From the NCBI GenBank assembly GCA_037043015.1, contig CM073322.1:23712364-23776363 (forward strand): a stretch of 64,000 bases of DNA. The letters are read 5' to 3'. The position numbers and the translations under genes were made by a program. The notes beneath the pieces are model-generated. The model was not told the origin of the DNA and searched no databases. It worked only from the letters and a program-made list of their open reading frames with translations. Shown here in pieces: positions 1-64,000 of this stretch. Position 1 is the stretch's first letter. The number at the start of each line of letters is the position of its first letter. The DNA comes from Bryum argenteum. Its lineage: Eukaryota; Streptophyta; Bryopsida; Bryales; Bryaceae.

Positions 1-345
1 TCTATAGTTTCATGACTTATGGAGTTTAAAATTAAAAAAGAAAAAGAAAAAGAAAAAGCAAAAGTTTTTTCGCCTTGGGCTTCAGGCTTGAGTGGCCACT
101 GAGGCCCTTATGCCTTGTGTGTTGAAGGGCTGGTCAGCCTCTAAATGCAGCACCCAACCAACCCCAGCGCTGGCAGCTGTCGGCGTCCATTCATTTCAGG
201 ACCATCTTGGAAACTCGTTCATCCAGCGTTCTCACTAGGCTCTCTTGTTCCCTTTCTCGTTCCCCATCCTCATCTCGCTTGATCCGACGGCCGAGCTCTC
301 CACAGCAGCCAACGGCTCAGATCTGCGGAGCCGGACCATTTGGCT
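1..345. other. Upstream flank, no gene seen
   Basis: This stretch contains a short purine tract of repeated AAAAAG near positions 35-60 and otherwise ordinary sequence. I see no convincing coding region or RNA gene. It leads into the cassette array that follows. Confidence 0.4.
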
Positions 346-3300
346 GTTACCGCAGAGGGTACTAGACCATTCCTTCGCAGCGTCCCCAGCAGAGTTTGAC
401 CTCTTCGTTGAGCCTTCTTCTTCCTCCACTCACTTGCTTAGTGCCGGCCTGGTGGATGAAGTGCCAGAAACAGAAGTGTGCGCATCGAGTTCCAGATTTC
501 CGCTTCTTTCAGGCCTGATTGAGGTCTGGGTGCACGGGAGCGAGGAGCGGCGTTTTCACTTTTCCAGCACTCCGTTCAGGTACTAAGCTGCGCCACAGAC
601 TACTTCTATGCGTTCTCTTTCACATGCATGCTTTCTAGCTGAGCAGTATGCGGGCATCGATCGTTTCCACGTTGTTGCCATGCTTTGCTTTCCGAAAGTT
701 GTCGGGTAGGACCAGGTTATATACTTTAGATCACACCTTATATTAGGTGTTGTTGGGTTCGTAGTTCGTCGATCCCACCACATCTTGATATTGACCGACT
801 AGATTCCGCGTTTCATAAGGGGAATCGTCAAGAGGTAGAGTCTCAGTGCTGCAAACCAAGAAAGAGAGGTCGAGTAGCAGACGAGTAAGTTCCAGCAGAT
901 GCGGTATGTCAAGAGCTTTGATGCCAGGGCAGAAACGTACTAGGACAGGCAAGAGCTCATCGGCCCTCACGAGTTAGAGAGCGTTGGATATAGACAAAAA
1001 AATCAACCGTAACTTCCACTCGGTTCTTGAGCAGGCCTCAGCAGTACTAGGGTTAATCGAGTTCTAGATGACGTCAAAATGAAGAACTATTGCTGAATGG
1101 TCTTTGTGGAGAGTATTTGTTTCTCCCCTGACAAGGTGGTTTCACTTCTAAAAGTCATTTCTTGTTTGCAGACAGTGAGTTGCTTCGGTCGACGTTGAAA
1201 TGTACGTGGTGCGCGTGACGTTTTATGGTTTGAATTGTTGCCGTCTGAAACTCGTCTCTGGTGCCCGGGAGCTTGGCTCGACGTTTCCAGTTTCCCGAGA
1301 CTGAGTAAGTAATCATCGAATGTTGCCCATCCATGTTGTCTGCATGCCTCCATGCTGATGAGTATGTGGGCATTGTGGATAGGATTCTTTGACAAAGTTG
1401 TCGGTAGGGACCAGACCATGCAGTTTAAATATCAGCTTGTGGGTGTTGCTGTATGTGTCAAGCCCGTGAATGTGTAACTAGAGTACCGATGAGAGTTTCT
1501 GTTTCATGTGTACCACTTGAGTCTCAGTGCCGGAAGCATATCCTCATACACATCGCTAGAACAGAGAGTGCAGGATGGTGTAGACCATGCCATACGTTTA
1601 GATGAGAGTGATCATCGCTTGTTCACGAGTTCCGGTGCAATGCACAGGGACCAAAAACGAAACTAAAACGACCACTGGATTTCGAAAGAAGAGCATCTCC
1701 GTAGTGAGGAGTCTGGAGTACTACGGTTACGAGCCTCGTAGCTAAGAATGAATGATCTTCGTGTGGAGTGTATCTTTTGCCCATGACAAGGATATGGTGT
1801 CTGTAAAGATCATCCGTTGATTGCCGACACTACTGTTTTCGTCAAGTAGCGGTCGGTAGCAGCGTGTACCCGTTGTTCGAGAAGCAGAAGTGCTGCGGTC
1901 TGGAAGCTGGCGACTGAGTTGGGTACTTTTCGTCAGAGTGTTTTTCAGCAATGAGTTCAGTGTTCCCCTTCCCGGTTCAACGCATGAGTCACTAGTCTAT
2001 TAATGCGTTGAGTGTGCGGACAATACTGCGACGTTGTTTCAATGTTTATATTCCGAGAGCTGTCGGTAGGGATCAATCCAGCCCATGCATTTCACCACAT
2101 GTTGTGGCGTGTTTAATTAATTTCAACTAAAGAGAGTAACCCGTTTCATGTGGATCACCTTCACTAGGAAGAATTACAGTGCTGCGAACCCAGGATGAGA
2201 ACACTTCGCTAAGTAGAGGAGACGGATATGTTTTAGAAGATGCCAACCCATAAGATCTTCGATCAGGCTCCAATTCCAGAGCATCGCATGTTCCACGCAC
2301 AAACGCGATCGCGGCAGTCATTGGAACCGTCTTTAGATCACTAGAGCAGTAAATGGAGACCAGAAGAAAATTTGTAAAGACCACATGGTTCCGGAAGCAT
2401 GTCCTCGTAGTCGAAGTACTTGGGTTCAGATACTCGCAGATAAAGCTTAAATGTGGGATGATCTTAGTATTGAATAGTTCTTTAAGACGAAGCGAGGATA
2501 TGTTGGTTAATGTTCTTTTGTTGATTGCAGACAGTGCACCGGGTTGTATTAGCGGTGACTAAGAAGTGTGCCTGGAGTTCGAGAAATCTGCCGTTCTTGG
2601 AGTGCTATCGCCGGGAAGCGAGAATGGGCGTTTTCAACTTCATGAAAAGGTACTGATCTCCGTCGAAGAGTACTCGGGTGTTCGGCGTTTTGTATGCCAC
2701 TTTCAAATTGTACAAGTTGAGTAGTATGAGGGCATCCTGCCTACATTTTCTCCCAAAGCAATTCGTCCGCACTAGATTATTTGGTATAGATTAGAGCGTG
2801 TGGTGTAGATCAGTGATAGAGCTTCTCTGCGAAGCAGAGGAACACTTGTCTTCTGCTGGGGTCCCATTTTAGCACACTTTTCGTCCTTTCCGTCCTTTCC
2901 AGTACCGAGTCGGAAGGAACTTCTTGGGAAAGTATGTGAAAGTGCCGATTCTACCACAGTTATTTGCTTCTGAATCAGGGCATGGTCAGTAACCATGTAA
3001 TTCTAAATCATAGAGCACCTTTTCATTCTTGGTTCGATATATGACATCGGATCAAGTTAGCTTCCCTTATAACAGAGAGTGCAGGATGCTCCGATGACAG
3101 AGCAACGAACACTGCACACAGAAACATAGACATAGACATAGCAGTCATCGGAATAGTTGAGAATCCATTCTCCTTCATGACATCCCGAGCAATGCACAGG
3201 GGCCAGAAGAGGAACTGGAACGACCTCTTGGTTTCGGTAGCTAGACTTTAGCAAGAGATTTGCAGGTGATGCCAGAAAGGCGAATGGATATTGATTATCA

Positions 3301-4690
3301 AGCGTTCCATACTTTTTATGTTGAGGATTTGTTTAACAAGGACAAGGTGTATTCAGTTCCAAAATTCACCGTGTGATTGCAGACAATATATTTGGGAACT
3401 AGTCGGTTTCGTTGGTGACATTGGAGTGTGCCTGGAGTAAGAGGATTTGGCGTGTTTGAAATGTATATCCAGTACCTGGGGAGCAATCAAGGATACTGCT
3501 ACAGGTATCTATGCCAGATTGAATGTGTTTCATTGATCAATTGGATGTTTCTGAATGCATGCGTCTACTTTCAGAGTAGATATCTTGGCTAGATCGTGTA
3601 GGATGCTCTGTTTCGGAAATGGGAGCAGATCCAATGACTTTAATGACAATTTGTAGGTGTTACTTTAATCGTTCAGCCTTTCGATCCCACCCACCTGGTG
3701 CCAAGTATAGTTGTACTCAACGAGATAAAAATATTCTGATAGATCATTGTTTTGAGTTTTTTTTAAAATTTATTTTTTCATACAAACCTCTAAGAATCTT
3801 TGGGTGATTGCAGGAAGTGTACCTGTAACTAAGCTGCAGTTTTTGTTGTGGGCGTTGACATTGAAGTGGTCCTAGAATTTTAAATGTCTTCGTTTGTATA
3901 ATTTTAAATGTATAGCTGCAAGGAGGAACTTGTATAAACTTTTTGGAAGTGTGGAGCGGTGTTTCCAGTTTTCCAGAGGGCGTGTTAGGTACTAACCTAT
4001 GCCAATATGTCCTTTGATGGATTGGATATCTGATCACTTATTATGCGACTTTAAATGTGTACAATCCAAATAGCATGTGGCTTTAGATTGTGAGGTTTTG
4101 ATAGTGTTCAATTGATTATTAAGATTGTAAGTTATTGATTACTAGAATAAATGATTTTGTTGTAAATCATACCTTAAAGCTTCTCAACGAGGTTTAAATT
4201 GGAGAACTTAAAATGTTGCACACAAGCACAAATCTAACAATACTATATAGGATCATAGAGGAGCTCATAACTCTTTATTAGTTTTAGCGCTCTACATAGT
4301 AATGAGGATATAACCAAGATGTGCTCTTTGTTAAGGGAAGTGGGATTTGGTTTGCTAGCCTAGGTTGAACTACCCAGAGATGATATGAAAAAGAACGAAG
4401 AGTGAAAGATCTTTGTGTTTGAGTGGTTCTATTTTGATGAGACTAACGTTTTTCCCATTCTCAAAATCATTTGGTCATTGCAGAAAAAATTATTGTAAGT
4501 TTCAAGTATTGGTATATGCTATGACGTTGGTACACTCGGAGTGGTGCTACAATGCACTCCTTATATCATGGAGTAAGGAGCACCAATTTGAATCTTCTTA
4601 AAAGGTAGACGGATCAATTAGTTTGAAAAACTCTTGATGGTTGTTCTATTGGCAAGGAGCATCATCATCTTCTTGAGAGTCTTCAGGTAC
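346..4690 (+). repeat. Array of seven degenerate exon-like cassettes
   Basis: Cassettes begin near 357, 1174, 1835, 2533, 3384, 3818 and 4487, each after a pyrimidine-rich TTGCAG-like (once CCGCAG, once TTGCCG) sequence. Most run about 110-230 nt and then reach a donor-like GTA site; cassettes 1, 3, 4, 5 and 6 end in contexts such as CAG/GTACTAAG or AAG/GTACTGAT. Shared words include GTGTGCCTGGAGT in cassettes 3 and 4, a linker motif AGTATGNGGGCAT near 646, 1361 and 2723, and AAAGTTGTCGG(T)AGG near 694, 1396 and 2057. Spacing is roughly 430-850 bp. No long open frame is kept across copies, so this looks like repeated non-coding exons or decayed duplicates of one leader region. The NLR gene lies about 0.9 kb downstream on the same strand. 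Confidence 0.5.
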
Positions 4691-5586
4691 TTCCTACAAA
4701 TGTCTAGAAGCAATAATTCTTACAATTTGTCCATTCTTAAAGTATGTGCCTCATTGTTATTGTTGCTTTTCTTATCTTTACTTGGCAAGGGTTAGTATAA
4801 AATAAACTATGTCGATCATCTTTAACAATTATCTACATATCTTGTTATAAATCATTCATTGTGAAAGTAGTAGCTCAAATAAGAGCTAGGAGGAGCTTAA
4901 AAATAATTGGAGGTCTCATCAAACAAGTATGATTATTGTTAGTTTCAACAACCAAATGTTTATTTTAGTCCTCACAAATTTTGTAGAGGTGGCTTGAAGG
5001 ATTGCACAACAATTTTGTAGAGATGGCTTGAAGGATTAGTATGCTTGGAGAATCACTATAAAGTACTAGTCACAGTGTGAACAATCGCATTACATCTTGA
5101 GGCATAATACATTAAAATAGAGTTAACTTGGAGTCTCCTCAATAATGCATGTTGATAAAAAAATATTTTTGGTGTTTTTGGTGGTTTAGTTGGTGGTTTA
5201 GTTGGTGTTTTAGTTGGTGTCCAATTATAACTAGGAAAATTATTGTTGTGAAAATTTCCTTGTAAAAATAAGCTAGGATAAGACAATACGTATCACGGTT
5301 ATGAAATTTTTCATTTGTAGTGAGAAAGTCGTCATAATTAATTTGAATATCTCATATGTAAACATCATGATATGACTTAAAAAACAAAAATGCAATTATG
5401 AATAATGTTGAAGTGTTGTTGTGTATTTATGATTTGTAGTTAGATGAGGTTTTTAGAAGTTGGAGTAGATCTATTTCACCATTTGCATAGAACAAAATCG
5501 ACTGTATTATGTGTTCAAAATTTCAAGGTCTTGCTCATGAAAGGAGACTAATAACAATGATACTATTGTCTTGTAGAGAAGTAAAT
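4691..5586. other. AT-rich flank before the NLR gene
   Basis: No gene is seen. A duplicated phrase (TTTTGTAGAGNTGGCTTGAAGGATT) occurs near 4980 and 5015. A GGTGTTT/GGTGGTTTAGTT simple repeat lies at about 5170-5220. The segment probably holds the promoter and leader of the downstream NLR gene; an upstream in-frame ATG exists at 5509. Confidence 0.35.
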
Positions 5587-8500
5587 ATGGCTGAAGCTCT
5601 TATTCCAGGAGCTGGAGTTGGCTTGCTATTGAATGAGGTGCTATTGTTGGTAAAGAAAGTTCGAAGATGCCGTGAGAGTTTGAAGATATTGGCGATTACT
5701 TTGACCCAAATTCAATCTCAGGTGGAGAAGCTAAAGGGTTGTGGAAATGACAACTATCAAGCATGGCTAACACGCTTAGAAGTTCTCTTGAAAAAGGCAA
5801 AAAGTGTCATTGAGGATTATTGTGTTATGGAAGGTAAATGGTGGTGGAGTGTTGGATATACATATTTGAAAGAACCAGTTGTATCCTTGATGATCATGGA
5901 TCTTGATAACCAATTTCGGAGGGATATTGAATGTGTAAACATGGTAACTCTTGTCGTTCGAGCGTCACATGATTATCTCGAGACTTGCATGATTGGGAAG
6001 GGAGAAGCCAGTTTTGTGTTTTTGCCTCGCGGCCTTCCACCCAATATAGTGGAATTTGAAACGGATCCTTTTGGGGAACTCAAGACACTGATCATGGGTG
6101 AGAGGTATGGATCAAGTGACCATGTGATATTGGGGTGCAGAGGAGTTGGTGGAAGTGGCAAAACCTTGCTTGCAAAGATGTTGCTCAATGATGAGGATGT
6201 CAAAGCAAAGTTTGGAGAAGGTTCAATCTTGTGGATCACGGTTGGAAATGAAGCAAAGGTTTTTGATCTTTATGGAGTGATGGGGAAGTTTTTGAAGTTG
6301 AATGGTTACAAACGTGGAGACATTGAACAACAACGAGCTTATTTGATTGAAGCGTTTCGGGAGAAGAAGATTTTGTTGATTCTTGATGATATTTGGGAGG
6401 GAATTGAACAAGGTCATGAAATGATGCATTGGTTGGATGTAGTCAAAGGCAAAGGATCAATAACTTTGGTCACTACTCGATTTTATGGTGTCCTAACCAG
6501 AGCCAAAGCTAGCCGAATTGTTCATGTTTCATTATTGTCGGAGATTGAGAGTTGGAGGTTATTTTGTTACAATGCTTTTCCATCGGGTGAGGATCCAAGT
6601 GTTGAAGTTGAAACAATCGCCAAAAGTATTTGTAAGCAATGTAATGGATTGCCTTTGGCTTTGGTTGTGATGGGTGGTACAATGGAAGGCAAAAGAGAAC
6701 CATCACAATGGAGAGATGCTTTGAAAGCATTACAATATCCAAATGGGGCGTACAAATTGGTGAAAGAGAGGGTGTACTACCCACTGGAGTTGAGCTACAA
6801 CGAATTGGATGATGACTTAAAGAAGTGTTTTCTATATTTTGCAGCTTTTCCAGAAGATTATGAGATTCCGACAAGAATGCTATGTTCCATGTGGCATGTG
6901 GAAGAAATGTTTGAGAGTTACAAAGGAGAGAAGATTTATTGTGACGAAGGCCAAGGATTGATGAATTTGGTGAGCCTTGCAGACCGATCAATGATTAACC
7001 TTTCAAGAGATGGAGAATTTGCAAGCATACATGATGTATTACGAAATCTTGCACTGAGTGTAATACGTCAAGCAAAGTGGGATTGGGCTAGTGCATGCTA
7101 CTTTCAACCTGGAAGAGTTTTAGAAACACTTCCACAACCAAAGAGTAGGAATGTAACAAGAATTTCTTTGATGAGAAGTACAATTTATGATGACTTGGAG
7201 ACCTTGGCTTTATATGACCTTCAAGTCCTATTAGCATCTGGATTATGCAAAGAAGGCAATGAAGAGAAAAGTGCTCTTGAGCATTGTAGTACAATTTTTT
7301 TAAACAATACAAAGTTGTGCTATGTAGATTTCTCTGAAACATATCTAGAAAAACTTCCACAAGGCATTGAAAAGTTGAAGGTATTGAAATATCTGAATCT
7401 TTCAGGGTGTTCAATTTTGAAAGAACTTCCAGAGGGCATCAAGGAGTTGAAGGCTCTCACATCCTTAGATCTTTCAGAGTGTACATCTTTGAAGGAACTT
7501 CCAATTGGCATCAAAGAGTTGAAGGCTCTTACATCATTGAATCTTTTTGGGTGTTCATCATTAAAGGAGCTTCCAGAGGGCATTAAGGAGTTGAAGGCTC
7601 TTACATTCTTGGATCTTTCAAAGTGTACATCCTTGAAGAAACTTCCAGAGGGCATCATGGAGTTGAAGGCTCTCACATCCTTAGATCTTTCAGAGTGTAA
7701 ATCTTTGAAGGAACTTCCAATTGGCATCAAAGAGTTGAAGGCTCTTACATCATTGAATCTTTTTGGGTGTTCATCATTAAAGGAGCTTCCAGAGGGCATT
7801 AAGGAATTGAAGGCTCTTACATTGACTTGTGAACAATGCTCATCTTCAGACATGATGGAGTTGAAGGAAAGATCATCTAAATCGTTTGAATTGGAAGAAG
7901 AGGAGGCCCTTAGAATCTTTGAAATTGTAAGTATTTTGTTTTTGAATATTATGAAGGGCTTTAAGAGGCTTTGAGAGGTATTTTTAAGGTTGATATATCG
8001 TGATGTTTTGTGATATATGTAGGTACTAAGACTATGCAACATTTGATTATTTCCAAGTTCTTAATTATCTCAGTAATAATTAACAAACTCAAACTTGATA
8101 TTGGTATTGTGGAAGTAATCTCACATATTTTTGTACTCCTACTAATATTCAGGATGAACCCACGGACGTCGACCTACGTAGATTACATTGCGTTGGGACG
8201 CCAATGAATGGCAGCGAAATTCAGGAGTTAGAGACTCTTCCATTTGTGAATTCTTCAGATGAGATTCAGGATGAGCATGGCGGGCGCGACAAGCTGGAGG
8301 CCGAGATGATCAAAGTACAGGCCATTGACATGGACAACGCTGACATCCTCGTGGATTTGGAAAAATCGAGATTTGAGGAGATCATGGAGTGTTTTACCGC
8401 CTCTGTGCAAGGCGTTGAGATCCAAGTGGCCAAGTTTTTGCGAATGCATTTTGGCAACGACATTCAAGTGTTCAATCACATTCAAGTGTTAAATCACATT

Positions 8501-10300
8501 CAAGTGTTCAATCACATTCAAGTGTTCAGTCACATTCAAGTTTTCAATCGAGAGTGTGGCTTTCTCGTTTATACCCTTTCACGCACCATCCATGACCGAC
8601 TTCGGTACTACAACGACATGCTCCGCGATGTGCAAGAGTGGAACTCCCGTCGCGGCGTTGTGCAAGAGACGGGAGTCAACGACTGGTGCCGGATTTCCAT
8701 GAATGTGACGTTATGCATCGTTGCTCTCACTGAGCTAGAGCGCATGTTTCATGCGGTGGTGGACTTGCTCACCATATGTAGCGACGAGAACTGGTGGAAC
8801 ACAGCGTTGGAGCTTTCAAACGCGTTTCCGTCTTCCTCCATCCCGCGCTGGTCGCGCTTCTCGCTTGCCATTCGATCGTGCGAGTGGAGCATGGACATTG
8901 TTGACTTAGCGTTTCATGCTTTGCAACAGTCTCTTACCGGTGCATCCACATTGCCTGGCGCTGTTTTCAAGTGGTCAGATAAGCAATTAAGGATGGTGCT
9001 CCACATCCACGGCAAGCCATTGTATCACAACGAAGGCAAACGTTCACTACTCGACGTCACCAGGGAGCTGGAAGGCAAGGACATCATCTCTCTGATCGAT
9101 AAGTTGGAGGCGCTAGAGATAGTTGAAGAGAAGCCTCGGAAACGGTTATCTAACAATTACTTTAGCTGGAAACGGTTTGCAAACGCAGACGCCAATATAC
9201 TCCCCATCGCCAACATGCTCCCCATCGCCAATTTCTTGAGAAAGAAGTTACGTGGACCGATTCCAGAACCGAGCTCGTTACCAGACACATTTGAGTTGGA
9301 CCCTTCGACGTTGACCTTTAAAGGTTTCATCGGGAGCGGAGGTTTTGCAACCGTACGGAAGTCTGAGTGGCTGGGGCAAACAGTGGGTGTGAAGACAATC
9401 AATGAGGTGAACAGGAAACAAATCAAGGCAGAAGCGGCCATTTTAGCCTCAGTGCAGCATCCAAATGTAGTGCGAATGATCGGGTGGGCCTTCGAAGAGA
9501 ATGAAAAAGAAGCAGAAAGTGAAGATGAGGCAGAGAATGAAGATGATGCAGAGAATGAAGATGAAGCAGAGGATGAAGATATAGCAAAGACAGGCCACCT
9601 GGTGATGGAGCTCATGCAGGCTGACCTACGCAAGGTGATCGACAAGCGGTGTCGCAAACCAGCTCCAAAGAAAATCCCCTTCCCGCTCATTGTGGCCATC
9701 GACATCATGCTCCAAATCGGCGAAGGAATGCAGTATCTCCGAGAGCACAGGATCCTGCACCGCGATCTGAAGGCGAAGAACGTTCTCCTCAACGAATGTA
9801 GCACGAGTGAGTGCGGCGCGTTCAGGAAGTTTCCAAAGCTGGCATCTCTGTTTCCCACAAAAAAATACCGGAGGAACTGTTATTACATTGCGAAGCTGGC
9901 AGATTTCGGCACAGCCAAAGCTCGCCGCTATGAAACCAGTTTCAAGACCCCAAATTTGGGCACGGGATCATGGAGGGCCCCGGAGGTGTTGAACGTCTCT
10001 GCCGACAAGTACGAGTGGCCTGCTGATGTTTACAGCTTTGCCATGACTTGCTACGAGATCCTCACGGGGCGCGTTCCATTTGACAAAGTGCCACCCACGA
10101 AATTACACCAACACATCGTAGATGGTCACAGGCCTCCACTTGACGATGTGGAAATGCCTGCACTTTTGAGGGGCCTCGTGAAACGTTGCTGGGAAACGGA
10201 TCCTAACAAACGACCCAGCTTCGATGAGATCTGCAAGACTCTTTGGCAATGCAAGGTTGAAATCATCTTGCCTGGGTTTAGACTTCAGATTGATCCTTGA
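5587..10300 (+). CDS. NB-ARC-LRR immune receptor fused to a TKL-like protein kinase
   Basis: Model: exon 1 5587-7926, phase-0 intron 7927-8152 (GTAAGT...CAG), exon 2 8153-10300, 1495 residues. I chose the ATG at 5587 (MAEALIPG) over the in-frame ATG at 5509 because it resembles normal coiled-coil NLR starts. Visible in order: helical N-terminal domain (about 1-150, CC/RPW8-like), P-loop GVGGSGKT (186), kinase-2 LLILDDIW (about 263), RNBS-B LVTTR (about 293), GLPLAL (354), RNBS-D CFLYFAAFPED (414), IHD in place of MHD (481), and LRRs (590-748). Exon 2 adds an unrecognised alpha-helical region with a six-residue IQVFNH repeat. The kinase follows with a GSGGFATV loop, VK lysine, acidic Glu/Asp-Ala insert, HRDLKAKN, DFG and APE, so catalysis looks possible. 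NLRs sense pathogen effectors in the cytoplasm. If the intron is retained, a stop at 7972-7974 gives an 821-residue (from 5509) NLR without kinase. The alternative is two adjacent genes, with the kinase starting at 8204. Confidence 0.65.
7354..7829 (+). repeat. 72-bp tandem LRR-coding repeats
   Basis: Six full units and one partial unit of 24 residues with the pattern LPxGIxELKALTxLxLxxCxSLKE. A higher-order 216-bp (three-unit) duplication is evident: about 7465-7610 and 7681-7826 differ at only a few bases. This suggests recent unequal exchange within the sensor domain. Confidence 0.85.
8461..8550 (+). repeat. Five 18-bp in-frame repeats
   Basis: CATTCAAGTGTTCAATCA-like units start at 8461, 8479, 8497, 8515 and 8533, encoding five copies of HIQVFN-like hexapeptides in the linker of the kinase part. 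The length is a multiple of three, so copy changes keep the frame. Confidence 0.85.
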
Positions 10301-11832
10301 GGAGCGTGTGAAGCTTTGTGATCGTTCGGAGAGATGTTATACTCAATTATGAGTTCGGTCATTTTGTTGCTTAGTGCACAGTAGGTGTTGTATGATCTCT
10401 TTTCCAGAGCCTATCCCCTTTCTTGAAATCTGTTAAGACCCTTCACTATTTAGTTTCAGATTTCTAAATAGTCAGGAACACTCCAAAAGAGGTTGTTGAT
10501 ACTTTCGTAGCAGTCACCTCAGTTTTCGATAGATATATGGAAAGCAGAGTATTCCAAAAAGAAAGTGTCGAAGAATATCATGAGCTTTCATTGTTCGGTT
10601 CTTAGATAGTCGTTGTGATATACCTGCCACACATGACTCACGGTGAAGATTCAATCACTTTCGTGGTCATACTTGGAATGAGTATTGCACTCATTTTGCC
10701 AGGGATTTCTGATGACAAACCTGTTGGTTACCAGGTTTAGAAGACTACTTGCTTTGAGTGAAGTGATTGAGCTCTAAATGTAATATTGAAAAGTGTACTC
10801 CATATTTCATATCCTGATCACACTATGATTGCGGAGCTCATGAACAGTTTGTAACCCAAGAATTCCATATGTCAAGAGTCAAGAGTCTAGACATGGGCAG
10901 AGGGTCAAATGACTGATTCGCAGAAGTTCTTAGTCGTTGCCTTAAGTCCCAACTTCATCACTTACATGGTCGCATAGTGATAGTATCGATTAAAATTGGA
11001 GGTGTTCAGAATGGTTCAGCAGTTCTTAGCATTTTCTCAGAGGGCTGAACCGACGCTTTCACTCTCAAGGACATCCTCTTATGCTCCGCATTAAGGCGGC
11101 CTCTTTGAAATCGAGGAGGTAACCATAATGGCTCATCAAGTGGAATCATCAAGTTTGGACTCTCCTAAATTTTTTATGAATTTTCAAGATTTACACGTGG
11201 TTCTAAAATGGTGACAACGTAAAGTATTCATTGTCTATACATGGAGAATCAGACTTCAAGCTATCATGTTCATCTAGATAAAAAGGTGTAGTGAGCTATT
11301 ATTGATACTATTATAGTTTTTGAGCAAGCTACCTTATGGTTGCATTGGGCTTAGATGAGATGATTTAAGTAATATACATTTAAATTGCCCCTTGTATATA
11401 TGCATGATGGAAATGCAAAAATAGTGTTCTAAAATTTCCAACTATATGATAGGCAAAGCACAACTTCTAACGTAGATAAATTAATTTGATAAATTCAAGA
11501 TGATTGCTCCTTAGTTACACGATGTGATTGGCTGTTGCTGTTGCATACGGAAACATGTATTTGGTGTGAGAATAAAATTTGTATTGCGTGTTGAATACTT
11601 TCAATTGAAGAGAGTCTATCTTGCAAGGGCTAAAATTGAGTGAAAAATCAATTTCTTAAGGAAACTAAACTCATCATGCAAGGGAGGAACTTGTTAATCT
11701 TCGCGCAATGAGTTTTGCCAAATGTGTATGTTTATTTTTTAATAAGTTGCGCACTCACTTTGGTTCAATTTTACCCAAACATATAATAGGTTTTGACTAT
11801 TTTCTAATTTTATTGAAAGTTTCTAACCTTAA
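10301..11832. other. AT-rich spacer, no gene seen
   Basis: Follows the stop of the NLR-kinase gene. The first few hundred bases presumably contain its 3' UTR. No coding region, RNA gene or clear repeat is recognised. Confidence 0.35.
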
Positions 11833-12057
11833 CCCCTAAAGGTCTGAGCGTGCCGTGGCGACCAGTAGAATACGGTGTATTTTGGTTGTATTCGGAGTGA
11901 ATGCACACCTTTAATGGGTTTGAGTTCAAAGAAGAAGTTGACATTTGAATTAATACGGTTCTAGTGAGCTATTACAATTCCAGTTTAGAGTTTCTTGTTG
12001 GTAGCCAATCCTTATTATACGATAGCGTACATACTATCCCCAAGGGACCTTTAAGGG
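11833..12057. mobile_element. 225-bp TTAA-flanked MITE
   Basis: Left end CCCCTAAAGGTC and right end GACCTTTAAGGG are inverted repeats with one mismatch. Both sides are flanked by TTAA (11829-11832 and 12058-12061). A TTAA target and CCC-starting ends resemble piggyBac-type elements. It shares end style, not obvious interior, with the 975-bp element at 24349-25323. Confidence 0.6.
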
Positions 12058-13115
12058 TTAACCTTATTAGAAGATGTCCATACTTGTGTTAGAATTATAT
12101 ATGAACTAAAAGTTGTTGTAAGGCAGATTGCCCTTAAACAATTCAATTAATACAACCTTGAACTTATGAAAGAATAACTTTCAATCAATGAAGAAATTTT
12201 CATATTTTTATTATTTTTATCAGTAGCTATAAAAATATATGAAAATATATGTGAGTACAGAGAGTTGACATGTACAACATGTAGAAGAATTCCATCTATA
12301 CACCACGTGCACATGAGGTACATTTATTTTCACGTAAAATATAGAGCGTGTTATTTGCAACTAGTATATGCACCACTTGTACCAATGGGTGGAAGTTTGA
12401 GTTGAAGTTGAGCGCTTTGATGTAAAAAATGTCCCCTTGTGTTCCCTCGTCCCCTTGTCTCCTCCTTGTTCCCTTGTCTCTCGTCTCCTCCCCCTAGCCC
12501 ATGTGAACAAAGGATTGTTCAAGCGCAACTTTGTAGGTTTCTAACCTACAAACGACATTGAAAGGACATGGATAAGAAATATAAGTTATTTATACGGAGC
12601 ACTACGTTAATGTTTGAAAAAGTGCCCAAAAGTGTCCACCTTTAGAGGAAAAAAAAAGACTTTTGGCAAATAAAAAATGTTCAAATAGACAAAGTTTAAG
12701 GTTGTGTTTTATGCATATGCATTGTGAAAGAAGATGCATAAGTGTTAATGGGAAAATCAATGAAACTTATTGTATATGATTAAGAACATAATCATATGGT
12801 AATTGCAAATATCCATAATAGTCTTATAATTAACTCTCGTTAAGGTTGTAGAATGAACTTGATAGGTTTTAGTGTAGCTCAAGGAAAAAGAAAAAATGAA
12901 TTTTGGAATTCTGCCAAGCTCAGGCTCATGTATGTGTTGCTCATGTATGTGTTGTCAATTGATTGATAAATTAATTGGTTCAAAAAAATAAATAAAATGA
13001 ACTTGAATTTTGTAAGGGTTGATATATCTCTTCCTCATACCTAATGAAATTTGTAAATTAAGATTTCAATAATATTGTCTTATGCATACTCTTGTCCTCA
13101 ATTCATAATAAGAAC
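12058..13115. other. AT-rich spacer with CT-rich tract
   Basis: No gene is seen. A pyrimidine-rich run built on CCTTGT/TCTCC words lies at about 12430-12496. Confidence 0.35.
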
Positions 13116-13553
13116 TAACCCCTATATGTCCTTGAGGTCATAAATTGGTCATTTGGATGAAGGGGTGAAACTTTGAAAAGTCATAACTTCATCCGAGATT
13201 TGCTTTTAAGGAAATCACTTCGGTTGGATTCTAAATCAAGTCTAGTTTATGTGATAAAAACTCGAAACCCACAAAATGAAATATGAATTAATGGCATGCA
13301 TTTTATTGAAGGCTGCTTTTGTTATTTATTTGGGGGTTTCAAACATTTTGCATGTTTTACTTTTACCATTGCAAGCCAAACATGTGAAATCAAAAATATT
13401 CTTTGGAGGATTTGTTTTACATATTCATGATTTAAGATAAATTCCAACAACTTTCTAGTTGGGAGAGTCTTTATCCAAGTACAGTTTTGGTATTGGATTT
13501 GCAATGATGTTTCTACGTAGAAAAAATTGATAAAAAACATGGTTCTTGAAGAG
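13116..13553 (+). mobile_element. 5' fragment of the 975-bp TTAA-flanked element family
   Basis: Starts CTAACCCCTATATGTCC, a degenerate form of the terminus at 24349, and stays recognisably similar to about 24349-24775. Shared phrases include GGATGAAGG...GAAACTTTGAA and GGATTTGCAATGATGTTTCTAC. It stops where the copia pseudogene begins, so the right part was lost or displaced by that insertion. Confidence 0.65.
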
Positions 13554-13559
13554 TTGTAT

Positions 13560-15040
13560 CAACTGGGCAAATAATGCCAGACCCGAATACTCACAGGGGC
13601 ATCTCAGCAGATCACAACCTTAACAAGTGCACGGACAAGCAAGGCCCCTCTGCCGTCACGGCCAACTCAAGTCACTGTAGCTGACAGCGATCGGCGTGCC
13701 ACCACTCCACATACGCTCCTCCATTCTGATCTTTGCAACCCACTTGTTGTTCCCTCATCGCCAGACTCTAGGTATATCCTTACAATTACCGATGACTTCG
13801 GCAGATATACATGGATCTACTTTCTCAAGAAGAAAAGCGACACCTTGTCTAGATTTATGTCTTTCAAAACCATGATAGAGTTGCAAGAAGGTTTCAAGAT
13901 CAAAGCCATACGCTCTGACGGGAGAGGTGAGTACATTGCCCAGAGCTTCGCAAAATTCTGTAAAGATTTCGGAGTTGTGAGGCAATTCACTCAGTCCTAT
14001 ACGCCACACTAAAACGAATTGGCTGAACGCAAGAACAGTAGCTTATTGGAAAAGGCCAGGAGCATGGCATTTGACAACGGTCTTCCAGTTTATTTTTGGA
14101 CCGAGGTTGTCTCAACTGCAAACTACTTGATCAATCGAATGACAACAAGGGCAAATGGAGGTGCTTCACCATATAAGCAGTTGATTGGCTCCAAGCCTTC
14201 ACAATCTCATCTCAAGGTATCTGGGTGCCGCATGTTTGTCCTAGATACATCACCGTCCAGCAAGAAATGGTGCCCATTTCTTTCGACTGGTCAGATTCCT
14301 CAATGTCCACTCCACAAGTTGTCTCTACCCAGCTCAAACTCACACGTCAGATCGCAACTCCTGCACTAGTTTCTGCTCCAGAACATGCCGAATCATCTTC
14401 AAGCTACACCAACGAGTCTTCATCACCATCACGAAGTTCCAGGTTCACCACTCACGTTCCTATCCAAAAAGACAATTTTTCAATTCACCTCCCGTTGCTC
14501 CCGGATTTTTCCTCTCATGCCCAGTTCCCCTCATGCCCAATTTCTTTAGCATATGTATCACTGGCACCCAAGGCCTACCGTACGTGCATAAGAAGCTCCA
14601 ACACGTAGCGGCCGCGTCAGTCGAGTTCCATCTTGATTCCACGATTTCCAAGTCAACGGAGCTAAAGTCATTCCAACTGTCAACCTGCCAACTACGGTCC
14701 ATGAAGCACTTGATCATCCAGGCTGGAGAACCGCAATGGAGAAAGAGTTGGCCTCCATTCACAGGAATGGCACATGGAATCTTGTACCCCTGCCACCTCA
14801 CTGCAAGGTCATATCTACAAAATGGGTTTACCGCATCAAACAAATGCGGATGGCTCCAATGACAAGTTTAAGACACGCCTACTAGCCAAGGGCTTTCAGC
14901 AAAAGAAGGGACAAGATTACTCAGGAACATGTGCTCATGTTGTCAAATGGAATACACTACGCAGCCTTGTTGCCCTTGCCGGTCATCAAGGTTGGCAAAT
15001 CTTTCATCTTGATGTCAAGACTGGAAGGCAAAACAAAGCC
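13560..15040 (+). pseudogene. Ty1/copia retrotransposon pol fragment, decayed
   Basis: Translations in shifting frames give an integrase core with TDDFGRYTW, IRSDGRGEYI and an NELAERKN-like Glu block, then a Ser-rich linker. A reverse-transcriptase start follows (KWVYRIKQ, LLAKGFQQKKGQDY, FHLDVKTG). An in-frame TAA at 14010-14012 falls just before the ELAERK block, where copia elements usually carry CAA (Gln), suggesting one C-to-T change. Further frameshifts lie between integrase and RT. No RNase H, gag or LTRs are visible. It is defective and not mobile by itself. Confidence 0.8.
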
Positions 15041-15725
15041 ACACCCTTCCGAAACAAATGCAAGACGAAAAACAATGCAATGAAAACGTACCAATCTCTG
15101 ATGCGCACATTCTTCAAGTGATCATGGCCATAGATCATAGAAGCCATGGCTGGCGATGCACAACTGAAGGCATCAAAGATAATCTGAACCTCACAAGCAG
15201 GAAAAAGCAGGGACGGCTGAGAAGCAGGGCGAGAAATACACAGGAGAAATAGTTAACTGAAATTTGTCTTCAAACTGATACAAGTCTGTACATATTTGCT
15301 CAACAGCTTCCAATAGCCTGTTAGGACAAAAGTAAGAGCAATGTATTCCGTAGTGCACGAATTTGCAATCCAGTTCAACCAGTTGGAAGTTCTTGAGCTA
15401 AACGCAAAAGGACAAACAGAAATTGCAAAGAAAGCCTTCGACGGAGCACACAACCTTCAAAAACCGAGATCATGCATCGGAGCAGCTATGCACGAGTGCA
15501 GCCCTTGAAGCACATTAACAAGAAGAACTGGTCACAGCAGAGAACGAGATATTCACAGGAAGAAACCTTCATTCAGATTGATACAAGTATGTACATTTGT
15601 GCTCAACAAAGAAAATTGCACTCCGAGGGCGTAGCAAAACAAAGCCACACCCTTCACTGAGCTTGATCCGCATTCCGAAGGAGTACTCGAACAGAGCTCG
15701 ATCCGCATCAAAACCGGCGATCACT
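15041..15725. repeat. Downstream flank of array gene A with internal duplication
   Basis: Repeats the 3' flanks of the other array genes (CATGGCTGGCGATGC near 15146; TGATACAAGTNTGTACAT near 15276 and 15576). The 3'-UTR-like segment is present twice here. A 22-bp phrase GCAAAACAAAGCCACACCCTTC occurs at about 15029 and 15630, at the junction with the copia fragment. Confidence 0.5.
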
Positions 15726-15947
15726 CTAGAAGGGGATGGCGCTGGCGACGCGAGGGTACACAACGCGGTTAGGGTGGTGAAGCAGCCTGCGCGCCTTCTG
15801 CCTCCGGAAACAGTAGAGCGCGGCACCCAATGGCCACTCCACCACGGCGGTGATGACGAACGCCACTACGCCCAGCGTGGGACCGACGATCTTGCAGTGG
15901 CACGGGTTCTGCCACGTATGGCACTGAATGCACAATGGAATCGCCAT
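15726..15947 (-). CDS. Small Cys-rich single-helix protein, copy A
   Basis: 73 residues from the ATG at 15945-15947, with the in-frame upstream ATG at 16005-16007 as a less likely start. Visible features are an N-terminal CxxC-x6-CxC cluster (C6, C9, C16, C18), a hydrophobic segment at about 24-47 containing EWPLGAALYCF, a basic RRQKARR patch and a C-terminal VVYPRVASAIPF. The pattern resembles, from memory, a conserved uncharacterised family of short plant membrane proteins; no function is known to me. Unlike the other copies, residue 12 is Trp instead of Arg. Transcription runs towards lower coordinates, with an upstream region of the A/B type. The copia fragment lies just beyond its 3' flank. 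Confidence 0.75.
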   Translation of the reverse strand: MAIPLCIQCHTWQNPCHCKIVGPTLGVVAFVITAVVEWPLGAALYCFRRQKARRLLHHPNRVVYPRVASAIPF

Positions 15948-17921
15948 TACGAATCGATCTCCACAAGCAAGACTGGAATGGGTCCCTGCAAGAGATAGAA
16001 GCTTCAAAATCCCAGTGCGAAATGTGTGCCTGTACAGAAGTATGGAAGATTGAGTACGAGGTTCTGAGAGTGTACAAATCAGACTGGTGTATTCCCGATT
16101 GTGTTGGAGAAGATTTTATTTTCTCCCGAGAAATGATCGTTAATACCCGTCAGTACATGCGTCGTGTGCAGTTTCTTGTGGTGGGAGGCGCCAGAAGGCG
16201 GGCACAGAAGCGAAAGCAGGAAAATTCTACGGTAATTCGATCGGAATCGAAGTTGCATCGATCGAAGTTTTGGCGGCCTTCACTAATCTAGAATGCCACA
16301 TGGCATGCTTTCGACTTCAGTTTGCTCCTGTAACGTTCATGCTAAAGATTTGAACATACGCACGCTGGGTCAGTCTTGTCGTCACATGCCTCTTTCATTA
16401 CTAAATATTGTCATATCATGCCACGTATACATATTCCAGTCACGGTTTCCCAACGATGACTTGGAATTTTGAAGTATCTGTAGAATAATGTGCTTCGTAA
16501 GTTGGTTCTTACACTCCAATTTTTTTAAGGTTCATAGATTTTTTCGGGATATGCAACTCTTTGATGTAGAAATGCTATCAAACTTTCATGAACGAGAAGG
16601 ATGTGAGATGCTCACCATAGAACTTCGAGCACCGTCAGCCCGTTTAAGGGAATGTTGCTCGGGAGTTGAGTTTTCGTGACTGTGCACTTTCTGAGATTGT
16701 ACTTCCTGTAAATTTTCTAAGGCTGCACATGCCAATAATAAGCATAGATTCAATGTAAATAGCACGAAAATAACTAATGAAATGCACAGAGGAGACTTGT
16801 TTGCAAGCACGACGGGATAGCAAGAAAGAGCAAATTTTGATTAGGGCGCCGAGGGTGAACTATATACCAGGGCCCTGCGGTGGCTTTGCTTTCGAAGGCA
16901 ACACACGTAAAAACTTGCTTTGCGTCGGAGATTGAGTTAACTTGTGTAGGTGCATTTAACCACTAGAGTACTGTTTTATCCTTTTTATAATAAGATCCAC
17001 AGACCATTCTATCTGGGATGACAGCAACCATTACAATCAGGGTAACACTTGATGTGGGTCACCAAATTCTCCGATCAGGAGCAGTAACTTGGTCGGGAGA
17101 GATTGTAGTAGTGCAATGCGTAGTGCCGTGATGCCAGACATTGTAGTGCATGACCCCGCAACGAATTCGTCCGTGTAGTACAAATAAAAGCCGGATATTG
17201 AGAGTATCTACGTCGTATCAAGTAGTACTTCTTGCAGGAGTCTGATGCTAACCATAATAGAGTAAGACTGCATTTCGTTACTATGCTCATCTGTTACGTC
17301 AAAGGATTTAGAGTAATATTCTCCGCAATGCACAATTGCAAGCCCCTCGGGTAAGCAGTGCAGTCTCTCTCGAGCTTAAATAAATCAGGAGCAGCTCTGA
17401 ATTCTTCCGAATCTCCTGCCAGACTCTTCAGAGTAGATTCTGTATTCTCCAATCGCTACAGTGAAGTAAATGTTCAATAGCGTTGAGAAATAAACAGAAA
17501 TATAGGTTCTGTGTGGACGTAAACTTCACAACGGGGGTTGTAAGTAGCTCCTCTTCTGATACCAACACAATCCGGTTACGTAATTTTGCGAAACTCTCTG
17601 CTAAATGCAAGCGGACACAAAATGCAATACAAAACGCAACGAGCAGTGAAACGCACACCCTTCAAGTAACCATGGTAATATACATCGTAGAAACCATGGC
17701 TGGCGATGCGCAAGTCCAGCCATCATGAACCTCACAAACAGAAATAAGCGAGAAGCAGGACGAGAGGTTCACAGCGGAAGTAACCAAATGAAAGTTTTAT
17801 TCAGAATGATACAAGTATGTACATTTGTTCTCAACAAAGAAATAATTGCCCTCAGAAGGAGTACTCGAACAGAGCAAACAACCTTCACTGAGCTTGATCC
17901 GCATCAAAATCAGCAATCACT

Positions 17922-18143
17922 CTAGAAGGGGATGGCGCTGGCGACGCGAGGGTACACGACGCGGTTGGGGTGGTGAAGCAGCCTGCGCGCCTTCTGCCTC
18001 CGGAAACAGTAGAGCGCGGCGCCCAATGGCCACTCCACCACGGCGGTGATGACGAACGCCACTACGCCCAGCGTGGGACCGACGATCTTGCAGTGGCACG
18101 GGTTCTGCCTCGTATGGCACTGAATGCACAGCGGAATCGCCAT
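17922..18143 (-). CDS. Small Cys-rich single-helix protein, copy B
   Basis: 73 residues, identical in protein sequence to copies C, D and E as read here: four N-terminal cysteines (C6, C9, C16, C18), one hydrophobic helix and a basic patch followed by a VVYPRV tail. A longer in-frame start exists at 18203, but only the 73-residue form is shared by all copies. A TATAAAA-like sequence on the minus strand lies at about 18311-18317, roughly 170 bp upstream of the ATG. An AATAAA signal on the minus strand (17796-17801) lies about 120 bp past the stop. Probably a small membrane-anchored metal-binding or redox-sensitive protein, but this is speculation. Confidence 0.8.
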   Translation of the reverse strand: MAIPLCIQCHTRQNPCHCKIVGPTLGVVAFVITAVVEWPLGAALYCFRRQKARRLLHHPNRVVYPRVASAIPF

Positions 18144-19844
18144 CACGAATCGATCTCCACAAGCAAGACTGGAATGGGTCCTTGCAAGAGATAGATGCTT
18201 CAAAATCCCAGTGCGAGATGTGTGCCTGTACAGAAGTATGAAGGATTGAGTACGAGGTTCTGAAAGTGTGCAGATCAGACTGGTGGATTCCTGATGGTGT
18301 TGGAGATGGTTTTATATTCTCCCGAGAATTGATCAACTGGTAATACCCGCCAATACACGCGTCCTGTGAAGATTTTTATGGGTGGAGGCGCCAGATGGCG
18401 GGCAGAGAAGCGCAGGCTTGAATCATTCCATGGTTATTCGGATGGGATCGATGTTGCATCGATAGAAGTTATGGCGGGCTGCACGAGACTGCCACATGGC
18501 ATGCTTTCGACTGAAGTTTGCTCCTATCACGTTTATGCTAAAGATTTCGATATACGTAACGTTGGATCAGCGTTGTCGTCACATGCCTCTTTTATTATTA
18601 TTATTGTCATATCATACCACGTATACATTCTCCAGCCAAGGTTTCCCGATGATGACTTGGAATTTTGAAGTATCTGTAGAATAATGTGCTTCGGGAGTCG
18701 ATTCTTATACTCCAATTTTTTTAAGATACTTTGTTGTTTTTTTCAAGGTTATGCATCTCTATGATGTAGAAATTATGTCAAACTCATGAACGAGAAGGAT
18801 GTGTTAGAGCACCGTCACCCCGTTTAATGGAAATTTAGCTCGGGAGTTGAGTTATCCTGTGCACTTTCTGAAATTGCACTTCCTGTCAAATTTCTAGGGC
18901 TGCACATGCCCATAATAAGCATAGGTATAATGTAAATAGCACGAAAATAACAAATGAAGCAGAGAGGGCCGTACAGAGGAGACTTGTTTGCAAGCACGAC
19001 AGGATAGCAAGAAAGAGCAAACTTTGATTAGGGCGCCGAGGGAGCTTTGGTTTCGAAGGCAACACACACAAAAGTTGCTTTGCGTCAGCGATTGAGTTAA
19101 CTTGTATAGGTGCATTTAACCACTAGAATTATGTTTTATCCTCTTTACGATAAGAGCCATTGACCAATCTACTCTGGGATGACAGCATCCATTACAAACA
19201 GGGTAACACTTGATGTGGGTCTCCCAATTCTCCAATAGAGTAATACTCTCCGCAATGCACAATTTCAAGCCCCTCGGCGAAGCAGTGTAGGCTTCTTCAA
19301 GCTTATATAAATCAGCAGCTGCAGCTCTGAATGCTTCCAAATCTCTTACGGACTTTCAAAATAGATCCTGTATTCTTCAATCATTGCAATGAAGTAAAGT
19401 TTGAATAGCGTTGAGAAAATAACATAAATATAGATTCTGTATGGGCGTAAACTTCACAACGGAGGTTGTATGTTGCTCCTCTTCTGATATCAACACAATC
19501 CGGTTACGTGATTTCGCGAAACCCTCAACTAAATGCAAGCGGACACAAAGTGCAATGAAAACGTAACAATCGATGAAACGCACACCCTTCAAGTACTCGT
19601 GGTCAAAGATCTCAGAATCCATGGCTGGCGATGCGCAAGTACAGCCGTCACGAACCTCATAAACAGGAAGCAGGACGAAAATTTCACAGCGAAAGTAACC
19701 GAATGAAAAATTTATTCAAATTGATACAAGTATGTACATTTGTGCTTAACACAGGAAAATTGCACTCAGCAGGAGTACTCGAACAGAGCAATCAACCTCC
19801 ACTGAGCTCGATCCGCATCAAAAACTGGCAGTGCAGCGATCATC

Positions 19845-20066
19845 CTAGAAGGGGATGGCGCTGGCGACACGAGGGTACACGACGCGGTTGGGGTGGTGAA
19901 GCAACCTGCGCGCCTTCTGCCTCCGGAAACAGTAGAGCGCAGCGCCCAATGGCCACTCCACCACGGCGGTGATGACGAAAGCCACTACGCCCAGCGTGGG
20001 ACCGACGATCTTGCAGTGGCATGGGTTCTGGCGCGTATGGCACTGAATGCACAATGGAATCGCCAT
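19845..20066 (-). CDS. Small Cys-rich single-helix protein, copy C
   Basis: 73 residues, same protein as copy B with a few silent base differences. The upstream region (20067-20390) is of the C/D/E type, with CCCAACGAGCAATGGCAAGA and a TTATATGTCGTCG motif near 20228, different from A/B. It is followed upstream by the nested MITE pair at 20392-21185. An AATAAA-like signal lies beyond the stop near 19708. A six-codon longer in-frame start (20084) is not shared with E. Confidence 0.8.
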   Translation of the reverse strand: MAIPLCIQCHTRQNPCHCKIVGPTLGVVAFVITAVVEWPLGAALYCFRRQKARRLLHHPNRVVYPRVASAIPF

Positions 20067-20391
20067 CTCTGATCGATTTCCCAACGAGCAATGGCAAGAA
20101 TGATAGATCTGGAAGAAGTGCGCAACTCTGATCGCTTGATAAGCTCCGAAAAATGCTCCAACGGAATCAACTATCGAGTTCTGATAAGAGTGTCGGGGAC
20201 TGATGAATAGGAGAGTGTCTGAACGATGTTATATGTCGTCGCGAAATGGAAGATATCGGCAACAGCTGTCGAGGACGCGTGTCGAGGGGGATCCGACACA
20301 TGTCAAGTACGGAGGATTTGCGGGCAGGCGAGTTGAATGTTTCAGACGCCTCGTTTATCTGCCCGTGAAATCCTTCTGAAGAACCAGTTTA

Positions 20392-21185
20392 GAGCATGCC
20401 CAGCCCGTACTGTGGGCCGGAGAGTGGAGCCTTGCACACACATACCAGCTCGTGAACACACTATCCTCGTAAGAGCATCTCCACCCCTGCACAGGGTGCG
20501 AGACTCCAGCTACAGGGTTTCCAGGGCTCAATCACGATCTTGCGACGGGGTTAAAAACCTGTGCCCCACCCCACGTGACTTGTGGTCTGACAAAATAGAA
20601 AGGCGTTCCTAGAGTTTTGGAAGACAACCCATTGCCATCCGAATTCACCCCACCGACACACCGCGGCTACAACCAGCCATATCCGTCTGATCCCTAAATC
20701 GTCAAAAATAACATAAAATGAGCCAAATCGTCTCTGAAAATGGGGCTCACAATACTCTCAACGAGTACAACAAACTAGCGAGTGCAGCAGCTGTTTTGAA
20801 GAGCCCGCAACGAATAGAGCCATTACGCGAGTCCCGATAGGGGCGTGCAAGTTGTCCGGGCCCGCAAGAGTGCTCCGCGGCCCCTCGGTTGGAGCAGGGG
20901 TGGAGATGCTCTAACCTGGTCAAGAGGGTTGAGGTCTCCTAAATTCTAGGAACCCATAACTCCAAATTATCTTGTTTTATTCATATTTTAGAGTCTGCAT
21001 TAAGCAATGGAAGAGTGCCATGTGGCAAAGATTTTATTGGCAATATTAATTTCTATTATAAGAAGTTTGTCACCAAATGTGATAGGTGAGTTGTCTTCTT
21101 GCCTAGGATGGGGTTGCCCACCCCAGCCAAGCGGCGCCTCATGCAGCCGAGTGGCCCGGCTTGAAGCTCAAGGCTGGGCATGCTC
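20392..21185. mobile_element. Harbinger-like MITE 1 (host of a nested MITE)
   Basis: Ends GAGCATGCCCAGCC and GGCTGGGCATGCTC are exact inverted repeats, flanked by TTA target duplications (20389-20391 and 21186-21188). The paralogous spacer of unit D has the empty site at 23498-23500 (CACTTTAGCTAATGAGAC). Removing the nested element leaves about 350 bp similar to MITE 3 at 27568. The GAGCATGCNNAGCC termini and TWA target fit non-autonomous PIF/Harbinger elements. No transposase is seen. Confidence 0.85.
20473..20911. mobile_element. Second MITE nested in MITE 1
   Basis: Ends GAGCATCTCCACCCCTGC and its exact inverse, flanked by TAA (20470-20472 and 20912-20914). The related MITE 3 carries the uninterrupted site (CACTGTAACCTGGTCAA near 27647-27663), proving a later insertion. 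It is again Harbinger-like by target and terminus, and its interior is richer in GC than the surroundings. Confidence 0.85.
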
Positions 21186-21188
21186 TTA

Positions 21189-22340
21189 GCTAATGAGACG
21201 TACTTTGATACTCTCCATCCCTCTCAGGATAAGTTCACATATTTTCGGACACTTAAGACACTTAAACCATTTACTATACTTGGAGTGATGACACGTGTGA
21301 TTTAGTACTTTTCAGTGATTGGCCCCTAGAAAAGACAAGATTATACTATTTTATGGTATTTTCTTAAGTACTTACATAACTACAAAGATTAATGAAGAGC
21401 TTGCAACCTAAGTTTTTCTCTTGACCCCTCGGGCCATTAGGGGTGAAGGGTTAAGACGAATCCTGACATTGTAATACATAATCATAAACCGCTCCTTGAT
21501 AGAACAATACTGTCATCTTTGATTATGTCTATTTTTCACAATTATTGAAATAGAATTTCTGCTGCATGAACCAAACGCCAGTACCACCAAACAAAAGTTT
21601 CGGTTCACACAGTCTCAGCATCAATGAATTATTCGGCATGAAAATTGAAGAGCAAAAACATGAGCAAGAGCTGGAGCAAAAGGGATTGCCGCAACAGCAT
21701 TTGGGATACGCAATGCAAGTCAGCGACCATAAATTCTCTACTTTTGTATACTACTTTTAGGTAGTATATTATATGTATTACTCACTCAAGGTGTATAGTA
21801 ACATAAGCCACATAATCCATTAATTATGTGAACAATATTGATGTTTGCACGGACAAAGTAAAAGTCTGTATGGGCAAAGTAAGTAGAAGATTGCATGGGC
21901 ACAGTAAGTAGAAGCTTGATCATTATTGAATCATCATTATTGGACTCTTTTAACATTTCTTATGCAGTTTTTGAAGTTCTACTTGTAGGTGTTCTTAAAA
22001 TGGCACAATCTTGAAATGGACATGAATACAACATGATTGTGCAAAAATACATCAATTAACTAAATTACATTAAAAACAATGATTACCATAAAACGTGTTA
22101 TGATTAATTCACACATATATATAGACATTGATTTTAGTTTCAAATTTGATCTAAATTTGTTTCACTGCATTTCTCATTGTTGGGTTACGCTTCATCTCTC
22201 TTCTCACATTCAAAACTTTCCGTTTGATCCGTATAACTTCAGGACAATTTCATACACGTTCAAGTTTACCGATGCATCAAACGGTTAACCACTAGATTCA
22301 TGAACCAAATTGTACTCGTGGATGAAACAATTACATACAG
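21189..22340. other. Array spacer, no gene seen
   Basis: AT-rich, partly duplicated at 23510-23790 (shared CTCTCTTCTCACATTCAAA...TTTGATCC and TACAC(G/A)TTCAAGTT(T/C)ACCGATGCAT). The short ORF at 21566-21760 shows no recognisable domain and lies in this spacer, so I do not call it a gene. Confidence 0.4.
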
Positions 22341-22932
22341 GAGCAACTTTTGATCAATGGAGGGTCCCCAGAATTACAGATCAGGGGCAGTAACTTGATC
22401 CGACGGAAGAGATTCCAACCTGAAGTTGTAGTACGTAATGCCGTGATGCCAGACATTCCAGTGCATCATGCTTCCTAAAGGAGTCTCATGCTAACAGAGA
22501 CAATGATAGATTGCTAGTTAGGTTGTTAGGAAGAGTTGTGAGTAGCACCTCTACCGTCAGCAAAATAATCCGGTCTCATAACTTGCGAAACCTTCACCTT
22601 GCATCTGTTACAAATGCAAGCAGACAAAAGAATGCAATACAAAACGCAACGAACAGTAAAACGCAGACCCTTAATTCAAGTGATCATGGTCACAGATCAT
22701 AGATGCCATGATGAGCGACCCAAAAGTGTAGCCATCAAGAACCTCGGGAACAGCAATAAGCGGGAAGCAAGAGGAGACGTTTACAGGGGAAGTTATTGAA
22801 TGAAACATTTATTTATATCGATACAAGTATGTACATGGGTGCTCATCAGAGGAAAATTGCACTCAGCAGGAGTACTCGAACAGAGTAAACAACCTCCACT
22901 GAGCTCGATCCGCATCAAAACCGGCCACCACT

Positions 22933-23154
22933 CTAGAAGGGGATGGCGCTGGCGACACGAGGATACACGACGCGGTTGGGGTGGTGGAGCAACCTGCGCG
23001 CCTTCTGCCTCCGGAAACAGTAGAGCGCGGCGCCCAATGGCCACTCCACCACGGCGGTGATGACGAACGCCACTACCCCCAATGTGGGACCGACGATCTT
23101 GCAGTGGCACGGGTTCTGGCGCGTATGGCACTGAATGCACAATGGAATCGCCAT
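22933..23154 (-). CDS. Small Cys-rich single-helix protein, copy D
   Basis: 73 residues, same protein as copy B. It carries several silent differences (for example around 22960 and 23080), consistent with selection on the protein. The open frame extends far upstream of the ATG (to 23400), but that part is leader sequence shared with C and E, where it is interrupted, so I keep the 73-residue start. The C/D/E-type leader lies at 23155-23500. This unit keeps the empty insertion sites used by MITEs in neighbouring units. Confidence 0.8.
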   Translation of the reverse strand: MAIPLCIQCHTRQNPCHCKIVGPTLGVVAFVITAVVEWPLGAALYCFRRQKARRLLHHPNRVVYPRVASAIPF

Positions 23155-23499
23155 CTCTGATCGATCTCCCAACGAGCAATGGCAAGAATGATAGATCTGG
23201 AAGAAGTGTGCAACTGTGATCGCTTGATAAGCTTCGAAAAGTGCTCCAACAGGATTGACTATCAAGTTCTGTGAAGAGTGTCGGGACTGATTGAGAGGAG
23301 AATGTCCGCACTGTGCTTTATGTCGTCGCAAGATGGAGGATGTTGGTAACAGCTGTCGAGGACGCGTGTCGAGGTGGGTGCTTCTGAAGCCATTTGCCAC
23401 ATGTCAAGTGGGAGGACTTTACGGGCAGGCGAGTTGAATGTTTCAGAATCCTTGTTCATCTGCCCTCGGAATCCTTCTGACCTTCTGAAGGACCACTTT

Positions 23500-24344
23500 A
23501 GCTAATGAGACATACTTTGTTACACTTTAATCCCCTTTAAGTATCACATTTTATTATGTCACAATTCTTTTATTTTTATGAAATTCTAGAGGACAAACCA
23601 TATTTCAGATATCACCTCTAATATCAATATCACACTCTCTAATTTTGTTTTACTACATTCTTTATTGTTTGGTGACCCTTGATCTCTCTTCTCACATTCA
23701 AACTTCTCGTTTGATCCATATAAGTGTAGAACATTTTCATACACATTCAAGTTCACCGATGCATAATAGTCATCATTGATTGTGTATAAAAGCTTCTTCT
23801 CACATGTGTGATGGTCTGGTTGGGGTACCCAAAAAGGTTGTCCCATGAACAATTGCACTCTATGCTGGTGTGACAAACATATCCATTTTTAAACTGTAAT
23901 ACAATAAGACTACATTAGATGTGGTTTTAGTTGTCTATACTTATAATGTATCAAGAAAAAAAATTAAAAATTAAAAAAAATATTTTGAAGTAATTTTATT
24001 TGATTTTTTAGTTGAAAAAGTAAGTCATGTCCCAATAACCTAAAATCCATAGAATCAAGCAAATGGAATATCAACCATTTTTATTTAAATATAATTTTTG
24101 AATATGACCTACATCTTCTTGTATAGAATACAAAATAATTTATTTAATTTTAAAAAAATTAATTCATTGTGCACTATAATGCCTGCAAATCCCCAAATTC
24201 AACACTTTTTCCCTCATCTATGAATGGATCCAAAAAAAATAAAAAATCTAAAAGAAAATCTATAGGCAATAAGAAGCTCTTGAACTAGTGCACTTAAAAA
24301 CCATTTTCATTTGATTTAAATTAATTATTGCACATGTGAACCTA
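23500..24344. other. Array spacer, AT-rich
   Basis: Contains the empty target sites of MITE 1 (23498-23500) and of MITEs 2/3 (near 23535), followed by a duplicate of the 22150-22285 spacer and then a strongly AT-rich stretch with A and T runs. No gene is seen. Confidence 0.4.
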
Positions 24345-24348
24345 TTAA

Positions 24349-25323
24349 CCCCTAAACGTCCCTAGTGTCGAAAAACGACATTTTGGATGAAGGGCAGAAA
24401 CTTTGAAGAGCCATAACTTCTTCATCCCGACTCCGTTTTTGACGAAATCACTTGGGTTGGGTCCCAAATAAAGTCTAGTTTGTGTGGTACAAATTGCAGA
24501 CCCATAAAATAAAGTATGAATTAATGGCATGCATTTTAGTGACAGCAGCTTTTGGTTTTGAGATTTCAAACATTGGGCATGTTTCACCATTGCAAGCCAA
24601 TTATGTGAAATCTAAAATATTTTTTCATGAATTTTTTTTACATAAGTATGATCTTTAGATGTATTCTAACAACTTTCTAGTTGCAAGTTTTTCGATCCAA
24701 ATAACTTTGCTAGTGGATTTGCAATGATGTTTCTACAATGAAAAAAGTGAAAAAATGGATGATTTTTGAGGAGCTAGATCTCCTTCATCCACCGTTAGAT
24801 TTTGACTTTATTCTTTGGGATAGATTCCAATCATAGTCTATTTTTTAAGTGGTAGAAACCTTAACCTAATTGAAGATGTATTGAAGATAGGGCATGGATT
24901 TGAGTGCAAAGGGTCTAGTTTTGGACTATTTTTCCTTTGTAAATTTTGAGGCAGTTTTCACCATTGGAAGGCTACTATTTGAGCCAAGATATTTTTTTGA
25001 TGAATTTTTTTGGTACAAAAGTGTTTTTGAGATGAAGATGAACAACTTTCTAGTTGGTGATTTTTTGATTGCAAATTTCATGTTGGTAGTATTTTCACTT
25101 CAAAGTGGAAATGATGGTATTTTGTAGCGTGTTTTGCGCACTAATATGTTATGATCTCGCAATCTATGAGGTCCCATGAGTCAAGTTTTGGCCCACATGA
25201 TCTACTACAAGTCTATTACAAGTTTGTACGGTTAAGATCTGAATAGCTTATCTTTATTTTCATCTATATCACTTTTTTTGAAAATGAGTTTTTGGCTAAA
25301 AATACCCCAAGGACGTTTAGGGG
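24349..25323 (+). mobile_element. Complete 975-bp TTAA-flanked element
   Basis: The 13-bp termini CCCCTAAACGTCC and GGACGTTTAGGGG are perfect inverted repeats, flanked by TTAA at 24345-24348 and 25324-25327. TTAA targets with CCC-starting ends are the hallmark of piggyBac-type transposons; no transposase frame is present, so it is non-autonomous. Related fragments occur at 13116, 28145, 35575, 36018 and 52378. Short ORFs inside (such as 24894-25127) are not conserved in the fragments. Confidence 0.75.
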
Positions 25324-25327
25324 TTAA

Positions 25328-26090
25328 TGATCAAAGTTGTACACCCACCGAAAATCAGATTTCACTACCAGTAAACGATTATTACCAATAAAGGATTATT
25401 TTAGATATTTAAATTTCATCCAGATCAATCCAAAGGAGAAAATTGGTATTGGCCAAAAACACCCCTCGGCATTCAACGGATTCATGTTTCATCCCCTCCA
25501 TAAAAAGAGTCATTCATGAACCAAATTGTACTCGTGGATGTCAGCAACAATTACATACAGGGGCAACTTTTGATGGAGGTCCCCAAAATTACAGATCAGG
25601 GGCAGTAACTTGATCCGAAGAGATTCCAACCTGAACTTGTGACCAGTACGTAATGCCGTGATGCCGAACATTCCAGTGCATGATCTGAATCAAATTAGTC
25701 CTCGTCGTACGATCAAAAGCCAAGTTTCGAGAGAGTTTCGTCACACCGAGCATCACGCTTCTTGAAGGAGTCTGATGCTAGCAGAGACAATGATAGATTG
25801 CACATGTTTCTAGTTCACCTATTAAATTGTTAGGGAAGAGTTCACTTGTGAGTAGCACCTCTTCTGACAGCAACATCAACCGGTCTTATGACTTGCGAAA
25901 CCTTCACCTTAAATCTGTTACGAATGCAAGAAGACAAAAGAATGCGATACAAAACGCAACGACCGGTGAAACGCACACCCTTCAAGTGATCACAGATGCC
26001 ATGATTACCAATTCACAAGTGTAGCTATCAAGAACCTCGGGAACAGGATCAAGCGGGATGCAAGAGGAGAAATTTACAGGGGAAGGTATT
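25328..26090. other. Array unit E 3' flank
   Basis: From about 25540 this repeats the unit flank seen in D (CAATTACATACAGGNGCAACTTTTGATN, then GGGGCAGTAACTTGATCCGA). The segment 25328-25540 holds nothing recognisable. Confidence 0.4.
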
Positions 26091-26243
26091 GAATGAAACC
26101 TTTTATTCATATTGATACAAGTATGTACATTGGTGCTCAACAAAGAAAAATTGCACTCAGAAGGACTACTCGCACAGAGCGAACAACCTCCACTGAGCTC
26201 GATCCGCATCAATTAAAAACTGGCAGTGCATGCAGCAATCACT

Positions 26244-26465
26244 CTAGAAGGGGATGGCGCTGGCGACGCGAGGGTACACGACGCGGTTGGGGTGGTGGAG
26301 CAGCCTGCGCGCCTTCTGCCTCCGGAAACAGTAGAGCGCGGCGCCCAATGGCCACTCCACCACGGCGGTGATGACGAACGCCACTACGCCCAGCGTGGGA
26401 CCGACGATCTTGCAGTGGCACGGGTTCTGGCGCGTATGGCACTGAATGCACAATGGAATCGCCAT
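26244..26465 (-). CDS. Small Cys-rich single-helix protein, copy E
   Basis: 73 residues, same protein as copy B. Here the reading frame starts exactly at the ATG 26463-26465, which supports this start for the whole family. The upstream leader is of the C/D/E type, with CTTATATGTCGTCGCG near 26607. A minus-strand AATAAA at 26102-26107 and the TGATACAAGTATGTACAT phrase follow the stop by about 130 bp. Upstream it is bordered by the tandem MITEs starting at 26822. Confidence 0.8.
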   Translation of the reverse strand: MAIPLCIQCHTRQNPCHCKIVGPTLGVVAFVITAVVEWPLGAALYCFRRQKARRLLHHPNRVVYPRVASAIPF

Positions 26466-26821
26466 CTCTGATCTTTCTCCTTACGAGCAATGGCAAGATT
26501 GATAGATCTGGAAGAAGTGCGCAACTCTGATCACTTGGTAAGCTCCGAAAAATGATCTGTGAAGAGTGTCGAGGGCTGATTGAAAGGAGAGTGTCCGCAC
26601 GGTGCTTATATGTCGTCGCGAGGTGGAAGATATCGGTAATACCTGTCGAGGACGCGTGTCAAGGTGAGGGCTTCTGAAGCCATTAGACGCATGTCAAGAA
26701 GGAAAGGCTTTGCGGGCAGGAGAGTTGAATGTTTCATACACCTCGTTCATCTGCCCTTGGAATCCTTCTGAATGGACAGTCCAGCTAATGAGACATACTT
26801 TGCTACACTCTAACCCCCTTA

Positions 26822-27044
26822 GAGCATGCCCAGTCCGCACTTAGCCTGCGCACATGAGGCAAACGGCTCCGTTTGAAACCGTGTATGCGGCTCCGGTCTC
26901 TACGCATTTGATCAAACTTAGGCATACGGAAGTGTCCGCTCTTCCTGTGCAACTCCCGTTTCTTTACCTCTCTCCTGCTTCGTTCAACCAATCAGAGTGC
27001 GCAACTCTCTAGAGCTTCGGGGAGATTAACCTTAATCATCCCAC

Positions 27045-27086
<42 letters not shown>

Positions 27087-27564
27087 CCAAGGCTGCCACT
27101 TGTCTCCATTTAATTGGGGGGAGGTGGGGCCTGCCAGCCCACATACCCAAGCAAATTGTTGGGTCAAATGGGCCATGTGCACAGGCTTACTGTGGGCCAG
27201 AGTGTGGAGCCAAATTTGGAGTGTAAGAAACCCCAGCCCACACACTATCCCTGGAACCGGGTCAAAAGGATTGAGGTCTCTTTAATTCTCCATAACTTCA
27301 AGTTATCCCGTGCCTTCATTCACATTTTAGCGTCTCCATTAGCCAATACAAGAGTGCCACATGCAGAGAGTTTATTGGCAATTAAAGAATAATTTCTATT
27401 ATAAAGATTTGCTGACAAGCAAATGTGATTGGTCAAAGGCTTTTTCATGTGGCATGTTTTGTGGCATGGAGTGGGGTTGCTAGGTCCGTGTGAGCTGAGC
27501 CTGCAGGGGTTTTTGTGCAGTCGAGCGGCTCGGCTCGACTTGACGCTCTGGGCTAGGCATGCTC
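26822..27564. mobile_element. Harbinger-like MITE 2 (host of a nested element)
   Basis: Left end GAGCATGCCCAGTCCGC and right end GGGCTAGGCATGCTC, with TTA duplications at 26819-26821 and 27565-27567. The second TTA is shared with the directly adjoining MITE 3. It contains a nested element (26844-27186). The remaining body matches MITEs 1 and 3 (ACTGTGGGCC, GGTCAAAAGGATTGAGGTCTC). Confidence 0.8.
26844..27186. mobile_element. Third MITE type nested in MITE 2
   Basis: Ends GCCTGCGCACATGAGGC and GCCATGTGCACAGGC are imperfect inverted repeats, flanked by TTA (26841-26843 and 27187-27189). MITEs 1 and 3 lack it at the homologous position near their left ends. A 38-bp A run at 27046-27083 lies in its interior. 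Confidence 0.75.
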
Positions 27565-27567
27565 TTA

Positions 27568-28013
27568 GAGCATGCCTAGCCCGCATTGTGGGCCGGAGAG
27601 TGGAGCCTTGTGTGTCACTTGAGGAACCCTAGCCTACAATCTATCACTGTAACCTGGTCAAAAAGGTTGAGGTCTCCTAAATTTTAGTACAACATAATTC
27701 GAAGTCATCCCATGCCTTCACTCACATTTTAGTGTCTCCAATAACCAATGGGAAAGTGACACAATTGTACTGGCAAATTTTTTTATTTAATATAATTACT
27801 TGTCAGAAAGTGTGATTGGTGAGCGGCCGTTTTATGTCCCATGCCTTCCGTTGTGGCCTTGTGGGGTGGAGTATCAACACGCGTTTTATGTCCCCTGCCT
27901 TCCGTTGTAGGGTGGAGTATCAAAGCGTGCCTTCCGTTGTAGGGTGGAGTATCAACGCGCGAGTTCGACGCAACTCCATCGGCCCAGCCTAGAGCAGAAG
28001 GCTAGGCATGCTC
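27568..28013. mobile_element. Harbinger-like MITE 3
   Basis: Ends GAGCATGCCTAGCC and GGCTAGGCATGCTC are exact inverted repeats, flanked by TTA (27565-27567 and 28014-28016). Without nested insertions it shows the ancestral length of about 446 bp. Near its right end a 30-50 bp segment (GCCTTCCGTTGTAGGGTGGAGTATCAA) is repeated about three times at 27843-27955. Confidence 0.85.
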
Positions 28014-28144
28014 TTAGTTTCACATCCCTTTATTGTCCTAATAATTTGAAGGAAGAATTATTATTCAAAAATCACTTCAAATATCAATCTCACACTCTCT
28101 CTCATATAGAATGTGGTTTATTTTCACCCTATATGCGTTGAATT

Positions 28145-28265
28145 TCAAAAAATTAATATTTTAGATGACAAGGTGATACTTTAAAAGCTATAACTTCATC
28201 ATCTTAAGTTTATTCTTGACAAAAGCACTTGGGTTGGGTCTTAAATCAAGTCCTTACATTGTAAT
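28145..28265 (+). mobile_element. Short fragment of the 975-bp element family
   Basis: Similar to about 24375-24480 (GCTATAACTTCATCATC, GCACTTGGGTTGGGTC). Both ends are missing. Confidence 0.5.
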
Positions 28266-28469
28266 TACATAATCTTGGAACAGATTACCATAGTCCTTGT
28301 TGTACAGAAAATAACTAGGTATTTATGATATCTTGGTAATATCAAGGGGTTGCTATTAAAGGAGTCTAGCACTAATAGAGACTTGTAATGATAGATTGCA
28401 TTTGTTTCTATACTCACATGTTAGGTGAATGGAAGCGAGAATATTACATTGGGCAATTCTAAAATTTGT

Positions 28470-28690
28470 AAGCCTCTCGGTTGAGGAGTGTCTCGCCCTC
28501 TCAAGCTCGAATAAACTTTAACTTGTTAGGCCGCCCTCTCAAGCTCAAAATAAACTTTGCGTCCAACTTTCTCGCCCTCTCGAGCTCGAATAAACTTTAA
28601 CTTGTTAGGCCGCCTTCTCAAGCTCAAATAAACTTTACGTCCAACTCTCTCAAATAAACTTCACGTCCAACTCTCTGTCTCGAGAGCTCA
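28470..28690. repeat. Minisatellite around AGCTCGAATAAACTTTAAC
   Basis: Two longer units (CTCGCCCTCT(C)(A/G)AGCTCGAATAAACTTTAACTTG..., near 28491 and 28572) alternate with shorter variants ending TAAACTTTACGTCCAACTCTC. It lies inside the remnant array unit. Confidence 0.6.
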
Positions 28691-28707
28691 AAGAAATCAA
28701 CGTCAAA

Positions 28708-28816
28708 ATGAGAATGTGAAGTTTGTGAGTTTGTGCAAATGTTTGCATATTTAAGTGCAAGTAAGAATGTGAAGTTTGTGAGTTTGTGCAAGTGTTTGCA
28801 TATTTAAGTGCAAGTA
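28708..28816. repeat. About 56-bp unit, two copies
   Basis: GAATGTGAAGTTTGTGAGTT begins at about 28711 and again at about 28768, each followed by TTGCATATTTAAGTGCAAGTA. Confidence 0.7.
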
Positions 28817-29255
28817 CATCAAGTAGTCTATGTGGCAGACTCGCCAAGAGTAATTTGTGTTTTTGGCAGAAGTAGTAGTCTATGTGGCAGACTCGCCAAG
28901 AGTAATTTGTGTTTTCCATATGAACTTTACAACAGGTATGAATTGCTTCACACTTCACGCGTCTATGTGGTAGAAGTAGTAGTCTATGAAGCAGACTCGC
29001 CAAGAGTAATTTGTGTTTTTGGCAGAAGTAGTAGTCTATGTGGCAGACCCGCCAAGAGTAATTGAATCTTTACGTATGCACTTCACACCACACAACAGGT
29101 ATGAATTGTGGCAGACTCGCCAAGAGTAATTGAATCTTTACATATGCACTTCACACTTCACACAACAGGTATGAATTACTTCACACGTATGCACTTCACA
29201 CTTCACACAACAGGTATGAATTGCTTCACACTTCACAAAACAGGTATGAATAGTT
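28816..29255. repeat. Compound minisatellite
   Basis: Five copies of GGCAGACTCGCCAAGAGTAA (one with CCCGCC, one with AAGCAG at its start) between about 28835 and 29125. These interlace with about five copies of ACAACAGGTATGAATT(G/A) near 28930, 29094, 29164, 29207 and 29238. Confidence 0.7.
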
Positions 29256-29539
29256 ACTTCTCTGCCAATGACATCCTCCGATTTTAACAAATTGCAAAAC
29301 CATTAGCTGAGATGCAACGACCAAAAATGCAATGAAAATGTACCAATCAGTTAAGTGCACTCTTCACGCGCGATCACGATCGTACATTTTAGAAGCTATG
29401 GCGGGTGATTTGGAAGAGGGTGGATTTTCCCACCCCATCAAGTCTATATAATCTAACATAATAACATCCTTCCCTGCAAGCAAATATCCTCAGAGAAACC
29501 CTCCTCAAACATCTTTGATGTTATCAAGGAGTTCACATT

Positions 29540-29793
29540 CAGCCAAGTTCACATTACATTCAGCCAAGTTCACATTACATTCAGCCAAGTTCACATTACA
29601 TTCAGCCAAGTTCACATTACATTCAGCCAAGTTCACATTACATTCAGCCAAGTTCACATTACATTCAGCCAAGTTCACAATCAGCCAAGTTCACAATCAG
29701 CCAAGTTCACAATCAGCCAAGTTCACAATCAGCCAAGTTCACAATCAGCCAAGTTCACAATCAGCCAAGTTCACAATCAGCCAAGTCATAACC
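29540..29793. repeat. Minisatellite switching from 21-bp to 16-bp units
   Basis: CAGCCAAG recurs at 29540, 29561, 29582, 29603, 29624, 29645 and 29666 (21-bp spacing) and then at 29682, 29698, 29714, 29730, 29746, 29762 and 29778 (16-bp spacing). The shorter unit is the longer one without about five bases. It keeps an open frame of 112 codons (29515-29853), which I regard as a by-product of the repeat. Confidence 0.85.
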
Positions 29794-29916
29794 ATGAGAC
29801 TAGTAGAATTGAAAAGAAAACATCAAGTGTTGATGAATGAGGCCCCTTGTTGAAAGAAAGGGTACAAGCACAAGGTGGAAGATACACAAATCCAATTGTG
29901 TTGTCATCTAAATTTC

Positions 29917-32900
29917 CTACATGATCCTCTCTTTAACATGAATAGTAAAGTCACCATTCGCAATCCCCGCTAGTTGTTGTTGTACAACTTCAACTGCCGT
30001 TACAAATGGCACCTAGCACCAAAGCACACAAAACGAAATTCAATATAGATAGATGACGTAACACTAGAAAAAAATTTGTTAAAATTATTCTGAACAAGTC
30101 TATTCTAGTGTAAAATGATCATGAGATAGATAGACCCAATATCCAATACCTGAACTTCCAGAAGATGTTTCTTGTGCAATAACATCGTCTCCTTCAGGCT
30201 CCTTTCCCATTCCTTCCACTCATACTTCAAGGTACCTTGGAGACTATCCTGCCTACAACTCGCACCTCTGTAAATCTTTCGATTCTAAAATGCACCAACA
30301 AGAAAAAAATTCCAAAACAACAGTCGTACTAAAAAGTGTTTGGAAGCGCATCTTTCCCATGGTACAACATCACAAACACTTTCTCACCTTCCATGCAAAT
30401 TCGTATGACGAGTGTAGAGATCTAAACCTCCTTGAATAATTGTCTTCACAGCAGTAGGCATTGGTTTCCTGTAACACTAATGCAGAGGATTTAACATAAT
30501 AACATCACAAGTATCGTAGATGGTGTATAAGGTTAGTATTCAACTGACCTGTTCGATTGAAGAACGGGGAGTTTCACGATATGACCGAATCGATGTTCCA
30601 GTTCCTCTTCAAACTTCGAGCGGTTCTGGCGTGAATGATCAATTCATAGCTTTGAGAATATCCACTACAAAAACAACGGACCCTTCTTCCAGATCATGCA
30701 ATTGTGAGCTCTTACCAGGCCATGATACAATCTGTAAAACATCAGCAACACATATCCGGGATTTGGGCTATTTTTATCCAGCTTTCCCTGCACAGAGCCA
30801 CACTTTTAATTATAAGAACAATTGAAGCTATTTGGACATCAGTAAGTGCACGATTGACAAGATTTGTACCGGGTGGTTTGTCCGTTGTAAGACTCTGTAA
30901 ATGAAGATTGCCAGTACATCGAGCGAATATGGATTAGATTCTGTGCCTGCACAAGTTTTCAATCAAAAAGTTCTGAGAAAGAGCTACATTTTTCAGTTCA
31001 AAAATGAGCATTGATAGGAGTCTGACCTTCTGATTCAGGTACAATGGGCACGCCAATTGCCTTGGTGACAGAACATATGTTCTCGATCTGTCAAGAAAGA
31101 GTGAAGTCAGGACTCTTAGAAAGAAAGAGAACTCAACAAAGGAATGTTGCTGAGCTTTATTACTTACTGTGTCCCAGACCTCCCTGTTTGGTGCATTTTT
31201 ATCCGCGAGTGTGACTGTAAAAGGATTCTTAACCCTTTCGTTTTTCACCTGTGGCCAATACTTCCCTAAACAATGAGAGAATCAATGTCAGTGCAACAAC
31301 AAGAAGTAATCTGGACTCTGAAAACCACCGCAACGTACCTTTTATCAAGTCACCCATCAGGCTATGCATTCCAATTGGGAATGTCGTAGGCATGATTGCT
31401 TTACAGAGCGACGACTTTGCACATCCAGGTAACCCTAAAATTCGATGACGAAAATGTCAGTCACATTGACAAACATAGCTCACAGCAACCGAGAGAATGC
31501 AATCCTTTTTCCTTAAACCCTAAACCCTGAAGAGAGTAAAGCAAAGGTGATAGAGTACCAGGGAAGAAGACGAGCATTCCTTGAGCTCTATTACTTGAAG
31601 AGCTTAAAGCAAGTGAACGTTGTACTGTGGAGGAACTGCCAACAATTCCATTCTTCAGACCTCGTGCGGCGTATTGCTTCAGGAAAGGCTCCGCTTCAGT
31701 TAAGTAGGTACCACTGCTCAACTTCTTGCCGTTCAGTTTCTTCGTAATATGACCAGCCCTGCAAAGGATCAAATCTTATAAGACAAGTCTGATGAGGAAC
31801 CTTAAGGCTGCATAGCTTAGTGGACGCGGCCAAAGGTCCTATTTGAAGAGACCAGCCATCAGAAGTATCAATAGTTGATATTTGGGTTACCATTCATTGA
31901 GAAGCTTGGCCACCTCCTCCTGTTTTCGCTCTGACGTACTCCATGTTTCCATTAGTCTGTTGGTGCCACAATCAAAGCATCAGTATTCTGGCAGCAGAAC
32001 CAATTCAGAGAACTGCAGAGATACAATGTACAAGGATGTGGAACCTGGTATAGTACTGTTTGTAATTCGCTATGCCTTCGTCAAAAAGAGGTCTAATGCC
32101 GTCACGTATAAGTACTGTTCGTATCTGCGTTGCAAATTCAGGCTTGAAACAAAATCCTTCTGAATATGGAAAGTCAACAGTCATGGTCCCTGACTACAGA
32201 TGAAGACGACAGGTCACCTTATACGGCAGAAACTTCAACTTCAACATCAAGTTCTGTGCTTCATCGTCTGAGTTATCTCCACCATAGCCTCTTGTTACCT
32301 CGCCATGAAATATGCGCACACTCACGAATAACCCTGCATTCGGCATTTTCAGATAAATTTGTAAACATACTATACAATTGTAGTGCACCCTCAATTACTC
32401 CAAGTCAACCTGTTGAGAAACTATGGTATTTGATAATGTTAGGGCAGAAGGTAAAACTCTACATACCTCTGTACAAAGGCCATAGACCTGGGTGTTTACT
32501 GCGAAGCACAAACAGCAGGGATCAAAAGTCATCTGGGGTGGTGACTTACTGCGCATTTTTGTATTATGAAACGTTACAGATTCACAGGCCTTAGCAAATT
32601 GTACCTCATTTCTGTTTGGTACCGCTGGAATACAGAATCATTGTGGACTTGTACTGTCACCTGAAACTGCGACACAAGGTCTTCAATCATTTCTCCGAAC
32701 GAAGCTTTGTTGCACAAGAAACGGACAGGTAATTCGGAATCGTGAATCACCTGAATCATTTCCTGCAGAAATCACAAATGAGTGTGAGCTCCACCACAAC
32801 AAATTTCTGTCGAACAAACCCGATACTGCCAGAAATCAATCAAGCAAGCCACGAACGTATGAGCTTTTACTTGAAGTTTTCTGGTGGTATGATCTGCAGG

Positions 32901-35144
32901 TGATGAGCGTAGAAAGGATTCTAACATCTCGTTTTCCTGCTCTGCAACGTTCTCCCCAAACCAGCCTGTTAAGTCAGAGCAGAAGTCTGAGCCCATGGCT
33001 TCAAGAAGAGCCTCAACTTGCTGCGAAAACGATGAAGCATTAGAAACAATGATGCCACTTATATGATAAAAGTACTACGAGGCCAGCTTCTACATACCTT
33101 TCTTTCGTTATGCCGATTAGAATAACATATTTCACGAGCTTGTTTCCCATGATACGAAGAAGCTGCACAGAAGGCAAAAACGTCTAAATGGCATGCACCT
33201 TTTGATGCAAGAAGATTTCTTGTACTGTACAGTCAGTTACCTTGAGGACGTGGAAATCGAACAAGGCTGGATACGCACTGCGGCGCTACTATACGAGCTA
33301 CCAGTCCTTCAAGAATCTGTCCTTGAATATCTTCGAATCTCTTGGTTGCTGAAGTATCACACAATCAGTAACCGATGCAATCCAGTTTTAAGACAAGCGA
33401 TTTAGTTGAGGATGTATGCACCTGGCACAGAAGTGTCGGCGATGTCATTCAGGACTTGTGTAACATTCTCGGCTAGTCCTTCCTCGTAAAGTGCATCATA
33501 GGCAGCGAAGAAGGAAAGCAGCGACGCTCTGCATCATAGAAATTCCAGTATGAATTTGTGAAAGAGAGAAATTAATTGAGGAGCATGAGAGGAAGAGAAT
33601 TACTTGGTGGAAAAGAACCAGTATTGATTCGTTGGAAGTTTCCATTGATGACAGAATGCAAGCACTTCGGGAGTCGATTGAAAGTGAGGGCGCCCATCCA
33701 GTTTCGTCACTGCTGTCACCACCACTGCTCCATACAACATGACCTCCACGCTCACTAACACTTCCATAGCTTGAGGTTTTGTAGCATTCTAGTATAAGTA
33801 ATATTGACATCGCCACTAGTAGAAAATGGTGTCCTTCCCGACGACTCTTTCATCATGACTAAGACTGTACTAAAAAACTCATTTCTCCTACTAGTGCGCT
33901 GTGATAGTAATCAGATGTAACCTCATGTACAGGTTTTACTAAGAGATTAGAGGTACCATAGTCATGCAGTGGGCGTTGTCCATGATCCTCTAACGCAGCA
34001 GTTACTAGCTCCATTCCAATGCAGATACGATGCTCCTGTACAATAGATATGTCGATCATTTTAAGTACAGCCATATTGCTGAGCTGCGAACAAGTGATTG
34101 TTCGTAGGGTTTTTGCAGGTACCAGTGAAGTGCATTTTGGAATCATATGTGGCGAATTTAACAAACCTTGAGATAAGCGTTTAAGTCGTGTTGTACTCGA
34201 ACTGCCTGTTCTCCCCATGCTTCCCGAAGCGTGCTTCTCAAGACATACACTCCTATAGCTGTACACCTACGCCAGCAATGGACTCGACACATCATAATAC
34301 AAAAGAGACTGCCTTCTTAGACTGATTCAAACCATCTCTAACACATAAAAAATCCGTCAACATCTGGATAGCACTTGGCAATACTACAGACATACTGTGT
34401 GCTTCTATTTGACTTCAGGTACTAAAGGCTACCATGTTTCAATGAATGCTGCTTATATTGCAAAGAGATTGGAATTTCTCGGAATACAGAGAAATTTGCT
34501 TACAGGTTGCCATGGCTGTTCTTCGCAAAAGCTCCTCCATTATCGCCTGCATACAAGAACAGTGACCCTGAATGCTTCATGCTCACCTGCACACAGTAAC
34601 AACCTTGAGTTTCAAAATCCCTAAACCCTAGACCCAAAAGAATTACGGCGGTACTCAAATGTTGTTTACCTCCAAGACACCGTGACCAGCATCAATCACC
34701 TGCTGCATCCTCATCCTCACCTGCACACAAACACATGCGGATCAACAGATAGAAGGGAATGCTCTCTTCTAACTCAAACAGGAAAATACTCCATGCTTGC
34801 TTTCGCCCAACAATTGCATGCTGGTGATCTTGACCCGTGATTTCGATTGCACAACATCTATAATTTTCGACACACAATGAGAATATCTGTTTGTGTGTTG
34901 CTCAATTCAATGAGGTCCCAGTTAGATTTCTGAACCTGGCTAGTCCACAGTTTAGAAGATGGCTAAATCATCGTGCAATCTTGCTCCAACAAGAAAGGGA
35001 AACAGGGTGAGTAGTCTCCAGAGGGAGATGGTGTACCTCGTGATCGGGCATTTCATTGATGAGCTTAGGATAAAAAGCAGCTTGCAGCTGGGCTAGAGCT
35101 ACCTTCCGCAATCGCTTCACTTTCTTGTGCGGTTGTTGCTCCAT
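29917..35144 (-). CDS. RNL: Plant-type tRNA ligase lacking the CPDase domain
   Basis: 25 exons with consistent phases give 794 residues. Exons from the start: 35144-35037, 34720-34670, 34586-34504, 34266-34167, 34035-33957, 33724-33604, 33528-33422, 33348-33241, 33162-33098, 33020-32871, 32762-32605, 32498-32467, 32333-32218, 32124-32045, 31956-31891, 31758-31559, 31434-31339, 31265-31168, 31087-31027, 30946-30870, 30787-30716, 30625-30549, 30468-30388, 30252-30150, 30012-29917. Plant tRNA ligase joins tRNA and bZIP60 exon halves with ligase, 5'-kinase and 2',3'-cyclic phosphodiesterase domains. Seen here: the ligase lysine motif KHSGS (K57), MELVTAALEDHGQRPL, EGLVARIV, then the kinase P-loop GLPGCAKSS (about 542) and LADKNAPN. 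The protein stops at TIHVKERIM, where the known family continues into the phosphodiesterase; the N-terminus is also short. Intact splice sites argue against an old pseudogene. Confidence 0.85.
31515..31530. promoter_or_regulatory. Telo-box-like motif in a tRNA ligase intron
   Basis: CCTTAAACCCTAAACCCTGA near 31511-31530 matches the plant telo-box (AAACCCTAA). It lies in the intron between exons 16 and 17. A similar CCCTAAACCCTAGACCC occurs near 34620 in the intron between exons 2 and 3. Telo-boxes are common near translation-related plant genes, but their role here is unproven. Confidence 0.3.
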
Positions 35145-35574
35145 GTCGATCGATCGCTAAGTTTGTTTAAATAATGTTTGTTTAACTTGTTGGATTCTAG
35201 ATGACTAATACAAGATTGCGCAGAAGCAATTTCCTAGAGCAACATCGGTCGAAGTATGAGTTGAGATTCCCTAGTATATCGATGGACTACCTCTTTGCTA
35301 ACACCGAAGGTGATCGCCGACAGTGTTGGGAGGGTATCGAGCAAAATCTAGCAATTGCAGAGATCCTGAGATATCCTTCCATTGGTTGGGCATTCGAACT
35401 CCCCCTTTGTACAGGTTTTCCGACTTGGGGTGTTGAGGAAGTTCCACACCTCGATGGAACATCGTCGAGAAGTACATAACGTTGGCCGTTTTGATGCAAA
35501 CCTGCTTCAGGTGATTACTTGAGAATTAGATCATACAAATGATTGAAAGGGTATGACATTTGTCTCTCGTTGAT
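35145..35574. other. Upstream region of the tRNA ligase gene
   Basis: No recognised gene. A 92-codon open frame (35201-35479, plus strand) shows no domain. The region may hold the promoter or a missing N-terminal exon of the tRNA ligase; no residues matching the family N-terminus were found. Confidence 0.35.
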
Positions 35575-35865
35575 TTTGTAATTTCTGGATTTCACATGAT
35601 TGGCTTACAATGGTAGAACATGCTTCATGTTTGAAGACCTAAAAACAAGAGTTGTTTTCACTAATATGCATGTCATTATTTCATCTTGAATGGGACTGCA
35701 ATTTTTACCACACAAACTAAATTTAATTTGGGACCCAAAATAAGTGATTTCATCCAAAATGGTCTTTGATTCTGAATGAAGAAATTTTGGTTCTTCAAAG
35801 TTGTTGGTTGTCATCCTAAATGTCATTTCTTGACATTTGAGGCACTTCGGGGTTGGTGTGTTGGG
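35575..35865 (-). mobile_element. Left-end fragment of the 975-bp element family
   Basis: On the minus strand this matches about 24349-24620: TGCAATTTNTACCACACAAACTA, ACTTATTTTGGGTCCCAAATT and a degenerate terminus near 35850-35865. The interior is cut off at about 35575. Confidence 0.6.
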
Positions 35866-36017
35866 CAAAGACAACATGAAACTAGCACATTGTATAGTGG
35901 CCTTGCAAAGGTAATGTATGGCAATTTAACACTTCACAAACATTTCAGGAGCCAATCATTTTAATATATCATTTTTGTGTTATATCAATTTTCACTTACA
36001 AAAGTATCAACCCTATT

Positions 36018-36246
36018 TGACCTCTTATTTCAATGTCCTTGGGTATCTTTAGCCAAAAACTCGTGACCTCTTATTTCAATGTCCTTGGGTATCTTTAGCC
36101 AAAAACTCATGACCTCTTATTTCAATGTCCTTGGGTATCTTTAGCCAAAAACTCATGACCTCTTTTCAATGTCCTTGGGTATCTTTAGCCAAAAACTCGT
36201 GACCTCTTATTTCAATGTCCTTGGGTATCTTTAGCCAAAAACTCGT
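36018..36246. repeat. Five tandem copies of a 46-bp subterminal segment
   Basis: Units begin at 36018, 36064, 36110, 36156 and 36200 (the fourth is 44 bp) with TGACCTCTTATTTCAATGTC. The unit CCTTGGGTATCTTTAGCCAAAAACTC corresponds to the right end of the 975-bp element (about 25285-25312), so the tandem expansion arose inside a transposon end. Confidence 0.85.
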
Positions 36247-36524
36247 GTTATGAAAAAAGTGACATAGATAAAACTATAGATAAGCTATTTAGATTTCAGC
36301 CATACAAAGTTGTAAGATACTTGTTGTAGATCATGTGGACCAAAACATGACTCATGGTACCTTATAGATTGCGAGATCATAACTCTGAAGTGCCCAAAAG
36401 AGGCTACAAAAACCACCATTTTTTACTTTGAAGTGAAAGTACTACCAACACAAAATTTGCAATGAAAAAAATCACCAACAAGAGAGTTGTTCATCTTCAT
36501 CTAAAATACTCTATTGTACCCACA

Positions 36525-36566
<42 letters not shown>

Positions 36567-36900
36567 AAAAAGAATATCATGCCTCAAATAGTAACATTGC
36601 AATGGTGAAAATTATTTTACGTTTTACAAAGGAAAAATAGTCCAAAAATAGACCCCTTGCACTCATATTCGTGCCTTTTCTTCAATAAAGCTTTGATTCA
36701 GTCAAGGTTTCTACTAGTAAAACTAGGCTATAATTTGAATCCATCCCAAAAAATAAAGTCAAAATCTAATGATGGATGAAAGTAATATAGCTTCTCAAAA
36801 ATCATCCATTTTTCCACTTTCGTCATGATGGAGACATCATTGCAAATCCAATATCAAAGTTATCCAAATCAAAAATCTTCCAACTAGAGAGTTGTTAGGA
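36018..36900 (-). mobile_element. Right two-thirds of a 975-bp family element
   Basis: On the minus strand this matches about 24640-25312 (GATCATGTGGACCAAAACATGACTCATGG, GATTGCGAGATCATAAC, CATTGCAAATCCA). It has expanded 46-bp repeats at its right end and an A run of about 36 bp at 36530-36565. The left third is missing beyond 36900. Confidence 0.65.
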
Positions 36901-37226
36901 TGCAAAGATGTTATGAACTTACAACAAGTGAGCTCACTTTGGCACGACGGGGAGTTGGATTGGAGAGACTCCAAAATGTTGTGAGCCCTAGCGTAAGCAT
37001 TGGGGTAAGAAATTGTGGCATTGTTGTTCAAGCGGTATTGGTGAGAGTTTTAGCAAGCCACACTCTTGATGCTCCAAGGGTGGATTCTCACTAGAACCGG
37101 GGCAATTGGAGGCCAATCCATCCCATGTGGCATGTGCATGGATCCTTGGGGTTATAAATAGTAAAATGCCTCAAGTACATTTATTGTCCTGACATAGCCT
37201 CCAAGAAGAAAAAAGGAATTCACTAA

Positions 37227-37478
37227 GTGTCGTTTTACACTATGAACCACGACAATCTAAAATATGTGATTGGAGAGTAAAGTGCTCTTGGTCCCATTTG
37301 ACTTTGTACTACCTTGAAAAAAGGAGAATGACCACCAACTTTGAGGTGAAAATATTCTTGGCTCCACCTCTTGGTGTAAACCTAGAGGGGCTGACCTTTA
37401 CCTCCTCAACCAATGAGAGAGCTCTATTCCATTGCCCAAGCCCCTAAAAATGGCCTTAACTCCAAGTGTAAACCCCCC
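37227..37478. mobile_element. 252-bp MITE related to the 55.9-kb element
   Basis: Left end GTGTCGTTTTACACTATGAACC resembles the terminus of the element at 55911-56650. The inner phrase CCTTGAAAAAAGGAGAATGACCACC is the reverse complement of 56530-56555. TAA flanks both sides (37224-37226 and 37479-37481). The right terminus is degenerate. Confidence 0.55.
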
Positions 37479-37835
37479 TAAGCATTATCACTTGTTCCTT
37501 CAAGTCGCCACGTAGGTCCCAATACTAAGCCAATAAGCCTCTCGCCACATGGCAACTACAACAAAGGTGTCACCTAGCCTTCTTCGCTTCCATTCCTCGG
37601 TGGCTCTCGCTGACCTTCATGTTCTCCATTTGCTTGATCGCCAATCTACCTGCCGCCATGCTTCTGTAGTTTCCGTCTCTCGTCAGCTAAAATAAACTCT
37701 GGGGACCTTTCTAAATACTAAATCTGCTTCTTTATCACTACTACAGTGGCTTCTTTGCCATTCAGGACGTGCATTTTGATCGATTAGGTCTCCCGGGGTT
37801 CGCACCAGTCCGAACGCTCACAGTTATTTGCAGTC
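37479..37835. promoter_or_regulatory. Probable GrpE promoter and leader
   Basis: The 350 bp between the MITE and the GrpE start codon hold no other gene, so they likely contain the core promoter and 5' UTR. No TATA box is obvious. Telo-box-like TTAAACCCTAAACC lies in intron 1 (about 38043-38056). Confidence 0.35.
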
Positions 37836-39967
37836 ATGAGTAACATGAAGCACGCGCGCTTGCTTTTGAAAGCGTTTCAGAAAGCGCCGCAGATACGCAG
37901 TTTTCGTGCGCCACCTTCGTCAGTCCCGAGTAATGGAAAAACTGTACTTCTCAGGAGATTGAACGACACCGAATCCTTTTCTCCTTTCTCCAAGGTTCGC
38001 CTTCCATTTACTGGTGCATCTTTTTTTTAGTCGTAAATTTTCCTTAAACCCTAAACCTTGGTGCAAGTCATTATCATCCTTGATGGCCTCTCACGAGAAT
38101 AGGGAACGCTGAAGTTATTTGGTAGTAATTCGTCTTCGTGGTGCATTGGACTCTTCGATTTGAACCTTAAAATTTGATCATGAACCCTAAAATGGTTTTA
38201 GAATTATGAGAATGGAGCATTGACTCCGGGATTCTTCCTTCTACCACATAGATTTGAGAGAATGGTGTAGTTTTTACATGGCCTACATTTGGTTATGGTT
38301 ACCAAGTGTTCAAGGCGTATAATTTTGGTGTGATATTCACGCAGAGGTGGACAGCCGCTACGCTTCATCATGGAGTGCCTCAAGTATCGTCTGCCTCGCA
38401 CTTCCATACTTCTTCCATTTTGTCTTCCGCCGTCTCATCCGACATTCCAGATGTTTCAGGTAAACTAGGTTACATCTTTGTATGCTCACTGGTTGTTCTG
38501 TTGTTTTGATGCCACAGACGCTTCCAACTGCGATTTCAATATAGGATACCGTGGTTATAATTGAACAGCTTGTGTTTTCCCCATGAAGCCTCTGAATTAT
38601 ATCATGTCCTTCCACTGTATATCATTTTCTAGGAATTCACATAGGGTATAGAGTGCTTATGAAATTATTTGGTGCTTTAGGTAAGAGGGACACTTCAGAG
38701 ACCTCTGCAACAGAAAGCAGCGCAACAGCAGCATCTGAGGATACCGCTGAACCTGTCCATCGTGTGGACACTCCCTCCGACGAGAAGGGCGGTGATTTAG
38801 CAGAGCTGCTAGCGGAAAGAGACGCTCAGTTGGAAGAGAGAGACAAAGTCATAAAGGAATTGCAGGAAAAGGTGCTTAGAAGTTACGCTGAAGTTGAAAA
38901 TATCTTAGCGAGGTCTCAGCGGGAAGCAGAGTCTACTCGCAAATTTGCCTTGCAGGTATGTGAAGTGCCTCTGTCGATGTCGATTTGTTTCTTTTTGTCA
39001 TATTGGATCTTTTCTTACTGGGAGCATTTCAGTTTGCAATACACTCCATCTCGCTTTTTAGCAGATGAACATACACTCTCTATTCGGGACGGTGACTCAT
39101 GTGGTCAATATACATGTATTACTGCTGCTTGAGTTATTAATTATCAATCGTTCGGATGCAGGGTTTCGCTAAGAGTTTACTAGACGTTGCTGATAACCTT
39201 GGGCGAGCCACTGGGGCGGTTCCTCAAAGTTTCCGCCAATCAGATGCGGCTTCGGAAGGTTCGAGCGAGGCAGCCAAGCATTTGAGATCATTATTGCAGG
39301 GTGTAGAGATGACGGAGAAGCAGCTTCAGCAGGTCTGTTGAAGCTGATGCTTTCGCTCGTGACTCTGCTATTATTTCTTGCATTGTCTTGAATTTGAGCG
39401 GTGTAATTCATTCTTCGTGAGGTTCCGTTGTCAAATACTTGCGCCTTTCTATCAAGTACCCATAGAATCGTGAAAGACACTGATGTGTGTAGGTCGAAAT
39501 AGTATCTTTGTTGATGAGTATGTTAACGCAGGGCCTGACTTTCTAGTTGTGTGATGTAACCAGGTGTTTAGAAGGAATGGCTTAGAGAAGTTCGAATCCG
39601 AAGGAGAAGAGTTTGACCCCAACTTCCATTCTGCAATGTTTGAAATGGAAGATGAAAGCAAAACTCCCGGCACAGTAGCTGTTGTCACGAAGGTACTTAG
39701 AGGCTATGAGCATGGTCTCATGAGAGTATTTTCTTGATGAATGAAATGGAGAGAGTACCGTAGTCATGGTCTTGAAGTCCTCATGTTTGTGTACATACTG
39801 CATCTTCGGCATTGAGGTCTTTTAGTCTTAATTGTTCATATGCTGAATATTAAGTTTGCTTGTTGTTTGATAACGAGTTTTATTGTGAATGATGGCAGGT
39901 GGGTTACAAGCTTCATGATCGCGTGATTCGGCCTGCTGAAGTGGGCGTTGTCAAAGCCAAGGAGTGA
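37836..39967 (+). CDS. Mge1: Mitochondrial GrpE (Hsp70 nucleotide exchange factor)
   Basis: Six exons, 305 residues: 37836-37994, 38345-38459, 38681-38955, 39162-39332, 39564-39692, 39899-39967. GrpE releases ADP from organelle Hsp70 and so drives protein import and folding. Visible in order: an Arg/Ser-rich, acid-poor leader (about 1-60, mitochondrial presequence type), an acidic linker, a long heptad coiled coil (LAELLAERDAQLEERDKVI, about 109-150), the NILARSQRE dimer region, FAKSLLDVADNLGRA, and the C-terminal head with GYKLHDRVIRPAEVGVVK. All splice phases agree. Plastid GrpE is the alternative, but the leader fits mitochondria better. It lies on the opposite strand to its tRNA ligase and LACS neighbours. 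Confidence 0.9.
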
Positions 39968-40808
39968 AGGGTATCTTCATAAGGTGTGACTGAAATGTTA
40001 CTCTTAATGAAGTTAGCCTTTTCAACCACTTAATTCAGACAAGAGTATACATGGATCCTAAAGTAGTCTTCTGTGAGAAATCTAGAGTCCAATTATAGTT
40101 CCACTTCGAGGTTTTGTTACATTATCGAAGTACTGAGACAAATAATCGAAACAGGATATGGTTCGCAGTTTATGAACGACCTTGTGACTGAGTGTTCACG
40201 AAGGAGGTTGTGATTAGTAGAGACGAGTGCAATTTTGCACGTGCAGTTTAGGAATTGTTAAAATCAACGAGATTTTATGAAAACGAAAGAAATTCAGTAC
40301 TTCAATGCATCTGATCTTGTTGGGAGGCCTTTTCAGTATATGAGTTGTGTGTTTATTTATTATCTTGATATACTCATTCGATGCTGCTTGCGGTCACTTT
40401 TGTTGTTCTTTCTTCTTTGTTTTATGGAAGAGAAGGAGGACGATGAAGTGTGGAACACCTGCCCGACTTTTTGATATTTGCGAATTCTCAACTGGGAGAC
40501 AATCTGAGCTCACTCTGGTCGAGATCTTTCATGTACATGAATGCTGTAGTTGTTTAGATACTGCTCTGGTCATGATCATTGTGATTGCTGGTTTTCATCA
40601 TCTACCAGATTCAGTGTGTGTACAGTTTCTCAGGAAAGATGTCCTTGGGTCATATCATAGCAACCTTTTGAATTGTAGGAAAGCTGAATGCAAGAGGAGC
40701 AAACGAAAGCCTCACACTACCTAATTGGCATTGAGTGGTAAAATTTCTATCCTCCACTGGATGTTCTGATTGGCACGAAGTTTAAGTTCTGATTTGTACA
40801 CACAAGTT
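39968..40808. other. 3' flank of GrpE, no gene seen
   Basis: It contains the probable 3' UTR. An open frame at 40347-40724 has no recognisable domain and atypical composition. Confidence 0.35.
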
Positions 40809-41168
40809 CTAGATGTCGTAGTCTTCCATGTCTCGATCACGGAACGAAGTGATTCTGCGATGTCTAACTCCACAAAGTGTCGGCACTTTGAAGCCCTTGA
40901 ATTTCTTCGACAGCTTCTGCTTGAGCGTTGGCAGATCTTCTCTGGAAGTTGCAGATTGGCCAGCTGCTGCAGGTGAATTTCTGCCCAAATCGTAAACGTC
41001 CTTGCCAAACCTCTTGGACAGCCTCTCTCGAATTGCTTCGATGTCTACATGGTCCTTCTCAATATCAACAGACTTGACCTTTTTCACAATGATAAAGAAG
41101 ATCATTCTCGGTGGGGAGCTCAAATCTGCTCTCGGTATCGAACTCCACACTTTTGTTATCCAGGCCTA
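40809..41168 (-). CDS. Unknown small protein or exon
   Basis: An open frame reads back from TAG at 40809 past a GTG at 41150 to a splice-acceptor-like TTGTAG near 41168. It encodes a hydrophobic stretch (RMIFFIIVKKV) followed by a charged segment VDIEAIRERLSKRFGKDVYD and a Lys-rich KQKLSKKFKGFK. The composition looks protein-like rather than random, but I recognise no family and see no ATG, so it may be a terminal exon of a minus-strand gene starting further right (perhaps at 42594). Confidence 0.3.
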
Positions 41169-42345
41169 CAAGTAGAGATACGACGGAAGAGGTAGCTAAA
41201 TTGGCAGTTTATCTTTCTTCACCACGATTCCGCAGCTAGGTAGATCCAAAACAACCTAGATCGATTGCCGGATCTATTCTACTCTACTTGGAGCAAGCGT
41301 CTGTGCGTTGGTGCGGTGCTTCCTCGTACTTGTGTGCACAGAATGTAACCCGGTGGAGATGAAGTTGTGATGCTGGTTGGAGCTTCCGTTTTAGTTTAAG
41401 GAGGAGGAGAAGCTCCGGGCATCTTCGGGTTGGACCTACGCATTCGGATGGACCACTCGACTTTACCTGTCCGCTTGTTTCGTGGTGCCGGCTTTGCTGT
41501 GATGATGTCGACCCATCCAACCTCTCATGGTTGCACGGTTTGTACAGTTGAGACCTGTTCGCAATTCTCTGTGCTTTACAGGCCATAGAATGCTCATGCG
41601 TGATCGGTGAGTGAGAAAGTTGATCGGTTGGGGGATTAGTGTGGCCCTCGTCATGGGAAGCAGAGTTTCATACAGATTTGCTGCCTGCCGGAATCAGATG
41701 ATTAGTGCGTATACTGGACTGATTCCAGAAGTATCTCTTTGTTGCTGTTTCTTGTGTGCAGTAGAGGACGTCCCTTCGGCCGTTGTCCACACCTGACCAA
41801 CCCATGTGGCAGTACGTGGAGCCCGGTTCGTAGCGGTACGGAGGTACGTTTCTGTACTATTTCCATTATCGTACTATGAAGAATGGGACATGAACAAGGG
41901 ACACTTCGAAATAGACAACAATGATATGCGTTGTTTCGTACTAATTGGCTCTTTTACTAGGTAGCGGTAGGTGTTGCGAAAGTGACAATTGTGATCACCA
42001 GCATCGGACTGGTCAGGATCCGAGTTCCTCGATATGGATATCGTTTAACCATTTTTGTTTCTGTCACTGTTTTTGTAATATAGCCAAATTGTACAATATG
42101 ACATTTTGTGCACATCATGTTACCCGACCCCCACCTGCTCCAGCACTTCCAGGGCCAGTAGGTAGATTCATAATGAAATACGCTGTAGCGAGCTTTGCTA
42201 TTCCGAAACGTGTGAAATTGAAGTTTCGTTTGCATTAAGACTTTCCTGCTGCAAGGGTCATTTCGGAAAAGCAGTGGCTTGTAGGGATTTGCAGCTGGCT
42301 TTTGAAATGGACTTGGCAGCAGGGAAAAACATCATGATGAGAATA
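41169..42345. other. No gene recognised
   Basis: Several short open frames on both strands, none with a domain. If the two unknown ORFs on either side are exons of one gene, this would be intron and middle exons. Confidence 0.3.
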
Positions 42346-42594
42346 TCAGGGCTGCCCACGTTCTACTATGTGCACTTTGTCGTCTTGATGTCTAGCTGCC
42401 CATTTATGAAGCGTTTTTCTGAGCTCCGTAACCGCCTCTCGAACACCTCTTAAAGCTCCTTTGACTGCGACACGCTTGTTACTGGGAAATGATTCTACTG
42501 TAGTCATGTCAGCTCTGCTTTCCTCCTGTCTGGATGTTTGGAATAAAGTGCAGTGAGAGTCACGTACACAATCCGCAAAGTTTCCCCTCTCCAT
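42346..42594 (-). CDS. Unknown small protein or first exon
   Basis: 82 codons from ATG 42592-42594. The segment KRVAVKGALRGVREAVTELRKTLHKW is amphipathic and protein-like. A donor-like GTGGGC after IVER could splice it towards lower coordinates. No family is recognised; it may be chance. Confidence 0.25.
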   Translation of the reverse strand: MERGNFADCVRDSHCTLFQTSRQEESRADMTTVESFPSNKRVAVKGALRGVREAVTELRKTLHKWAARHQDDKVHIVERGQP

Positions 42595-44196
42595 GTTGAT
42601 AAACTTCTCATGGTCAACCTTTTCGAATGATCAGTGAATCGTTTATGGTCTCTGAATCAGAGTCTCCTAAGTATCTGAACGAATGTCAAGCATCGTTGGG
42701 TTCATTCTAGTTGTCGTATCAATCAAGACGATGTTAATTATTCTCAGTCTATTCTCTTTTAATTGATGCGGAGTTGTTATGTTGAAAGGTATGGTAGTCT
42801 TAGTAAAGGAAGTTCGTTAAGCATGATCCATTTTTAATCGTCATCTTGAGAGGAAGTCAGATTTTTATGCATCAGGCTGTCAAGTTATGTCCAGATCTTA
42901 GACAATGGGTGGAATCACATTCTTTTTGGTATAAGAACTAAGATTGAAGAATGATTCAGAGAATGGGCAATGACTAATATTCTTTGGTGTGTTCGAAAGG
43001 ACAAGGATAACAAAAGTGACAACTGTGTAATTGCTTCAATAAAAAGGCTAATGACAATGATATGTGAGATAGATGTCCTACGGAATCGTGGAAAAGGTGG
43101 TCCAACATTGGACACAAAATGTTTGACCAAGACGTATTGTGAGCTGCAATAATGGATTCAACAAGGTGGTCGTTCTATGCACAAAGAACTTTTTGTAGAG
43201 TCATGGTTCGCACCAGGGCAAGGATATACAAAATCTAGTACGATGTTAGATGACAAAGAACCTGGTTTCGATGTGTATTGAAAACTCTATCTCTGTCCGG
43301 CACGTCCCCATTGTTTTAACTTTTCTGTTAGAAAATTGCCGAGTTCAGCTTCACACTGCCACTTTTTCTAGCTAATGTAAACCTCAATCTTCTCAATAAT
43401 TGAAACATATTGTTTCAAAGACTAATGATTGAGAACAGCTCTGTGTAATATGATTAGAAATTATTCTAGTAGAAAATACAGGATCTATTGGGCAAAGAAT
43501 CTCAGTCTTCCGATTGAATTTTGACTGTCCACATCCAACGTGGATGCTCAGGCTAAATGTGGAAATTGATACTCTGATACTCATTTTCTTTTCATGAAGT
43601 TTTTTCTTTTTGCTTGTTCTTCAGATCTTGAATCATTCTGAAGGGATCAGTTCATGAGCTTTACACTGCAAAGTCAATGACTGTGGACTCGATTGAAGTT
43701 TTGTTAACATGCAGGCAAAAATACAGATCTTCCACAATGATGCATTCTTTGCCACACTGAAAAGAATCTTAATGAAATTGTTGTGAATATTCTTGTACGA
43801 TAATGGCAGTAGTGTAGTCAACAATTCAAAGTGACGGCTTTGGGTGTAGAAACTTCATCCCAGTTAGTTATTTCGTTCTTGGGAGCCAAGGCTTGAACCG
43901 GGATCGAACATGTTATTGTTTTTCAACATGGAAGAGAACCAAGTGAGCTTGAAGACCTTCCAATCATATTCTCAAATCGACTCATGTCATCGGTAAGCTT
44001 TCAGTCGAAATACAATTGCAATTGGAGACTTGGTACTGGAAGTATAACGGCAGGTCACGGAGTTGATGATTAAGGAAGAAGATGCTTCCAACAACATAAC
44101 AGGTCCTAGTGTAACATCCTAAGTGAGTCTATACAATACCTTATTGCTGAAGGCTGCTATATACTTACCAATAATGGAAGATCAAGTACAGAATAT
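42595..44196. other. Spacer before the LACS 3' end
   Basis: No gene, RNA or repeat recognised. The last few hundred bases on the right probably include the LACS 3' UTR. Confidence 0.35.
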
Positions 44197-47100
44197 TTAC
44201 AAGCTGGATCGCAGTGGCAATTGGGATTTCTCCATTCCCGCAATCTCACCATACATCTCAGCAATTTCCTTTGCAAATCGAGCCTTGGCTTGTGGTCTCT
44301 TTAACTGCACCCAGAACCCAAGACACATTAAGCTCAATTTCAAGAAGCACACACATCCTGAAAAAAACTGAAACTGCAATAGAATGTAAAAAAACAACTG
44401 CCATGATACTAAATTGAAAGATAAACAGAACCTACCTTGAGCGTGGGTGTGAGTAAATCATTCTCGATTGAGAAAGGCTCAGGGGTCAATGTCACGCATT
44501 TGGCGAACTCAAATCCTCGTAACTGCAAAAAGGAAACTGATTTATTATAGCCCAAGACGCATATAACATGTGCCTTTTTTTTCTTTGATTATCAGTGCAG
44601 GCTAGTGTAAAAATGAGAATAAGACCAGACCTGTGCTTCACGACCAACAGCATTCATATCCGCAAGCACAGCAGCTCGCACAACAGGATCAGCACAGAGC
44701 TCCTTCAAATTGTCTGCATGCTGCTTCCACCAAAAGCAACAAATCTCTCAGTAATAACATGCTAGTCTGCACTACCAATTTGCAATATTCCACATCCAGT
44801 ATGCAAATATGGATGTGCATACTGGATAATTAGTGATGAGGTCAAGCAACTTACCTTGATGCCCCTCGATTTCGCCCAAACAGGTAGAGTCTCTGGATCG
44901 ATAACAGCAACTGCAACAAGATTGGCGTTGAAACTATCGCCTGTGACATCCACCACCAACTTGAATAATGATATTACAGAGTACAAAGAGCTGTGGACTC
45001 AGGAATATGATGAAGCGCCAGACACTAAAGAAACTTTCAGGTCTGATTTGTATGAAGATTTTCTACAACGATTGTCATATGTTTCAAGAAGGTAACATCA
45101 CGTATAAGTCTCACCGTAAATGAAACATTGCGCGATGAACCGACTGCGTAAATAGACGTTCTCTATCTTCTCAGGTGCAATGTATTCTCCTTGAGCCAAC
45201 TTGAAAATGTTCTTCTTCCTGCAGTTGGTGATAAACAGTTCCACCCGAACGATTAAAAGACTGATCGCATCTAGTATAAGAATCATGTTACGATGGCGAT
45301 TTGATTCATGTAAAAGAATTATTTATTATTAGCAAACTCGTGTAAGTGTGACAGGCCAAATTCAACTGTATGGATTGGCTAATGAATGAGATTGGCTACT
45401 GTCATTTATGATAGTACACGACCCCCACAATAACATTGCTTAAGCAAGTCAGACACAGTGATAAAACACAATCCTACACAATGATTGAAAATGCTTACCA
45501 ACGAGGAAAAATCGCACTTCGAAAAAGAGAAATACATTCAAGTACTCTTCAATCTAAGGAATGCAGAATGATGAAATACATTAAGCATCGAACAAAATAC
45601 TTTTCAGAGAAAGAGATGCTAGATGAGAGTACCTGTCAATGATTTTAAGGCGACCACCGGGCAACCAAGATCCAATATCGCCAGTATGCAACCATCCTTC
45701 CTCATCAAAAATCTCCCGTCTGTAATGAAATAAGAAAAGCTTCAGTTAAGCCATAGACCTTGATTCTAGACACATGTAACTCTTATTTCCTTGCGTTCAC
45801 TACAGCATAAATGATGTTTCGCATAATTACCAAAATTCTCCGCTCAACCGAAGCCTCAACCTTAAAGTGTTCCTCTGATAAAGAGAGAGTATACTATCTA
45901 GAGACTGAAGGGAACGCACTGCAGAATCGTCTTTCAAGGAGCGATACCCATCTTAACAAGGATTTACATCAAATCTGGGAAGAGAACATGATTGCTTACG
46001 TTTGAACTTCGTCTTTAAAGTATCCTTGGAATAATGTGGGCCCTCGAACACAAATTTCTCCACGTGGAAAAGGCTTGTCATCGTTTGTGTAGTTCATCTC
46101 CGGAACGTCAGCAAGTTTCACCTCTGATACAGGAGGGCACAGATTTCAGTAAACCTTAACTCCAAGAATGACCGAAATGCAACTGATCATTCCACAGTGA
46201 TACCTCAGACACAAAACTCTGCATGCAAGTCCTAGTCAAAATTGCCAACAAGAATAATGAGGCCCAAGTTGGGAGAACCCGTGCGAGAAGGATCTTTGAA
46301 GCACTCACCACAAGATGGGCTTGGTGCTCCAACATGTCCAGACGTGTTGTCGCCAGGTAGAGTGCCAGAAATTAGACAGGACGTTTCCGTCATGCCGTAG
46401 CCTTCTGAGACGTAACCACCAAAGCATCTGCACCAACGGAACCCATATTGGCATCACAAATCTGAAGTAGCTTCTGTTCAAAAGCATAGATTCATCATTT
46501 GTCATGGGGAGGTTACCCTCCGATTCGAGTGATCATACAGAGGCCTCTTCGTGTACCAGCAAATCAATTTACCTCTTCACTGTATATCTCGCAAGAACCA
46601 CTATAACCTCTATTTTACTAAGAACGTTGAGAACGGCAATGATAAGTCGAACTTCCAGGAATGTACTTACATTCTTAGGAAGTCTAGGACATCTGGGGAT
46701 ATTGGCGACGCGCCGGAAACTATGACTCGAACACGTCCCCCAAGCGCTGCCTTTATTTTGTTGAAGACCAACCGATCCCATACACGCGAAGGAGTTTTTC
46801 CTGTATGGCGGCAGAAACATTATATCACACAATATTTAAATACCAACACTGTGAATTGACGGATACAGTACATGTCATCAGATTATTTAAGAATGTACAT
46901 TATTGATGAAAACTTCATCATTACTCTTGTTATACACGAATGTGCAGCATATACTTTTTCATGGCATTAAGAACCCTCCAAGAGGCCATAATATATGCCG
47001 TGTAGTTTAAATACTCACCGTTCTCTACTGCTTGTTTCTTTGCATTGTACGCGACATTGAATAGCTTCTCACGAAGGCCACCTGAGGCCCGCACTGTTCC

Positions 47101-50100
47101 AGTTATTCTGCTCACAGACACAGCCATCAATTGCTCGGTGATGTGCAAAAGTTCATATCCATCATGATATTTAGACTTTATCCTGTCTGCAGAGCAAGTC
47201 ACTGTCCTCCAAGCCTCCTACCAGAACTAAGAAACAGAGACCATCCAGATTAGAAAAACCTCGCAACTACCCAATCCCCACTTCTGCTGAAATCTTCTGA
47301 AATTGAGTTGAAAGTCACTAACTTGTCGTAAATACGGTTGTAAAGGCGTGGCACACTGGCGAAAAGTGTAGGCCTCAGAATCTCCAGGTCTTCCATCAAC
47401 TTCAAGATATCCTGTAAGAAAGCCACACGTTTTTACTATCCGAAAAATATCAAAGCATGAGTATTCAGGAAGAAAATAGAGTAACATTTCTAGTTCTAAC
47501 ATTCTCAATGAAAAAGATCAAGAGCGTAGAAATCTTCGTACTTCGAGATGGTATACGAAAAGTGGTCAGTGATTCTTACCCCTTGATAGAAGCCAACTGC
47601 CACACCAAAATGTAGCATGACAAGCATGTTCATTCTCTCGTAAATATGTGCCAGAGGCAAGTACGAAATATGCCTGTGTAAGACCACCAACACATTAGCA
47701 TTATCCTTTGACCAATAAATGAATAAATTCCGAAAGTTGTTTCCTTAGGCCCAGGCCCTCTTATTGCAAACTCTGCAACTTCCCTAATTGCTGGTTGCAA
47801 GCGACTGTAGCAAACACCATGCAGAACTCAAAAACTTACACATCAGATGGAAGAATTTCTATAGCCTGGCTACTTCCCGCAGCACTTGCGATCAGATTAT
47901 AGTGCGATAACATTGCCCCCTGTTGCACGACACTCATATTAGCTCTTGTAGTGATCGACAATAATGACTCTCAACTGCGTGGCAGTTATATCAAGTTTGA
48001 AGGCAGCAATGTTATCAATTTGTACTGTGACAATAACACAACTATTGTTTAGAGTCTACATGCCTTAGGAACACCAGTGGTGCCACTAGTGTAACATATG
48101 GTAGCCAAGTCATGTGGCTTTGGTGTAACAAATGCTCGCTGATCTGCTTTGCCCTGTTCACAACAAAATTCTCCGAACATCAGTAAAACCAACGTATATA
48201 TGGAGTAAGAGGGCATGGATTGATTCTAATTGATTCACTAGAACCTGTACTTGAAAAACACTGATCAGTGATCCATGAATGACTTCGCAGGCTATACAAG
48301 GAAGTGAAAAGATTCTAAAGCTGGCATAAATATTCTGACATGAAATTGCACACAACGAACTGTTTAACGAAATTATATGCAACATCTGGGAGACCCGATT
48401 TCACAAGTAAGATGGAAACCTGAGTTTCAAGTCGAGAGTAGGGCATGATCTCAATTCCTGACTGAGGAGGAAGTGAAGGTACTGCACTTTCGGCACCTCC
48501 CACAACCTACATCCACAATTCGAGCAACAATGGTTTAAGCGAAACTCAGAGGCACTTGTACCCCAGTTTTGACCCCTTGTGAGCCATAACCTTGAAACCA
48601 AATAATGACCAACATGATGGGAAACACCCTGAGAAGCAAGATACAAGATACAAGACCAGGAAACCAATAAAAGTGGGATTCCAGGAGTACTTACCACAAT
48701 AAGGCGTAAAGTAGGGAGCTCCGAAAGACAACTCAGAAGCTGCTCCAATCAACCACTTGTGAGATATTTTCGAACAGTCTGACATCGTATTTAGTGCCCA
48801 AAGATTCTTACTAACTGCGAAAAGAGGTTGAATCTCATATCTCAAGAATCTAAAATAGATCATTTAGCATGCTTCAAATGATAGAAGGACCCATACCCTA
48901 CATTTGTTTGCACTTCTGTGAGTTGCAACAACTGACTAATGGTAACCTTCAGATTTCAGATGAGGTAAGTAAGGTAGAAGGAAGACAACATGGTCTCAGT
49001 ATCAAATACTTACAGTCTGCAACTTGTCCTGGGTGCAGAATACGGCGGCGACTTCCGCATGGTTAACAATGTACTTCACCGCGTCAGCTCCTGCAAACAA
49101 TACAAAATCAGAACCCAGGAAGGCATAGAACGATGGATTTGTGTTATCGATATAGAAGAGAGAGTCGTCCCAACACTTCACTGTAACTTGGTACCCAAGT
49201 TAAAAAACTCTTGAATTAAATCCTACATATCGAGGTCTTACCACTTTCTGACAATTGAACAAGAGTGCATCTTACCCAGAGTGTCATAAAGAGGAACGGA
49301 CACATATGAGTAGGCAGCACATGCAAGCTCTGAGATAACCCATTCCGGGCGATTGATCATATACAACCCAATACATGAACCCTGACAGATCCACACGAAC
49401 AGGTTACACCAGGAATGGGCCTTTTTAAGCACTACACAAATTCGAAAGAGACAATGTGGACTAGTCAACTGAAGTAGCATACCCACGAACACAGTGCTCA
49501 CGAAGTAGTTACCTTTGAGATCCCATGTTGTACAAGACCTGACCCAATTGCAGCGCGTGAAGTTCCTACTTCTCCATACGTCATCCACCTATATCTGCAA
49601 TACCCAGAATAATGCACAAATAAGACATTTGATGTTCGGTAAGTTTCAAAATCTGGTCTACAAAGTTTTCAAAAAAATTCGATGTTTGAATAGGAAATTT
49701 CCCTTTGTATCACGAAAGCATTTTTAACACAACTAGGTGAATGAATCATCCTATTATCGGCTCTCGAAGGTTAAAAGGACTTTTTTTGAGTGGTAATGAG
49801 GCTTCCATGTGATCTTTATGGAGACATCCCAATGAATCATGACGAGGATTTTTTTTTTGTCTGAAGTGGCATTTTATTAAAAAACTTGTGAATTACAAGA
49901 ATCGTTGACGAGTGTTGATTTTGTAATCTATATGAGTGGATAAATTTGTATACGTCCTTACTCGCCCACGGTGCCATCGCCTCGAATGCGAGTTCCCAGG
50001 CACTTGTTTTCTGCATAGGCAGCCTTCGAAAACCTTCAAAACCATCCACAGAAGCAAGATATTGTCACCCAATTTGCATCGATTGTTCACTAAAAATCAT

Positions 50101-51244
50101 TCATGCTTGAAGTCGGATAAACAAATAAACTCAGGCCCTACAAAGAAACAAGAGTTTTACACATCATAGCCATCTTACACAAAGTTATCGTGCAAGGTTC
50201 GAATCTCTGGATGTTCGGGCCAATGGTCCATAAGCTCAAGAGGGTGAGTCGCTGCTCTGCAATAACAGATACCACACGGTCACGTCATCAAAGCACGAAA
50301 ATAACTTGAGCATTTCAATAAAATCTGACAGTCATTCAAATGCTCCAGTCGTCTCACAACTACAAAGGATTGCCTTTTGCAAGTAATCTCTATGATCCAG
50401 TCTCATGCTTAGTTGTAGATGGACTAGGAATGAAGGGTTTCATGAACCCAGGTACCTATGGACGTTCCATTTCCCAGAGCTCAACTTTTCCGGTAGCTTG
50501 ACGCAATATCCATCCTCTGAAAGTACCTCGAAAACAAAACCGGAACTTAAAATTGAGCAGATTCGTAGCTCAAATGCGCGCTTCTATAGTCAATAGTAGC
50601 TTCAAGGGTAGTAACAGAATGTATCAACTCATCACCTCAGGTCAGTACTTCAACAGCGGAAGAGATAATCCTCCAGAGATTCCAAAGTGGTAAGGACAGA
50701 TGATGTGCTTCTACAACAAAAGACACTCCTGCATTTACATACCCAATAGATATTCGCCAGCAACTGGTCGATTCTCCAGCTGTGGCCGCTCCTCTGCACA
50801 AACGAGAGCTGTGCGTTACCGATGCAGAACCATTGACGGTCCAGATGCTTCTAAAAGTGGACACAGGCGGGAAGGAGAACTGAATTCAGCTGACTCCTGA
50901 AGTAGAAAGCTATCAACGAAGCTCAATCAGCAGAATCGATAATACTCCACTACCAGGAAATCTATCTGTTAATGGCACTCAGCAGCCGCTCACAAAAAAA
51001 GAAAAAAGAGACGAGCAACTGCGTGGTTACAATACAAATTTCTCCAACGTGATGCTACCCAGCAAACTTGGGGTCTAGATAACCACTTTACATCGAAAGA
51101 GCACTTCGGCGATCAAGCTATTGATGATGGCTAAATAGCATCACTTTGATTAATGATCCATATGTGGTGAAGCATACCCGACACCTTGGTGTGCAAATGT
51201 GCATTCACCACTTGTAGCCGCCTTCGTGCGGTCTCAGACTCCAT
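44197..51244 (-). CDS. LACS7: Peroxisomal long-chain acyl-CoA synthetase (LACS6/7 type)
   Basis: 24 exons with matching phases, 700 residues. From the start: 51244-51178, 50793-50743, 50516-50456, 50256-50179, 50033-49962, 49594-49513, 49381-49276, 49090-49014, 48739-48695, 48506-48420, 48153-48064, 47919-47840, 47673-47580, 47411-47323, 47107-47019, 46800-46671, 46427-46309, 46123-46000, 45719-45633, 45218-45115, 44940-44855, 44720-44631, 44522-44436, 44304-44197. It activates fatty acids with ATP and CoA for beta-oxidation. Seen: PTS2 nonapeptide RLQVVNAHL (9-17), AMP-binding [10 protein letters not shown] (263-272), [27 protein letters not shown] and C-terminal SSL, a weak PTS1. Length equals Arabidopsis LACS7 as I recall it. 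Exon 11 ends AAG/GCATGT, a GC-AG intron. Family assignment is firm; LACS6 versus LACS7 is by the dual signals. Confidence 0.93.
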
Positions 51245-52377
51245 CTTCCCGTCCTCCACTGCTTCCTAGACTCCACAACTGCACAACCCGAAAACGAAAG
51301 TGGGGTCAATTAAAGGTCACTTGCAAATCACAATGAAAGAAGAGCAATTTCCCTGTAATCCTTCCAATACAACCTTGAAAATAAACAGTAGGCTCGAAAA
51401 TGAGACAAGAAAGTCTAAGCTCGATCAATCGAAAGTCATCACGAAGCTATTGCAAGGCCATTTTTTTGTACAACAAGTAAGCCAACACTTCTCATCACTG
51501 AAAGCAAATTCATTAAGAACCATCCTAGAATTATCACCCACATCGACAATTCAGTGAAGATAGCCAACTAAGTTGCAAGAAGTGACACTTCCGAATCCAA
51601 GATACCGATCCACCTCCATCAATCAAGAGATTAGAACTTCAGACTAAAGTCACTTCAAACAAGCAATCCAGTCACACACAATGAAGTTGAAGCACAGTCA
51701 CGTAAACGACGAATATTGGAGCCTCGGTCCGCGAGCAGAGTTCGGTGCGCGGGCCCCACTCCGCAAAACACGATGCAAGAATGAAATCTGTTCGTCTCGC
51801 CATTGCTAAACTATCCATTGCCCAAAACTCCTGCTGCTACAGTACTACTTTCACTTTCAAGCCCGTGTAATAAGACTCACAGTAATAAGACAGAACTTGC
51901 ACAAGGATTCTCCGACTATCGAAACCTCAGCTGGGTAAAAACCCCCGATCATGTCAAATTTGTCGCTTCTCCGGCCGATCATCGAATTGCACAAGAAGAG
52001 ATCAAATCAAAGGGACGGAGATGACTTACAAGGTAGCGCGATCAATCACTTGAGTAGTGTAAGCGAAGAAACAAGGTGCAGAAGAGATGGGTGTATAGAA
52101 AATGCAGTGAGAGTAAGTGGTGTTTGATTGACTGACTGATTTGATTCAGGGTAGATGCAAGCGAGGGATTGAGGAGGTAAAGAGAGCTGGTGGCAGGTGC
52201 GATTGATTTCTTCACTTCCCTTGAAATGCAGGCAAGCAAGCAAGCGGCATAGGAGGTGACGTGTGAAACTGGCTCTTCGCGTCGTCACCTTCCCTGGCCT
52301 TGAGGCCCCACCTTCCGCCCTCTTTCGCTTCATACGAGGTCCCCACCCATGTGGTTAAATCCCGAGATGCTGACGAA
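51245..52377 (-). promoter_or_regulatory. LACS leader, leader intron and promoter region
   Basis: On the minus strand a strong donor CTT/GTAAGTCA (exon end 52030) and an acceptor TTGTGCAG (exon start 51278) suggest a 750-bp intron in the 5' UTR, with the ATG 34 bp into the next exon. Promoter sequence should lie above about 52050. Nothing else is recognised. Confidence 0.45.
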
Positions 52378-52745
52378 AAATCAACATAATGGATGATAAG
52401 CTGAAGCCTTGAAAAGTCACGGAATCAAGTGCATTGGGTCCTAAATCAAGTCTAATATGTGTGATACAATCTAGTAGGATACATGACATGCACATTAGTA
52501 AAGCGGCTCCAATTTTGAGGTTTCAAATATGGGGCATGTTTTACCATTACAAAACAATTATAGGAAATATAATTTAGCTTTCATAAAATTCTTTTTGAAA
52601 TGAGTATGATTCTAAATAAATTCAACAATTTTTATTTGGAAATCTTTTAATTTGAATTATTTTGGTATTTGATTGGCAATGATGTTTTCATACTAAAAAA
52701 AACAGAAAAATAAATAGTTCTTAAGAAGTTCATTCTCAACGAGGT
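52378..52745 (+). mobile_element. Fragment of the 975-bp element family
   Basis: Similar to about 24375-24770 (GCATTGGGTCCTAAATCAAGTCTA, GGGGCATGTTTTACCATT, GATTGGCAATGATGTTTTCATAC). Both termini are absent and the copy is strongly diverged. Confidence 0.55.
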
Positions 52746-54870
52746 ATGAGACAACATTATACAATTTGTCAAAAAAATTTATTACATCCCAAAAACAATT
52801 TTAAAAAAAATAAATATATATATATATACATTTTTTTAATATATATATATTATTTTTTTTAAAAAATTTTATTTAATATGATATAATTTCTTTTTCAACT
52901 GATTATCAAGATTACATATTGAGTCCATCAAAGTATATATTCAAATCAAAAGCTATACTTAAATCTTTAAAGTTATCAGAAGCGTACATGAGGTCTAGGT
53001 TTTTTTGCATTTATTGGAGGGTAATGATTTAAAAATATAAATGAATAAATAAATAAATAAATAAATAATATATCAAGCAAGTTTCTAAAAGGAGGACTTA
53101 ATGAAATAATTGCTTCAAGTATCACAATCAACAAAAATAATTGTAACGATCAATGCTTTTTATTCAATTTAAATCATATGAAAATTTGTAGAAGGCATGA
53201 CGACTATAGGTAGTGGGGGACGAGTTATTTAATACGGTTTCTAATTCATTGAAAGCCAACTTTCACCTATTAAAACATATTATTCTATTAGGGGTAAAAG
53301 TGGAAATTTTTAAATATAATCCATGATGATATTTGTGGGATTTGTGGGGATACTCTCTGATATATGAGTAGTACATTGTATTTAATTCAAATATTGTAGA
53401 GATTATCGACTATTGAAAACATAAAGCGTATATTTTAAAGAAATTGCAAAAATTAAGAAATTGAAGTTCTTTTGACTTTGGAGGGTAAATTTCTTTTCAA
53501 CATGGGGAACCAAGAATATTGCATTCCTTAATACAAGATCATCCCAAAGGTTCCACCAAAAATAAATAAAATGAATTTTTTGCAATCATCATAAGAAGGT
53601 AATAAAAAGTAAAATGCTCGTTGAGTTTGTAATGAGTTATCTGATTAATTTTCGAAACGCTACAAGTTTAGAATAAGCGTGTGATATAATTATGAATAGT
53701 TATGAAAATGAATATGCAAACCAGCATGATGGTATTAGAAGAAAATGAAAAAGGATTGTTGTGGATGAATATAAATCAACAAGATGATGGTATTGTTCTA
53801 GTTAATTTGGATAAATTTTCAATCTTACATTTGAAAAATGAGGAAAACATAACAAAGATATACGTAATTGGCACTATACATTGTTTACAAATATCCAAGA
53901 ATGTAGTAAAAAAAAGTAACTGAAGCAACTAGCCTAAAGTATGTGGTTGATAAAATGCAAAGATGGTACTATGAAAATGATGAGTAATCATTATGGTTAA
54001 CAATGTCTCTACTTTTATCTCATATTCTTTTGAAATACCACTTGACTTGGTTTTAAAGAACTTTTTAGAAAGAATTAAACAATATTTGATATGTTTGGAC
54101 CATATGAAAAGAGATGGAGCAAGCACTTGAAAATAATGAAGCAGGGAGAGCTAGAATTGTATCAGAAGAGGATTACATTGTGAAAGATAATGAAGCTTGG
54201 AGTTAGAATGATAATCTCAAATTAGATGAACGAGGTAGAGGAGGAATATACAATTTGTTTGTAAGCATCTACATGCTTAGGATATGGAAACCGATAATAA
54301 TATTGATTATCAAAATATAGTGAATAATTCATGTGATTTATTGAAAATAATATTTTTTATAAAATAAGTATTCTTATCTCAAATAGGTTTCATTTTAAAA
54401 AGATTGTTTAATTTTTTTTAGATGCAAGTACTTTCTGAGAATTTTGTCATTTTTTGAGCTCCATGTTATTGGTGGTTGATGATAATATATTTGAACAATC
54501 AATAACTTTATTATTGTTACTTTAAGGGATCTTACCTTATATCATCATGAAGTTTTAAAGTTGTTTAAAAATAAGTTAATAACTCAATCTCAAATTTTGG
54601 TAGAAACCATTGTGCATAATTAAATTGATTGATTAATGATATGTTGATTTTAGTTACATTTGAATGGTATAATAAGCTAAAATTCAAAAGGTTTTAGAGA
54701 TTTAGATTTGTAATTATGGTGTTACACACCTTAAAACTTTAAATAAGTGTTTAAGGTACTCAAACTTCTTATGTTATTGTTAAACAATCTTTCCTTGTCT
54801 CCAACATCCTTTTTGAACACCAATCGTTAAAACAACTAGGCAACCTCTTAGACAAGACAAATTAACTATA
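52746..54870. other. Very AT-rich spacer with microsatellites
   Basis: Contains (TA)n at about 52812-52827 and 52840-52850, and (AAAT)n at about 53040-53068. Short frames such as 53702-53923 are AT-driven and show no domain. I see no gene; it may be decayed transposon sequence. Confidence 0.4.
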
Positions 54871-55907
54871 GAGAGATTGAGAGATTGCAAAAGAATTGCA
54901 TTGAAACGCTGGCTTTCATGCTCCTATGTTATTGAAAAAGATGAAAGTACACACGATTTTCATAGATCCATCACTTTGGAGTTCCATGTGACCTCACACA
55001 TCCGGCTTCCCATCACGAGCAGCTTTTTCGGTACTATACACACCACGAGCACCGACATTGCAATGGAATAGAAACCGACGCCTTGGAGTCACTTCTCTTA
55101 CATTCTCATGATGTTCGTCTTGCAACTATCTTGTCTCTCCATGACCCATCTTACCTCCCATCTCTACCAGCCTTCTCAACATTGTACTCTCCACGAGCAC
55201 CAACATTCCCCTTGGAATGATCCGACATTGCACAACACCATGAGCACCGACATTGCACTAGAATTAGACCCTCTATCATGTCGTTTACTATATCTAAAAA
55301 TCACGGTCTTACTTAGAGAGCATTGTGGTATAATGACACTCTCAACTGTGAGACCTCAAATTGGTAACGGTAACGGGTTCTAAATTCCTTTCTATTCTTA
55401 GTTTACCACGGCTTTGGGGTGCATGAATACCACTTTTAGCTAAATAAATTCAACCAATATTCTCTAGTGGACAAAAATATTTCCTCAAAATCTGCTTACC
55501 GCTTACTAAAATCTGCTCACAGCTCACACTGTAATCACATTGCCATATACCTATTCATACGCTATTGATTTGACTGAAAGTTGTATAACTTGGTGCATTA
55601 ATATTCGAAAAAATTAAACACTCCCCCTCGCGAGTATTCTCCCATTCCTCTTCTTGAACTCGTGAAGAATGTAACGCTTCCCTTCCTTATTATTCTTTAT
55701 CTTGAAACAGAAATTCTCGGAAGGAGGGTGAATCCATAGAAAAGGCCATAATGGTCAACCATTACATGCAATTTTACATCCATCCAAGCAAGTCCACACT
55801 ACGATAATTGACCGTTATGATATCTTTTGCTTACATTTTTATATTTTTGGGTACCTTGGAAAAAAAAGTATATATATGACACATCATTTACCTACATTTC
55901 TTAGTTT
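54871..55907. repeat. Spacer with dispersed GAGCACCGACATTGCA repeats
   Basis: CAC(G/C)AGCACCGACATTGCA(A/C)T/CTAGAAT-type segments occur near 55043, 55193 (diverged) and 55240. No gene is recognised; the short frames at 54877 and 55108 are unrelated to known families. Confidence 0.35.
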
Positions 55908-55910
55908 TAA

Positions 55911-56650
55911 GGGTTTCTTTACACTATGGACTAAGAGCCATGAACCACAATTCTGTTAGTTTGGCGTTATTCAGGTAAGAGGACGCTTTTTGGGGTGCTT
56001 AAATGAAAAAAATAACGTTGGATGTTGTCGAGTTTTGACATGATAGGGTAAATATTTCTAACTGCATTTCAAAAACAACAATGTTTTTGAAGAACCATTC
56101 AGAAATATTGCCCTTTGAAAGTGTGATATTTCAAAAACCATAAAAGTGTGATATTTCAAAAACCATAAAAGTGCAATATTATGGAAATTTTGGTGATATT
56201 AAAGAAATCATTTGACATTACAAAGTACATGTGTGATATTAATAAACATGTCACTCTTGTAGTGTAAAGTGGAGTCAGACCGGGACAAGTTTGAGCTCAA
56301 ATTTCTAATATGAATCCTCATCATTCTATCTTTTACACTCCCCTTTTTCCTCCCCCCATTTTTAAAAAAATGATTGAATCCTAGCCAATCAATGATTTGT
56401 GAGCCTCATGGTCTCTTTGATTGTAGTTGGGTCGAGAAATTGGCTTCTCCTCAACTATAATCAAGGAGAACATGAAAACATTATGCACTATGGAAAATTC
56501 AGCATATTTTGTGAACCTCAAAGTTAGTGGTCATTCTCCTTTTTTCAAGGTAGTGTAAAGCCAAATGGGACCAAGAGCACTTTATTCTTCAATTGCAAAT
56601 TTTCGAAGGCCGTGGTCAATTTTCATGGTCCATAGTGCAAAGCGACCCTA
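55911..56650. mobile_element. 740-bp MITE with TAA target
   Basis: Ends GGGTTTCTTTACACTATGGAC and GTCCATAGTGCAAAGCGACCC are inverted repeats with few mismatches, flanked by TAA (55908-55910 and 56651-56653). A 25-bp internal phrase GTGATATTTCAAAAACCATAAA is repeated at about 56119-56170. A shorter relative is at 37227-37478. Confidence 0.7.
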
Positions 56651-56653
56651 AGT

Positions 56654-57084
56654 GAGTTTACAATAATTTATGTACCCCATAATCTCAACAATTTTTTTAA
56701 ATTTTTAGACACCCTGATTTAATACCTCCCTACATTATGCCGGGCATTGTTTAGTAAGAAAAATCTAGGATCCCGGGCAGGAATCTGAAGCTCCCCTGAT
56801 CGAAATCCCCACGGAGGCGCGTACCGGTGGGCGAAAAATCCCTACGTAAAACCTCTTCGTCGCTCCACACTATTTAGATGAACGCCTCTGTTCACCTCCA
56901 GCATAAACTTTACTTATGCTTGCTATGATTATTGCTCAGACTTTCTTGTGTACGAATCTTGCACCCAACTGAGTCTATTGCTTGCAGATTCCTCAACTGC
57001 TGTTCTCGCCAGGGTTTGCAGAGCGTGATCAAGGTGGTTGAATTGTTGCGCCTTGCGGGTGTTTTGTTTTGTTGGGTCCAGGCC
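56654..57084 (+). promoter_or_regulatory. DDAH-like gene promoter and leader
   Basis: No other gene. The frame of exon 1 is open upstream to an ATG at 56932, which would add 51 residues (Arg, Ser and Cys present, almost no acidic residues). This could be an organelle leader or simply 5' UTR. Confidence 0.4.
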
Positions 57085-58745
57085 ATGGCGTCGAGAATTG
57101 CGATCGTTCGTGGTGTGCCGGATTCTTTCTGCGACGCTCTGTCAATGACTCCGCCTCCGCAACCTGTGAACCTCACCACCGCACGATTGCAACATGAGGC
57201 TTACGTGAACGTCTTGAAAGGTACCCCTGTGAGCCAACTGCTTTTTTCGACCGAGCCTGCATTGTGGTGGTGATGATGTGTGGCAGGTCTTGTGCAGGAG
57301 GTCATTCAGGTGCCTGCTGATGACAAGTACCCTGACTGCCCATTCATTGAGGACACAGCAGTGGTGATCGGCAACAGGGCGTTGATCACGCATCCTGTAA
57401 GCCCCAATTCTGCTGTGGACAGACCTTAATTGCTATTGTTGCAGAAACGCATAGTTCCACATTGCGTCCATTTTCGGTGCTGGTGCTTGTTGCCCAAACA
57501 GAAATTTGTTATCTGTAAATTCTTGGGTGATCAGTAACTGCACAGGATCGATCAGTTCTTGTGTAGACCTTTGAATTTTGAGACTGGAGACTATTATTGA
57601 AGAAGTGGTAGACAACCTGATTTTTATTCGTAGATTAGTATGCTCGCTGATGCTGGTAACAAGGGCAGTTCCTGGTATCGGCCACCACCTCGTTTGTTTC
57701 ATCCTCATTTCATTTTGTACTTTGCAGTCTTCGCACTTTCGTTCACCTCAGATAGCCATCATAGACTCAAATTCTTTGTTCTGATTCTGGGAAAAGTTTG
57801 TATGTAAACTCGGTGTCTTGTTATTTTTTTGTGACAGGGAGCAGCTTCTAGACAAGGGGAGGAGGTGAAAATTCGGGAAACTTTGCAGCAATTGGGAATA
57901 CACGTTACAGAGGTGGAGTATCCCGGCGCCATTGATGGTGGTGATGTGTTGTATGCTTCAGGCATGCTCTTTGCAGGCAAGAGCAGGTAAGACCGTGAAC
58001 TGATTCTTTATCCACTTTATCTACATTGAGTTTTGTCACTGAACTGATCGGCCCATTCTCTGTGCAGCCGAACAAATTCAGCAGGAATTGAGGCATTGCA
58101 GAAGGCATTTCCAGATGTGAAAGTGCACACCATCCCAGTTCTCGAGGGCCTCCATCTCAAGTCAGGTAAGACCATCTAACCTCAATCGCAAAATTTCACA
58201 AATACGGCACTTTTACGGGGTTAAAAATTGACTGGAAATATGTGAATTTGGGATATCTAGGGCCAAAAGTGGGTGATACTACAAAACTTAGAGATGTGTG
58301 GTGGTGATATTCCAAGTCGTAAACATTTTGGTATGGCAACATGGCACTTGGAATGCTGTTGTCCATATCTTTCTCTGTGTTGTTTTTTCTTTTTGCATTT
58401 GTTGGAGTTCCCCATCCTCATCCGTGTGGTGCTTGTTTTCCAGCTATCAGCATGATTGCACCAGAAACTTTGGCTGTTGAAGACAGCCCTGCTGCACTGG
58501 CTATGTTCGATGAGATCCAAAGTTTGACTGGCGGCCACTTCAAGTTGGTGAAAACTGCGGGACCAGGAGCAGCCAACACAGTGTTGGTGGGTGATGTTGT
58601 GATCTGCTCTGCAACGCTTGGACTTGGGGTCGACCTGAAAACTCATTTCGAGCAATATGCTCAACATGTCGTTCCGGTGGATATCTCCGAGTTTCATAAG
58701 GTGGATGGAGGCCTTACCTGCCTCTCATTACTCATTGAAAGATGA
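57085..58745 (+). CDS. DDAH: Dimethylarginine dimethylaminohydrolase-like protein
   Basis: Five exons (57085-57220, 57287-57396, 57838-57986, 58068-58165, 58444-58745), all phases consistent, 264 residues. DDAH hydrolyses methylated arginines to citrulline and methylamines. The sequence follows the animal enzymes: substrate-side FIEDTAVV (about 65-72), an R-T-N block after GKS, DGGDVLYASG, the histidine motif EGLHLKS (H161) and the C-terminal nucleophile motif DGGLTCLSLL (C257). Length fits the family. The start MASRIAIVRGVP is preferred; a longer start at 56932 is possible. Introns show it is a nuclear gene, not bacterial contamination. A related guanidino-modifying amidinotransferase is the alternative. 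Plant members are little described as far as I know. Confidence 0.85.
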
Positions 58746-60284
58746 ATTGAATTCAAAGGATTGAACTCTCATTCTTGGTCAGACGACTTTGTAGGATGTT
58801 GTATCAGGTAAATTCATGGTGTGGTTCTAGTGGTGTATATACCTTTCCAATTTGAAAATACGTGATATGCATGCTTCACCAGGCAGATCAGATGTTCTTT
58901 GTTGGTTCGACGTCCTTACTGGTGCTCATTTTTTAATTTGCTGCTGTTAGTTTTGGCAATTTTCTGAGTAGCGGTCGTTGATAATGCTGCCTTGCTTGAG
59001 TTGATGTTTCCACTTCACACATTCATTGCGCGCATCCACCTTATCACTAGATACTTTAGAAATTTTTTGAGATTTTAATAAGATTATATGCTCTCCTGTA
59101 TGTATGGTTTTTACATTAAGTGTTTCGACTTATAGAGTCGTATACCATTGGTGTCATCATTTGGGCATACAAATCAAGGATAAGTCAAATGAATCCATTT
59201 TAAACTAACCATGAATCAAGGTAAGTGCAAGGAGCAAAGTCACAATGTTGAGGCAACTAGAGTGTTTATTTAAGCCTTAATCTAAATTTGAGATATAGTG
59301 ATGAATACACTACTTTTCAACCATGACACTAATTGTATTTATCAAAGTTAATATCGGACCAATAAATGTCAACTCCAACATTATTTGAGTTTTGCAATAA
59401 AGTTTGGAGGATCTAGCATTTCTACAAAGAGAATTTGAGAGGCCTCCAATGCAGATGTAGGTGGTTGAGGGAGCTAAAACCACATTCTGCTTGGTAAAGG
59501 GACGAGTGGAGAAAGAGAATGAACTTAATTGCAATGGTCAGTGATTACTCAACACCATCTTAACTTCACATATAAAATAGTGATCTAGGGTAATTTCAAG
59601 CAACAATACTAATTATCAATCCATCAATAGTTTCCTAATTGAGTGCAATAAGATGTGATCCAATTGATCAAGCTAGATACTCGCTCTTCAAATGCATAAA
59701 ATCTCTCCAAAATGCGTAAAAAATATCTAAAATATGTACAAATTATAATACTAAGAGATGGGCATAGCATAAAATTCACGGTACTAGCAATAGGAGAGTG
59801 GTTTGAAGTGGAGTAGGTCCCATAAGAGCGTCATGAAATAATACCATGTACTCACTACAAACATAATAGGGTGTCACTTTAGGGCACCAATTTAGGAACA
59901 CCTATATTTACAACTTCAAAAATTCATAACTCATTGTAGAAGAGTCCAAAAATGATGATTCCACTCTTTGTGTCTTTCTACTGATTTTCCCCATACACAA
60001 AAATCACATAAATTATAACATCCCTGTAGATTTCCCGTGCTGGAAGTTCAGCCATTATTGAACACCTTACCATATCTAAAGCCATAGTCAGAATTACAGC
60101 AAGGCCAATAAGCATGTCGGTAATTGACGAATGGAGGAACTCCATATCTGGTCACCTTCGGAATCGAATGTGTGGCTCTCGACAGTACGGAAGCTGCCCC
60201 TATGACCGCGCGTCCACTCTGCAGCTTCCCATCCGCTGTACTGTACTTGCCGCATAATTCAATTGCGCCCGATTTGCTTCGATC
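58746..60284. other. Spacer between DDAH-like gene and OHP1
   Basis: The beginning is probable DDAH 3' UTR. The middle is AT-rich without recognisable genes. The last few hundred bases should contain the OHP1 promoter; no clear TATA box was found. Confidence 0.35.
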
Positions 60285-61320
60285 ATGGCTACCCAGACTT
60301 TAGCAGTTGCCGGACTAGGCTCTTCCATGCTTTGCGGCCACGCCATCCCCGCTCAGAGACTGCAAGGTTAGTGCATCCTTTGCCTGGAACAAAATCCCCT
60401 CAAATCCTCAACTAGTCGCAAATCCATTGAAATCTTCAACTACTTTCAAATCGATTGAAATTCTCAACTAGTCCTAATTCCCTTTGCATTGCGGAGATTC
60501 AACATCAGTGCAATTTTTCTACATTCAGTTGAGATACTGAGATTTCGATTTGGAAGTCGTGTTCCAGGTCCTCTTTGTAAGGGGAAGAATGCCTCACGGC
60601 TAAGATTCGCCCCAATTCGAGCTGCTAAGCTTCCGCGAGGGGTATGCAATTCTTCTCTCCTGCTCATTTTCTCGTCAACAGTATAGAGCAGGAATTTTTT
60701 ATTGTGGGAGCTCGACTTTGACTCCGTGGACCCGAAGTTAGGGTTTCGCCACAGTGCTAATTATCTTATGACATTCTTGAGCAATTTACGAAGAAGTTCT
60801 CAATGTTGATAACCTTCCTTTCTAGTGAAGAGCTTTCAGATAAAACTAAACAGTTTTTTGCACTTACTTGAGTGCTCAGAAAATTAGAATCTAGTTTTCT
60901 TTCAACGAAGGATGCCTATTTATCTCCTCAAGGACGTATGGTCGTCTACTTACATGCTTGAGGGTTTTCTGATATTCTATTCTAGCATATCTTGATGTTG
61001 AGCTTTATCCTGGAACTGATTGCAGGTGGACGTACCTAAGGATCAACCCAAACTGCCCGTTTCATTCTGGGGATTTACAGAGAATGCTGAAGTATGGAAT
61101 TCGCGTGCAGCTTCGATTGGAATATTCGGGATCATTATAGTTGAAGCTGTAAGTATTCTTACATTAACTATGTTTCCTGAGCTGAATTTTTTTTTCTTGA
61201 TTCCAACATCTGATGATGTTTTTCGATCTGATGATGTTTCCCTGTGATCAGATTATCGGCAAGGGGCTACTGCAAACGATTGGCATTGATGTTGGAAAGG
61301 GCCTGGACTTGCCCTTGTGA
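60285..61320 (+). CDS. OHP1: One-helix protein 1 (chloroplast, LHC-like)
   Basis: Four exons (60285-60366, 60529-60641, 61026-61148, 61252-61320), 128 residues. OHP1 pairs with OHP2 in thylakoids, binds chlorophyll and carotenoid, and helps assemble photosystem II reaction centres. Visible: a Ser/Ala/Arg-rich chloroplast transit peptide (about 1-58) ending near the conserved RAAKLPRG; VPKDQPKLP; the chlorophyll-binding helix with ENAEVWNSRA (E87, N90, R92, the ExxNxR motif) and IGIFGIIIVEA; and the C-terminus GIDVGKGLDLPL. Splice phases agree. HLIP/SEP proteins are related alternatives, but the RAAKLP and KGLDLPL blocks match OHP1. Confidence 0.92.
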
Positions 61321-62373
61321 GCAACGCACGGGCGCTGGTAATAGGAGTTTGTGTGAATACCTTAGCCCCGTCTGTGTACTTTCATGAGCAATTTCGTAAC
61401 TGTTTGTATATGTTCTACATCGTATTGACAATGTTTTGCAATTTTGAGAGGAAGAAATTCAGTGTAAACATCGCGTTAATAGCTTGCAATTTGGAATGGA
61501 TTGTTTATTTCAACACCAGCACATCTGATACAAAACTTTTCCTGTCATTTTGGTAGTCGTTTACACTCTTTCTGATCTTTAGTCTAACAACATGGGGTAT
61601 CAATACACTCTGTGAACTTTCAGAAACAGCTTGTAAGGATAAAAATCTATAAAGCTTACAAACATTTTCTTGACTCTGTCACAATCTACCTTTAACAACA
61701 ACCGTGTATATCCGTCAACCCTCTGCGCCCATGATCGATGATTATATTCTTTCCTTTCTTTGAGCCTCCAACTGAAGCTCCTCATTCAGTATATACAAGT
61801 CATGCAAGAGATAAAACGATTCCTCTCGCCGTCCGTGCCTGCTTGTGTTCACCTTTACATTTACCGGTCCGATGAAGGGCAACTCAGAACACCCTTCGAG
61901 AGGACAACATTGTCAATGGCGTACCTGCAACGCGTCCGTTACCATGTGCTAGATGGCTAGGGTCATCTACAGATATCTACAACCTCCTCCTGTATCCAAC
62001 TCAGACATGGTCGTGAATGAATTCCAGCGGAAGTGATCTCTAAACTGATCTCTCAAACGTACGTATGTCGACATGCTTACTGGTATCTTCCAGCGTCCCT
62101 CATCATGGATACTACGCTCCAGCACATTCGAATGTCGAACGAGAATTTGCGGGGGATCAGTTCTGGATAGCAGAAACTAGTAACTCCCCCCGGTGTTCCC
62201 TATTGCAAGTCACAAAGCCGAGCATTAGAAGCAGCCGTCTGCGAAAGATCAGAAGCATTCTTGTACGAACCTGAGGAAGGTTCAATTGCAGATATGATAC
62301 AAAGGTAGCTTCTAATGCAGAAGAATAACACGTCTCTTTCCAGGGACGGCGTGAATGAAGAGTCGGCTTGTTC
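61321..62373. other. Convergent 3' region of OHP1 and the FPF1-like gene
   Basis: Contains the two 3' UTRs by position. The frame at 61317-61556 overlaps the OHP1 3' UTR and shows no domain. Nothing else is recognised. Confidence 0.4.
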
Positions 62374-63065
62374 TCACCAGCAGCAGAAGAGATTCTTGTT
62401 CTCCCGCTTGTTGACAGTTTTGACAAAATCGAGGATAATGGGTTTGGGAGCGTCGACGAACGAGCGTGCGGGTAGCTTCGCAATCGTCGGTGCCCCGTGA
62501 GGTAGCGTCGGCTCTTCCGCCTTGAAATAACGGCGCCATCCTCCTCGTTTCGACAATGGCTTCCACCCAAGCCGGACCAATTGCAGTTCCACTTCCTCAT
62601 GCGTGAAAAACTCGCGCATGCTCGGGAAGTGCAAAATACAGCGATGCGTTTCCTCGTCCTCTACGTGCATTCGCTACAGTGAACCAACCAGTAAAAGAGC
62701 AATCAAACATCAAATGCAGCATAAATTCATGCTACGAGAAGCATTTGCATGAGCGACCCGTCCACAAGATGCCTAAAACCTGCACAGCAACTCGCATCCT
62801 ACTCTCTTGCTAATTTTGCCAGTACTTAAAAGTAGCAATCTAGATGTAAAGCCCGCTGCGGCAATGGACTGAGTTGCAATCTCTGTACGAATGTGCAACC
62901 TACTTGACTGCAAACTTCTGGAAAGCTTTGAGATTGAGCTTTGGTATAGTAGCTTACGTCTCTATTGAAAACATGTTCCACAAGTCGCTGTAAGCCACAC
63001 ATTACTTCTGACTCGCCATGCCCAGGTGAGACGACAAGACCGAAGGAGTCCCAGAGAGTTCCCAT
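62374..63065 (-). CDS. FPF1-like (flowering-promoting factor 1-like) small protein
   Basis: Two exons (63065-62958 and 62673-62374), 135 residues, phase-0 junction GTAAGC...TGTAG. The order of blocks follows the FPF1 family: MGTLWDSFGLVV (family start M-x-x-V/LW-x-F-x-x-GVV), then a strand-like HRCILHFPSMREFFTHEEVE, LVRLGWKP, an aromatic-basic RYF, and TIAKLPARSF...ILDFVK near the end. FPF1-like proteins act in growth and flowering control in seed plants; their role in a non-flowering plant is unknown. It is slightly longer than usual and split by an intron, whereas family members I recall are mostly intronless. Similarity is moderate and judged from memory. Confidence 0.6.
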
Positions 63066-64000
63066 CTTCGCGCTTCTCCTCCACCACCTCCACCGCATAG
63101 AGAGCCTTCCGATCAACACTCTTCAACCCTCTCTAAAGTTTTCAAATAATGGCTCTCGTAATTGAACCTCCACCCGATTCCGTCCGACATGCCGCCTCAA
63201 GAAGGGGGAGTCACAACCCTCTCCCTCGCTAGCCGATCCAGGAGACTCGAATCACTCTTGAAATACTCAACACAAACCGCCCGAGTCTCAGATGAAAAAT
63301 TCAGACCAAAGGGTCTAAAAACAGCAAGCAAGCAAAGGTACTGTACTGTGAGGGAGGACTTGCAACTGATCGAAATAAATATAAAGAGCGTTACAAATTT
63401 CGCGCTCGGTTACAAGCGAGAAAGCGCAGGTCCGAGGCTGAAATCAACACCGACAGTTACCCTAAAATCGGAATGGAGAGAAGATTGCCAACAGGATGGT
63501 GAAATGAGGACCAAGGGAACGGGCAACGGTATGAGTCGGTAATAGTGATGAGGGAGGTCAGCTGAACGTTAGGACAGTTTTTTCCTGTAGCCATTTCCAA
63601 TGCTTTATCCTTTACCGGTTCCACCGGTTACCTCTACTGGATTACCCGTAGATTCTGTGGGTGCTTCGGGATCAAGCCCCCTCATCGCCTCCCTGGCTTG
63701 CAGGCGCAGTTAAGCATGAGCCTTGGTATCTTCCGCGTGATCGTGTATGTACATTGTGTGCTGTGAGTCCGAAAGTCCATTCTCGTGGTGACGAGGAGGA
63801 GTATCGGTGATTGTTTTCTTCCGGTGCCTTCTTCCAGTGAGTTCCCACGAGTATAGTTTCTGTGTTTCCTTGTGATGCCACTCGCAATCGGTTTCAATGT
63901 CGGGAAATCGTGTAGCGAAGATGGGGAGCTTCCGTTTTCCTTTTTTAGGACGAGTGTACACGTGAAGCTTTGGACTATCATGGAGATGGAGAGAGACACG
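63066..64000. other. Upstream of the FPF1-like gene, no other gene seen
   Basis: Likely the promoter of the FPF1-like gene, followed by sequence with several short open frames on both strands (63162-63542 plus; 63672-63999 minus). None shows a domain. Confidence 0.35.

Follow-up and report, generated by a model that had tools for sequence, protein, structure and literature searches.

Within a stretch of 64,000 nucleotides of the Bryum argenteum genome (the window), we found an NB-ARC-LRR receptor frame followed on the same strand by a frame encoding a helical region and a protein kinase domain. Judging from their frames, splice signals and domains, the two very likely form the exons of a single spliced gene. 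Comparison with related loci across the genome shows exon 2 to be kin to stand-alone helical-kinase genes but truncated at its 5' end. On balance, we favor the explanation that the gene is a fusion whose kinase exon would act as an integrated-domain bait, with the fused gene weighing most in that assessment.

Reading of the sequence placed the start codon at 5587-5589, the donor GTAAGT at 7927-7932, the acceptor AG at 8151-8152 and the stop codon at 10298-10300. The 2340 nt of exon 1 make up 780 codons, so the donor lies in phase 0. The downstream frame runs without a stop from 8099 through 10300, and exon 2 comprises 715 codons without a stop or frameshift; the first in-frame ATG past the acceptor (8204) opens 698 codons to the stop. 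If unspliced, the receptor frame would end at 7972-7974, 16 codons inside the intron, and intron retention would give the same end. A sequence-only reading had proposed an NB-ARC-LRR exon ending at a phase-0 GTAAGT and an acceptor at 8151-8152 that opens a stop-free frame into a 698-codon kinase ORF. Both points hold, and Pfam bears out the domains of exon 1. The same reading suggested that intron retention could let one locus make a kinase-less form beside the fused one; such a product may exist and would end at the stop within the intron. Its proposal of one gene with the receptor ahead of the kinase is still the best reading, as frames, sites and domains fit, the joining itself being predicted from these signals.

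In the receptor half, several LRR models scored over the Pfam cut-off behind the NB-ARC domain. An RPW8 match at the N-terminus (E 9e-5, 22.6 bits, cut-off 30.4) and a winged helix match (E 5.1e-5) fell under their Pfam cut-offs; the receptor is probably of the CC type, and its protein begins with MAEALIPGAG. The closest receptor relatives in a whole-genome protein comparison lie on contig C3 (76% identity). Their main matches do not go past residue 745 of the 780, and a single LRR piece extends to 753. Comparison of exon 1 with the 76% identical relative gave a dN/dS of 0.30 over 499 codons, and thus the receptor half looks maintained. Elsewhere in the window, a 178-aa frame at 38596-39129 matched GrpE (4.3e-6, 26.9 bits, cut-off 25.8), and two minus-strand frames at 17917-18375 and 22793-23317 have closely similar C-terminal parts. 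The frame at 17917-18375 and another one overlapping 22793-23317 had no Pfam match at 0.01, and the two similar frames may represent a duplicated exon or a pseudogene.

Table 1 Features of the predicted fusion gene in the window and of related loci in the genome. Plain numbers are window positions; L035 = C4:14560001-14570000 and L043 = C3:26526001-26536000.
Feature	Location	Strand	Description
Exon 1	5587..7926	+	CC/RPW8-like N-terminus (weak), NB-ARC, winged helix (weak), LRRs; 780 codons; Pfam
NB-ARC domain	6118..6744	+	Pfam, residues 178-386, E 1.4e-35, 123.2 bits
Leucine-rich repeats	7397..7822	+	72-base tandem array; Tandem Repeats Finder; Pfam LRR models
Exon-1 tail beyond the LRRs	7832..7926	+	Common to decayed copy K7 on C3
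Predicted phase-0 intron	7927..8152	+	GTAAGT...TTCAG; 72% A+T; coding score strongly negative in all three frames
Exon 2, stop codon included	8153..10300	+	Open frame
Exon 2 start (linker)	8153..8266	+	First 51 bases upstream of first in-frame ATG (8204)
Helical region of kinase module	8267..9304	+	Whole-genome search; predicted helices
18-base in-frame tandem repeat	8460..8549	+	Inside helical region; tandem repeat search
Third period-18 in-frame tandem array of exon 2	9190-9232		Tandem repeat search
Protein kinase domain	9320..10246	+	Lysine, HRD, DFG, APE present; third glycine of glycine loop replaced by A
18-base in-frame tandem repeat	9496..9580	+	Acidic insert in kinase domain; tandem repeat search
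K1	C3 25.70 Mb		Open frame; 171 further N-terminal residues; stand-alone kinase gene
K2	C4 23.31 Mb		Shortened form
K3	C4 14.56 Mb		Shortened form, joined to TIR-NB region
K3 frame	L035:3797-6283	-	NB remainder, helical region and kinase, 829 aa
K4	C2 23.03 Mb		Open frame; 175 further N-terminal residues; stand-alone kinase gene
K5	C6 16.07 Mb		Open frame; 115 further N-terminal residues; stand-alone; partial second copy also present
K6	C2 6.70 Mb		Helical-region match
K7	C3 26.53 Mb (L043)	-	Decayed copy
K8			Distant helical-region match
Single open frames TIR-helices-kinase	L046:2528-5092, L047:1158-4295, L050:2128-4287	- (all)

Exon 2 matched the Pfam families PK_Tyr_Ser-Thr (E 1.6e-40) and Pkinase (E 5.3e-40), and the stretch ahead of the kinase domain matched no Pfam family above cut-off. 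A search of the whole genome (258.8 Mb in 25 contigs) with the helical region alone returned 13 matches at 10 places, the window included. An extra N-terminal part of 115-175 residues is common to K1, K4, K5, the second K5 copy and K6 (lengths for K1, K4 and K5 counted from the first in-frame ATG), and neither the window nor the surroundings of K2, K3 and K7 gave a match to it with E up to 1. Queries with the window receptor and with the TIR and NB pieces of K3 found no receptor in about 10 kb upstream of K1, K2, K4 and K5. In a tree, the shortened forms (window, K2, K3 and K7) clustered with support 98/98; within this clade the window copy paired with K7 (100/100) and K2 with K3 (100/98), and K1 came next at 91/93. 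What the earlier reading had called an 'unknown helical domain' between receptor and kinase is native to a kinase family with stand-alone members, not an inserted piece.

The same frames could belong to two neighboring genes: the receptor gene would end at 7974, and a kinase gene of its own would begin from ATG 8204 or later. Each frame is able to end or begin independently, and the relatives K1, K4 and K5 are stand-alone kinase genes. We nevertheless regard this arrangement as rather unlikely. The gap from the unspliced receptor stop to ATG 8204 is about 230 bases, which would have to fit the end of one gene together with the promoter and leader of the other. ATG 8204 has no purine at -3, the corresponding position in K7 is not an ATG, and the window kinase lacks the 5' part that its relatives have. 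Coding signal also extends upstream of this ATG: the coding score was positive in the exon-1 tail and past the acceptor and strongly negative in the intron, and the 51 bases before ATG 8204 scored 4.0 bits, a value matched by 2 of 180 noncoding windows, or by 5 of 180 when the best of three frames was counted, although another frame of these 51 bases outscores that of exon 2 (6.2 vs 4.0 bits). Finally, a phase-matched donor and acceptor pair is rare by chance. A GTAAGT donor with a phase-compatible open acceptor occurred in 2 of 2000 dinucleotide shuffles of 7821-8203; allowing eight donor types raised this to 43 of 2000. The test was devised once the splice site was already known.

The reading as one gene is also supported by K7, which has exon-1 tail, intron and exon 2 in common with the window as a single block, matching window positions 7832-8495 at 82% together with further pieces. 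Aligned over 7820-8520, K7 and the window were 79% identical in the tail, 84% in the intron and 81% in the compared part of exon 2. A genome search with 7820-8270 returned the window and K7 only, with no third copy. K7 has kept the GTAAGT and lost the CAG acceptor, and 12 indels were listed between its exon 2 and that of the window, 8 of them frame-shifting and 1 of the 12 at the alignment end. The receptor upstream of K7 is a different one (41% identical) and lies outside the shared block, and K7 is near a cluster of NB-ARC matches on C3 at 26.49-26.56 Mb. Because K7 has no receptor part, has lost the acceptor and is decayed, it cannot serve as proof of past splicing between the block and an NLR.

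Branch counts over 1070 sites, with K1, K2 and K3 as outgroups, gave 50 changes on the stem shared by the window copy and K7 (19/10/21 by codon position), 64 on the K7 branch (27/21/16) and 15 on the window-copy branch (5/8/2, no third-position excess). Without K7, the changes unique to the window copy relative to K1-K3 were 53/35/41 by codon position over 586 codons, and those unique to K1 in the same comparison were 32/27/99. The near-even patterns of the window copy (53/35/41 and 5/8/2) point to purifying selection that is weak or mixed with diversifying change. For exon 2 paired with K1, K2 and K3, dN/dS was 0.29, 0.50 and 0.48, respectively; the K1-K4 pair had 0.18. In a neutral simulation of 5000 histories with 188 changes each, the mean was 6.3 stops, and 0.2% of histories had none. 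We read these data as indicating that the frame is preserved even as the sequence evolves rapidly. The even codon-position pattern, the repeat expansions in exon 2 and the A in the kinase glycine loop would also suit a fusion in decay, with the kinase exon carried along as a passenger and turning into a pseudogene, a state that K7 has already reached. This we consider improbable: the 715 codons contain no stop or frameshift, and the window copy has far fewer changes than the decayed K7 (15 vs 64), which argues for constraint.

On the order of its predicted exons, K3 is a second receptor-kinase fusion, with the same truncated kinase clade behind a TIR-NB region. A TIR exon (Pfam 3.6e-13) and a P-loop exon precede the 829-aa frame, and the TIR-NB part joined at phase-0 splice sites reached 26.1 bits for NB-ARC (Pfam cut-off 23.5). 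The NB part of the third exon alone matched no Pfam family, no LRR was seen in K3, and the TIR frame has no ATG ahead of the TIR domain. The shortened forms make up a single branch, so there may have been only one cutting of the module, with the receptor partner swapped afterwards, if this presumed order is right. The more distant K10, K11 and K14 are single frames with a TIR above the Pfam cut-off followed by helices and a kinase; the kinase lysine is replaced in all three, so that they look like pseudokinases. The frame at L047:1158-4295 (minus strand, 1046 aa) carries a TIR and two kinase stretches according to Pfam. Reuse of one kinase module with different receptor kinds seems unusual, whereas kinase-bearing receptors themselves are known.

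We compared the module with solved structures. In a PDB profile search, the closest were 6lba (216 bits) and 6ka4 (208 bits), the latter presumably an MLKL structure; EGFR (186) and TAK1 (166) ranked below them, and the match starts about 40 positions ahead of the kinase. A single-sequence search with the window module ranked 9p9u (EGFR) over 6lba. Structural matches of the helical regions were no higher than the level common for bundles, and four helical regions gave no Pfam match to HeLo/DUF1221 at E up to 10. In the available text of the sources, 6lba is termed an MLKL protein (PMC10881975) and Arabidopsis MLKLs act in TNL immunity (PMC9950082).

For the origin and working of the predicted gene, we propose the following. 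An NB-LRR receptor would have lost its original 3' end and gained in its place a short tail, a phase-0 intron and a terminal exon that stems from the helical-kinase gene family of the same genome. As the kinase part came without the N-terminal 115-175 residues, its promoter and start codon would also be missing, and it would be read only as the last exon of the receptor. A pathogen protein acting on the stand-alone helical kinases would also act on the fused copy, the change in this copy would be passed on to the NB-ARC switch, and the response would be given by the receptor's own N-terminus. Provided that exons 1 and 2 form a single spliced gene, we hold such a bait role of exon 2 to be evenly balanced. 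Alternatively, the kinase exon of the fused gene could be an MLKL-like output or executor rather than a bait, activation gathering the modules and driving cell death or phosphorylation. This alternative, which we judge unlikely, draws on the ranking of 6lba and 6ka4 in the profile search, on the role of Arabidopsis MLKLs in TNL immunity (PMC9950082), on the presence of the module behind a TIR-NB region and of related modules behind TIR, and on the lysine, HRD, DFG and APE kept in the window copy. A broader scheme would cover both functions: an MLKL-like helical-kinase module may have been cut once and joined to NB-LRR and to TIR-NB, with distant relatives joined directly to TIR, placing sensing and an MLKL-type output or a bait in one protein. 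We see this scheme as possible, though doubtful.

NLR-kinase fusions, C-terminal ones included, are already known, and the helical-kinase version described here is a new variation. The sequence-only reading had set the gene beside kinase-first moss genes and the NLR-kinase order of barley Rpg5, a comparison that proved right (PMC3352924, PMC4246468). Rpg5 is described as an NBS-LRR-kinase paired with RGA1 (PMC4246468), and, given splicing, the window gene has the same order, with a C-terminal kinase after the LRRs. Unlike in Rpg5, with which we compare it by description, a helical region accompanies the kinase here, and no adjacent partner NLR was seen, the window having a single NB-ARC match. 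Among the NB-ARC matches listed on C2, the closest others lie at 21.28 and 26.41 Mb; 123 of 232 candidates were scored, so that a weak neighbor could be missed. According to the available text of Sarris et al., no other domain is fused to NLRs as often as the kinase, which may stand at either terminus and is seen from mosses on, with 161 proteins in 19 species (PMC4759884). These NLR-ID kinases likewise combine a receptor with an added kinase, whereas the added piece here is a larger helical-kinase module of a clade also found behind TIR-NB in the same genome. Moss PNL genes share the kinase, NBS and LRR in a moss, but their kinase comes first, followed by the NBS-LRR (PMC3352924; also PMC3991678), and is C-terminal here; this likeness, too, is one of description. 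Plant MLKL and wheat Pm13 likewise have a helical region and then a kinase, and Pm13 also retains its catalytic residues (PMC10951266); in contrast to them, no HeLo/DUF1221 match was obtained here in four helical regions, and the available text of these sources does not describe them as joined to an NLR. Chia et al. report NLR-ID expansion in two mosses and, in the text available, no integrated domains detected in CC-MAEPL NLRs of nonflowering plants (PMC11218826), a motif that the start of the window protein resembles by its name only. In the open literature, most subscription papers being outside this scope, we found no report of a moss NLR or TIR fused to an MLKL-like module, which is a weak negative.

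If transcribed as one gene, the locus would provide an NLR-kinase in Rpg5 order in a moss, and, if the MAEPL motif holds, the published survey would gain an exception, a receptor that starts with MAE and carries an integrated domain. The genome also contains the unfused relatives and the decayed sister copy, which makes both the donor family and the stages of the capture traceable. The same clade is also joined to a TIR-NB region, which suggests that immune receptors have repeatedly had this kinase family as their target or partner; a testable consequence is that two receptor classes should share one bait or one output. If the broader scheme of one reused MLKL-like module is true, the receptors here would physically contain the MLKL branch that in Arabidopsis works downstream of TIR receptors.
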